DNA from: Syncephalastrum monosporum B8922
Lineage: Eukaryota; Mucoromycota; Mucoromycetes; Mucorales; Syncephalastraceae
Length of the DNA stretch: 64,000 nucleotides
Reading direction: 5' to 3'
NCBI GenBank assembly: GCA_000697355.1
Contig: JNEN01001227.1
Span: forward strand, 558,001-622,000
This document shows positions 1 through 64,000 of this stretch, piece by piece. Within the stretch, counting starts at the first letter, position 1, and each line of letters starts with the position of its first letter. A program made the position numbers and the translations under genes. A model generated the notes under the pieces. The model made no database searches. It saw only the letters and a program-made list of their open reading frames with translations, and was not told the DNA's origin.

Positions 1-1199
1 CGATATAAATCGGATCATCCACCTAGTAGTCGGATCGTGAGTAGCTGTTTTTCCGGTTCTTTATATCTTTATATGCGTACCTGAATACTCTTCAGATACC
101 GGTGGCAGCTCTTGTCTCTAAATCCGCGTCCAATGGTATAGTTGTGGAAATTGTGCGTACCGACATACATCTTCATCGCTTCTCTAAACTTTTCGAGCGT
201 CTCTTTGTCGATGCGATAGTTATCCTTCTCTTTCAGTTCTTCTTCCGTGCTGCGAGGGGCATATCGAATCTCATCCCCACATTGCAGCTTGACATCGGTG
301 GGGTTCTGAGGCTCCTTAGTGGCCTCTTTGTTAGTGGGCGGCATGAATGCGGCACTTGGTAACAAATATTCATAGACACGCGAGTCACATGCTGTTCGAC
401 AGTTGAACGAACGTTGAACAATCACATAGCCTACCGTTCAAACGCGTTGGTTATGTGTTTCCTTGCAAAATTCCTTATCTTACCCCACACGCGAATCTGC
501 TCCGGCAGGACCGAGTTGATATCATCAATGAGCGTCTCTTCATTAGGGATGTTCATCTTGAGCGACAAAATATTGCCTGCAGCGTGAACACCTTTATCTG
601 TTCGTGCGGCGCGCATCCATGACACCTGTTGGTATTTTCTTCCGTCAATCTACCTATTTTGCTCCATCGGGCGTACCTTTTGCGGGTCATCCGCGTTCAT
701 CTTGGGAATGGCATTTGCCTTGCATAGTGCTTCGAATACGACCTTCTCAATCGTTTCTGCAGCAGGGTTTCTATATTCTACAGGTCAATATCGGGTCTAT
801 GGCGCCGGCTATCTTGATAGATTTTTCCTGCACATACAACTGCAAGCCTTGATAGTTGGCACCGTTGTAACCAAAGAGGAGCGCCACCTTTTTCTTGGGC
901 AGACGCGCTTCGCCAGGCACGGCGGTCGAAACACGATCGCCATCGTCAGCATTCCACGTCTGATTCTTCTTTTGATGTTCACGTCTCTCTTTGGCTGATT
1001 TCGCGCGCTTGTTTTCTTTGGGCTCCTTCTTTTTGCCGGTCGGTTGATCGCGCTTTACTCCCGCTTCGCCTTCGCCATCCTTTCGTTCGGACGAATCGCT
1101 GGACTCTGTCATCGCAGGCGTCTTCTGCTCTTCCGGTTCTGTGTGCGACAGCTTGTATTCCTGAGCAGTGTCCATCGGTGTTGTTGTCCCGGCGTTCAT
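1..1199 (-). CDS. PUS1: tRNA pseudouridine synthase Pus1, 3' end cut by window edge
   Basis: Isomerises uridine to pseudouridine in tRNAs and some other RNAs in the nucleus. The exons I assign are 838-1199, 677-770, 484-625, 81-430 and 1-22 (partial), with GT-AG introns that keep one frame throughout. Seen: a Lys/Glu-rich, low-complexity N-terminus of about 100 residues, then KKKVALLFGYNGANYQG (start of the catalytic fold), the catalytic-loop motif RAARTDKGVHAAGN with the nucleophilic Asp, the SFNCRTACDSRVYEYLLP block, and DDPIYI at the edge. The C-terminal part, where the family carries an HGQSFMLHQIRKM-like motif, lies outside the window. The start at 1199 is the first Met of the open frame. 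The neighbour to the right is a tRNA gene 1 kb away, with no sign of co-regulation. Confidence 0.93.
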
Positions 1200-2260
1200 T
1201 TTATGCGTCAGAGACCAAGAAGAGAGAAAAAATGAAAATAAGCAAAGGAAAAGCCACTAATACTGTGTATGCTGGCATGCTCTCTATCTTGGCGAAAATG
1301 TTTCCGCCACCACTAAATGAATAACAGAAAATACTAGGGTACAAAGAAGTCTCATACGCTATCGCTTATGACTTCTGGCTCTCTTTCGGCTCTCCACAAC
1401 TTATATGCTTAAAGCCAGAGGTTCCTTCACGCGCTATCTACTCTGCACGGGTGCGATGCGGAGTTGTTTTGTTCATGAGCAGCTTTGAAGTGCCAATATT
1501 ACTGCAAATTGTTAGCGAAAGAGGCTTTTTCATTCGTAGCTCTTGCTTTCATAAAACAGCAGACTTTTAAGACAAGTAAATGAGTGAATGTCGAACTTTT
1601 GGCTGTTTGGGATTGACTACATTTGATGTTAACAGCTTGTCTATAGAACACCGTCGATGTGTCCGTCAATGCGTCGAACGAACTTTTCCGTTTATTGGTT
1701 TATATATATATATATATATTCACTTTCGATACTGACGCGGAAGCCAGGTGTCATTCTATTTTGTGCCAGCATCATCTGTGGGTGGACGCCGGCGAGCGCA
1801 ATCGCCACTGACAAAAAACCCTGCGCATCTTCCTCAATTCTAGAATGACTTTCTGTTATAGGCATTGCTTTAAGCAGCACGTGTGGTTCACAATCGTTGT
1901 GTTTTGTTCTTAGATATATAGTCTGGCAAGGGTATTGTCGTTTGTATGAAATTTTGAATACCATGCTGTAACGTGGTACACTGAATCAGGTAGCTCGTGT
2001 GCTAATCTTGCTCTCAAAGTGGATCAATCCAATGTCGAGTTTCGACATCAATAGATTGATTTCAACGAAAAATTTCTTTTCTTCAATACAAAAAAGAAAT
2101 GTTGAGGATATGTCCCATCGTGCTTAGTTGTAAATAATCATAACGCTGTGATAACTTTGAGAAACAAAAAAGGTGATTTTCCACTTTTTTTGGCAATTTT
2201 ATATGAGAATATGGTGTGTGCTTTATCAATGATCTAAAAACTTTTACCATAACAGGAAAA
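1200..2260. other. Intergenic stretch
   Basis: I see no gene here. It holds the presumed PUS1 promoter next to 1199 and a short (TA)n run near 1701-1722. Open frames are short and show no family motif on either strand. Confidence 0.6.
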
Positions 2261-2333
2261 GGGGAGGTAGTGTAGTGGTTATCACGTTTGCTTTGCATGC
2301 AAAAGGCCCCGGGTTCAAATCCCGGTCTCTCCA
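2261..2333 (+). tRNA. tRNA-Ala (anticodon TGC)
   Basis: A full 73-nt cloverleaf. The 7-bp acceptor stem has the G3:U70 wobble pair that identifies tRNA-Ala, with discriminator A73. The anticodon stem TTTGC/GCAAA closes the loop TTTGCAT, giving anticodon TGC. The T-arm CCGGG-TTCAAAT-CCCGG is perfect and contains the B-box. There is no intron, and CCA is encoded only by coincidence of the last bases. A T-run follows directly and fits Pol III termination. Confidence 0.95.
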
Positions 2334-2339
2334 TTTTTT
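2334..2339 (+). terminator. Pol III terminator of tRNA-Ala
   Basis: A run of six T bases begins one base after the discriminator of the tRNA, the usual Pol III stop. Confidence 0.8.
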
Positions 2340-4150
2340 CGTTTTTCTGTTGTCGTCTCGGCGACCTCGTGGATATCTCCTTCTGTTCCTCAGAACATAC
2401 ATTTTTGGTGCTAAATTAGCGTTGATATTTCTCTTTTTTCCAAGACTATTACACTGACTTGTACCTGCCTGTACCTACCTAGTACCTGTGTCGTGGGCTC
2501 GTGGCAACTTACATAGCAAAAAGGACTAATGGCTTTAACTTATGTAGTTGAAAATATTTATCGAAGGATGAAAATAAGAACAAAGATGTAATAGCCTCAA
2601 GGGCAGTTTGCGATTCTTTTGTAGTCGAGTTTAGGGAAAGCTTCCGCTAAAAACCCATTCTGGGAAAAGCCTGAAGCTCTCGTGACTATGTCGTGGGCTG
2701 GATAGGGGGGTTTGATTGTGTAGTAGCCAGCTTGCCAATTGCTCCATACATATACTTCCTGATACTCTGTCTGATACTCTAAATTTTCCATCGTTCATGA
2801 GTAAAGGTAAACCAAAGATTTATAAAAAAATGCATATTCTATTTGGAGTAGGCTTACGGGTGAGTTCTATGAACAACTGAGATATAGGTAGGAAGATAGA
2901 AAATGAAGAGGAAAAATAAAGGTAACAGAAATAAGTCTGTGAGAATGTGTGTAGGTTGTTTATAAAGGTAGTTGAACTTGTGTTCTCAACTTATGCTACT
3001 TGGGTTCTGTCTTCTACCCTTTATATATCTTCTTGAATCTCACTTATGATGCTATGATCCGGGTACTCGGTTGCATACGAGCCAATCGGTATAAAGTGCG
3101 TAATGCAGATAAATTTCAATTGACATGTCGGATAAATGTGGTCCATACTAACGCAGTGAAACATATTAATTCCAGGTACCTTGAATTATGCCAATGTCAT
3201 AATAAAAATACCGGTATTCCTTGTGCGAGTCTTCTATGTCATCTTTGCGGGAAATCATTCTCATATTGGACGTACTTGTCTCGGTAATAATATTTATGTC
3301 TTCCTTGGCATTCAATCTCGGTATTATTATTAGGCAGTATGATTTGAGAGCAACCGTATCAGTGACTAAGTGGCCACATCTACCACACAGCATAAACTGA
3401 CTTTACTGTCCATACATGTTAGTATTGATGTAGGATATTGCCGGTTTAATTTTTTTTTGCCACCCGGTGTCTCGAAAAATCGGGCAGTTTCTAGTGTATA
3501 TTCTCTGGTATCAAAGCACAACGACCTCTCCGAGATATGTTTCTAGCCAGAAATGTACGGGCACTGGCTGGTGAGCAGTCATGTGGAAAGTCGTGAGACG
3601 ATTTGCTTTCCGAGAGTTTTGGTATAGGTACGCGAATTATCTTGCGTATTGAGTTGAAGGAGCTGGGATCATGAGGCATTCTGACAAAACAACATATATC
3701 GCGGCGTTTTTGCGTGAAAGGCATTGATCCCGCGGCTTAAACCACAGGGTCGTACTATATAAACGAGAAAAAGGAAAATGCATATATTCAAGTAAGAACA
3801 GCGATTTAACTGAGGCCAAGCGCTTCGCTGTGCTTTTTATTTTTAACCAACAGTCATTTCAGTAGTCTAGCCGCACAGTGTATGGTACTTCTTCATTATA
3901 CACTTCGTTTATGTGTAGTTTAAGCGTTTATAGAGTGTTTCCTATACGAAACAATAAGAGATGAGAAACCAAAAAAAAAATAAAAATAAATAAGGAGTGA
4001 GGATTTGGGTTTATTCATTATATAGTAGCTGCTCAAGGTCTTTAAACCGAGCGCTGGAGAGCTTCACGTACTGGAATTATCATCAGCAAAGTCGCGTCTT
4101 TTGTCACTAAATACCTCTTTTCCTCTTTTCCTCTTTTCCTCGCTCCCTCT
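2340..4150. other. Intergenic, AT-rich, no gene recognised
   Basis: Only short open frames without family motifs. A pyrimidine microsatellite with CCTCTTTT and CCTCTCC units occupies about 4110-4175 and leads into the repeats at the 3' end of the Fanzor gene. Confidence 0.55.
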
Positions 4151-4240
4151 CCCTCTCCCTTTCCCTCTCTTCCTCGTATGTCTCTGATTCTTCCTCGTAT
4201 GTCTCTGATGCTTCTCCTTATGGGCGCTGGGGCTGTGCTA

Positions 4241-4565
4241 CCCTGGTCGACTGCTCAACAGCGGCGCGCTATTCCTCATGTTTCTTTTGTTCTTCTTCCT
4301 CTTGTGGAGTTCGGGTCTGACGCTGGAGTTCGATTGATCTGTTGCCCTTGGTTAACTGCTCGACAGCGGCGCGTTGCTCTCCTGCTCTTCTTATTCCTCA
4401 TGTTCCTCTTGTCCCTCATGTTCCTCATGCTCCTCCTGTTCTTCTTCCTCTTGTTCTTCTTGTTCCTCATGCTCCTCCTGTTCTTCTTCCTCTTCTGGAG
4501 CCCGCGCCGGGCGCTGGAGGTCGCTCGGTCTGCTACCCTTGGTCAACTGCTCGACAGCGGCGCGG
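4241..4565 (-). repeat. Three-copy tandem block at the 3' end of the Fanzor gene
   Basis: The segment coding for AAVEQLTKG near the Fanzor C-terminus (plus-strand core CTGCTCGACAGCGGCGCG at about 4541-4565) recurs at about 4347-4373 and 4241-4267, each time beside a GCGCTGG-like stretch. Copies are 106 and about 190 bp apart and separated by Glu-rich (CTC/TTC/CTT) microsatellite. Two copies lie downstream of the stop at 4391, so they are 3'-flanking duplications of coding sequence. Confidence 0.7.
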
Positions 4566-7500
4566 CGAATGTTCCTGCTGGCATTGACGTCACGTTGCCA
4601 TAATCTGTTACAATTCTTGCAAGCCAGTACACCGTGCAATGCGAATTCCAACGCGGGTGGACGATAATGTTTGAGTCTGGCCTTCTTGTCACGTAGCTTG
4701 CAGCGGGAGCATACCTGCGACGTGAAATACTCGTCAACCTTCACAACTTCCAACAGTCCTTGCCGCTGTCCACGTTTCAGCATTTTGGTGAGAGTTCCAG
4801 CCAGGCTAGCTGTTTGTTTGCCGCGGTAGGTAGATGGGAACGCCGCATTTCCAAGAGCCACAAGAGGTTTTTTGCTCGATTGACTGAAAGGTGCCTTTTT
4901 CCACTTGTTGCTGTTTGAGTAGAGATTCATTAGTGTAAAGAAATAGATATCGGATCATTTTGTCAATGCATACCTTGGCGGCCGATAATAACTCTCGAAA
5001 GGATAACGGAGAGGCGGGCGGTTACGTGGTGGATCCGCCAACGGTGGCCAAGGGTCCTCTGATGCTGGTACGTTGAAAAACCTGCGCCTGTCTGGTGGCG
5101 GGGCAGAAGGACCTCCTGGTGGATATGCGATCCGCTGGTATGGTGTCGGGTCAGGATCAGGGAAGAAAAAACTCGAGACGGTCAGGGGTTGGGCTAGGTC
5201 CCATGCTGATTGTCGATACCACTGTCTCCGCTGGCGCGCGTCGCGCTGCTCTTGATGCGCTTGTTCCCGCTGTTCATGTACGCCTCTTTGCTCTTGCCGT
5301 TGACGTAGGTTATCGCGTTGTTTTCGTAGGCGGTCCGGACAATATTTTCTGCCTCCGTTCACGAAAATATTCAGGATTTCTGATTGAGCGCGCTGTCGAC
5401 CGGCGTAGTTGTAGAATCGAAACTTGGGGCCATGGTCACGATAAAAGCCGGTCAGCTGCGGCAGCAATTCGAATAACTGTTGGAGGTATTGCATGAGCGT
5501 GTTTGGGTCGCTGGTCTTGTACCGGAATCGGCTCAGTCGTTCCTCGGCCTGGATTATGCCTTCGTTTCTTTTCGCTTCCAGCATTTTCTTTGAGGACTTT
5601 TTGTAACCGGCGATCGAATAGAACTCTGCACCGCCCATCCTGCGGATCTGGTATGGCTCCTCATCATGGTCGTTGCTTGCCACGAAGATTTCGGTAACGC
5701 CAGGATCGACGCCCCATACTTCGTACTTGTCCTGTACTGCTTGGTCCGTTGCAGTCTCCGCGACATCTTTGACATGTTCTTCTTCTGTTCTTTGCCTGGC
5801 CAGCATAAAGTCCACACCGTGGCCATCGGATCTGATATGACCAGTGAACATCACCGGAGGTTCTGGCTCTGTGATGGTTGCCAGCATATTGGGAAAACCG
5901 ATAGCAGAAAAGTCAAAAGTCTCGGCGAAAAGCCGGAGGATGTCGTCCCACTTTTTTGGATGGGTGGAAATGCCTGCTCGCTGACTTACACCTTCCAGCA
6001 AGTGTGGTGTAGAGTGCCGCATAAGCGCCGCGAGCACTTCGCCGTCGATATATACGTAGCGTCTGCTCAGATGGGAAGACGGCGCCAGGCTAAAGTACGG
6101 TCGTTGCTGAGCTACTTGATAGGCTTCTGGAGTAAAGCAGTCGCCGAGCTGTACGCCGGCAGCAACACCACTCAGGTATCGGTGCGAGTTTTCGATTTTG
6201 CGCCTTGTATCAAAAATAGTGTCTTGAATTCGTTGACGGGACGGCTGTGAAAGCTTCTCCATATCGACACGGTTTTGATACTTGCTGACAGCTTCTTGAA
6301 TATCCTTTGCCAGACGGCTTCGATATCTGCGACCGAGCTGAGGCCACTCTGGCAGGTCTTTGATCACCGAGTATGCCCATGAGCGAGTGGCCTGGATTTG
6401 AGGACGGTTGGCAGATGCTAGCTGATAGCGTTGAATCGTTCGATGCGTCTGAGAGCGTGGAACATGAACGACATGTAGCAATAAGGATACTGGGCGAGCG
6501 ATGCATCCGTGATAGGGAGGATATCTTCGAGGCGGTCCTCTGGCGGTATCGCCATGCTTCATTGATCAACGCTTCGGTCCTCTCCTGCAACAGGGCCGTA
6601 CGCTTGACGCTGGCTGGCCAGCGGGCTGGTTGCTCCATTTCTGCAAACTGGCCGTAAATATAATGCGCCAAGTGCTTGGCCTGTGGGACGGTCAGACGTG
6701 TGACATCGTTGTTGTCAAGCAGTGCATATACAAAAAAGCTCTTGGCGTTCCGCTCGAAGCGCTCCGAGATTGAATTGCGGAAGGCCACCTCCATTTCTCT
6801 GGCGAGGGCTTGTCGTGCGTTGCTGTATGGGAGACTTTCGACTGTGCATTTCGCCGGCCGCTGGAATTGGGGTTTGTAGATATTCCGGAAAACGGCCGTC
6901 ATGTCATACTTGGGTAGGAGCGAATTTGGGCTCGAGATCGAGGACCCGTCGACTAGCTGGATACAGGCCGCAAAGAAAGGCTGGTCGAAAAGAATAGCTG
7001 GGAGGGGCTGATTTGGGTCTCGATTCAAGGTATGGAGCAAGTAGAAGTGAGCAAATGCTTGTGCCTTGATGCCCAGTTCGGTGATATAATCAACCATTAT
7101 GCGGAGCTCATTCATGAATCCTTGCTTTTGAGCACCATCAAAGCGGAGGGCAGACTCGACACTTGCCTTGCGGACAAATTGAGCAAAATTATCATCCCGC
7201 AGCTTGTCTTGCATAATGTTCTTGTACGACGGATTGTTAAATGGGCACAGCTTGTTTCTTGTGCTACCGTGCGGTTTGTCTTTGTCGTACACGCCTTCTT
7301 TCGTACACCTGGAGCATGGCTTTACGTTTGGATTCTTGGTCGCCTGCTTCAGTTTTTCTTTGCCTTTTATGTGCTGCTCCTTTTTGGATTCGCCAGCGTC
7401 GTCAAGGGAGTCTGTTTCGTCGTCAGACCAGGCTGCGGCATCGTCAGAGGCATCTATTGTCATTGATGCAAAGGCATCCAGCACAGACCAAACTGGTGAA

Positions 7501-7927
7501 ATTGCCATCGGCGATGGGGAGCGGGCGACATAGGCAGCAGGGGCGGCAGGCGAGGCGGGATAGGCGCTGCCGTTATGGATCGCAGCTGAAGAGCTTGCGC
7601 CGTTGGCCTCACTTCTGTCGAAGGCGCTTTTAATTAATTATGTTAGATAGGTTATTCTTTTTTTGTAAGTGATATTTACATTGGGTAGTCATGGAACTGT
7701 TTTCTCGTAGGCCCAAGGAAAAAGTTTAAACGGTCTTCAGCACCGTTGATACCGTTGGCAAGGTAGGTCCCGTTGGTGATGCTGGCGATGCTGGTGTGGT
7801 TAGTTTGATGAGAATGGTTAGTATGGTTAGTGGGGTGGATGGGGTGGATGGAAGGGTTCAAATCCTTCAAGTCCAACTTTCGACGTTTCCTATTACGGCT
7901 CAAAGGGAGATCAGCAACGTCTTTCAT
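4391..7927 (-). CDS. Fanzor (eukaryotic TnpB-like RNA-guided nuclease), spliced, with two apparent 1-nt frame breaks
   Basis: Fanzors are RNA-guided DNA endonucleases related to bacterial TnpB. Exons: 7680-7927, 4974-7626, 4391-4910. Intron 7627-7679 is GTAAAT..CTAAC..AAAAG; intron 4911-4973 is GTATGC..CTAAT..AAACAG and removes an in-frame stop. Seen, numbered on the conceptual 1140-aa frame: an N-terminal basic cluster RNRKRRK (likely NLS), a long helical region, RuvC-I GVDPGVTEIF (Asp about 723), a Gln/Arg- then Pro-rich insert, ALGNAAF at the RuvC-II position, VDEYFTS (Glu about 1028), two CxxC pairs (CSRC, CKNC) of a zinc ribbon, and RuvC-III QRDVNASRN (Asp about 1075). The tail is Glu-rich. 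Reading frame shifts once near 6555 and once near 6420. Exon lengths total 3421 nt, exactly two short of a multiple of three, which fits two 1-nt losses. The copy may be recently dead, or the breaks may be sequence errors. Confidence 0.88.
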
Positions 7928-10484
7928 TTTCTGTTATCGTTTTCTTACGGTGGTGGTTGATCAAGATCCATTGTCGCATTTTCGACGAATGTCCAATGGA
8001 CTTGACGTTCCATCTATTTGAAGAAAGGAGTCAACTGGTTAAAGCAAACGAATCGCTATGCGTGGTAGATTGGTATTACAGTTCGTAATCAGTAGAAACG
8101 TGAAAAAAAGTACAGACTGAAAGACAAAGGACTAGAGCCTTCCAAAGGTGCGTTCATCTTAACGAGTTGACAAGTCAGTCACTTCCAAATAGAGGCGAAC
8201 TACCCCTGAGTGACGAGAATCTATAACAGGAGAAGTGTAAACATCGATGTTCCTTGTACCGACGTGTACTGCAAATAAATTTTGGATAATCATTTCAATC
8301 CAAAAAAGAAAGAAAAATGTAAACATCGATGTCGCAAGGCTGACGACCATTGCCGAACATTTATCTCATGACCACATGTGCATACGAATCGTGACTCAAG
8401 GTCGCCCTTTGTGCTTCAAGTTGATCTTGGATATTTCCTTGGCTCAACCTGCCAAATAAATTGAAAGCTACAAGTTCGAGTGATAACTCGTAAAATCTTA
8501 GTATTAGCCACCAAAATTCATGCGGTACAGAGTTTCTTCCTATCGGTGAACGGACGGTCGGGGAATCCAGCCCCTAAATCTTCTGTTCACACCGATTCAG
8601 GAAGGATGTAAACTTGTTGAACGACCGCTAATAAACTTGTCCCTTGCATGATCACGTTGCTTTGCTTGTTGTTCATTGTCATATACCAATCGATCATTCA
8701 GAATGGTCGTGCTACGTGACTTATTTTATCGACGACACAAAAATAAACGTACCCTCGTTGAAATCTTGGACAACTGTGGTATGTACATGCATATACACAG
8801 CAGGACGCATGATCTAGAAGGAACAAGCAATTTAACGCCATCGGAGCAGTACACATGCGTGTAAGGTACTCGCTCTCGTATAATGACCGAATACGTCACC
8901 AGAAAAGGAAATGAAAAAGAATGTCATTGACATGGTGTAATATACGCGATAAGGGTTTCGTTCTCCTACGTGAGTCTGGGACCTCAACGACAAGGAACAA
9001 AAAGAGCAGCCTTGCAGCAAATGCATGTATACAGAAAAAAATTTTAGACCCGGCGCGGGTCCCTTCCGAAAAGAACCCCAGAGTAGTATACGTAGCCGAC
9101 CTGACATCCTTGATAGACTGGTGGGACCATCATTGAAGACACTCGGAATGAATACTATTCGTAATGCCCAAATGCATTGTATTCTAGTGTAAAGCAAGGC
9201 TTTCTGCTGCTCTAGATATGTAAGCGGTCATCATATCTCCAAAGATGCGAATCTAGAGCGTGTGGTTTATTTTCGTCGTTTTGGGAGAGTAATGGACCAG
9301 TACTTCCCCTTTAAGCAGTAAAATGTTGCCAGTCGGTATTAATGAACCAGTACTTTCCTTCCTTTCTTGTCGTCAGTGAAAGAAGCTTGTTTAAGCCCGG
9401 GACGCATCTGGAGTCTCATTTTTCAAAAATATATATAAAAAGGCTGCTCACTTCAAGTAAGCCTACCCACCGCACTTCTTTTCAACGTTTCCATACACCT
9501 GTCTACCTTACTGTCAAGACCATATGGGTAGCTCCTGCAGTTCAGTATGTTTTATTAGGTACGCTAATGTTTCTTTGATTTATTTATAGGCCAGCTTACT
9601 ATTCGTCCAGTGTATCACATGTGGAGGTTACATTCCTGTTTGATTTTCGGTGAACATTCAGGTATGATTTTGTAGTTCACAATCGGCGAGAGTGGATCTA
9701 ACGGGTTCTATTTTATATGTAGCAGCTACAAGATCCTTTTGAACGTGCTATTATTGCAGCAGCATCGATCCGTCAAACTTGCATTGCGTGGGATAAGGTG
9801 TGTTTACTTTCGAAAGAGTTCAGTATATATTAATGACATCGCCTCTCTCTCCTTTTTCTACCATCTGCTCTAGTACTTTTCTTCGGCTTCGTCGGCGTCT
9901 GAGTAGTCTATTAGCTCATCAAAAGCTCAATAGATTATGGTAACGCGACGTCAAGAGAAAAGCCAGGTGTTCGCTCGCCTTTTAAGTTGCAGCGTTCACA
10001 AAGAAGAACAACTACCGAGCAGATAAAAACTGTCTCTTGTTTCCTTAATTGGTAAGCACTGTCACAAACATAGCGAATGGAAGCCATTCTAATTTCATAG
10101 GAATGTGGGATGTTTGGACCTGTAAAGCAATCAGAGTGTCACTTTTAGACGAAGCGAAGCGAGTTTCACCGCCGTGTATAAAATAATATGTTCTGTAAGC
10201 GGCTTAATCCCGCAGGCGAATCCTACGCAGCCAGGCAAAGTTCTCACCGTCGCGCTATCGAGCCATATAATATACTACATCTGTTCCTTTGTCTGAGATC
10301 ATGGTGCAGCTATCGTCCTTCACAGCAGCCTCGTTTCCTACTACTTACAAAAAAAAAAAAAAAGATCGAGACAGTTTCCCGTTTAAATTGGCGACTTTTA
10401 TCTATTGAGATAAAGTATAGAGAACACAGATGAAATTCCTGCCATCTGACACCATTTCCATGAAACACATAGGACATTAACATC
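7928..10484. other. Long intergenic stretch upstream of Fanzor
   Basis: No convincing coding region on either strand; open frames are short and lack motifs. Contains the presumed Fanzor promoter next to 7927 and a strong hairpin at 8536-8604, listed separately. A smaller inverted repeat (CTATTAGCT..AGCTCAATAG) sits near 9905-9935. Confidence 0.55.
8536..8604. other. Strong 69-nt hairpin, function unknown
   Basis: The left arm CTTCCTATCGGTGAACGGA (8536-8554) pairs with TCTGTTCACACCGATTCAGGAAG (about 8582-8604, small bulges), giving about 19 bp. A GGGG/CCCC stem with a 7-nt loop sits inside. It lies in unassigned DNA about 600 bp upstream of the Fanzor start. It could be a structured RNA, a small inverted-repeat element, or chance. 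No snoRNA boxes or Pol III signals were found. Confidence 0.4.
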
Positions 10485-11251
10485 CTCTCATACGGGCCTT
10501 TTGCCCATCGGTAAGTGTGAGCGGCCTGAAGGCAGAATAGGCCAATGGATTCTTTGAAACGCGAAAAAGCGGTTGATGTCAATCCATGTCAGCGTCCTTA
10601 TCTTTACGCTCTTTTCCCCGATGGTAAAGCGTGGATTGCGTGATAGCTTGGTTAGCCAAGGGATCTCATGAAACTTGGAAAAAAGCTCTACGTCAATCCT
10701 TGCCAGGCCCTTATCTTTTACACCTCCTTTTCCGTTGTTGCAGCCGTCCCGTGTTCTTGCATGAACGTCGATTGACGTGTGCTCTTTCTCATTAACGGTG
10801 TTTTGTCTTCTCGCACGTCTACTTTTCTTCTTATTTTTTTTTTTACTCTGGTCAAGTCTTCCGCTGGCAAGTATATACCAAATGATATGGTGACAAGTAT
10901 GAACTAATAATCGAAACATAGACCTCTCCGTCCCTTAAATCCCTCTGCCACTGGTTGCCTATCCCAACTGCACCAGTGTGCATGATAGTAAGTTGTCGCG
11001 TCAAGGGTACATGGTTTTGGACATCACTAACCTTCTTCTGATGTATACTTAGCTTCCAATCTTCTTCCTCGCTTCTTCTCATGTCTTTTCCGTTCGCGCC
11101 TCTTCCTACTCTCCGCTTGCTCTCCTCACACCAAAGGGTTTTTTTTTTACCGCTTTTTCCTCTGCCCGTAAATAAAACTGATTCAGGTCTATGCATTGAA
11201 TATGAGACATAAACACATGTTCCAGTTCCGCTCCTTTTTCGCGTCCCCTTT

Positions 11252-11353
11252 GCTTTTCTTCCTCTCCGCTTCCTCTGCGCTTCCTCTCCGCTTCCTCTCC
11301 GCTTCCTCTCCGCTTCCTCTCCGCTTCCTCTGCGCTTCCTCTCCGCTTCCTCC
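11252..11353 (+). repeat. 11-bp minisatellite inside copy A
   Basis: About eight head-to-tail copies of CTTCCTCTCCG with a C/G variant (CTTCCTCTGCG). The matching position in copy B (about 20940-20980) has only a single irregular pyrimidine stretch, so the array expanded in copy A. Confidence 0.8.
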
Positions 11354-11599
11354 TTCTTTCCGTTTGCGACCCACTAGCATAGGCGGTCGGTGGCTGGGAC
11401 CATCACTGAAACTCCCTCAATGACATCGCCCCTGCGCCAAACGTCTGCGTCCCGGCCACCGGTAAGTGTTTTGCAACTGGGTAATGTGTCACTGTAACTC
11501 AAATGTGTATCCAGCTTAGGTGAGTCGGCGGCAGCGCGCTGTGAGCGCGCGTTGACGACCCCGGCTCCGGCCGCTGGTATGTAGAATCAAAATGAAGAG

Positions 11600-11642
11600 T
11601 AGCCCACGAGAACTAATTTCGGAGCGAAATCTCGTAGGCTAG
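11600..11642 (+). repeat. Hairpin and CTAG end of copy A
   Basis: TAGCC-ACGAGA on the left pairs with TCTCGT-GGCTA on the right, around an inner stem ATTTCG-GAG-CGAAAT. CTAG follows, then TTAT. The same structure ends copy B at 21220-21262, and similarity stops just after it. A short GC-rich hairpin about 8 nt before CTRR is the hallmark of Helitron 3' ends; here the element is only suggestive. Confidence 0.5.
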
Positions 11643-11705
11643 TTATAGATTAACAGTACGGTACACATACAGTGCAAGCAAAAAGTTAGATAAATAGAAG
11701 TAGAG

Positions 11706-13517
11706 CTATCTAATTCTGACGCACAGGCATAAGGCATATGTTACTGCAGCAACGGAAGCCAGTATAATCCACACAAGGTGAATGCGTATCGAAAAAGGGA
11801 TGGAAATTGCGCCTATAGTACTGATTATAGGTGTTAGCCTATACCAGACAATACCTTGCTTCATTATGTCTCCGAAGAAGTACTTACGCAGACCAGATAA
11901 CACCGGTTGTCGCTGGAGCCAGAGCTCGCATAGCAGCAGCACAGCCTAATAACATTGATTAACTGATACCAAAAGCATGTTCACCTGAGGTACCTACATT
12001 GGGAGATAGCGTTCACTGTACCCAGCGCACCTGAATGGGCGGTCACGTTATTGAGAAGAACGATAGACATGGTGAATCCCACTGCTTGACAAAACGATTT
12101 CATGCCAATAGCAGTAAGAAAACACACATAGATTAGAAGATTGGGAAAATAGCGGACACAGCCCTGGAAAGCAAATACAAATATACTGAGGAAAAGCGAG
12201 AAACGAAGCAATCCAATGATCGAGAACAAGCGTGTCAGATAGTGCAACATCAATTGCACCGCCAATATAGCTGCGCCTCCGAAAGACCCAGCGATGCCAA
12301 TCTGACCTGTAGTAAGACCAAGGCCGCCATTCTTAAATTCTGTAGCCGTCCACAACGGGATCAGCTCTATGTCACATAGAGGGAAATTGTCACATATTTG
12401 CGAGAGAATACGATCGAAGAAGTTACCATCATAGAAGAGATCTTGATAGGCCGCAGCACCATAGATAGTACAGAGAAGACAGACTGTTGGTGTCATTAGT
12501 CCCATTATGCTCTGAAGGAAGTCCTTGGAGGGTGTCATCTCTTCTACTTCGGTATATGTAGACGGTCGTGTGTCGGACAACAGTCGCTCCTCCTCTTCAC
12601 TTAAGAGTAGATTAGGGGCATCCATTGCAAGCGTTTCATCAAGAAAAAGATATCCTGCTAGCCACCCCATTGAAGCGATAAACCCTGCGACAAAGCAAGG
12701 TAGAGAATAAGGGTATGAAGAGAAAAAGTCAGTGAGCCAGCCGCCACGCCCAAATACAGAGCTATATCTTTCAACAGGCCGACAGAGGTATCCTGGTCAT
12801 CATAGTCGTTTGCGTTTGTTAGGGCACCAAGTAGTTTGCAACGAGACTACAGTTTTGCTTACCTCCAAGCATGGAGCCTATAATTGTACCAGCCGCAAAG
12901 GTAACTTGGAGCAGTGAAAAAGCTTGAGTACGCTGTGCTTCTGTGTTCCGTGAAGTGAGCTCGGCAATCATACTCTTGAGCACCGCGATATTGCCATCAA
13001 GGAGACCCGTGGAAATTTTGACTACCAAGGCCCAAGTATAATTCTTGGAGACACCAAAGAGTACCATCCCCACTATAGTAGCTGCCAACCCAAGCAGAGC
13101 AACAGGACGGCGGCCAATGCGGTCAGATACCATACCCATGGGCATAGCTAAAGAACCGTAAGCATATCTATGTCGTCCGGTAAACTGTGCGGAAGGAACG
13201 ATGTGTACCTGAGATCAGCTGAGCCGTCGAAAAGGCGGCAGTCAAGAAACCAACATAAGACCCTATTTCCGCCTCCGAGCCCAAGTGGAAGTCCCGCACC
13301 ATCTAAACCACAGCTTAAGTCGACATGAGATATATTTTTGCCTGCCTACAAAGTAAATAAAGGGTGTTTTCACAGCGAAGCTGATCGGTTCCTTGTTAAA
13401 TGCAACGGACATGAGCGGTTCTGACATCTACGGTAGCATTGCACAGTTGCAGCTTACCGCGATTCGAACAGCGCACACCAGAAACAGCTGGCGGGTTGGA
13501 AGTGGAGGAGGATCCAT
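11706..13517 (-). CDS. Major facilitator superfamily transporter
   Basis: Predicted 462-aa membrane transporter; substrate unknown. Exons: 13458-13517, 13350-13391, 13209-13302, 12863-13147, 12427-12792, 11998-12366, 11888-11945, 11706-11820; lengths sum to 463 codons. Seen: helix 1 begins at LPTRQLFLVCAVRIA, then EPISFAV and the loop 2-3 signature GMVSDRIGRRPVALLG (MFS motif A). Helices continue to a central acidic loop (SEEEERLL) between the two halves, then LMTPTVCLLCTIYG, a LWTATEFKNGGLGL loop and GTVNAISQCCAAAMRALAP, typical of the fungal ZIF1-like/multidrug-like branch. One 60-nt intron (12367-12426) is in frame and easy to miss. The neighbour, on the other strand, is a DUF1479 gene 684 bp away. 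The MFS call is safe, the substrate class is not. Confidence 0.9.
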
Positions 13518-14201
13518 GAACCAAAGAAATAGTGGAATATCGTATCTTCGGTGTTTCCAGGCAACCACAATATCCGCAAAAGAATTTCACTGGTATATCT
13601 CATCATTGTTATCTTTACTAATGCAAGTATGAGTAAGCATTGCCGCGCCCGAGACAGAGCAGGAAAAAATACTCATAACCGTCACGATAGCATTACTCAA
13701 TCACAACACTGACAATAGTGGATCCGTGGTCAGCAGTAAATATGAATATATACTTATTTGATAATGGTTACGTTGATCTACATAGTTGTGATAGGACAGT
13801 TACACATATGTGAAACAGAGTATCATTGAAAGAAAAAGCATAGTCAGTGTTAAAAAGCGCAGCAGACTGTACGAAATACCAATTTTATGTTTTGTTCTTT
13901 ATATGACAAATTTGACTACACGGTCCATAATAGAAGTATGTTCACCTACTATGTAGTGAGCCATTCATATAACGGTCCCTCATATAAGAAGTGGTCATAC
14001 TATACACATACAGTTTCACATAAGCAGAGTGCCTGGAAAATGCGACCTTATCCTATTTCGATACCCCTAAACGGAAGGTCTGTTTACGACGTGCATGTGG
14101 TTTCGATTACAATTCTTTGTTTATATAGTCATCTGACACGGTCAAGCCTCACATATAAAGATATAAGAAGCAGGACGCCTGTCTCCACACTTCTTTGAAC
14201 A
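13518..14201. promoter_or_regulatory. Shared upstream region of the MFS and DUF1479 genes
   Basis: 684 bp between two divergent start codons. No gene seen. Short AT-rich, repetitive TTCAC/CATATAA words around 13900-14010. No recognised operator. Confidence 0.5.
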
Positions 14202-15765
14202 TTGGTCATGTTGTCGACTGCAAAGCAAGAGAAGAAAGGTGATCTCTCGTCTGTCTTTGTCCATTTAGGTGCATCACATCCAAATCTGGAACCGCGTTTT
14301 GTCGATTTAAAAAAATCCATTGCTCCTAAGGACGCGACTGTTCTCGAAAATGCTTATAGTCGGCTATTGGATCAACTCGCGAAAGAGACAGAAGAAATCA
14401 AGCTCCTAGGCCCAGCTTGCATACCCCAAATTGACTTTGCAGACATTCAGAAAAACAATGGACGTATTCCAGACAACCGTATGGCAGAAGTCAAGAAGCG
14501 AGGCGTTGTCGTCATTCGAGGCCTCATATCACCAGAAGAGGCAGCCGCGTACAAAGAGCAACTGTATAGATGCATTGAAAGACATCGAGACACATTGGTC
14601 GGTTTTCCAGAGAACGACCCGCAAGCCTGGGAACTATATTATACGCGTGCCCAGGTCAGTGCGCGTAGCCATCCTCATTGGACCACGGCATCTGTTGCAC
14701 TGAATCAGCTCTGGCACGCCACGCCGGAAGCAAAAGTAGACCTGACACAGACTGTAGCGTACTGCGACCGTTTGCGCGTGCGAAAACCCGGAGATACATC
14801 TTTTGCGTTGTCGGGACATATTGATGGTGGTTCCGTTGAACGTATGATAGTGCCCGTTACATCCATCCAACAGGAAACTCACATCGAGCTGTTTGAAAAA
14901 AAAAAAAAAAATAGGATGGGAAGATCCCGAGTACCGTCAGTGCTACCGTTCAATTTTTGATGGGAATTGGGAAGAACACGATCCTTACGACGTGACACAC
15001 CGCATTGGCGCCAATATGGACATGTATGACTCTCCTGGTGGTTGTTCTGTATTCCGTATTTTCCAAGGCTGGTTGTCTCTTTCACACGTAGACCCAAATG
15101 GCGGAACGTTACGCGTGTGTCCTCTCACGCGAGAGTCGATGGCGTATATTCTTATGAAGCCATTGCTGCAAGAGAATTTGGAGAAAAGGTAAACAGAAAC
15201 GCGCTCACTATTGTCCCTTTAAACAGTGAAATTGTCACAGTGATCTCCTGGGATCATGGCCAGGCCGATGCAGTGATATCACAGAAGAGAACCACCCACA
15301 CCTTGTTGACGCCATGGTGTCCGTGCCTACAGTGGCACCAGGCGACGCCGTCTTCTGGCACTGCGATCAAGTACACGCGGTTGAGCCCAAAAACGAGTCG
15401 GATCGCGACTCGACGGTACTCTATATCCCGTCCGTACCAGTATGTGAGCGTAACTCAATGTATCTTCAAAGGCAGCGTGCCTGTTTTGAGAAAGGACTGT
15501 AAGTAGCACCTATAACCAAATAGAGACGGGGAAAGCTGACCGTTATCTGATATTGAAATAATGAAGGACACCACCTGACTTCCCTGCCAATCACTGCGAG
15601 CAAGACTACGACGAAACGGATCGAGCCACGGTTAACACGCTGACGGATAACGAGAGGCGCAGCTTAGGGTTTGCACCACTTCAAGTATCAGACAAGTCAC
15701 TTACGCCTGGTCAGCTCGATGCTATCGAGACCCACCATCAAATATTAGGCTTGTCATCCTTGTGA
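14202..15765 (+). CDS. DUF1479 protein, putative 2-oxoglutarate/Fe(II) dioxygenase (YbiU-like)
   Basis: Predicted 456 aa. Exons: 14202-14841, 14915-15188, 15241-15498, 15567-15765; the lengths give 457 codons with the stop. Intron 1 contains a run of 17 A just before its acceptor. Seen: KKRGVVVIRGLISPEEA, the HxD of SGHIDGGSVERW, the block WEEHDPYD..R, FRIFQGWLSLS, GTLRVCPLT, and WHCDQVHAVEP, whose His would complete the metal triad. C-terminal TPPDFPANHCEQDYDETDR and GFAPLQV are typical of the family. The DUF1479 family (PF07350) belongs to the double-stranded beta-helix dioxygenase group; its substrate is not established. The start is the first Met of the open frame and gives the usual length. 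Confidence 0.9.
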
Positions 15766-16051
15766 TTTTAGTAACAATAAAGGAGAGAAATAGTCAAGTT
15801 GGACCCTGGGAAGCTACAAATCAAGCAGCGCACTGAGTAGTATATCGAATCCTTGTAAAAGCGTTTTAATTCAGTTCGAGTGGATACTATTTTTCAATGC
15901 AGTCGACCATAAATAATAAGAAAGGCAGCAGAAACAGGCCATTTAACTGTAAAATTATGTATGCTTTAGGATCGCCTTTTCTTTCTGTTTTTGTTTTTGC
16001 TGCATGTATGCAGACCGCGTCCACGTGCAAGTGAAAGCAAATTTTTATTTA

Positions 16052-17145
16052 CTAGCATTTTATATTGTAAAGGCCAGCAGCAACGGAGGTAGGAGATGAA
16101 GCGTCAGACGATGAGGACGGTGGCGTTGACGGACCATGGATGACCCCCGTCGCCTGCGACGAAGGTTGATGGTAGATCAACTTCAGCTGCTGTTGCTGTG
16201 GATCCATGAGGATATGCGATGATGTAGCTGTAGACGTAGGTATAAGGTAATGCTGGTGCGGGTATGTGTAAAAGTGTGCTTGATGCTGCTGTTGCTGTTG
16301 CTGTTGCTGTTGCGGGTAAGGGACATGGTGGTATGCATGGTGATAATGCGCTGGGAAGAACGAGAAACCATACGGACCGTAGCCAACATAAGCAGCTGCT
16401 GCTGTCCGGCATGTAAATCGCACTGCTGCTGATACCTTTTCGAGCATCTCAGTATTATCTCTTACCATAGGAGTCTTGCTGGATGCCAGCCTGATTGTTG
16501 CTGAATTCAGAAAAATTGAGAAATATATAGTGCGTGAGAACATATGTCTTTAACTTGGCGCTTCATGAACATACGTATGATAATGGTGTGCATATGGTCT
16601 ATGCGCATAGGGATCACCCTTGACAGCCGTACCGTTAGGTCCAGACACATTGGCGGCTTGCCATCCTTTTGGGCCCTGTATCAGATCGTACTCAACCTTC
16701 ACAGAGAGAAGGACATCAGTCTCTGTTCCCTTGTTTGACGGGGCTATGGTGCTTTTTTTTTCTCACCTCCTCGCCCTAAATGGGAAGGAGCAAAAACGGC
16801 TGATGAGATGATCGTCCTTTTGAGTGCAGATCGTGCCAAATATATACATACCTCAGCCAAGCTTTTGAATCCTCCTCCGTTATGAATTGCTGTATGATGG
16901 ACAAACACCTCTGGGGCGTCCGAAAAGAAAGCAAACATAAGACTTTTCCACATGGAAAGAGGGTAAAATAACTTTGTCACACCTTCCAGTTTGTTGTCAC
17001 CAGAGTTACTGCTCCTCAAGCCTCTGTTAAGTGGCTCTCCGGGTACAATGAAGCCATACCCTTTGACCGAATTAAAGAACTTAACGCGACCGCGTTCACG
17101 ATTGCTGCTGGGCTGTGTATCAGCGGGCTTGGCGAGAATGGCCAT
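16052..17145 (-). CDS. Cold-shock-domain protein with a Gln/His/Tyr-rich tail
   Basis: Predicted 253-aa nucleic-acid-binding protein. Exons: 16983-17145, 16852-16910, 16575-16729, 16466-16500, 16052-16401 (sum 254 codons). Seen: RNP-1 GRVKFFNSVKGYGFIVP, RNP-2 EVFVHHTAIH, GGFKSLAE and VEYDLIQGPKGWQAANVSGP, together one full cold-shock domain with a short insert after RNP-1. Then comes a linker with AHRPYAHHYHT and a tail with AAAAYVGYGPYGFSFFP, a run of nine Gln and a Pro/Ser end. Such domains bind single-stranded RNA/DNA; the prion-like tail suggests granule association (inference). Intron 16911-16982 is in frame and could be read through. The boundaries of exons 3 and 5 have close alternative AG sites. 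Confidence 0.88.
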
Positions 17146-19643
17146 TTAACTAACGAGCAAGCGAGCGTAAAGAAGTGTAGAGGAATGAAGTGCGTGAAAA
17201 AGAAAAAAACGAAGGGAAAGAGAATCGAAGAGGAAGAGAAAAGAAAAGGAAAATGAAAAGGAAAAGGAAACGGAAAGAGGAAGAGGGAATATAATAGCTG
17301 CTTCTAACACAAAAAACCATTGTTACCTGCAGCATGTGAGTATATGGCATATAGACTCACGAACACTACTTTTAGTATCGCATATTGCTCTAACCCCCCC
17401 TCTTCGTCAGATGCCTAGTCTTGCTTTATTTTTAAATGTACCTCACCAATGGTATGCTTTTTAGGCGACGCCACTGGAATTAAAGCAACTAACCTACCTT
17501 AGACGATCTTCCCAGATGTGAGAGTATAGGACGCAAAATTGCCCATAAAGTAATATCTCTGCACAATTATTTCCTTTACCACCAAAGAGCATCAGCAAGG
17601 AGGGATTGACATCCAGGTTGTATTTCTCCGATTTTGGCGCGCAAACAGCATTGATCTTGGTATGATGAAGCAAAACTTTGGATGGTTTCAAAACTTTAAT
17701 GTGAAACAGGAAACGAGCCTTGTTTTGATTTCTTTACCATTGACGGCCGCCATGGGTTCTGGCGTGCTCAAGCGTGTTGCACAAACATTATCAGCAAGAT
17801 ATGCTAACTTAAAATGCACGACGTGCGAATCCTGAGTGCCGTATCCGTTCGCTGGCATCGAGCCATGTGAGCCAAGTTGTAGTACAACGGGCCGAATTAC
17901 CATGTGGGTCCCATGATAAAGGAACATTTAATGTCAAGCGCGTCTGGCATGTATTTTCACACATAGACGTTGGCCATTTGAACATATAGCCTCTTGCGTC
18001 AAAGGGCAACATAATTTTTATTTGATGTGAAAGCATCATTGAAAGAAAAATAGCACGCGGAAGTAGACAAAAGACGCCCTGAATTTGTTGCCAACATCAA
18101 AATAAAGTTATAGTTAAGCTAGCTATTATAGCCTTAATACATCGCCCGCGCGCTTATACTATATTAAAATCAGTCATTTGTTGCTTTTCATGTGTTTTAA
18201 GTACAAAATTTTCATCTATTTGCAGCGAACGTAATCCTGTCTTTGACAAGGACATACTGAGTTCTAGCGCTGCGCTGTTCAGACGAAAACAGATACGACG
18301 TTAGGAGCGTAACCACAAGGTTTGCTGTACTGTTCCGCCAGTACCCTTTCCAATTTTAAGGTAACGTATAAATATATAACTTCTATCTATGTGCTAATCG
18401 AATACCCTGGACCTAATTTTTTTCCCTCTGTCAATGCGTGATTTACAAACCGGAGAGTCCGAAAATTAGATTACAGACCGACGGGATGAAGGCGTGGGTA
18501 TTTCACATTGCTGTCTTCATTAATTCCCTGTGTAGATTTACATTTTCGGGGTACCTGGTCTGGTATGGAAAGCAAAAGACAGGGGAATCGTCTGTCGATA
18601 TGCAGAAACACTAATTCGCTTCGGGTTAATGTATAGTAGCATGACATGCTGATGCTTATGAAAGCGTCCCAACCCGCTGTGGCAAGTAAAGCGAGAGCAT
18701 TAAAATGATAGAGTATACTTGTATCATTCGAAAATATGCTATAAGCGATAGAAACTGCTTAGGACGTGCAACTCGAGCAAACGACAGCGGTGTGGCAATA
18801 AAGACCATGCGGACGTTGTCTATCGATCGATATCGATCCAGATTTACGCGCAGCCGCTTATCCATGCGCGATTTACTCCTTACAGCATGTGCGCATAGAC
18901 TTATAATGCCATGACTGTATAAATATCCTGACTTGAATGGCTATGTACATGAGCCCGCATACTGCAGGGTCTTAGATAGCAGCACAAATATATCGGGGAA
19001 GTATGCGGGAAAGAAGGGTTAAGAAACGAAATAAAAAAAAGGGTCTTGAGTTGAGGGGGCAAAAATAAATAAAAATAAAAGTGAATGGTTGTATGGGACA
19101 ATCAGCCAAACTGGGTATTAGTATCTCAACCTTAGTATGCAGACTATCGCCCTCAAAGCCAGGGAGACAGTCAATGGTGCAACTATTTTTACCACTCTCT
19201 CCCCGTTCCCTGTATCACATGTATTTCCTTTTTCTCTTTCACTGTTCTTTTTCATTTTCACATATTAGCTCCTAAAGAACGCTTTACCTAAGATATCCAC
19301 GAGGCCGTTTTGTGGCGGTGTACAACCAGTAATATCAATAGAGAGTCTTCGAAAAGTAGGAAACCAAGACCGGGATGTCAGCAACAGCCCACGTGGCACG
19401 GAGACATGCGAATTTCCTTCAATGGATTGCAAGTAAGAGTATCTTTGAGACGGTAGGTAGCACCAGGCGAGGATGGATCATCCAGTTGGAAATGTGTGCA
19501 TATTACAAATTGCGTTCCATACCGCCTAAATACTGCTCGGCGGGTGAAGACGAGGAATTCCGGAAGCCGAGAGGCCACACCTTATCTTAAATATAACAAA
19601 ATAACATTCCGTACATCCGTAATTACATAAGCAAGACACAAAA
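17146..19643. other. Long intergenic stretch
   Basis: Purine/pyrimidine-biased DNA at 17190-17290 next to the cold-shock gene start, then AT-rich DNA without a recognisable gene. Several open frames of 60-80 codons on the minus strand (17494-18039) have no family motif and are interrupted. Confidence 0.5.
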
Positions 19644-19671
19644 GACCCCGGTTCAATTCCCGGGCAGTGCG
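19644..19671 (+). repeat. tRNA 3'-half-like fragment
   Basis: A perfect T-arm (CCCGG-TTCAATT-CCCGG) with a B-box core and a trailing CAGTGCG that looks like a 3' acceptor strand. No matching 5' half lies upstream. It sits about 50 bp before repeat copy B. It may be a truncated tRNA or the head of a tRNA-derived SINE. Confidence 0.4.
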
Positions 19672-19689
19672 TCTGCCAAAGTAGACCGC

Positions 19690-21262
19690 TTTGAGATGTG
19701 AACGGTACCTGACGTCAATCCTCATGAAGGTCTTTTTCCCTTTGTCCTTGGTAAAGGTGACCGCGTGATAGCAAAGTAGGCCAATGAATCCTCTGAAACG
19801 CGAAAGATACCTGACGTCAATACCTGTCAGCGTCTTTTTCCCTGCGTTCTTTTCCCATTGGCAGACGCCCTTCATGTTATCGCATGAAAGTTCATTGATG
19901 CAAGTCTGCTTCATAAAGGTCAAATGTTATTTTATTTTCAGAAGCGTAATGGCCCACGCCTTCAGGTATATGGCCGCTTCTTATAAGTATCTGTGGATAT
20001 ATGTATGCTGTAAAAAAAACTCAAATTGAGAAAAAACAGAAAAGGTGTCTGTGACTTAGGTGTCAAGGTGTTCCTCTTGAGGGGCAAGGGAATCAAGCAA
20101 TGCGGCTCGTGGATCTGTACTGTCTTCCTCTAGTTGTCCTCTTCTATTGTGGCCGCTGGCTCTTGCGATGTCACGGAGGACTAGTAGAAGTAGTGGCCAG
20201 CTGTCTCGCCAGTGTCCTTTATTGAGGGCTGGGGCACTGCGTGGGAGCACGTTCAGCGCGTGGTCGAGGAAATGGGTGTCTTGTGGCACTGTGCCGTTCA
20301 ACGACTGAACAAGTTGCCTTCGATGTCGGGTCAAAGACTCGTCTGGGCAGGTGATAAAGTGGTTTCTTTTTGCTTGCGGCTGGCCACAGGTACATGTTCT
20401 GGGTGGGAAGGAGGGGAGCCAGTGCATACGCCAGTTGAACAGGTTGCGTCTGTCACGTAGGTTGGTGGGCTCTGCTTCATAAAAGACGACTATTTTCTCC
20501 CACGTCTACTTTTCTTCTTCTTCTTTACTTTGGTCAAGTCATCCTGCTGGCAAGTACATACGAAAGGATTCTGATTACAAGTATAAACTAATAAGAAGTG
20601 CAACATAGACCACTGCGTTCCCATAAGTCCCTCTGCCACCGGTAGCCCGTCCCCAACTGCACCGGTGTGCATGAAAGTAAGTTGTCGCGTCAAGAGTACA
20701 TGGTCTTGGACAGCATTAACGTCCTTCTGAATGTATACTCAGCTTGCAGTCCTCTTCCTCGCTTCTCCTCCTGTCTTCTCTTCCGTTCGCGCCTTTGCCT
20801 TCTTTCCGCTTGCTGCCCTCACATCAGAAGTTTTTTTTCCGCTTTTTCCTCTGCCCGTAAGTCAAACAGATTCAGGTCTATGCATTGAATATGAGTCATT
20901 AACACTCGTTTCAGTTCCGCTCCTTTCTCGCGTCCCTTTTGCATCTCTTGCTCTCCGCCTCCTATTCCTTCCTTCTTTCCCACTTGCGACCCACTAGCCG
21001 ACCCGTTGGTGGCCGGTACCACCGTTGCAACTCCCTCAATGACATCGCCCTAGCACCAAATGTCTGCTCCCCGCCCACCGGTAACTTTTTTGCAACTGGG
21101 TAATGTGTCACTGTAACTTACACGTGTATTCAGCTTCAGGTGAGGTGGCGGCAGCGCGCCGTGAGCGCGCGTCGACGACTCCGGCCCCGGTAGCTGGTAT
21201 GTAGAATAAAAATGAAGTGTAGTCCACGAAAACTGATTTCGGAACGAAATTTCGTAGGCTAG
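19690..21262 (+). repeat. Dispersed repeat, copy B, containing a LINE fragment
   Basis: Second copy of the 10485-11642 repeat. It starts with two units of about 100 bp that each carry CCTGACGTCAAT, and shares GGCCAATGAATC and GAAACGCGAAA with copy A. About 19920-20500 has no counterpart in copy A and codes, on minus, for a LINE-type C-terminus. The right part (about 20510-21262) aligns with copy A again, through AAGTTGTCGCGTCAAG, CTCCCTCAATGACATCGCC and GCAACTGGGTAATGTGTCAC, to the same terminal hairpin (21220-21261) and CTAG. Confidence 0.7.
20056..20500 (-). pseudogene. 3' end of a LINE-type retrotransposon reverse transcriptase ORF
   Basis: Open on minus from about 20500 to the stop at 20056. 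Seen: NLRDRRNLFNWRMHWLP, then PPRTCTCGQPQAKRNHFITCP, a CxCx(n)HxxxxC zinc knuckle that ends many fungal non-LTR reverse transcriptases, followed by NVLPRSAPALNKGHW and an acidic end. The polymerase and endonuclease domains are absent, so this is a 5'-truncated or captured fragment. Its 5' side runs into repeat copy B DNA. Family assignment rests on motif pattern only. Confidence 0.6.
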
Positions 21263-22790
<1,528 letters not shown>

Positions 22791-23069
22791 TAAATCCACA
22801 AGCATATTGCATTTGCATTCCGTTGAGGGACGTTCCTTATCTTATCGCACGTATCGTGGCCGAACACTCATCTCCTTCTTCCCAACATACACACAATGCG
22901 CACACACATATCAAAAGGAAAAAATAGATAAAGACACACCGAGAGAGACGCACAGAGAGATAGAGAAAAGGTGGGAGAGAAAACCAGAAAGAGATTATGC
23001 ACATCGGTATTATATGACACAAAAGGTAAAAAAGAAGGGTGGTGTTCTATAGTGACAGTAAGAGAAGGG

Positions 23070-23722
23070 CTATGCTGAATGCGGAGAGTAAACAGGCGGT
23101 GGCAGGACAACGGCCCTGAGTGAGTGTGGTATTTCTTGCATGACAGGACCGACGTCCAAGACGAGGTCGCGGCTGGCAGCGTCGTAAGAAGGTGGACATA
23201 GATCGTTTGGAGAGACTATGGACGAATCAGACCGGCAAAGGGTCTGGTCTACATCGATAACGAGCATGATTTTGTAACTGCTTAACATCGGTTCAAGACG
23301 TAATAGGTCTGGATCTTCGTTGTCAGTCGGGCGCCGATAAGACCAGTGGAGATGGTGATGCATATCAAGGATGTCGCACTCCCTTAAGCATGCTTGGAGC
23401 GCTTCGTGGAACTTCGTGATAAAGATCAGCAGACATATCCGTCAATGTCAGCTGGTTGATCTAGATTTTTATTTTATGTTTGGTTTTCACTTACGCAGTT
23501 CATCTTGAAAAACTGCAAGCCTCGCCTTCGGGTGGTCCAGTAAGCAATAAGGGCGGGCACGATGAGAATGAGCAATGGATACCATAATGCCAAGTTATAT
23601 GCTCGTGCAATGATGGCAAACACGGCTGCAGTGATGACGAGGAGAACAGCAACTGAGAAAAGATAGGTGTCGACCCAGGCATGCGGGTATTTGTTGCGTA
23701 TCACATGCTGCAGAGACGCCAT
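23070..23722 (-). CDS. Small membrane protein of unknown function, two helices
   Basis: Not recognised. Exons 23495-23722 and 23070-23411, joined by intron 23412-23494 (GTAAGT, CTGAC branch, AAG acceptor), give 189 aa. Two hydrophobic segments sit in residues about 20-42 (LFSVAVLLVITAAVFAIIA) and 45-63 (ALWYPLLILIVPALIAYW), followed by the basic TTRRRG. The rest is soluble, with MHHHLHWSYRRP, and a Pro-rich end. The arrangement (amphipathic start, helical hairpin, cytosolic domain) is seen in ER and Golgi proteins, but no family signature is visible. The exon 1 reading frame and splice sites are good. The frame downstream of 23363 is less certain. Confidence 0.6.
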
Positions 23723-24693
23723 ACGAGTATTATATGTATCTTCTTGTATCTATGGTGAAGCACGCGTGAGTGGACTATCAATACGCGCTTGTGCGGATCA
23801 TGGAAGGAATAGTGCGAGACTAGCAGGGATAGGAGAGCAGCAGAAAGCAAAAAGCAGTAAAGTATCAGTAAGAGCAACGAAAATATTGGTAGAAATAGCA
23901 ACTGCAAGAGTTTCTCTGAGGGGCGTAGTCAAGGGGAGGGAACGAAAACTTCTTTTTTGTGGTGCAGAGTATATCAACAAGCACGGTGCTGGGGGTCGGG
24001 GTGGTACCTTACGTGCACTGTGAGTTCCGGATACGACGCATAGTCTTTGTGAGCCAGACGTGCTGGCTTCCACCGCCGGCTTATCACTGCAAACGAAGCC
24101 AAAGCCATCTCATATACAGTTGACGGTAGCCAGCAAAGAGAAATAAAGAGGACGAAAAGGAAAAGAAGGAAAAAAAAATGCGAGAATCTGCCGGGCGAGT
24201 AAGCAGTGAGCTGCGCGTGAGTCATGCAACTTTGTAGGCCCAACGCAGTTTTGTTATCTTCTGCACCATGACCAACTTTCTCATGCGTTGTGGTGGACGG
24301 AAACGGCACTGCAAGATAAATGACAATGTAACATATAGCGGGTTAAAACCTATGCACTTTTACATGTAGATGATTATCATCTTGAAAAGAGGGCCATTGA
24401 GTGGGGTTCAGACTACACAGGATTAATATCAGAGCGTCGTCTGGTTTTTTATTACCTTCTCCTTACAGGATCGTGACAGTGTACCATCTTTGGTACACCA
24501 AACGTCCTGACAGCCTTTTGTACATAAACTCCGTGGGCGTGAATCTGTTCAAAAGCACAAGAAAGTGGGGCGGGTCAGGTCTCCTGAGATAAATGGACTT
24601 GCACCCCTTTTTTTTATATGTCCTCTTGCTCGCTTTCAAGAGACAGATCAGCCTTCTCCTTGCCTTCACTCTTCCTCCGCCTGTTGTCCAAAG

Positions 24694-24724
<31 letters not shown>

Positions 24725-24863
24725 GTTTGTCTCTTTCCTTTCCCTTGACTCTTTTCACTCGTTTTCTGCCTAGATATATTTCATTCTAATTGTACTATCT
24801 GTAATACACCCAGGTAAAGATAATGGCTTATAGCGGGGTCCATATAATATTGATTAATTATGG
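23723..24863. promoter_or_regulatory. Divergent upstream region with (CT)n microsatellite
   Basis: 1.1 kb between divergent genes. No gene recognised. A (CT)n run of about 25 nt lies at about 24693-24717 within a long pyrimidine tract that probably belongs to the promoter or 5' UTR of the gene at 24864. Confidence 0.5.
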
Positions 24864-26633
24864 ATGCAGTTAATAATGGCTCCAGTACCGGAAGAGACTG
24901 CTGCGTTTCCAATGTGGAGCATCATAGTCATTGTGATACTCGTCATTGTTCTCTGCATAGTCATTGGTCTTGCAGTTTGGATCGTGCGTCGACGTCTATC
25001 ACGCCCGCCCACGGTAGACATCGGCGACAGCAACCACCATGCCGACCTGGAGAAGCAGCAGCCTCAGGACTACTACCACAACGTACCCACCCTGTCCGCC
25101 CACCCACCATCTCGCATGCCTCACCAAGATGAGGCGCTACCTTCGGCTACTCCGTCCTCGAAGCAACCCTCGACGCCCAAGCGTGAAAAGATCTCGTTGC
25201 CGCTGCCCCCACCCTCAACGTCGCTCTTTTCGGACAAGATGGAACTCAGCTCTGACGAGGCAATGGAGCTGTTTGACAAATACATGAATGCGGGTCTGGA
25301 AGAAAAGCAGCAGGGCGGGTTGACGGCCAACCTGCAGCACAAAGCAGCGACATTTAGAAGCACACTCCGCCAATCGCTTCGTCGACAGAAATCGACAAAA
25401 AACAATGGCACAGCGCTCGACCAACTCTTCCAGCAGCCGTCCGAAGTGCGGCAGTCGACGCTGACGACGAGCAGCATCAGCGCACGCTCAGCCACGTCCA
25501 CCTTTTCGAACTCACGCAAGGCTTCCATGTCCCACGACGAGCCACCGCCCACGCCCCGTCGTGATGTCAACTCCACTCCCCCCCCTCCTCTCCCGTCTGT
25601 ACCACGCGAACCCAATCCTATTCCTGCAATGCCTCAAACGCCGCAGCCCGCTGAACCAGCTGGAGAAGTGCAAGACAAAGAAGAAGTTCAGCCCGCTACC
25701 GCCCCTACTGCTACTGCTGCAGCCGACGCTGCCAACGCTGCGCGTCGAGTGATCCGCACCGCGTCTCGCAAGAGCAAGTCTCGATCTATGATCGTGAACG
25801 AAGAAGATGTGATTAAGATGTTTGGAAACCCCGACGAGACCAGTCTTCCTTCGAAGGGCATGAATACCATCACGTCCGGCTCTGTGCGGAGGTTCGTACG
25901 TGACAGCATCGTAACAGATAAAAGCGCCTCTGTCTCAGCTGCCAAGGCAAGGCGCCAGAGCGAGAACCCCAGCGCAGCAGAAATCGCGGGATGGTGGCAA
26001 CAGCAACAGCAGAAGCAGCAGCAGCAGCAACAACAGCAGCAACAGACGCCTCCTCCGCCAACACAGCCTCCTCCACCTACACCTTCAGTCGCAACACGCG
26101 ACTATAGCACAATGAGAACTGCCCGACCCTCAGAGCGGCCTCCAGCCGGGGATCTGTTCTCGCAAGAGAAGGAAGAAGAGCAGCCAAAAAAGCAAAACGT
26201 CGATACCGTACGACGGATGCTCCAGGCGACGTGGCACGCCAATATGCGCGAAAGCCCTTCGATGGCGAGCATCGTCTCAGATGGCACGGTACAGAATATA
26301 CCGACTGCCGGTAAGGCGCGGCCGAGCGTCCGGCAGCTCCAACAAAGGTTCAACGAACCACAGCAAGGCGGCCCCGAGCCGAGTGCGTCCTTTTCCTCGT
26401 CGACGGTTCGCACCATGATCCCCGACGAACCGCCTTCTAACTCGGCGGCGCAAGAGAAGATTGAAATCGATGGCACCAATTTCAGTCTGCTGCCCAATGC
26501 GAGTGGTTATCAGACCTGGAACGAAAAGTTGCTGGCCAACCAAGCCAATAAGAAGGATTCCTCGCGCTTCAACACCATCAATGTCGGACGCAATCAAAAG
26601 CGCTCCATACCGTGGATGAATGAACAGCAGTAA
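24864..26633 (+). CDS. Single-pass membrane protein with long disordered polyQ/polyP cytosolic region
   Basis: Not recognised. One uninterrupted frame of 589 codons; the second Met (24876, context ATAATGG) gives 585 aa and is probably the start. A short extracellular/lumenal N-terminus precedes one strong helix (MWSIIVIVILVIVLCIVIGL, residues about 17-36), then RRR. This predicts a type III/I topology with a cytosolic tail. The tail is Ser/Pro/Gln-rich, with a polyQ tract near 26000-26050 followed by TPPPPTQPPPPT. Islands that look conserved are NEEDVIKMFGNPDE, VRRMLQATWHANMRESPSM and SGYQTWNEKLLANQ. It may be a sensor or scaffold at the membrane (inference only). No intron, unlike most neighbours. 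Confidence 0.75.
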   Translation: MQLIMAPVPEETAAFPMWSIIVIVILVIVLCIVIGLAVWIVRRRLSRPPTVDIGDSNHHADLEKQQPQDYYHNVPTLSAHPPSRMPHQDEALPSATPSSKQPSTPKREKISLPLPPPSTSLFSDKMELSSDEAMELFDKYMNAGLEEKQQGGLTANLQHKAATFRSTLRQSLRRQKSTKNNGTALDQLFQQPSEVRQSTLTTSSISARSATSTFSNSRKASMSHDEPPPTPRRDVNSTPPPPLPSVPREPNPIPAMPQTPQPAEPAGEVQDKEEVQPATAPTATAAADAANAARRVIRTASRKSKSRSMIVNEEDVIKMFGNPDETSLPSKGMNTITSGSVRRFVRDSIVTDKSASVSAAKARRQSENPSAAEIAGWWQQQQQKQQQQQQQQQQTPPPPTQPPPPTPSVATRDYSTMRTARPSERPPAGDLFSQEKEEEQPKKQNVDTVRRMLQATWHANMRESPSMASIVSDGTVQNIPTAGKARPSVRQLQQRFNEPQQGGPEPSASFSSSTVRTMIPDEPPSNSAAQEKIEIDGTNFSLLPNASGYQTWNEKLLANQANKKDSSRFNTINVGRNQKRSIPWMNEQQ

Positions 26634-27583
26634 TATATATCATATATACGAGTAGCATTCCTTCCTTTTATTGTTCCAAGTATACTGTTCAAGAAACTTT
26701 TAAGATCAAGCATAAAAAGCATTCTGTGATTTGGTATGGTCGTAAGCGTGTATAGATCTGCTGTTCTTCATGAAAGGGGTCGTCAAACGGGTAAGTGGGC
26801 TCATTTCCATGTAAAGAGACCGTAGTTCTACCGAGTCTGATGCATCTTTCCAGGACAGCCATACCAATTACGAAGTGATGGAAACAGTATGATGATACCG
26901 GTATGGACTTGCTGATAACTTATGGCCTATGGTCGTACAAAGGGATCGTACTATGCCGCCAGTATGCGGTTATCAGTGCTTTTTACCTCTGTGTCTCAAG
27001 TCACACACGCCAGGTTGAATGCATTACCCGAGCGCGCAACCATCGAAGACACGCTGTCTGTCACTGTTCCAATACAAACTCAAATGCAAATAAATGTCAG
27101 AAAATGTCGAAATATAGCACACTCGTTATCCGACCATCTGTCTGACAAGTCTGTGCAACATGGACCTATCCCTTACCATACGGACAGAGGGTGAGTAGTA
27201 CATGCATACGTTTATAATGATATTGGCCATGAATATTATTGGCGTCTGATTTTTCTTACTATCCATACGCAAGCGAGATGCTCATCGTCCATCGTAGAGC
27301 ACTGTGCAAATAAATAAAGAGATCAGAAAAAGGCATGTTCTAGAGTTGTATATAACAAGACAACAAAGAAAAGGAATAAAGAGGTTTGGTACTACACCAC
27401 AAGCGTCAGATGTTTCATTTCTGAGAAGGTTCATACACCGCCGCAAGTTCTATTTTTTTTTTTTTGGAGGGAGCGGATCCAAGTAAAGAAAAAGAAAAAA
27501 GGCGGGGCCGGGCCGGACAGCGACAAAAAATAGAGTCGCGGCCCTTTTCCTTCCATCCTTCGTTCATTTGGTTGCATTGCATT
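26634..27583. other. Intergenic stretch upstream of myosin V
   Basis: No gene recognised. A GC-rich GGGGCCGGGCCGG element at about 27500 lies 80 bp before the myosin start and is probably in its promoter or 5' UTR. Confidence 0.5.
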
Positions 27584-30500
27584 ATGGCCACTGCTGATGC
27601 TGTTCGTCAGGCCATAGACGTTTACACCGCCGGCACAAAGGCATGGTTTCCTGATGAAGAAGAGGCCTGGGTCTCAACCACTTGTCAAGACGCCTCCGTT
27701 TCTGACGACGGCAAAGTCCTCATGCACTTTGCTGGCGATAATGACGGAAAGGTATAGTGCAAACGTCTCTCATAATGCCATGGTAACCAACCTTCGCTTT
27801 TCGTGCAGGAATATGTTTTTGAAGCTACTCTCGCCCAGTTGGAAAAGAACAACGCCTCAACCCTGCCGCCGCTTCGAAACCCGCCCAAAATGGAATCCAC
27901 GGATGATTTGACGACGTTATCCTATCTCAACGAGCCAGCAGGTAGCTACGAAGGCCTTTTAAATGATCTACTGTATACTCATATATACAAGTTCTCAATA
28001 CGATCCGTACCCGGTACACGCAGCGCCTCATTTACACTTATTCTGGTATTGTCCTGATCGCCATGAATCCTTTTGATCGCGTGGCCCTCTATGATTCGGA
28101 TATCGTGCAGCAATATGCAGGCCGTCGCCGTGGTGAATTGGAACCCCACTTGTTTGCTATCGCAGAAGATGCCTATCGCTGCATGATCCGGGAAAAGCAG
28201 AACCAGACCATCGTCGTTTCTGGTGAAAGGTAACTGATCTTGTCCTCTGATGTGGGGCGGAAAAATACATACGGACAGCGAAAAACTCAACTCGCATACA
28301 TTTAGTGGTGCAGGCAAAACTGTGAGTGCCAAATACATTATGCGCTACTTTGCAACAGCGGACGATCAGGAATCGGTGGGTCGAACAAAGAAAACGGGTG
28401 GCATGACTGAAGTCGAGGAGCAGATTCTAGGCACGTTAAAGTTTAAAATCACGTGATTGTACCTTACCATTCTTTTCTTTTTCTTGCAGCTACCAATCCT
28501 ATCATGGAAGCTTTTGGCAACGCAAAGACGACGCGCAATGATAACAGTTCTCGATTTGGTAAATACATTGAGATCCAGTTCGACAGCGGTCCAAACATTG
28601 TCGGTGCCAAGATCCGGACCTACCTCCTCGAACGCTCGCGTCTCATCTTCCAACCTGCGACCGAACGAAACTATCACATTTTCTACCAGCTCTGCGCCGG
28701 CGTGCCTGCCTCGGAACGCAAAGAGTTTGAGCTCGCCGAGTATTCGAAATTTCACTATCTCAACCAGAGCGGCACTGGCACCGTGCCCGGCGTCGACGAC
28801 GCCCAAGAGTTCGAGATTACGCAGCGCGCACTTTCCACGGTCGGTCTCTCGCTGCCCCTCCAATGGAAGATTTTCCGTCTGCTTGCGGCCTTGCTGCACA
28901 TTGGTAACATGGAAATCACCGGCCGCAACGACGCGGCCTTGAGTGACAGCGACCCGGCGCTCTTGACCGCAACTCGCTTGCTCGGTATAAAAACATCCGA
29001 CTTTCGCAAGTGGATCGTCCGCAAACAGATTGTCACGCGTTCCGAAAAGATCGTCACCAACCTCAGCCCAGTCCAGGCCCAGGTCGTGCGTGACTCGGTC
29101 GCGAAATATGTCTATGCCAACCTCTTCCAGTGGCTCGTCGGTGTCGTCAACGAAAGTCTGTCCGCACCTGAACCGGACAAGGTGGCTGCTTTTATCGGTG
29201 TTCTCGATATCTATGGTTTCGAGCATTTCGAAAAGAACTCGTTTGAGCAGTTCTGTATCAATTATGCCAACGAGAAGCTGCAACAGCAGGTAAGACAAAA
29301 GCAGGGCTTCATGTTTCTGAGACTCACGCATTCTGCAAACAGTTTAACCAGCACGTTTTCAAACTTGAGCAAGAAGAATACGTTCGTGAAAAGATCAACT
29401 GGACTTTTATCGAATTTAGCGACAACCAAAAGTGTATCGAGCTTATTGAGGCGAAACTTGGTATCCTCTCTCTCCTCGACGAAGAGTCTCGTCTGCCTTC
29501 GGGTACCGATCAAGGCTTCTGTCAAAAATTGTATCAAAACTTTGATAACCCGGCCTTCAAGACTTACTTCAAAAAGCCACGTTTCTCCAACAATGCCTTC
29601 ACCATTGCTCACTATGCGCACGATGTTCAGTATGAAGCAGAAAACTTTTTGGACAAGAACAAGGATACTGTTCCTGACGAGCACCTGCAGCTGTTGCAAG
29701 ATTCTGAATTTGACTTTTTGACTGATGTGCTCGAGAAATCAGCCGCGTTGAACCCTACCCCTGCGGTAAGTTCGTATCAGCTGAAAAAGATGGGTGCTTA
29801 TTTCTTTCTACGAGCAGACAGACAAGAACGCTAAGCGCATGAGTATGGCTGCACGCAAGCCCACATTGGGGTCCATCTTCAAGGTAAAAAGTAAATATGG
29901 CATCCTATTGAGGCTCACACAGAGGCATGGTTTTCTTAGTTCTCGTTGATCCAACTTATGGAGACGATTGGCGATACCAACGTGCATTATATCCGGTGTA
30001 TCAAACCCAATGAGGCCAAGGTGGCCTGGGAGTTTGAACCCAACATGGTTCTTGCCCAGCTGCGCGCTTGCGGTGTCTTGGAAACCATTCGCATCAGTTG
30101 TGCCGGTTACCCGTCGCGCTGGACGTTCGAAGAATTTGCAGACCGGTACTTTGCTCTCGTCCCATCCAAGCACTGGAACCCATCTGCCATCCGTGAACTC
30201 TGTTCAACCATCCTAGAGACCACCATCAAGGATACAGATCGGTACCAAGTGGGTGAGACCAAGATCTTCTTCCGCGCAGGCCAGGTAAAGGGAAAAGATG
30301 CGAATACATACGCACACAAAGACACGCAGACACAAACGAGGTGATGCTGACATGTACCTTCTTTAGCTTGCCTACATGGAGAAGCTGCGTGCAGAGAAGT
30401 TGAATCAATGCGCGACTTTGTTGCAAAAGAATATGCGCCGTTTCATTTACCGAAGCCGGTACATGCACATGCGTGACCTTGCACAGAGACTTCAATGCGT

Positions 30501-32900
30501 CGCACGACGCAAGGTCGCCCAGGCTCAGCTGGAGACGTTGCGCCAGGAGCATGCAGCTGTCAAGATCCAGTCGCAGTGGCGTCGGCACGCTGCACGCAAG
30601 GCCTATCTTGCCCAGCAACAGTTTGTACTTAATCTCCAGTCAGGTAAGACGAACCCCCCAAAAAAAAGGAGCATGGAAAAGGACACACTTTCTTATTCTA
30701 TATGCTAGCCATCCGTACGTATCAAGCCAAGCAGCGGATGGGTATGGCACGTGAACACTTGGCCGCGACCCAGATTCAGCGCATTGTGCGAGGCTGGCTG
30801 ACGCGCACGAAATATCAAGCTCAGCGCACGTTCGTGATCCGCATCCAGTCATGCGTGCGCCGGAGGGCTGCGCGTAAGGAGCTGATGGGCCTGCGCCGCG
30901 AGGCGCGGTCGGTCAACCATTTCAAGGAAGTGTCGTACAAGCTCGAGAACAAGGTTGTGGAACTCACTCAGACGGTGACGGCACTCAAGAACGAGAAACA
31001 GGCCGTGGCCAACCAAGTGAGTCAGCTCGAGGCCCAGATCCAGACCTGGTCAACCAAGTATGAAAAGCTGGAGGGCAAGAACAAGGCACTCGAGACGCGT
31101 TTGCAGCAGCCGACCGTGCCCCAGACCGAGTGGGACGCGATGCTCGCCAAGCACACGGCGCTCCAAGGCGAGCACCAGGAAGCCATCGCGGCGGCCAAAG
31201 CACACGAGCGCACTGTGACCGAACTGCGTGCATCGCTCGAGAGCCGGGAGGCCGATATCGCCAAGCTCCAGAAGGCCGTGGAGGACGCCCAAACCGCGGC
31301 GGCCAACTCGGAGGAGGTCGCTGAGCTCAAGAGCCAGAATCAGGCCCTCAAAGCCCAGCTTGCGCAAGCCATGCGACCCCAGCAGCAGCGCCGACAGCTC
31401 CAGGAGGACCGCAGCGTCTCGCCTGCACCGCGCGGCAAGTCGCCCGTGCGTGACCTCTCACCTGCGCCGCCCGACCTGTCGCAGCTTCTGAACCGCAAGG
31501 CTCGCCGCAGCAGTGCCGAGATCAGCACTACCAACAAGGCGCGCACGGTCGTCGACAAGCTTAAGCAGCAAAAGAACCCGCGGCCCACCTCGATTGATCA
31601 GTATGCCATGTTCCGCAACGGTCCCAAGGCGCGCTCCAGCACAGATGATCCTGACGAAGAGGTGACACAACATAATTTAACAGCCATCGCCCATTGACTC
31701 ACCGATATTTTCCCCTTCTGTTCGTAGATCCATCAAGCACTCCGTGACGAGGACACGCTCGTGGCAGAGATCACAGAGGGTCTGATCCGATCACTCAAAA
31801 TGCCACTCCCGAGCGTGCAAAACCCAGCCTCGCGCAAGGAGATCCTCTTCCCGTCCCACATGGTCGCGCTCTGCGTGGCAGAGATGTGGCGCCTTGGCTA
31901 CATCCAAGAGTCGGAGCGCTTGCTTTTTACTGTGATGGACACGATCCAAAAGCAGTGCCTGAGTTACGTGGGCGAAGAAGCCGTGACACCCTGCGTGTTC
32001 TGGCTGTCCAATGTCCACGAACTGCTCTCCTTGATTTGCCTGCACGAGCAGGCTCTCGAGCAGGACATGCTTCGTCGCGCGTGGCACGATTTTGAAAAGC
32101 TCCTCGCCACGGTCAAGTATGAGCTTCAATGCCTCGAGGACAACATATTCCATGCGTGGATGAAGGAAATCAAGCAGAAGCTGCAAAAGATGATTGCCCC
32201 CGCCGTGATCGAGAGCCAGACCCTACCCGGCTTCGTCACGACCGAGACCTCTGGGCGGTTCTTCCGCTTGTTGACCAGCAAGCCCAGCTTCAGCATGGAC
32301 GATCTCCTCACGTTCCTGAACAAGGTCCACCGCGCACTGAGCGCGTACTACATTGAGCCGTCGCTGATGCAGCAGGCTCTGAACGAGGTGCTGCGCATGA
32401 TTGGCTCGCAGGCGTTTAACGACTTGCTGATGCGCAAGAACTTTGCGTCGTGGAAGCGCGCAATGCAGATCCAGTACAATATCACGCGCCTCGAGGAATG
32501 GTGCAAGAACCACGACGTGCCCGAGGCGTCCCTCCAGCTCGAGCATTTGATGCAGTCGACCAAGCTCTTGCAGCTCAAGAAGGCCACACTGGAAGACATT
32601 GAAAATATCTACGATGTGTGCTGGATCCTGAGCCCGACGCAGGTGCACCGTTTGATGAGCAACTATTACGTCGCCGACTACGAGGACCCGATAAAGCCTG
32701 AAGTTATGAAGGCTGTGGCGGCGCATGTCGATACCAACAATGCGAGCGACGTCCTCATGCTCGACTCGGTGCCGGTCAATGATACGACCCAGCCTTACGA
32801 GGTGCCTCTGCCTCGCGATACCTCCCTCCAGACCTACCTCCCGGCCTGGATCGATCTCAAGCACGTCCGCACGCTGAGCCAAATGTCTCAGCTCGCCTAA
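27584..32900 (+). CDS. MYO2: Class V myosin heavy chain
   Basis: Actin-based cargo motor for polarised delivery of vesicles and organelles. Eleven exons: 27584-27751, 27809-27941, 27992-28229, 28306-28430, 28490-29289, 29343-29765, 29818-29883, 29940-30284, 30367-30643, 30709-31661, 31728-32900; 1566 aa, normal for the class. Seen: P-loop GESGAGKT (about 180), switch I NAKTTRNDNSSRFGK, switch II DIYGFE (about 460), IRCIKPNEAK and LRACGVLETIRIS. About six IQ motifs start near 767 (IQSQWRRHAARK, IQRIVRGWLTRTK and others), then a coiled coil (about 930-1090), a Ser/Pro linker, and a C-terminal dilute (DIL) cargo-binding domain from about 1180 (FWLSNVHELL..LLQLKKAT..WILSPTQVHRLMSNY). The short N-terminal SH3-like part is present. 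Intron 28431-28489 begins with GC rather than GT. Confidence 0.97.
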
Positions 32901-33465
32901 ATGAACGTAAATGTATATATATATATATATAATATAGCAAGTCGACTATCGATGGATGAAGCAGTCAGGATCCTAGCCCGTAGAAGAATAAACTGCAAGA
33001 ATAGGATACTATGTACCTACCTTACTGTCTCTTACACTTCCTAAATTTGCATCTGTCTATGCACCCGTACCTATATATTCTTTGGAATGTGTGCACTTCG
33101 TCCATGTATCGAGAAATCAAAAAATACATTTCTATGCAAGGTGGATCTTTTTTGTCAGCACCTTTTGCCGGGTCCTGGGCAGATCTCCCCGCATTCTGAG
33201 CTTGTTCTCACGGGAGCTAGGTCAGTCTGTAGGTCTCTGATGTGTTCATCAAGGGAGGACAGGTTTACGCCGGAAACAAAGACATGTAACCGGTCTATTT
33301 ATGTATGACCTGCTCTTCCGTCATACACCCCACAGAGACCCAAGAGAGAGAGAGAAAGAGATAGGATAAAAAAATGGGAGGGAAAGAAGAGAAGAAAGAG
33401 AAAACGAAGAAAAGGAAGTAGTTATATTACATATTGATTAACCTCTCTGAGGAATTTGTATATGT
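32901..33465. other. Intergenic, between convergent myosin V and GSK3 genes
   Basis: Both genes end here, so it holds two 3' UTRs. Contains a (TA)n run at about 32911-32931 and a purine microsatellite (GAGAGA) near 33342-33420. No gene seen. Confidence 0.55.
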
Positions 33466-34972
33466 TCAGCGTGGGGATTTGCTCTTGAGCTCGGCAGCTG
33501 ACATTGGCCGAAAGTTGTGGATGTCAATGCCCCGTGACAAGAGCTCTTCTTCTGCGTGGGGTGGCACCAGTTTCCCATTGAGTTCCGGCTTTATTGATAA
33601 CTCTATTGGGTAGAGGGACAGGTAAACACAACAAATACACAGATGTACACATGAAGAAGCAACATCAATCAAGAAACAAAAAAGATACGTACCATGTTCT
33701 GAAAAGTCGAAAAGAGGTGGAAGCTGCTTTCCCGTGGCGAGACGGGTATCTGGGTGACGAAGCTCGTCAAAGAAGGGGTGAGCCATGGCATCAATGGCAG
33801 AGAGGCGCTTCAGCGGGGCGTACTGGAGCATCTGGGTGAGAAACTCGACAGCCTCGGACTGGGAGCGCGAGCGGAAGATTTTGGAGAAGGGCGTAGGCTT
33901 GATCTGCGGGAATCGGTGCTCGGTGTAGTTGGGATTCATGGAAAGCAGCTGTTCTTTGGTGGGTGTGCCCAGGACCCGAATGATTTCCACCAGCTGATCG
34001 ATGCCAGACTCGCCAGGGAACATGGGCTGGCACTGCATGAGCTCCGCCATCACGCACCCTGCGGACCAGATATCAATGTCGGTCGTGTAGTTGGTCGCGC
34101 CAAAGATCAGTTCGGGTGCTCGGTAGTAGCGTGAGCAGATATACGACACGTTGGGTTCGCCTGCCACTAATATTTTAGCGCTGGGAATTTGGAAAAAGTG
34201 GATGTGTGCGTGAGTGGATGGGGGGGAACCATAAAACGCCTCCTTGTACTTTGTGTTTGTTACCTGCCGAAATCACATAGTTTGAGGATACCGCTCACGG
34301 GATCGAGCAAGAGGTTCTGGGGCTTGATGTCGCGATGACAGATCCCGAGGGAGTGGATGTAGGCGAGCGAACGCAGGAGCTGGTACGTGTAGAGTTTGAC
34401 GTGCAGCATGGGTATCGATTGTTTAGCCTTGGCATAATGGCGGGTGGCACGGTAGACTGTCTCGGGCACGTACTCGAGCACAAGGTTGAGGTATACTTCG
34501 TCTTTCTGCTTCAAAAAGTGAGTCCTCGTTACAAAGAGCCTGGATGTATCGTGGGGTGCCTGTACCTTGCTATCGCCTTGGCTGTAAAAAAAAGCCTTGA
34601 GTGAGACAATGTTGGGATGTGTGACGCTCCGCATGATTTGTAGTTCGCGATTCTAATCAGATAGTGTATACAGAATAGAATGAGAATCTCTGTCTCTTTT
34701 GTCTTGCCACTTCTTCCCAGATCATTCGCTCGCTGCTTCTGCTTGTGTCGTCTTTCTCTTTTACTCACCTTGAAGCGCTTGTCTTGAAGCACTTTCTTTA
34801 TCGCGACCTCCTCGCCGGTTCGGAACAGCTTGGCCTGGTAGACGACACCAAAGGAGCCATTGCCAGCGACCTTGTGGTTCGAATACTGCAGCTGGATATC
34901 TTGTCCAGTCTTGCCATCCTTGGCTGCTACTTTGATCACCTTGAGCGGATCGGCATCGCCTTTTGTTTCCAT
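33466..34972 (-). CDS. Glycogen synthase kinase 3 family Ser/Thr kinase
   Basis: Orthologue group of GSK3-beta, yeast Rim11/Mck1 and fission yeast Skp1. Exons: 34769-34972, 34566-34652, 34264-34505, 33693-34180, 33466-33602; 385 aa. Seen: glycine loop [19 protein letters not shown] (Lys), [29 protein letters not shown], the activating-Tyr loop [47 protein letters not shown] and the C-terminal FDFSEHE..IKPELN. All catalytic residues are present. Known roles of the family include stress response, nutrient signalling and priming-dependent phosphorylation. Length is typical. Upstream DNA carries several microsatellites. Confidence 0.97.
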
Positions 34973-35481
34973 GATTGGGTGGATGTCGAGAGAGAGAAAG
35001 AGAGAGATTGGAAGGATGGGATGGTTGGGATGGAAAGGAAGAAAAAGAGAGAGAAAGCAAGAGGGGCCTACCTGTTATCTTCAATCCACTCATTGGGCCG
35101 TGCGCCATTGTTTCCAGTCAAGTCTAGAAATGAAGCAGAAGCAGGTCAGTACAAGGCATCCGTGTTTGCTGGCTATGAGTGAGGGAGGAGACAATGACAC
35201 ATATAATGACAACGACAACGACAACGACAACGACATTGGCACTGTCAGGAAGAATCAGGAGAGGGAGGAAGAGCAGGAGGAGGAGGGGGAGGAGGAGCGT
35301 GTATTGCGGTGAAGAAGCGCGTGTTGTTTACGGCGAGTGGAAGGTCAGAAAATAAAGGGGTGTTTGTGTGTGAAAAACAGTGAGCATCCGCAATGAGGGC
35401 ATGGACGGTCGCACTCTTTCGTGTATATATATATACATATGTGTGTGTGTGTGTATGTGTATGTGTATATGTATATGTATG

Positions 35482-35518
<37 letters not shown>

Positions 35519-37293
35519 ATGGGAGTGGTGTCTGTGGTATAGGTTGCTGACTTCAAGGAGTCCATACTTACATTGGGTTGATAAAAAGAGGATTGGAGAA
35601 GAAAGATAGAAAATGGAAAGAAAAGAATGAGGGCGTGCGAAAGAAGAAGAGAAAGAGTAAAAAGAAAAAGAGAAGAGAAAGAGATAAAAGAAAAGGGGTC
35701 AGTCGTGTTGAGGGGAGCCCAACCAACTTGGTCTGTCCGTCCCCATTTCATCTGGCCACACACCGTTCGTGCGCGGGCACATTGGAGGTCAGCTGATTAT
35801 TGCCTCTTTGGTCATACTACCTACCCTGGCCTTTTTTTGTTTTTCTCTTCTTTCTTCATCTTTTTGCTCTGCTTGGACCATACGCTGCGCACCAGTCTGC
35901 TTTTGGCTGCTCACCACATACTATCACTGACCATCTTGCGTCTCAGTAGCAATTAGCATAACTGTGATTTGGCTGCATTGAATTCGCAGTTCGGATTAGC
36001 TTCTTTCTGGATCATTATTGGCCTGCGCTCTTTTTTTTTTTAAACTTCCTGATTTATACACGCACCGTCATGTTTTTGGCTGCTGCAGATCATTCTCCCG
36101 CGGGCCCCCAACCTCTCCCCTTGTACCACACAGGTCAGCTGGACCTGACTTGACAAGCGCAAGCTGTCTATGTGATTTCTCTCCATGCTCTTCCATTTTC
36201 TCCATACGTTCTTTGCTAGTTCTCAACATGATATGGCCTCCATTGCTATTATTAATAGACATATCCTCCATTAGTGGGCCGCGTGAAGAACCTGTTTGCA
36301 CAAGGGCCTTTTATAAACGTAATATCACAAAAGATAGTCCACTTGTCCTTGGTCTCCGTTTTACGCGCTCGCCATCAAGCTGATTCCGCGTAGAGAAAAA
36401 TCATGTAAAGATTTCCCTGAGAACAAGGAAGTGAACGTGGCACTCGAATATAAGAAAAGGAAAGTGGTCCCAGAGTACGGTTTTTAACATGCTAAATAAG
36501 CAGCCAATGATGCGGCTGTTCAGTCACATATCACTTAAGATGGTGCGCATGTAAATGATTACGGCAGTGACAAACAGAAAGAGGAATTGGGGATGAAAAA
36601 GCAGGCTCGCAGGATGACGGCATTATCATAGAGGTTTTATGCCAAGTGTGCATGATGCAAACAATTCGGGAAAAGAAATGCCGTGTATCACTTATGCATG
36701 GTTTGACAGTCTTTCAAAGCATCGAGTTGTCAACGGACGTGTGATGTCGTCAACAAGTGCAGCACACAGCCACACAGTAACGCCGCGCCACATACCTATC
36801 AACTATAATCAGCCAAACATAATACGCATGACCCTGTTGGCGGTAAGAATGCAGCAACAAGCTAAAGAGATATGCAGAGTAAATTGCGCTATCAAAAACA
36901 GTCAAGGTCATCAGGTTCAGTTGAGGTTCTATCCATTCTATCTCGTCGAAGATCCAGAATACACAGATGGCAGAGATACTGCATCATTCCCGCCAAGACC
37001 CAGCAGCTATTTGGATTCGATAAATACATGAGTAAAGTTCCTTCACTTGGAAACGTTCAGCAATGGTTTTTTTTTTCGTTTTTACTTTCTGGGGAAAAGA
37101 AGGCCGCATCGTAGAAATATAAGGGAGAGAGGGAGACAGAAAAGAGAAGAGAGGAAGTAATAGGCTAATGAGCACGGAGGAGAAGAGAAGAGAATGGCGA
37201 GATAAATGCTTTGCTTGTGTGAGTGATGTGTGTGTGTGTGTGTGTGTGCGTCTGTGTGGTATGGGTGTTAATTTTTTGGGTATCTCCAAGCGA
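34973..37293. other. Long intergenic stretch rich in microsatellites
   Basis: No gene recognised in 2.3 kb. Simple repeats: (AACGAC)n at about 35208-35233, mixed (TA)n/(TG)n tracts at about 35422-35520, an AGA-rich tract at about 35600-35700, and (TG)n at about 37228-37248. The first part is the GSK3 promoter/5' UTR. Open frames at 36639-37031 and nearby have no family motif. Confidence 0.5.
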
Positions 37294-39750
37294 TTAACTG
37301 CTGGAGCTGCTTTCACGCGCAGCTTCAATCAGGGGCGCGAGGGAACAGAGGGGATCGGCCTTGGCGAGGAACTCGTGCTCGAGCATGTCCGCCGCGGACG
37401 GACGCTGCTCAGGGTCGACCTCCAGGCAGCGCGACAAAAAGTGGCGGAACAAATCCGTCAACGCTTCTGGGTTTTGGAGTTGGGGCGTACCATTCGTCGC
37501 AATTAGATACAGCGCGCGCAACGGGTTCTCGTTCAGGTACGGCGGCTCACCCTCCACCATCTCAATTGCCATGATACCTAGTGACCAGATGTCCACTTGC
37601 GGGCCATATTCTTTCCGTGTCACGACTTCCGGCGCCATCTACAGAAAGACCGAACCAAGTCAGTACCTCCTTTTTTTATGTTCTCATGTTTAAAAAAGTT
37701 ACCCAATAAGGTGTGCCCACCATGGTCGTGCGCTTGGATTGATCATCATTAAGTTGGGCGCAAAAGCCAAAATCAGCTAACAAAAACGTACGAAAAAAGA
37801 GAAAAGAAAGTGAATCATAGTAAACAGCAGTAGAATATGCACGACTTACTTAATTTGATGTCACCATTCATGCTAAGCAGGACATTGTCACTTTTGATAT
37901 CACGGTGAATAACGCCGTTGGAGTGAAGATGGTGCAGGCCAGAGAGGACTTCGCGACAGATGGCGGCAATCTGGCCTTCGGTCATAATATTGCAGGTCAC
38001 GACGTCTGTCAGACTGCCACCTTCCATATACTCCATCACGACCCACAAATCTCCTTTCCAGAGATAGGAGTCAATGAAATTGACAATGTTGTTGTGCTGC
38101 GACCGTTTCATAACGACGATCTCGTTGATGATCAACTCTTTCTTGGGCTGCTGCTCGAGATTCATCTGCTTGATGGCCACTGGCTGCTCTTTTTTGCCCA
38201 TCTGATGTGCAGTGTACACACCACCCGAGGCACTATTCGTTGAGGATTTAGAACAAAAAAAAAAAAAAAACAGGCACAGAGGCAGTATGAAAGAAGTGGT
38301 AGAGACTTTACCCCTGGCCGATTTTCACCATGTCAACATATATTTTCGTGGGGTCCGCGGATATGCAGATCTCCTTGAGCCGTTTGATGAGCTCGGTATC
38401 CTTGATGCCTTTACGATCCTTGGTGCGCTTGACCACGGCTGGCTTGGGGGCTACGTCGGTCTTGGTTTCTTCTTGTGCGATGGCACTGTCTTGCGAGGCC
38501 GCATCGGCTTCTTCGACCGATTGCTGCTCCTCGGACGCTGTTTCGCGATCAAGCTGTGCTGGTGCTGACGCTGGTGCTGATGGCTGCACGTGTTGCTTTT
38601 GCTTTTGTTGCTGTTTGATCTCGTCATGCGCCTCGTCTTCCTCTTCCACGGTTGTCTAAAGAAAAGACTAAGTGAATGATAGCCTACGGGAGAGCGATCA
38701 ACGTACAGTATCTTCTGTGGGTGCGATAGAAGCAGCAGCAGGTGAGGATGGCTGGACGCTCGTGGAGGAGGAGTTTAACCGTGACAGGCGCTTCCAGGTC
38801 TTGCTGATGGTGCCCATCTCCTTCTTTTTACCTGTCTTGGTGTTCTGCAACGTGGACTGACCACTGCTTGGTATTTTATGCCAGACAGCGTCGTCGTCTC
38901 GTGCATGTGTTTCTTGATAAAACTCGATGGCATCAATCACGGCCTGGGACAAATAAATGTTAGGAACAAGGTTTTTTTTAGCCAAATGATCCTGATTTCC
39001 TTACCTGCGGGTTCTGCTCTTGTTCTTTTCGTGTAATGCCGCTGTGCTTCAGAAGGACCTGCCACTCACCGGGTAAGCCGGTAAACTCACCCGTACCAGC
39101 ATCAAACCCCACGTGCGTGACATGCCGAGTATTGTAGGGTGACGAAATGTCAATTGAGGGGGCAGGCGCACTTTCGTTGTTTTTCAGTAGATCTAGTCCG
39201 TGGCATGAGATTGGGACACCATGCAGTATATATGCTTGCGTGTGCTTACCGTTGAGACCCTCGACCACCTTGTCAATGACGCCTTTCAAGGTCGAGCGAT
39301 CGCGAGGCTTGCCGAGGGCATCGGAGCCAAACTTGTTCCTGAGGGATTCGATGCTCTGATGACTTTTTAACGGAGGCATAGGCTGGTGTTGGTTATGGAA
39401 GTGGTCCGAAGGCGTGAGGGCACCGGTGTTGTACAACTTTGTGACATGGGCTTTCTGGCCTAGGGAAAGGCTGCGTGAGAGCGAAGGCGTGGACTTGTGT
39501 GACTTGATAGCATGCTGACGCGGTGACGAAGCCGAAGTAGACGTAGAAGAGGAAGAAGAGAAGGCGTTCACGAGCGACCGTCGTGAAGCCGAGTTGCGCA
39601 GGATTTGCGACGTCCGCTTATTGCCTGTCACCGGTAAAATTCGCGCGCCATTGCTTTGATAAGGAAACGCAGCGATGCCCAGTTTTCGCGGTTACCTTCT
39701 CGTTGGTTACTGTCGATGTAACTGTTACGTGAAGCAGCTGATGCTTGCAT
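37294..39750 (-). CDS. p21-activated kinase (PAK; Ste20/Cla4 type) with CRIB domain
   Basis: Effector of Cdc42/Rac GTPases controlling polarity and MAPK pathways. Exons: 39696-39750, 39250-39624, 39005-39192, 38707-38943, 38312-38655, 37850-38232, 37703-37776, 37294-37638; 666 aa. Seen: a Ser-rich N-terminus, [20 protein letters not shown] with the flanking autoinhibitory [16 protein letters not shown], a Pro/Ser and Gln/Glu-rich linker, glycine loop [38 protein letters not shown], activation loop [15 protein letters not shown] and [11 protein letters not shown]. There is no PH domain before the CRIB, so it is closer to Ste20/Pak1 than to Cla4. The start Met at 39750 follows from an intron (39625-39695) that links the first short exon. 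Confidence 0.95.
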
Positions 39751-40580
39751 GGGATACGAATGATAATAGTGGACAAAGGAAGAAGATGTAGGGAAGAAAA
39801 GAAGAAAATGAGAGAGAGCAAGGCAGCAGAAGAAAAAAGAAAAGGAAAAGGTGTTCTGTGAAAAAAAAAAAAAAAAAAAAGGAGACTGCAATGAAGGTGA
39901 ATCCAGGGGAGTTGCATGCTTTTGATGTATAAAACCTTCTTCACTTGGTTTCTCTGGGGAAGCAAATCCGATCTATTTTTTCTTTTGCCTGCAGTCTAAA
40001 GACATGAGATGCATCAAGGCCTCACTTTTGCAGTTTGCCTAAGCGCTTTGTTGATACTGTATGCTATCTAGACTAAATCCTAGCACAATGTAGCAAGATA
40101 TGCGATATAGTCATGATGTGAAACTAAGACAGACACGAGCGATGGGTGTTCATTAGACAAAGGCCGATAGACACTAGACACAGCATATGTCATAAAAAAG
40201 AAGATCAGGATAGATATATTGACTCTTGTTTTCGAGAATAGGATACACCTCGATTTGGCAGAATAGGGCAGCCCTGTCCAGTCATGTCGAATATAATATT
40301 CCTTAACCCCCTTTGTTGTCGGTCAACCGACGGGACACTATCGAGCCTATGCAAGCTTCTTTGACGTATCACGACAGCGCTCCTACTCTGTTAAGAAGGG
40401 AGATATTGGGTATTTTTCATATTGTCATAGAACTTACTGTTCTGTGGTATGATGATGCTGTGTTGTGTGCCAGCGCCCAGTTAAATGTCGATTTGTATAC
40501 ATTGTAGTCTGCCTGTATTTATTTACCCACGGGGATTTGTCGATTCAATTTTCTGCCTTCTGCTTTTACTTTCTTCTGTT
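39751..40580. promoter_or_regulatory. Divergent upstream region of PAK and universal stress protein genes
   Basis: 830 bp between divergent starts. A run of 20 A lies at about 39860-39879 on the PAK side. No gene or clear operator seen. Confidence 0.5.
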
Positions 40581-41199
40581 ATGCCGCGCTCAGTGCTTAT
40601 CGCGTTCGACCATTCAGAGCCGTCCCGGCGTGCATTTGACTGGGTTCTCTCGCATGAAGTACTCCTCCCTCAGGATGCCATAACGATCGCGACGGTGGTG
40701 AATGAAGATCTGCTGGCCGTCGAAGGTATGTACGGCTGGGAGACGGCTACGATGGGGACCGCGGAATGGATGGCAGACGACTACTACAAACGCGTCAGTG
40801 AACTCGAGCAGCTCGCCAATAATGCATTAAATAAGCTCGTCTTGACCCTTGAGACGAAGAACGTATGTTCGTCAGACGTTGATTCACTTTTTTTCTCTGA
40901 ATGAACGCCCATTTTCTGTTCCAGATTAAAGCCCGACCGAAGTTACTCAAAGGCGACGCAGCTGAGGCCCTCGTGCATTATGCTGAACAAGAAAAGTTCG
41001 ATATGGTCATTGTCGGCTGTCGTGGTCTCGGTTTCCTCAAAAGGTAAAGAAACGAGCTCCTTTTCACGCTACTAGTCATCTAAAAAAAATGGCTTCCTCT
41101 CACAGAAAATTTATGGGCTCTGTTTCTGAGCATCTGATGCATAATCTTAACTGTCCTGTTCTGGTCGTCAAGGAGAGAAACGATACAAAGCAGGATTAA
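40581..41199 (+). CDS. Universal stress protein (UspA) family
   Basis: Predicted 164-aa soluble Rossmann-like protein. Exons: 40581-40862, 40925-41043, 41106-41199. Seen: the first strand and loop VLIAFDHSEPSRRAFDWVL, the central PKLLKGDAAEALVHYAE, and the ATP-loop region VIVGCRGLGFLKRKFMGSVSEHLMHNLNCPVLVVK. This matches the G-x2-G-x9-G-S pattern, here GLGFLKRKFMGS, so nucleotide binding is likely. The family responds to starvation and oxidative stress; the exact role in fungi is open. It converges on YAK1 160 bp downstream. Confidence 0.92.
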
Positions 41200-41361
41200 A
41201 AACAAGATTAAATTGTTTTACAATATTGATCTACTACTACTGACACCTTACTATACGGCACCTTACAATGCATTCTTGCGTGTAAGGTTGCATATATATA
41301 CATATATACATATACATATTAATCACGTTCAGAGTGGAAAAGAAATTTTGGAGGAAACATG

Positions 41362-43601
<2,240 letters not shown>

Positions 43602-43936
43602 TGCAAAAAGTAGTATGGCTGGTTGAAGTCGATTGGCATTGCCTTCTTTTTAGGGAAACGAAGAGATAATGAAAATATCAAAGAAAAAGAAGTGTCCGGA
43701 TAACACTAACAAAACCCCCGCGTTGTGTGAACCTCGAGAATCCACACACCCATGTTTCAGATTCACCTTTTCTCTCTCTCTCTCTCTCTCTTTTTTTTTT
43801 CTTTTCTTTATATATCCTTTTCTGTTTGCCCTTACCACTGCCGCACTCCTACATAATCCATTCTGAGTAGAGACGTGCTTGTGTGTCTCTATGTGTCGAA
43901 TATGCGTTGTGTAGTATATATTTTGATTTGGATGGG

Positions 43937-44829
43937 TTAAAAAACATAATACCGGAGAAGCAACACAACCAGGATGACGGAAACAATGACGGCAGGAGGG
44001 CCGTATTTCCTATAGAGAGCCTGCAGATTGAGGTGGCGTGCCTTGTCCTTGAACATCTTTGCGCTGTCCTTGAGTTCACCCGAGATATGGCTCATTTCTG
44101 TCGAAACCCTCTTAGCACCATCACGTTCCGTATGTGTATAACCTACTGTCCAGACTGTCGCCTCGCCACAAGAGATCCTCCATGTTCTTTGTCATGATCC
44201 GTGTCACGTCCTGCAAATCCTCATTGAGCTTGGTCAGGTTGTGTTGCGTTCGTGTGTCTTGGTATATTCTCTTTGTCTTTTGCATGAACGTATCTACCAT
44301 AAATATAATAAAAAAATAGAAGGAAGAAGAACAAAGACGAGGTGAGTGAGAACATGGAGAGATGACCGGATGATAAGTCCACTGTTACCGAATTTGACGA
44401 ATGCATAGGGACGCAGACCGGGTTTATCGACTTCGCTGCCGTAGCTCATGTTGAATTCCTTGCCGAGCTCTTCGAGATAGGAGAAGGCGAGTTTGCGTGG
44501 GTATGACTTGTCGCAGATGCAGAGGTAGCAGACACTGCCCTCGATGATGTAACTGGTGGCCGTGTCAGCTATACCCGCTTTCTTCTAGACTCTCACTTAC
44601 TGAAAAACGTAGGGACCCGATTCAATAGAGCATCTCGGCTCCGAGTTCATGTTGAGCTGACGAAAGATGGTTTTGGCTTGGCCCTTGTATTCCGCAAGCT
44701 CATTCTCGACCTGCGACCCCAATGAGCAAGAGGATGAGAGCGTATCTTTTACTTTACCTGCTCATCGTCCATACTGGCAGCGAGGGGGAGCCCATCCGCG
44801 ACTCTGGCAATAATCGTCGTTTTGACCAT
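43937..44829 (-). CDS. SEC22: SEC22 R-SNARE (ER-Golgi traffic)
   Basis: Vesicle SNARE for ER-Golgi transport in both directions. Exons: 44758-44829, 44601-44710, 44389-44552, 44147-44293, 43937-44097; 217 aa, the usual length. Seen: longin domain MVKTTIIARVADGLPLAAS, EYKGQAKTIFRQLN, EPRCSIESGPYVFHYII, CYLCICDKSYPRKLAFSYLE, YGSEVDKPGLRPYAFVKF. The SNARE motif follows (KRIYQDTRTQHNLTKLNEDL..RIMTKNMEDLLWRGDSLDKM), containing the zero-layer Arg, and a C-terminal anchor PPAVIVSVILVVLLLRYYVF. The introns are 47-95 nt. The start has context GACCATGG. Confidence 0.96.
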
Positions 44830-46676
44830 GGTCCTTTTGGGAAAGAGAAAGAAAAAGCGACACACGAACACGTATCACTTTCTGATTTCACAGTGCGCGC
44901 GTGTTGTGCGTGTGTGGGATAGCTGACAAAATAAAACTAAAAAAAAAAATAAAAAGTATAAAAATGAAAAATAGGAATCAAGACCAACTCTATCATCAAA
45001 CAACAAGGACAACTTGCTACAACGCGATTCATGGTGGATAGAAGCATGAACCACAACTAGGCTTCCCAACACGGTCTTCAGACTGCCGTTCACCTAGGAC
45101 GATTGAAACACTTTCCTAATTAGGTAGCCTTTTGTTATACTTGATCCTAAACTCGCTCCACTGGGACACTCACGGCGTTGAGATCGTACTTTGTGTATCG
45201 ATATGTGGCCACTACAAAAAGAGCTAAGCAGTCAGGCACGCGATGATGGAGACAGCCACCAGCAAAACCACAACATCTGGCTTCTTTCGACTCTATGGTG
45301 TGACGGGGCGGGCCGGCGTACCACATGTCAGCCATGGTGGTCAGAAGGCCAGCATTCCCGAGCGCGATAAGTGGGGTATGGTTAGGGCCAGAGTAATCAG
45401 CCTGTCTCCATTTCTCGCCCGACAGCTCGCACCACAGTATCAAGCGATCTTTGCTTGGTAGATATGGTGCTGAATACTGAAGAGTGTATAGTTAAACGTT
45501 TATTTGCGAGAGCATAACAATGCTCCTGGATATTTGAAGTGCTGCCGAGCATACCACAAAGGTTGAAAAAATCTTTCAAGCTGAATTGCTGCAGACATTT
45601 ATTATTAGTAAACTGGTCACCTACATCGAAAGGGATGTTTTCCTCGATCCTTAGCGAATCAACCACCAGCGCATATATGCTGTATTTACGCCATCTCAGC
45701 CCGATATTTGGCGCTCTCTTTCTAAATTACAGGTTAGCATATTACTTCGCATACATCCCTGAAAAAGCTTGTGCCTCGAAGGAGAATCTCTCGGCTCTGG
45801 TATTAGCCTACTTGTTCCTTACACCCTTGCGTTTATAACAAAAGGATCTTTCCCTCGGTATCACATCAAACCATTTGTAGATGATATACTTTATCTTTAA
45901 CGCTGGCATTGCCGATTCCTATCTACCGCATATAGACCTGTCATTTCTGACAACAATGTCACTCTTGTTTACTATAAAGGAATACCATCAATACCAGTGA
46001 GCCGCCAAGTCCGTCATGCTTAAGAGTTCCCTAAAAGCGCCCACGCTCTGTCTATGAAAATATCGCCAAAGATATCAGCACAATATCTGACACAGATAAC
46101 AGAAGATGGGCGAATAGCCAGCACATCAGGCACTGTGTAGAGCGGGAAAGCTGTTGACCTGTGCCTTGACCTCAGCGTATGGAAAAATGTGTCCAAATTC
46201 ATGGGTAGATGATTACCTACTTTCGTCTGCTTCGATAACTTTGAAGTATCCTTCAGCTTATGATAGACTTCTGCCCATCTCATTTCACATCAGACCCTTT
46301 ACTGTAGATATGTCGGCAACAGTCATATGGAAACGCGCACGCCAAGCTATTGTTTTCTATTATATATACATTAGAGACATGTCCACTGTTTACAATCAGC
46401 AAGCACGTGGTGGTGAAAGGCAATTCCACCGGGAATTCTGCGGTAGGAAAGTATTTTAAGAGCATAAAAGGGATTTGCTTGAGATATTGAAATTGAACGT
46501 TGAAGAAAATAGTGGGAATTTGCACGCAGCGCGAGCCTGAGAGCATGGTGAGGTTTTCATTGGATGTTCCATCGTCTATCGGGGTTTAATAACCATGAGC
46601 ATGAGGTGGGGTCACCAACCACCCACTCGTATTTTTTCTTCTTTTTTGTTTTCCTATTGATCAAAAACTCGGGACG
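44830..46676. other. Intergenic stretch with decayed sequence
   Basis: 1.8 kb. Apart from the possible Fanzor relic at 45147-45480 I recognise nothing. Minus-strand open frames at 46020-46546 have no motif. The last 100 bp before 46677 are presumably the VanZ-like gene promoter. Confidence 0.5.
45147..45480 (-). pseudogene. Possible relic of a second Fanzor gene
   Basis: An open minus-strand stretch reads KWRQADYSGPNHTPLIALGNAG near its start. It aligns without gaps to residues before and at the RuvC-II position of the Fanzor at 4391-7927: K-W-x2-A-x2-S-x5-P-L-[VI]-A-L-G-N-A is shared, 12 of 23 positions identical. The expected VDEY, CxxC and RDVN motifs do not follow in frame, so if real it is a decayed fragment. 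It could be chance; only a short match supports it. Confidence 0.35.
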
Positions 46677-47208
46677 ATGCGATTACGAATCTTGGTAGCA
46701 ATCTTTTTTCTGCTGATTGTATTTGGTGTACTCGGATTTGCACCTGTGCATTTGCACGAGGCGGTGAATGACAAGGCACTCCACTTTGGTGCGTTCTTTG
46801 TGTTGGCCGTGTGCCTGTATTTCTTGTGGAATCTGTCCTACAAGCGCAATCTCGTGCTGGCCTCGGTAGTCTTGTTTAGTGTCGCTGTTCTCAGCGAGTT
46901 TGTCCAGGGTCTCTTGCCGGTCAGTGCCTGTCCCTCTTTCGTTGTGTGGTCCTAACCGCTCTATTTATACACACATCTAGTATCGTACCTTTGATGGGTA
47001 TGATATTGTGGCGAACGTGGTGGGTGGCACGCTGGGATTGCTGGTTGCATTTATGCTGGATTATCTCATTACGACACGACGCGACCATCGCCGGCGATGG
47101 GGCGGCAAGCGCGAGGCAGAATACCAGCGGGCGCTGATGGAGGAAACGGACCTCGACGACTTCCACGATGATCCTGACGATGAAGAACGCTTGTTGGTCC
47201 GCTCTTGA
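46677..47208 (+). CDS. VanZ-like membrane protein
   Basis: Predicted 156 aa. Exons 46677-46919 and 46981-47208 with intron GTCAGT..ATCTAG. Seen: helix 1 (LVAIFFLLIVFGVLGF), then NDKALHFGAFFVLAVCLYFL, a VanZ-family hallmark (D-K-x-x-H-x-x-x-F), a third helix LVLASVVLFSVAVLSEFVQGLLP, and FDGYDIVANVVGGTLGLLVA (D-x-x-A-N-x-x-G). The end is an acidic cytosolic tail. VanZ-like proteins (PF04892) are widespread in bacteria and fungi; the fungal role is not established, and teicoplanin resistance should not be assumed. It lies in tandem with the CASTOR-like gene. Confidence 0.88.
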
Positions 47209-47620
47209 TCGGTTCGATTGCTGTATACCCTCCCCTAATTTTTCGTTCTACATGTTATTATCTTATTCTTATTCATCATACATACACACACACACACACG
47301 CACATGGACACACATGCGTATCGTCACACTTGGTCCCATTGTCTCTTATAAACGCATTCTTTCATAGACCTTACAATAGAATATAATTTATCCACCACTG
47401 CAATACAGACGCATGGTACTAAATGGTACCTATACGACCCTTTTCTTTTCTTTTCTTTTCTTTTCTTCGCATGGGTGAGTCAAAATGGCGTGTGTGCATG
47501 TGTCACCAAGATCTTAGAGTGAGTGTAACACAAAAGCATTCGATCGCGCCGCCTAAAAAGAAAAAACAAGCTTTTCGGTATCTTATCTGTCTCGTTGGAC
47601 TGATATGTCTGTGTGCGCGC

Positions 47621-47658
<38 letters not shown>

Positions 47659-47737
47659 AAAAATAGGATTGTTGCACGGTGTTCTGCTCTTTTTTATTTT
47701 ATATTTCTTTCTTTCCTCGTCGTCCTCCCAACTCGCC
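47209..47737. promoter_or_regulatory. Upstream region of the CASTOR-like gene with long poly(A)
   Basis: About 530 bp. Contains (CA)n at about 47283-47300, (TTTTC)n at about 47441-47465, and an uninterrupted run of 34 A at 47623-47656, 80 bp before the start codon. No gene seen. Confidence 0.55.
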
Positions 47738-49130
47738 ATGATCACTTTACTTCCCGCACGATTGAAACTTCTACATTTTCCAAGGTCTCATTTAGCGCAT
47801 GTCACGCACGCCATTGTCAAAACGTGTATATTCGAGGACAGCCGAGCGTAAGTTTCTGCAACACCAGCCCGTGGTGGGTGACAAAACGAAGCTGACTTCC
47901 AATGCTTTCTGTACAGACCCGACTACTTTTTCTCGTTTACAGAAAATGCGTATGAAGTCTCTATTGTCGCGAGCGAGTCCGCCATCGACCATGACTTCTT
48001 ACCGTTCCTGACCGGCACTGAGGATACCGGCACCTCATCCGATGTCTATCGCGTCTTGCAAGTCGATGATGAGGGCGGCCAAGGTACATTTACATGAGAA
48101 TGGGCTGGTCGTTCCTATCTAATACCACTGTGCGACTCTCTGCATTAGACGCCAGCGGCAAGCGTATCAGTGATCTATCCGAACCGCTTGCACAGAGCAA
48201 GTTTTCCATCTTTTACATGTCCACATATCAAACCGATTTTGTCCTGGTATGCATCAGATAGTGCTATGTACCGTTGGATGGGATGCTGACATAGTCCTAC
48301 GACTAGATCAAGGAACGCCGGTTGCGGCAGGCAGTTCAGACTCTGCTAGAGCACGGATTCCAAATTGACGAAGACAGCCTTTCGCTGGTCGATAGCCTTC
48401 CTTTCCCTACTGTCTCTCACACCTCATCTGCCGCGAGTAGCACCGTCCACCCCAATGTCTCCAGTGAGTCACTCGCCTCCACCGATACTGCCTCTACCCA
48501 ACCCGAACACGTCCAGCCAGAAGAAGAGCAGTATGACAGAGTTGATATCGAGAGCAGCGTGCTGCCCAATGAGCTGAGATGCGCGGGCCTGAACCCCCAT
48601 TGCCGGTCGTCCTGGGCGATGACGGTCCTCAAAATCTTGTCCTACCCAGAACTGATTCAGCGAGATGCAGCGTACGTCATACTCATTTCTTTCATTTTTA
48701 CCATATCGTATTGACATGTCCGTTCCTGGTCGTGCTCTTCATCATATCATATCCTATGAATAATCTATCTAGGACTCACCGATTCTTTTCTTACACCGCC
48801 ACGAACGAAGGCATCTCGCTCATCGCCGACGAGGCCATGCTTGAACTCTTTGAGGAGCAGGCCCTCTTCCAAGACGAGGAGTCGGTGCCGCTGCGCGTCA
48901 TCCAGGTCAGTCTCGCGGGTTCGAATCTTGATCGCTGCGGTATTGTGCGCTCCATCTCGCAGCCGCTGGCGGCCGAGGCCCACATCAACTTGCTGTACCT
49001 GAGTACCTTCAAGACTGCGAACATTCTCGTCTCGGCAGATGACATCGAACGCGCCGAAGAAATTTTGACTCCCGATCTCGAAAAAATGCGTGACATGCTC
49101 AGCCAAGTCGTGCTCGAACCTTTGCAGTAA
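47738..49130 (+). CDS. CASTOR-like cytosolic arginine sensor (tandem ACT domains)
   Basis: In animals CASTOR1 binds arginine and releases GATOR2 to activate TORC1. Exons: 47738-47847, 47917-48083, 48149-48246, 48307-48671, 48773-49130; 365 aa, near the animal length. Seen: FFSFTENAYEVSIV (first ACT strand), KFSIFYMSTYQTDFVLIKE, a disordered linker (TVSHTSSAAS..PEEEQYD), RFFSYTATNEGISLIADE, and LDRCGIVRSISQPLAAEAHINLLYLSTFKTANILV. From known CASTOR1 structure, Ser111 and Asp304 contact arginine. The Ser in FSIFYMSTYQ and the Asp in LDRCGIV align with them, so ligand binding is plausible. Baker's yeast lacks a clear orthologue. Function here is inferred. Confidence 0.85.
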
Positions 49131-49377
49131 ATCTTGGCCAAAGATATGTATACCAAACTGTATTCAGCAGAAGGAAGAAAGAAAAAAGAAAGAAAACAAA
49201 CGGGAAATGTGTACATATGAATCGCTGTCAGAAAACGATATAGATACAGAAATATACTAGCAGATTAATATATACGAAAAGGAAAAAAGAGACGTGAATA
49301 GGAGGGATGAGACGGACGAGGGAAGGTGCAACTAAGTGGTAGTAAATAATAGAAGGAGAAATAAATGAGATGGACGC

Positions 49378-51496
49378 TTAGGTTTGTTTACGGCCAGAGG
49401 GAGACTGCCACAGCCAGTCGGTGACCATGCGCTCACGGCCAGGCTCCGCGGTCCCGGCAGCTGGCAGCGGGGGCGGCGCGCGGGCCTGACCGGTGGTGTC
49501 ATCATGATAATCATCGGCAATATCACCGTATGCACTCCGGGTATCGTACTGGGACACCGTCGGCACTTGCGAAGCCAAGGGCGATGGTTCTCGCGTATGG
49601 TACGCAGACACATCGGACATGGGCGACGGGTACCGCGGTGCTTGCAATTGAGAGGAGGGGTAGCGCGTGTCGACCATCGAGAACAAGACCGACTGCGAAC
49701 TGTACGGGTCTTCGATCGAGATTTTGCGGCCTTGCACGGACCCACCCGGCGACGCAGCCGAGTGCGTCAAAGGCGCCGTCTCGGTAGAGACCGACGCCGG
49801 GTAATCGACGTGCATCGGTGCCATGCTGCGCATAAACACACCAGAGTTGTTTTCATTCATCGGACTGGTGGGTTCTTCGTGCTTTTCCGAGGAGGGTGGA
49901 TTGTTGCTATTATTGTGGGCGACAAAGTTGGTGACGCGTTGGCTGAGGCGTTGCGGGCTGGTGTGCGTGGTCATTTCGACGTCGTTCTTTGAGGGTTCGA
50001 AGGAATCATTTCCACCTGTCCGGGAAGAGAGTGCATTGTTCGCCGCATAATGGCGTCGCGGATGGAAAATAGAAATCTAGCCAGCAAAAATGAGTGCTGT
50101 TCAAAGTGGGAAATTCCTGCAGAAGGTCACTTACAAAGAGTAGCCATATAATGACGACGCACATGTTGGCATTGCAGATCAAAATATCGGTCGCCAGTTT
50201 GCTCTAAAGCATACGTAGTAAGACTTAGTATACGTGTTTCTCTTTTCCCTGCCAAAATTTACCGAGTTAATGGTCATGGCGGGCGTCAAACCATCAGCAC
50301 AGAGAATCACAAACGAGGCACCGTAGCTGAACAATCCAATCGTCAAGAAAAAATTCATCTCCTTAAAGTACGTAAGCCGATTGACAACGCCAACATGCGA
50401 GCTGTTTTGGCTGCGTTTAGCGCTGGCAATGATACGTTTGAAACGGAAGTTCGATCGGATACCGAGACAGGCTGTGATTAACACTGTGATATACTTGTTA
50501 GACCCGAATAAGTCGTGTTTAATTCGTTTGTACCTTCTCCGCCATAGGCAAACTGAGGCACGACTTCGCTGAGGAGCTCATCATTGCGAAAGCGCCATTG
50601 TAGGACAGGAAACATGGCCATGCTTCCCAGGGCCCTATTGTTAAGCGGTCGGAGAACAGTTGAGTCGTTACACAGTTAAATACAATCATCATAAGAAACA
50701 GGACTTACCAGACAATGTAAAATTTGAACTCAAACGAGCTCATGAAGCTCTTCTTTGCGACATTATTGGAGAGATAGTTCCAGAAACACTGCATCAAGAA
50801 AAAGACGCTGGTATGGAAACTAAATGTGATGCACTGCATGTAATCCATGGGCTGTGCGTTATGAAGATTTGAAGATTTGAATTTAGTGACACGGTCACAC
50901 ACATGCAAATTTGCATCGCATATTTCGTGAGACTTTTCTTTTTCTTTGAAACAGACCTGAACGGGTTTTTGGTTCTCGGGCGACCAGAATTGGAAGGGTT
51001 TGGTGATGATCGATCCGGTCGGCAGCATCATGTAACCCTCGTCGTATTTTACGTACGTTGCAAAAAAATCTACTCACCGAGATTAATTAATTGCACAAAC
51101 CATATGAATTAGAAACATAGCAAACTAGAAACACTCCATTACCCCATGCCGCTTGTGTAGTCATCATGATAAACATGATGTACGTGATGATAGTTCGTAG
51201 TTCACCACCAATCAACCTTCGTGGACTCATGCATCGAAACTTGTCATTTTGATAAATGCTGTAGACAAGATAGGACGTAATGTAGACGGTGATGACACAG
51301 CGCTCTAATGGAAAGAATGAGCCATTCTGTACTGTATCTGTTATGCATGCAAGTGGTAAGGTGTACCTAAATATGAAAAGTCACTGCGAGGAGAGGAAAT
51401 AGAAGTGGATCAGGGATGCGGCCATATGCGTTTCACGAATCTGTTTACCTCAAATGCGTCATGACAAGAGAAAGGACAGTGGATAGGGGTCCAGCA
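49378..51496 (-). CDS. Seven-helix membrane protein, GPCR-like, 5' end not resolved
   Basis: Confirmed exons: 51449-51496, 51367-51383 (17 nt), 51143-51304, 50957-51069, 50709-50851, 50534-50634, 50263-50471, 50135-50203, 49378-50076. They join in one frame of 520 codons. Seen: hydrophobic segments GPLSTVLSLVMTHL, CVITVYITSYLVYSIY, TIITYIMFIMMTTQAAW, QCITFSFHTSVFFLMQCFW, FYIVWALGSMAMFPVLQW, MNFFLTIGLFSYGASFVILC and LICNANMCVVIIWLLF. A cytosolic tail of about 230 residues, rich in Ser/Pro/Thr with RKISIEDPYSS, follows. Seven helices and a long phosphorylatable tail resemble fungal G-protein-coupled receptors, but no class signature is visible. Upstream coding pieces at about 51680-52090 probably form an N-terminal cytosolic domain; the start codon is unresolved. 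Confidence 0.7.
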
Positions 51497-51679
51497 CTAA
51501 AGGACAAAGGACGATAAGAAAGGAAAAAGAAATGGGGAAAAAAAAAGAGGCGCGAAAAAAGAGAGAGTGCGCTGACAAGAAAGAAGGGAAGGCGGGAACG
51601 AATGATTTAGAGTGGTTCGGTCTGCTGTGCGACCAAGAAGCTCCCCATCTGGCTTTTGATATATTCAGCGGATCCAATT

Positions 51680-52090
51680 ACTTTTTGCATTCTTCACAAG
51701 GAAAGCTGAAATTGAATCCCATCCTGGGAAATTCAAATTAGATATCCTATATAAAACAGAGAGACAGGCTTCTCTCTCACACATTAGCAGCAACTTGTCT
51801 ATCTGTTCTTTCAGTCTTTCCTCGGTGGAGGTTGTTTGCGATAAAAAAAAATCGGAAGACATTTTGTGCCTTTATGTACTTGACTCCATATCAGTTTTAT
51901 GTCACGTGCCGCTAAGCATTTGAGAGATTCCCTATCAAGAAGGCAAAGTAGGATGATATAGTGCCTGTCATACTCGTATTGCCATTGCAAATAGGCTTCG
52001 AATGGGATAGAGGGACGCTCGAAACGTCCATTAAAAAGCCTTGCTACCTGTAACAGCCACATATACATATCGATATCCCGCGGATTTTCG
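51680..52090 (-). other. Probable upstream exons of the seven-helix protein gene
   Basis: An open minus-strand stretch (about 52090-51880) reads NPRDIDMYMWLLQVARLFNG..FEAYLQWQYEYDRHYIILL. It can be spliced (GTACAT..CACCGAG, T-rich) to ERLKEQIDKLLLMCEREACLSVL (about 51820 downward), both amphipathic helical. The layout faintly recalls an RGS-like helical bundle. Frame continuity to the exon at 51449-51496 was not found. Confidence 0.4.
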
Positions 52091-53113
52091 ATCTGTCAAA
52101 AAATGCGTTGACAAGTTTTTGTTTGCTTTATTGGGATGCAGGCAACCAAAACAATGATGCGCCTTTACGCCATAGATAGCTCATCTAAGGGTCGTATACA
52201 GCATAGGGATTTCACTCGGATCCACGTTGCTATTTTCCATGCATTGGGACATTTGATTCGTTTGCTATGGCTTTTGTGAGTAGTTCAAAATTATTAAAAA
52301 GAAAGAGAAGAGAAGAAATGGCGTAGCACCTTATTGCTACGCGACGTAGTAGAATAATAAATTACGAGCACCGAGAGAGCATTTAGATAATGGCGCCCGC
52401 ATCAGACGAGAGCATGTTAACTATACGCTAAAAAAGCAGACTACTGAGATGGCGCGGCCATTGCCGGTGCAGCGTGACACACGCAACCTTTCCCCTTCCG
52501 TGGCGGGCGGAAGTCATTTGCGCCTCCGAGGGCGAGAAAGATAGGGAAGGAGCAGCCTCTGTAACAGGCAGAAGACGTATATCCATCTTAGCACACAATA
52601 GAAAGGGGCTTCTATCATACGCCGGAACCCAAAACATATGAACGGTCCGCTTCGATGGTTCTCGCTTTGTCGTCGGTGCATCAAAAGAGAGGCTGCAACT
52701 TGATTATAGAAAAATTATGAAAGCCACGCATAAGGTCCCGCATATATACATCTGCATACGCACCCACCCAAGGGTCCGGATCCCAATGGGAAAATAAAAA
52801 GGTAATCAGGCACCAATTAAAAAAAATTGGACACACACATACACACATACACGAAGGCACAATGTTCCTGTTCGGCGGAATTATAGGGGAAGTGAAAAAA
52901 AAAAAAAGCAATGAGGCGAGGCCAGGGTTCGATTCAAACGTGGTCATTTACCAAATGCGGACGGGTATCGCTCAGAGTCCGCAAAAAAGATTGATACAAG
53001 TCCGTCCCCCATCGACGATGGGCCGACTCGCTATACATAGCGCCTTGAGTTCTTTTAATTCTTTTTCTCTTTTTTTTTCTTCTGCCTTACTTTTTTATTT
53101 TACACAAATAACA
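52091..53113. other. Intergenic stretch upstream of the GPI-anchored protein gene
   Basis: No gene seen. A T-rich tract (53050-53100) directly precedes the start at 53114 and is presumably its 5' UTR. Confidence 0.5.
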
Positions 53114-53668
53114 ATGCTCCGTTACCTGATCCTTGCCCTTGCGTGCTTCATTGCAGTGCACGCCGAGACGTTCGAAGAGCTCCACCAGCTTTTCAAACGT
53201 GAAGCCGGTCTGCCTTACGACACGCTGCCCAACACGACGTGCGCAACGCCTGCGGTGTGCTCCAATGTTCAACAGCCCGTGACCTGCCGCTGCAGTGGCA
53301 TGCTTACCGTATGCCAGAATGACAACAAGCAGTACTGCTGGGGCTCGACGACGCTTACTCAAAACTCGAGCTGCCCTGCTGTGCCGACGGAATGCAGCTC
53401 CCAGTTCAATGGCACTGCCAACTGTCTCTGCAACTCCCAGAACGTTATTTGCGTCGATTCTTCCAACCATTACTGCTTTGGCAACGTCGGTGCGTCTTCG
53501 TCGGTCTCGCTCGCCCAGATCCCCACGTCCGCCATCTTGTCTGCCTCGGGTGACGCCTCGAACCCCGCGTCTACGAACGGTTCAGAGCAGTCCGCGGCTA
53601 CCTCGCTCCAACCCATGGCCACCGCTGCTCTTCTCGCCTTGGTCGCCTTTGCCATGACATTCGCTTAA
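53114..53668 (+). CDS. Secreted, GPI-anchored protein with two six-Cys modules
   Basis: Not a named family. 184 aa, single exon. Residues 1-17 (MLRYLILALACFIAVHA) are a signal peptide. A short propeptide-like stretch ends at FKR, a possible Kex2-type site. Two copies of a cysteine module follow: C-x5-C-x8-C-x-C-x6-C-x7-C-WG and C-x6-C-x9-C-x-C-x6-C-x7-C-FG. A Ser/Thr/Ala-rich stalk and a hydrophobic C-terminus (MATAALLALVAFAMTFA) after small residues (NGSEQSA) predict a GPI anchor. Likely on the plasma membrane or in the cell wall. The frame is open upstream to 52862, but the Met at 53114 begins a proper signal peptide. Confidence 0.85.
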   Translation: MLRYLILALACFIAVHAETFEELHQLFKREAGLPYDTLPNTTCATPAVCSNVQQPVTCRCSGMLTVCQNDNKQYCWGSTTLTQNSSCPAVPTECSSQFNGTANCLCNSQNVICVDSSNHYCFGNVGASSSVSLAQIPTSAILSASGDASNPASTNGSEQSAATSLQPMATAALLALVAFAMTFA

Positions 53669-54580
53669 AACGTACCTTTATTTTTTTTTGTTTTATGCTT
53701 GTCTCAGTGCCTCTCGATCGCTACCAACCTGTCTCTCCCTCTTTCTCTTGCATACAAACAGATAAAGTAAAGGGCTTCTCACTCCTCTCCCTTTCTCTCA
53801 TTCATAGCACAAAACGAGCATGAAGATGTACCATTCTATGTAGCTTCCCATTCTACTATATACACCGCACAATTTTTGCACCCACACACTCTGGCACGCA
53901 CTTTCATTATCATTTCATCCAATATACACTCACACAAAGGAACGCTGAAGATTTCAACGGTGATATACTCTCCTCAAAAAGTGCAAAGATTGTTTTGAGT
54001 TTCTTTTTCTGTACCGAAGCAAATATCCGTTTATTGGCGTAATGAAGTAATAGAACTTTGGAAGATTGAGCAATGGCCTATTTGGCGCGACTCTGTACCA
54101 CCCGAGCAGCAGCACTTCATTGAAAGCCAGCGTTTCCATGGTATTCAGGTACACTGCTGTCTTGGCATTCCTTTTTCAGGTTTGAGCGATTCGACATAGT
54201 GTAGCGCACGATGGAGCGCCAAGACTTTGGAACGCCATGGACTGGTATCTGATGCAGGTCGTCCGAGTGAATAAGCCAAATTGAATGAAGGAATGAACAC
54301 GAAAGAAAAAAATAATGAATGGTGCCCATTTTTGGTCCGCCGATCTTTGTTTTCTTTTTGTGTAGCCATTCATCTGTGCTCGTAGGTCACAATAATCTGG
54401 TAAATGGGATAGGGTCATGCGAAAAAGTTCCAGAGCTTCTGCCTTGCACCGAAATAACGTGTCCTTAACCGCATTGGGATATAAAGGTGGGGGGGGGGAA
54501 TATCTTTGCGGGTTGTGTATTACTATGTAGAAACTCGAAAGAGTGCTATAAATCTTCTGTTGCTATTTACAAATATCGAA
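53669..54580. other. Intergenic, convergent 3' ends
   Basis: Pyrimidine-rich 3' UTR of the GPI-protein gene, then AT-rich DNA. A run of nine G lies at about 54490-54498. No gene recognised. Confidence 0.5.
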
Positions 54581-55346
54581 CTAATGTCTGGCCGCTTCCT
54601 CCTCTTCCTCTTCCGCCTATCCGACGTGTGAGTATCTAAATGAAATCTAAATGAAAAACGTATGCTCTGGACTTACCAAGAGGTTCTGTTGGTCAATCAG
54701 CCAGGGCGGCAAGTTGGCCGGAAGTGTGACGAGATCCAGGTCGAACAGCTCAATGAACTGTTCATTGACATAACGTGCGCGTGTGCCTGCATAAGCGCGG
54801 TATTCTGTAATGATGGAAGAAAAGTTCCATCGTTCGAGCTTGCGTAGACAGCCGACGAGCGTGCCCGTCTCGTGGATGCCCGACCTATTGAAGAAGGAAC
54901 AAGCATAGGTGAGAATGCATGGTTCAATACGAGATATCCTGCTACTTGCGTGCACATGATAAGAACAGGATGGGTATCACGGTTGAGAATAAGCTCGAGG
55001 CCTTCTTTGATCAGTTCTTCCGACACAGGGCGCCACGTGGAAGGCTGGGTCGGTTTCCAGGTGGCCATGCCCAAGTGTTCCTACCAGAATGACATAAGCA
55101 ACACGTGCAGATATATACATTGACGTATCCTCGGATGCCTACCAGCTTCATGCCGCCTTCTTCCATCAAGTTGAATGTGACTCGGTTGGGCATTTCGGGG
55201 CTGAGCATGACGACGGTCTTGAAACCAAACTGCTTGATGAATGGGAAATGGAGCGGCTGAAGCATGTCGGACCGGTATATGCCCGGTTCCACGTTGCCAA
55301 ATTGCTCAGGTGGTGTGAGCAGGATGGGCCCGGCGAGGCTGCTCAT
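54581..55346 (-). CDS. Oca/Siw14-type atypical dual-specificity phosphatase, probably catalytically altered
   Basis: Yeast Oca and Siw14 proteins are plant-and-fungi atypical phosphatases. Siw14 cleaves inositol pyrophosphates. Exons: 55143-55346, 54950-55080, 54677-54884, 54581-54616; 192 aa. Seen: LTPPEQFGNVEPGIYRS, FGFKTVVMLSPE, HLGMATWKPTQPSTWRPVSE, HPVLIMCTSGIHETGTLVGCLRKL, EYRAYAGTRARYVNEQFIELFD and an acidic end. In the phosphatase loop the Cys is present, but the CX5R arginine position holds Glu (CTSGIHE), so ordinary catalysis is doubtful; this fits the Oca2/Oca4-like inactive members. Intron 54885-54949 begins GCAAGT, a GC-AG intron that cuts the loop right after Cys-Thr. Confidence 0.85.
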
Positions 55347-55486
55347 TATATGGGATGCAGGTATACCACTTGTTTTCTTACGCAGAAATAACCGGTGAGA
55401 AGACGACGTGTAAAAATCATGCGGCTGGTCGTATGGACAACAAAGCCACTTCTTCTTTATCCTTCGATACATACACATATTCCCCA
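55347..55486. promoter_or_regulatory. Compact bidirectional promoter
   Basis: Only 140 bp separate the divergent start codons of the Oca-like gene (55346) and CCDC25 (55487). No TATA box is evident. Both 5' UTRs must be very short. Confidence 0.6.
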
Positions 55487-56407
55487 ATGGTCTTGTACTT
55501 TAAAAGCAATGGTACGCCCACTTGCAGCTTGCGAGTCGTTTCAACGTAAGCTCATCAAGGCTATTCAGTGGTTGATCCTCCCGTGACCATTTACATGGGC
55601 AAGGATAAGTTTGAAAGTAAGTCTGAAACATTTCAAACCGAGTGACCCGACTTACAACATGCCAGACGAGGACCTGATCAAGTATGGTTTCCCGGAGGAT
55701 ATCTGGTAAGTTTTATTTCAGCTGTCTATGACTGCAGACAACTGACGAGTTCACTTAGGGTGTGTATCCATGAACTGAGCGCTAGTAGAGAGGAAGGGGC
55801 ATTTGCTAACAGGTATACCAATAATCGCAGTTCCACGTCGACAAATTGTCGAGTGCCCACGTGTATGTGCGCTTGGAGCCAGGCCAGACCTGGGATGATA
55901 TCCCCGAAGCGGTTGTGGATGACTGTGCGCAGCTCGTCAAGGCCAACAGTATCGAGGGCAACAAGCGCAACAACCTGACCATCATTTACACGCCCTGGGA
56001 CAATCTCAAAAAGACGCAGGGCATGGAGACAGGTCAGGTCACCTTTCATAACCACAAGAAGGTCCGACGCGTGCATGTTGAAAAGCGCATCAACGAAATC
56101 GTCAACCGCCTCAACAAGACCAAGGAAGAGCGCCACCCGGACCTCATGGCAGAAAAGATCCAACGCGAAAAGTTGGACCGCAAGGCCATGCGTCTGGCTG
56201 AACTGACGGAGGTACCCTTAGGTGAAACAGTGCTGTAGACAGACGTACTCATTGCCAGGGTAGAAAGAGGAAGCGCAGCGCAAGGCGGCCGAAAAGCGCA
56301 AGGCCGAGAAGGAAATCCAGGCCATGTTTGACGAACGACAAATGCACAGCAATTATCGCGAGCATGAGGTCGAGGATATCAATGCAGCTGAAGAAGATTT
56401 TATGTAA
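55487..56407 (+). CDS. CCDC25 / NFACT-R domain protein, with an apparent 1-nt exon
   Basis: Homologue of animal CCDC25 and yeast Jlp2, related to the NFACT-R domain of translation quality-control proteins. Exons: 55487-55511, 55569-55616, 55666-55705, 55759 (one base), 55831-56211, 56264-56407; 212 aa, matching the family length. Seen: [95 protein letters not shown] and a basic coiled coil ending EEDFM. The conserved Trp before [10 protein letters not shown] needs one base between exons ending in TG and starting with TTC. Position 55759 supplies G, flanked by AG and GT. Without it the frame breaks. Confidence 0.9.
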
Positions 56408-56889
56408 AAACATGCATCCAAGAACACTCTCTCGCGAAGGTATCTGAAGTGATGGGATCTCGGATGTATGTGTGTCACCCACAGAAGCGAAGAAAAGAAG
56501 GGTTTACGAGGCATGCTATGGAGATTTTGACACGTACATTGCATACAGGGAGGGAGGGGAGGGCATGGAGTGACTATCATGCATTATGTATCATGGCAGG
56601 CGTCATCTAGGAGGCCCAGGGTAGGATGAATAAGGGAATGGCCCCCGTTGGATGCACAAGCGCGTGAGTCCACAGAGAAAGGGGTGCTCCCCCTCCGGCA
56701 GTGTCCGCCACGCATACACAAAATGGTACTTTGGAGGTTGGAGCTTTTCTGGAAAGATGCATGCCCTGCCTCCCCGTCCTCCTGATATACAAGGAAACGT
56801 GCTCACGGGTTGGGTATATACGAAATGTCTATTACAAGCACAAAGAGATAGAGTACAGATAGATAGACGGGAAAGAAGAGACGAATGGA
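56408..56889. other. Intergenic between convergent CCDC25 and Rieske genes
   Basis: 480 bp holding two 3' UTRs. No gene seen; the open frames here lack motifs and biased composition. Confidence 0.5.
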
Positions 56890-57432
56890 TTACCAGTCAA
56901 GCTTCTCGTCCTTCTTGCAATCGTTTTGGTGAGGACAGGCGTTTAGGGATGCCCAGCCACCACCGGAGCGACCGCCCTTATCGAGGCCAAACTCCCAATA
57001 ATGAAGGGTGCAGAGTAAGACGGGACCGATCTCGGGTGGGTATTCATCTTCTGCTACTTCTCCTAAGTAGGTCAGGTCGGCTCCGGCGTGTGGACAATAC
57101 CGGTCGGCTGTGTACTGTTTGCCCGACCCGAGCGTAATGAGAATGCGCTCATCGTCAGAAGGATCGACTTCAATGGTGGGCTCCTTCTTTGCGATTGCGT
57201 TGTCTTCCTTCTTCTCGGGTGCTTCCTCGGGCTCTTCCTTCTCAGGGTCCTCCGTCGCTGTCTTTGTTATGTCTTGCTCCTTTGTGCCCTTCTCTTCTTG
57301 CGTATCCGCAGCGCTCTTGGGTCCCTCCGGCTTGGTCTGCTCCTCTTTGACAGTGAGATTGTCAAGGGATTGCGTGACTTGCTGGACTTGGTCCACACGC
57401 TTGTACTTGATCGTCGGTTCGAACATGGCCAA
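56890..57432 (-). CDS. Soluble Rieske [2Fe-2S] domain protein
   Basis: 180 aa, single exon. The N-terminal half is acidic and low-complexity (KEEQTKPEG..EEKGTKEQD..PEKEEPEE). The C-terminal half is a Rieske domain: ERILITLGSGKQYTADRYCPHAGADL gives the CxH pair and VLLCTLHYWEFGLDKGG the CxxH pair, the four ligands of the cluster. There is no oxygenase catalytic domain and no membrane anchor, so it is a small ferredoxin-like or RFESD-like protein. Partners are unknown. A second Met two codons in (57426) could also start translation. Next on the same strand is glutathione synthetase. Confidence 0.88.
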   Translation of the reverse strand: MAMFEPTIKYKRVDQVQQVTQSLDNLTVKEEQTKPEGPKSAADTQEEKGTKEQDITKTATEDPEKEEPEEAPEKKEDNAIAKKEPTIEVDPSDDERILITLGSGKQYTADRYCPHAGADLTYLGEVAEDEYPPEIGPVLLCTLHYWEFGLDKGGRSGGGWASLNACPHQNDCKKDEKLDW

Positions 57433-57627
57433 CCTGTGTATTTTTTCTCTCGTTCAATCCATTTGCCCCCGCTGATTATATTAATCTCACGCAATCAAAT
57501 CTATCTATCTCTTATGCATTTGATCATGTAATCATTTCCATGCTTATGTCATACAAAAAAATTGATCTATTACTGCTGATAACTATCACCCTTCCGCAAT
57601 TTATTATGTTCCCGGAGACCCTCCTTT

Positions 57628-59551
57628 CTACACGAGCAGTGGGCTATCAATGACAGCAAAGCCAGCCGCCACACCGCCTTCTCGCGTCGTATGCCCCTTG
57701 GTGCGCAGCAAGTGGCCGCCGAGCTCGTTGACGACCGTCTTCTCACCATCACTAGAGCAAACAGTAAGCCGCGTATGCACTGCTACTCTCGCCCGATGAC
57801 TTACTTTAAATAAACGCCGTAGATACCGAGCTCGCTCGCGACATCGCCGTGTATCAGTTGGCCCTCGCGTACCATGAGGTTCTCGAGGGGTGGACTGCGG
57901 ATGAGGTCCATAAGGATATACGCCTTGCGTTCCTCAGCCGACAGTTTCCGGAGCGTATCCTGAATCTCGGCGCCGTAGATATTGTTACCGCCACCTTCAC
58001 GCTGGGGCTTCATGACAAGGTTCTCCGAATCTTTCAGGGCCATTTCATACGCCCGTTGGCCCTCGGGGGTCTCATCGAGCGGGTACAATCCTGCAAAGGA
58101 CTCGCGCAACAAGTCGGCCGTGTACACATCCACGTACTGTTCGAGACGGCCCGGGATGGCAAGCACTTGCTGCACCTTTTTGGCGCCCACAAGCTGATAC
58201 GCGACCGTCGGGCACTTGATCGACAAGGACCGCTCGATAATCAACCGTGCTTCCCATTCCTTCTTTTGTAAGGTTGTCATTCTACAAAGTATCGCCTTTC
58301 TTTTACCTTTTGGCTGTGATAGTCCTCCGGGCCGTAGCCGGCTCGGAAGTAGGTTACGGCAATCTCCTGTCCTTCCCTGTAATTGCAGGATGAGCCACCC
58401 CCTATTACCTCATTCGCACGTGGCGTTCACTTACATTCTAAGCGCCTTGTTTTGGGTATCCAGCGAAGCGGTATCGGCCACCTGTGCCAAGGTGCGTCGC
58501 ATCACACGGACGCCATGTCTATGGGCTGACTCAGCATCAAAGTCATACCACGGGTTGGTGTAATGGTCTTACGATTCGAGAAGATGGTACTCAATCCACC
58601 GCTGATCAAAAGCATTCCGTTCTCCTGGCTGTACAATCATCAGGACTTTGGCACTGGAAAAGGTTGCCTTTTCATATCAGCAAAAAACAAACAAGAAAAA
58701 ATTCCCAGTCAACGAAAGAGCCATCGACCTACTGAGGGTTGCCATAGAGTTTCCATGCACTCGCGATACCGCTTGCGATGGCCTCAATTGACCGGTTCTC
58801 CGGAAGTTGGTCGACATTGATCTGACCTCCGGCATAGTGCTCGACGGCCTGCAACAGGTACCTGTCGCAATCAATCCGAGTTACATATGGTATCTAAGTC
58901 TATGGTTCCTGAACGTTACCGATGCAGTTTGCTGGTGCAGGTACTGAGACTGCCAAAGCTTGAAGCAATTGTGTTGAACTCGACCTGCTTAATACGCGCC
59001 GTCTTCGCATCCGCGCCCGGCTCAGCGTGTAAAAGGTAATCGCAACGATGGATGCCGAGGGATGCCGGCTATACAAGTCGGTCAACAGCCTGTTTGGAGG
59101 GGTACCGTCGCATAGTGAAGTGAAGGGGAGTACCTGTGCTATGCCTTCTTTTCTAACGGTCAAATAAATGTCGTAGAGTTTTTGCATAAAGTCATCGACC
59201 TGAGAGAGGCTAAAGAAGAGAGCGATGGATGGGTTCAGGGGATGAGCCAATGGCGCGTTACGAGGTGAATTACGTTTCCATGACTTCGGCGATAAGAGCG
59301 TCGTCGAGGCTAAGCTTGTGAATGAGAGCATTCCAGGGTTGCTGAAGACCTTGAGCCTTCTCAAACTCTGCACGTGGGAACGGCGTGGGGTAAAGCGCAA
59401 ACGGCGCGTGCGTCACTGCGCTGTGGTTGCTGAAATGAGCTTGTTTTTCCACCGTGGGCCGCACGACCAGACCATGCGCCAGCGCCCAGTCGATCGCGTC
59501 TGACAGCAGAATTTTATGTTCTGCTTCCGTTTGCTGAGGTGGATAAGGCAT
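57628..59551 (-). CDS. GSH2: Glutathione synthetase
   Basis: ATP-dependent second step of glutathione synthesis (gamma-glutamylcysteine + glycine), cytosolic. Exons: 59274-59551, 59134-59209, 58920-59068, 58733-58861, 58573-58653, 58435-58518, 58307-58376, 57805-58259, 57628-57751; 481 aa, normal for eukaryotic GSH2. Seen: the N-terminal AIDWALAHGLVVRP, APFALYPTPFPR, SLGIHRCDYLLH, KQVEFNTIASSFGSLS, EWEARLIIERSLSIKCPTVA, LVMKPQREGGGNNIYG (glycine-rich ATP loop), YILMDLI and the C-terminal RTKG..EGGVAAGFAVIDSPLLV. All substrate-loop motifs are present. Exon 8 could begin a few bases earlier. Confidence 0.95.
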
Positions 59552-62500
59552 AACGAGAGGTGGAAAAGCAGGTGAAAAAAATGAAGAGGAGAAAAGAAAA
59601 CGGAAAAAGCAAGGTGAATATGATAGCTGACTCAGCCGACCATCCCAGCATCATCATCTGTCTCTTACTCATAAATTCATAAATTGGGATAATGGAAACA
59701 TCCCAAAAATACTAGAACCCTCTCTCTGGTTTTTAGTAATCACACCTCTCTCACTTCTATACCACTTTATCAAACTCTAATTAAGTATCATCGTCCTACT
59801 CGGTAAAGTTCAAAATAGATCCAACATCGTTCCGTTTGTCGTATACATGTATTATGTGTGTGTGTTGACGGATCATGTTGTGATAGAAAATTAGATGTGC
59901 CCCTGATGAGTATCAGCTTGACTGCCAGTCTGTGGTCAACCCACTGATATACGAAAGGTACACAAGGGGAAGTGAATAAAAGTTTTCAAATTGTTTACAT
60001 GCTCCCACAATGGTAACTTTTTTTTTTTTGACTTTAGGTCGTATGACCTATTTACCTACTGGCATGACAGGGCGACGTCAACAGCCAGGACACCTATTCC
60101 TATGCAAATATATTCCCATCACGTCACACACGCACGCCCACACGCACACACCAGCTCACGTACACGTACACGCACACATTGAAGGATAAAAACGCCGTAC
60201 GTGCACGCTTCCATTGCCGTTTCGGTCCCATCTGAACCCTTTCGCATCCACCGAGACCAGAACTATCCGACTTTATCAATTTCCCTTTTCCGTGTTGTAC
60301 GACACACGACCCATATTACACACGACCCATACTACACGCGCCCGCGCATAGAGTTTCTTGACCTTCATTCATTTCCACCTGGAGTATCCCGTTTATTCCC
60401 ACGTGATTCCCTCCCGTTCTACCATCGCATTGTTCATTATTGATGTCGAAGTTTTTTTCTCACTCGTTTTTCTTATTTCTCCCCTGGGAAGTCAGGCACC
60501 TGCTCACTGAGGAGTTGGCATTGTCTATCTCTTCTTTTCTTCTTCTAATTGCAAGGAACAATAGCAAATGATCGAGGAAACTCACAAAGAGAGAGCACTT
60601 CTACATTGCACGCTAGCCTCCTCGAGATCGACGTGTTAGATCCTAAATAGGATGATCCTAAACAGGATCTAATACATGATCCTTGTCGTTTTTTCTCCTT
60701 GCCAACGCATTGGCCTGACTCTCGGTTGGAGAACTGATTTAGTAGCCATGCGCGCACGACCCACATGCACATTTTCTTATCGCCATGTCTTGCTACAAAG
60801 AAAAAGGCGCGATATGAACCTGGAGGAAGTCTGTGACGGATCGGTCACACAAAGCTTTTGGTTTTCCTCGACACGAATGCAGCATTGCGACGTTTCTTCC
60901 CCCCATTAAAATATATATGTATACATATACATATGCACCTTTCATCCTCACACACGAATCAGCGTCCAGCTGCGGTCATTCGAAGCCGCTTTTTCTCTTT
61001 TCTACTGCGCGCTCGTATGCGTCTCACAGGGTTCTATTCCAAAGGGTCTAGATTAGGGGCGCGGGGCCAGGCAGCAGTAGATTACGTACTGTTTAAAGGT
61101 ACTGTAGATGCAAGGGATATGATAGGCACCTGTTGACGCATCAAAGAAACGCGTACACACATACTCAGAGCTAAACCGGGCATCCTTTATTTTTGTTTTG
61201 CCCCGCAATCGCAGACCCCCTTCCCTTTTTTCCTTGAGGTCGCACCTCCTATCCAGAACGATCGGCAAAGTAGAGAACACAAAAAAAGATATTCAGTACA
61301 TATATTCCGGTCATACTGCTGCTAAAACCTGCAGCATAGTGAGTGACATTCTGATGATTAAAATACATAATCCACTCCTTTTCTGTGGTACCTGGGACCA
61401 AGTACAGTATACACATGATGGGTCCAAATCCATCGAAGCGACCGTGCGTGCGCGCGCGGGCGCTGCTGAAGGGGGTTGTCTACCCTTTCCAAAGCTGTTA
61501 TCTCCCACATCAAAAGAAGAAAAAGGGTCAACTTGTGAATGGAGCACGCGCCACTCAAAATACAAAGTAATCAAACAAGTAGCGTGATCTGCCGGCAGCA
61601 CATGTTTCCTGTTGCTTTTTCCTCATAATAAACAACAAACAAACGAGTGGTGATGACATCTGAGTTGACGATATTTCCTTGCGCTATATTTGCACTGACA
61701 ATCTATAGTTAACATACAAAGCCTAAAAAAGTATGAGCAACAGTCAGAAGAAAAAGAAAAAGGAGGTAAAGTTGCCCGCTGAAGCGGAACGGAGAAAGAG
61801 GTGAAAGGGGTTTAGGAGTACGGAGACAGGAGTAGATACTCCTGAATTTATGCCACCCCTTTTGTTCACCTTTTGGTAGGACGCAAGGAGGAAGCAACGC
61901 GCAGCCCCACTTTTTCTATTGATTCAATGTTTATATTGCTCGCTGCAGGTGTTCTTTTTACTTTAACCCTCGGCTGCCATCATCTTTTACCAACTCCTTC
62001 CAACCCCTTCCCCTTATCCTCCCGCAGGAGATTAATGGACTTTCTTTTGGGTGATGCTCGCTGATGAGAAGACGGAGTAGGTTAAAAGGGGATATCACCC
62101 TTGGAAGGACAGAGGAGATCAAGAAAAAGGAAGAAAAAAAAGGTCATGGAGCACATACAAGACCCCATCATCCAGAGAACATGAATCCAGGAAGGGGTTT
62201 CGAACAAGCATGTTCTAACCATGCACGAACCCAAAAAAATTTTTTCTTGCGGGGCCAACCTATGGATGTATAATTACTATTGGACTAACCATTTCAGCTG
62301 AGATGAGAACGAATTAACTAGAAAGGAGCTCGTCTATGACAGGTCCCGCTCTTGAATCAACGAGCGCAATGTGTTTGAGCAGTTAGATTATTACGAGTAA
62401 ACCATTTGGATACTTAGTGAGCGCATGCACTGCGCTGTAGGTCATGAGGGGGCTATAGGGATTGAGGAAGCAAGAAAAAAAAGTCTAATATGCTCGGCCA

Positions 62501-62729
62501 CAGCAGCATACTATGGGTTCGTTTGAAATTGATCCTATGTCGCAAAGGCCTTCTTCTAGTCAATATAACCAAATTTAGCTACGAAGCACATTATCTGGAG
62601 GCAAGGTAATCGACGATCCCGTCTACAGACAAGGTTTTTGACCTAACATGACGAAAAGGAACATTGACCGCCCCTCCGACCCATTTATATACGACCCTTT
62701 CTTCCATTCACTCTCTTTCTTTCCTTGCC
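59552..62729. other. Long intergenic stretch
   Basis: 3.2 kb without a recognisable gene. Contains CAC/ACACAC-rich DNA at about 60120-60180, a cluster of GATCCTAAATAGGATGATCC near 60648-60680, and several short motif-less open frames. Its right end is the promoter of the zinc-finger gene. A long upstream region is common for regulatory genes. Confidence 0.5.
62684..62691 (+). promoter_or_regulatory. Possible TATA box of the zinc-finger gene
   Basis: TTTATATA lies 39-46 bp before the ATG at 62730, followed by a pyrimidine-rich stretch (CTTTCTTCC) suited to transcription initiation. Transcription would have to begin very close to the ATG. Confidence 0.4.
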
Positions 62730-64000
62730 ATGGATTCTACCACCACCAACTACTGCTTTGAGCAAATGTCACCGCGGCGTATCCCGCCCGCTTCGTCCTA
62801 CCTGCCACCTCCGCCAACAAGTCACGGTCACCATGCCGGAAATAACGGTAACACCGACTCAGATCAGGTCCTGTCACCGCCTTTGACACCGGCCTTATCT
62901 CCTTCTGTCACCATGAACCAACACCAACAACACCACCCACACCACCCACACCACCCACACCATTCTCAGCACCCTCACCAGCACCCAGAGCCTTTCAAGC
63001 GGAAGTTCTCGACCGACGTCAGTCCGCTTGGCTTCCCTTCCTCGAGCTATGCCGCCGCGGCAACTGCTGCCGCCGCTGCTGCCGCTGCTGTGTCCTCATC
63101 CCCATCTGCGGCACAGAGCGCTGCACCGTCTGCCTCGCAACGCCTCTTTGTGGACGACCCAGTCGATCGGCGGGCCTCGACTGGTTCGGCCATGTCCATC
63201 GACGACTATCAGCACTCGCCGTACTGGGCGAGCGTGCACCTGCAGAAGCAGCGATCCATGTCCTTTTCCGAGCGCATGCCCTCGCGACGACAACCCAGCA
63301 AGCAGAACAAACACGTGTGTAATTATCCTCACTGCGGTTGGAGCTTCAAACGATACGAGCATTTGAAGCGGCATATGCTCGTCCACACCGGCGAACGGCC
63401 CCACGCTTGCCCCTATCCAGGATGTGGCAAGCGATTCAGTCGTTCTGACAACTTCCACGCACACTACCGGACGCACACGAAGAAAGCGATGGAACAGCAA
63501 AAGCGCGACGGGTCGATCTCGTCCCAATCCTCCAACGGTCCTTCCTCACTCTCAGCTGCACTCCCACCGCCACACCACATGCATCCTTCCGCTTACGACC
63601 CTACCTCTGCAGCTGCAGCCATTACCGCAAGCAGCTTTACCCGGGGCCCACCGCCGCCACCTTTGTTGAGCGCCGATCTACAGCAGCACCAACAGCACCA
63701 GGCTCATCCCAGCGAAATTCATCCCACCGCACAGCCGCTCAATCGTTATTACCCGTCACGCTTTCTCGACGAGCGCTCCCCCTTCGACCATCGCCCGTCA
63801 TTTAGCTCTTACGACAATCCCCACCATACACAGCAGCATTCGCATCAACAACAGCAACAGCAACAGCAACAGCAGCAGCAAAGACATCCTTTGGCACCTC
63901 CAAATGACTATGTCGACCATCACCCCGCCCTCAACTCCTCCTCCTCTTCCTCCTCCGGAGACGACTCAGAAAAGCAGCACGTCTGTACCCACCCGGACTG
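62730..64000 (+). CDS. C2H2 zinc-finger transcription factor, 3' end cut by window edge
   Basis: Open from ATG 62730 (context TTGCCATGG) to the window end, at least 423 codons, no intron seen. The N-terminal part is Pro/Ser/His-rich with SPPLTPALSPS, a His/Pro tract, polyAla and FKRKFS. Two adjacent fingers follow: CNYPHCGWSFKRYEHLKRH, then, after the linker TGERPHA, CPYPGCGKRFSRSDNFHAHYRTH. The tail has polyGln (about 63840-63885), then Ser-rich DNA. KQHVCTHPD at the edge begins at least one more finger. It is a sequence-specific DNA-binding regulator; C-x4-C spacing and SRSDN recall Msn2/CrzA-like fungal factors, but target and orthologue cannot be told. Confidence 0.9.
   Translation, partial: MDSTTTNYCFEQMSPRRIPPASSYLPPPPTSHGHHAGNNGNTDSDQVLSPPLTPALSPSVTMNQHQQHHPHHPHHPHHSQHPHQHPEPFKRKFSTDVSPLGFPSSSYAAAATAAAAAAAAVSSSPSAAQSAAPSASQRLFVDDPVDRRASTGSAMSIDDYQHSPYWASVHLQKQRSMSFSERMPSRRQPSKQNKHVCNYPHCGWSFKRYEHLKRHMLVHTGERPHACPYPGCGKRFSRSDNFHAHYRTHTKKAMEQQKRDGSISSQSSNGPSSLSAALPPPHHMHPSAYDPTSAAAAITASSFTRGPPPPPLLSADLQQHQQHQAHPSEIHPTAQPLNRYYPSRFLDERSPFDHRPSFSSYDNPHHTQQHSHQQQQQQQQQQQQRHPLAPPNDYVDHHPALNSSSSSSSGDDSEKQHVCTHPD

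Follow-up and report, generated by a model that had tools for sequence, protein, structure and literature searches.

Transposable elements carrying Fanzor1 genes were described in the Mucorales in 2013 (ROr-4, PBl-3, MCi-2, MCi-4 and MCi-5; Bao and Jurka, PMC3627910), and in one Fanzor1 family of this order the members agree in their 3′ parts and vary in their 5′ parts (PMC3627910). The same source gives the TnpB/Fanzor motif as D-X(125,275)-[TS][TS]-X-X-C4-X(5,50)-RD. DPG in RuvC-I together with a Glu that precedes the zinc ribbon by six residues forms the Fanzor fingerprint, and a TDG motif in the WED domain marks Fanzor1 (PMC10711439). A Fanzor1 of Parasitella, PpFz1, has a solved structure (PMC11423790). 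In the elements of Spizellomyces punctatus, the guide-RNA scaffold sits between the stop codon and the transposon end, and what Fanzors do for their elements was left open by that description (PMC10432273). A literature search, which mostly excludes subscription journals, found no paper on a Fanzor in Syncephalastrum or Mucoromycota, and two for Mucor.

Here we analyze a 64,000-nucleotide stretch of the Syncephalastrum monosporum B8922 genome (contig JNEN01001227.1, positions 558,001 to 622,000), referred to below as the window, whose own numbering is used throughout. The minus strand from 8013 to 4391 very probably carries a Fanzor1-type gene copy that was broken recently, a member of a dispersed and apparently mobile family whose intact proteins would be RNA-guided nucleases. 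The family resembles the Mucorales Fanzor1 elements in having a Mucoralean relative (P0001, below), a TnpB-type C-terminal motif and multiple copies, and it resembles MCi-2, as described, in that 3′ ends are shared, 5′ regions differ and a search for terminal inverted repeats found none (PMC3627910). Neither the MuDR-type ends nor the 11–12 bp target duplications of those elements turned up here, and the D-to-TS spacing is longer, a distinction drawn against the published description of the elements (PMC3627910). With the SpuFz1 elements and ghost loci of Spizellomyces the family shares many copies, a short conserved 3′ end, a variable flank and at least one locus with only part of the end; the Spizellomyces elements are set apart by inverted repeats of 30 nt, of which none was seen here, and by a guide RNA known from sequencing, which in the present family would be a prediction (PMC10432273).

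Results

A broken gene copy and its intact paralogue

A preliminary description of the window had reported a large spliced Fanzor nuclease gene, and we confirmed a minus-strand coding sequence at that place, with motifs read in the translated exons. The two introns claimed for it were likewise recovered as GT..AG introns at 7679–7627 and 4973–4911, with equivalent sites in a paralogue on contig C75 (here C75) that is 95% identical across all 4,801 bases of window positions 3800–8600. The central exon of C75 is fully open (892 aa), and removal of three GT..AG introns, 59, 48 and 62 nt long, yields an intact protein of 1,160 aa from four exons. The introns at the matching positions of the window are 59, 53 and 63 nt long.

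The continuous protein of about 1,140 aa proposed for the window did not survive this comparison. Its three exons, when spliced, give 1,140 codons that include 21 stops, and the central exon (exon 3, 4974–7626, minus strand) is open only as pieces in differing frames. Between 6350 and 6700, the window and C75 differ in length by one base at two places, near 6545 and near 6427, and the 118 bases in between are identical; hence the window frame shifts twice, and a shifted-frame stretch extends over 6427–6545 (minus strand) within 350 nt that are 98.9% identical to the open copy. As sequenced, the window copy is unable to encode the full protein and is most likely a pseudogene; the frame breaks could also be assembly errors. 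The designation “large nuclease gene” thus applies to the C75 paralogue and not to the broken copy in the window.

The only homologue found in the protein database was a hypothetical protein of Syncephalastrum racemosum (BCR43DRAFT_518717, here P0001), in a search that scored the approximately 8,000 candidates sharing most words, a set probably crowded by low-complexity words, so that rarity is unproven. The RuvC-side region of a relative on C167 found no homologue in the same scoring. P0001 is identical to the C75 protein at 690 of 1,038 aligned residues, insert included; unlike C75, the record stops before the zinc ribbon, and its gene model is therefore probably truncated. On moderate evidence, the true start of the window gene may lie in a further upstream exon (exon 1, 8013–7949, minus strand). 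This exon, followed by a 59-nt GT..AG intron (7948–7890), aligns Met to Met with P0001 and gives a start alignment score of 52, against 41 for the start chosen in the preliminary description; the start is still uncertain. If the upstream exon holds, the SRNR half of the NLS-like RNRKRRK noted earlier becomes intronic. The KRRK half is kept at 7888–7877 in exon 2 (7680–7889, minus strand); it is the same in C75, and KRRKL also occurs in P0001.

Putative catalytic motifs and family assignment

All of the motifs named in the preliminary description are present, as is the long insert between RuvC-I and RuvC-II. Exon 3 encodes, on the minus strand, an N-terminal Cys-rich motif (CSRC...LC, 7245–7316) that is zinc-knuckle-like by eye and has similar counterparts in a sister subfamily, the RuvC-I motif GVDPG (5699–5713), and the Gln/Arg/Pro-rich insert (4974–5341), which is conserved in P0001 and C75 and has a low-complexity counterpart in the other subfamily. 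Exon 4 (4391–4910, minus strand) encodes the RuvC-II region, in which ALGNAAF lacks the Glu, followed by a putative alternative catalytic Glu in VDEYFTS (4730–4732) six residues before the first ribbon Cys, the C4 zinc ribbon (CSRC ... CKNC, 4610–4711), the RuvC-III Arg-Asp in QRDVNASRN (4589–4594) and an acidic low-complexity tail. The corresponding residues of the C75 protein are Asp734, Glu1038, Cys1045/1048/1075/1078, Arg1084 and Asp1085, the last placed by counting on.

RuvC-I DPG occurs in nine of nine aligned pieces, seven of them picked regardless of the motif and two (C142 and C182) chosen by the DPG motif itself. The alternative Glu and the RuvC-III Arg-Asp are invariant in all seven aligned terminal exons, drawn from 37 match rows; the terminal exons of C146 and C46, each with a listed stop, were left out of the alignment. 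The family thus carries the DPG and alternative-Glu fingerprint of Fanzors, which some bacterial TnpBs have as well. Measured against the published motif, C75 agrees in order, residues, TS-C spacing and C4-RD spacing, and its D-to-TS X of 306 lies outside the range of 125–275 because of the Gln/Arg/Pro-rich insert; in the relative C167, with the splice placed by hand, the spacing is 237. Owing to this departure from the published range, we call the family Fanzor1-like, short of an established Fanzor1. Upstream of RuvC-I, as a candidate for the WED-domain motif, TDG is found in P0001 and in two copies of the sister subfamily, and SDG in the window, C75 and C40.

Profile searches upheld the TnpB/Fanzor assignment. 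The terminal exon of the window matched PF07282 (E = 4.3e-13; score 49.6 bits, family cut-off 26.3), a family that covers the C4 zinc-ribbon TNB; the match is followed by the RuvC-III Arg-Asp, which places the exon in the TnpB/Fanzor superfamily, and PF07282 was found in seven of seven aligned terminal exons. The NCBIfam family guided_TnpB matched at E = 1.8e-9, below its curated cut-off. No Pfam family was found up to E = 1 for two pieces of the window central exon, or up to E = 0.1 for the 892-aa exon of C75; the N-terminal 890 aa thus lack a Pfam match in the intact paralogue as well. When a profile of the seven terminal exons was compared to the PDB, 31 rows were returned (best E = 7.4e-5; PpFz1, 0.038); the 23 rows with E up to 0.1 are all, by name, TnpB, Fanzor, Cas12-type or designed RNA-guided nucleases, where LaTranC is counted as an RNA-guided nuclease, as are entries whose sole name is transposase or OrfB. 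A nine-piece profile of the RuvC core ranked SpuFz1 best among 177,635 PDB sequences (E = 0.0093; next, 0.32), with a match that covers the stretch after RuvC-I and leaves the DPG itself outside. The whole central-exon profile matched no Fanzor in the PDB, giving low-complexity or chance-level matches only, and the single central exon of C75 found no Fanzor or any other entry there.

PpFz1 (9cf0), SpuFz1 (8gkh) and GtFz1 (9cer) all match the terminal exon by both sequence and profile, and SpuFz1 additionally matches the RuvC-core profile. Unlike these three proteins, to which similarity is low and confined to RuvC/TNB, the C75 protein reaches 1,160 aa and contains the Gln/Arg/Pro insert. Structure prediction, which had been proposed as a further check, was run on P0001 with window pieces, and the AlphaFold model (mean pLDDT 34.9) was unusable, being uninformative for the REC2 kinked helices and for the RuvC fold. 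Among viral contigs, 30 stretches matched a search pattern and none encodes a relative. The Fanzor identity of the family is supported by PF07282, the PDB profile matches, and the combination of DPG with the alternative Glu; judged by its sequences, the family is a new, unusually long Fanzor1-like subfamily of a known kind.

Dispersed copies and selection between them

In its own genome (27.5 Mb, 198 contigs), the family is represented by at least 35 match rows for exon 3, 18 of the 35 with stops, by at least 37 for exon 4, and by at least 26 matches to PF07282, 25 of them over the cut-off and the window and C75 included; several rows may belong to one locus, and the counts are lower bounds for the repeats. 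The sequences examined fall into a GVDPG group (window, C75, C70, C40), a GADPG group that forms the sister subfamily (C146, C167, C105, C46) and a GIDPG group (C142, C182). In a further kind (C173), DCG replaces DPG; several other contigs hold PF07282 matches that score nearly the same.

Between the window and C75, dN/dS was 0.27, 0.41 and 0.26 in three segments. The sister subfamily gave 0.24 (C167 versus C146) and 0.22 (C167 versus the C105 terminal exon), and comparisons with C40 gave 0.27 and 0.31, with silent sites near saturation. Ratios of 0.22–0.41 point to divergence under protein constraint, a pattern that suits an active element family.

Boundaries of the window element

Matches to repeats in the same genome begin or stop at the ends of a putative mobile segment of ~6.7 kb that contains the Fanzor gene (3388–10112, minus strand). 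The end at 10112 is sharp, as 15 of the 50 matches to window positions 8560–10300 start at 10111–10114, and when the 114-nt end was compared with the genome, 19 of 33 matches came within 3 nt of where it stops. Several further matches to 8560–10300 consist of the outer flank only and halt near the same place, indicating that the outer flank of the window is itself a repeat. At the other end of the segment, shared sequence stops at 3388 in C95 and at ~3427 in C69; C95 and C153 carry pieces from much of the segment, separated by gaps, and one of the pieces in C95 is inverted. A separate ~510-bp repeat (2878–3387, TG...CA) adjoins the segment. The match to C75 continues through this abutting repeat to 2913, so that the window and C75 copies may be duplicated together with their surroundings and may owe their origin to a segmental duplication instead of transposition.

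A search of the window element revealed no terminal inverted repeats, and mobility of the segment is therefore deduced from the dispersed partial copies. None of five copies had a convincing target duplication at the 10112 end, with weak repeats lying inside some elements. Just inside this end, a plus-strand stretch at 9929–9954 is 88% identical over 26 nt to 4609–4584 (E = 6e-4) and looks like what is left of the RuvC-III-coding part of another Fanzor that faced the opposite way.

The last ~107 nt of the segment (10004–10112, plus strand) form a terminal module common to many loci and a candidate transposon end. The loci that carry the module have differing outer flanks and no fewer than three kinds of adjoining sequence, and the module is nearly unchanged among them. 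One neighbour contains a piece that is enolase-phosphatase-like by eye (Pfam HAD match weak and below cut-off, best E = 6.1e-4), and another an ORF with CCHC zinc knuckles (E = 9e-8). Both the module and the right end of the GADPG subfamily carry the pattern GTTTCCTTA..GTAAG. All 18 rows with this pattern fall within these two kinds of end, where places fetched twice were counted twice, the pattern was devised from those same two ends, and about one chance match is expected in the scanned sequence by our own rough estimate. A possible reading, which we regard as a lead, is that the module is a Fanzor transposon end used by several elements. The bolder proposal, that it is shared in trans between the Fanzor element and mobile segments with no other relation to it (those with the host-like HAD-phosphatase piece and the CCHC zinc-knuckle ORF), the outer flanks being different, seems to us rather unlikely; if it were true, Fanzor protein made elsewhere could take up a large set of guides and serve every one of these elements.

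Conserved 3′ ends of the sister subfamily

The GADPG copies end sharply ~120 nt past the stop codon in C167 and C105, reading ...TTGTTCGTTTCAGCC, and this 3′ end is common to six of the seven loci compared; C86 diverges before the end. Beyond the end string, nine loci continue into nine different sequences. In the genome as a whole, 16 sites hold the string (nine exact and seven with one mismatch), compared to none for a reversed-pattern control. Twelve of the sites lie inside longer matches to the right end, and the other four (C191, C19, C49 and C189) are without a longer match, those in C19, C49 and C189 looking like chance. The locus on C100 keeps only part of the end.

An alignment of eight GADPG ends shows two conserved islands flanking a variable spacer, with mean pairwise identities of 0.92 and 0.96 for the islands and 0.66 for the spacer, within limits set after viewing the alignment. 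The predicted RNA of the right end has two small hairpins, in which none of ten pairs showed a compensatory change. No convincing target-site duplication was found at eight of nine GADPG right ends, nor at eight of nine of a further set of loci, several of which lack a 5′ boundary in the sequence examined. One 27-nt end (L041) lies between perfect 9-bp repeats, a single case. The position of the conserved 3′ end is like that of the Spizellomyces guide-RNA scaffold (PMC10432273). By analogy, the sharp 3′ end and variable flank resemble what is expected of a guide-bearing transposon end, and we consider the GADPG end a candidate of this kind. No right end like it was found behind the window gene, and for the window subfamily the guide-RNA step is accordingly taken from kinship.

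Discussion

The reading of the window gene as a broken member of a mobile family has to be weighed against the possibility that the gene is intact in the organism and encodes a working large Fanzor, both breaks being sequencing or assembly errors. Just two one-base differences break the frame, and they lie in 350 nt almost identical to the open C75 copy. This explanation nevertheless needs two separate events, and relatives in the same genome are often decayed, as the stops in 18 of the 35 exon-3 rows attest; we consider it unlikely. Slightly less probable again is that the family descends from Fanzors and is no longer an RNA-guided nuclease, having taken another role in the element, such as binding DNA with the Cys-rich and basic regions near its N terminus. 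The long N-terminal and Gln/Arg/Pro additions, the D-to-TS spacing beyond the published motif and the failure to find a recognisable right end in the window subfamily would all suit such a change, but the proposed catalytic residues are retained in every aligned copy, and in the sister subfamily a conserved 3′ end lies where one is expected.

The introns had earlier been taken to show domestication of the gene by its host, a conclusion that our data do not support: the gene is part of a repeat family scattered through the genome in multiple copies, many of its relatives being decayed, and the intact C75 copy has the same introns. A tamed host gene could have introns and would be expected to show dN/dS below 1, as seen between copies here, yet constraint between copies is equally expected of an active selfish element, and a family whose relatives are dispersed, truncated and decayed is not single-copy. 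We therefore rejected domestication, on copy number and decay in the fungus's own genome, as highly improbable. The gene family looks mobile and decaying, not tamed.

For the preferred reading, a broken copy within a mobile Fanzor1-type family, the following sequence of events can be envisaged. Intact proteins of the family would bind an RNA that derives from the 3′ end of their own element, with neighbouring DNA serving as the guide. The putative D-E-D RuvC site would then cut guide-matched DNA, and this cutting may help the element to persist or spread.

The window copy itself would represent ordinary decay, and the family to which it belongs is active-looking, large and Fanzor1-like. Since its small genome combines an intact copy with sister subfamilies and with candidate ends of transposons, this fungus would offer a natural setting for the question of what Fanzors do for their elements.

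Terminal module and flanks of the Fanzor segment

The Fanzor segment, the inferred mobile stretch at 3388–10112 on the minus strand that carries a broken Fanzor gene copy, ends sharply at 10112 in a terminal module of ∼107 nt (10004–10112, plus strand), which is common to loci L037, L039, L040 and L044–L048 of the same genome. Among the loci bearing this module, at least three unrelated upstream sequences adjoin it, and the outer flanks differ too. At L049 (contig C75:91000–92600), the module is adjoined by a gene piece that looks like part of an enolase-phosphatase gene, as judged by eye and from weak HAD Pfam matches, and a similar upstream sequence flanks the module on contig C120. Outside the Fanzor segment, the flanking DNA at 10114–10300 is itself repeated elsewhere in the genome, and several genome matches cover this flank only.

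The segment is abutted at its other end by a ∼510 bp repeat with TG...CA ends (2878–3387), numerous partial copies of which are found across the genome. This repeat is solo-LTR-like; no target duplication matching it was seen by eye. A further repeat family is seen in the window at 10991–11645 and 20680–21265 and is also present elsewhere in the genome, at L016, L020 and L022. The sole Rfam match at the gathering threshold in the whole window was a tRNA-Ala (TGC) at 2261–2333 on the plus strand.

Other Fanzor-related sequences in the genome

A further TnpB/Fanzor-like family is represented by L051 (C173:151800–153400), which matches the zinc-ribbon domain PF07282; contigs C176, C179, C24, C156 and C164 gave near-equal PF07282 scores. 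Its open frames span 265–441 aa; the single sequence inspected has DCG in RuvC-I where the other families have DPG. No PDB relatives of this family were found with phmmer up to an E-value of 0.1.

In the sister GADPG subfamily, named by its RuvC-I motif, contig C105 (L015) carries two oppositely oriented Fanzor copies, the second of which is incomplete because the contig stops within it. At L041 (C191:27900–28400), the right end of this subfamily is represented by its final 27 nt alone, with perfect 9-bp direct repeats, GAGTAATGG, on both sides; this fragment resembles an insertion truncated to an extreme degree.
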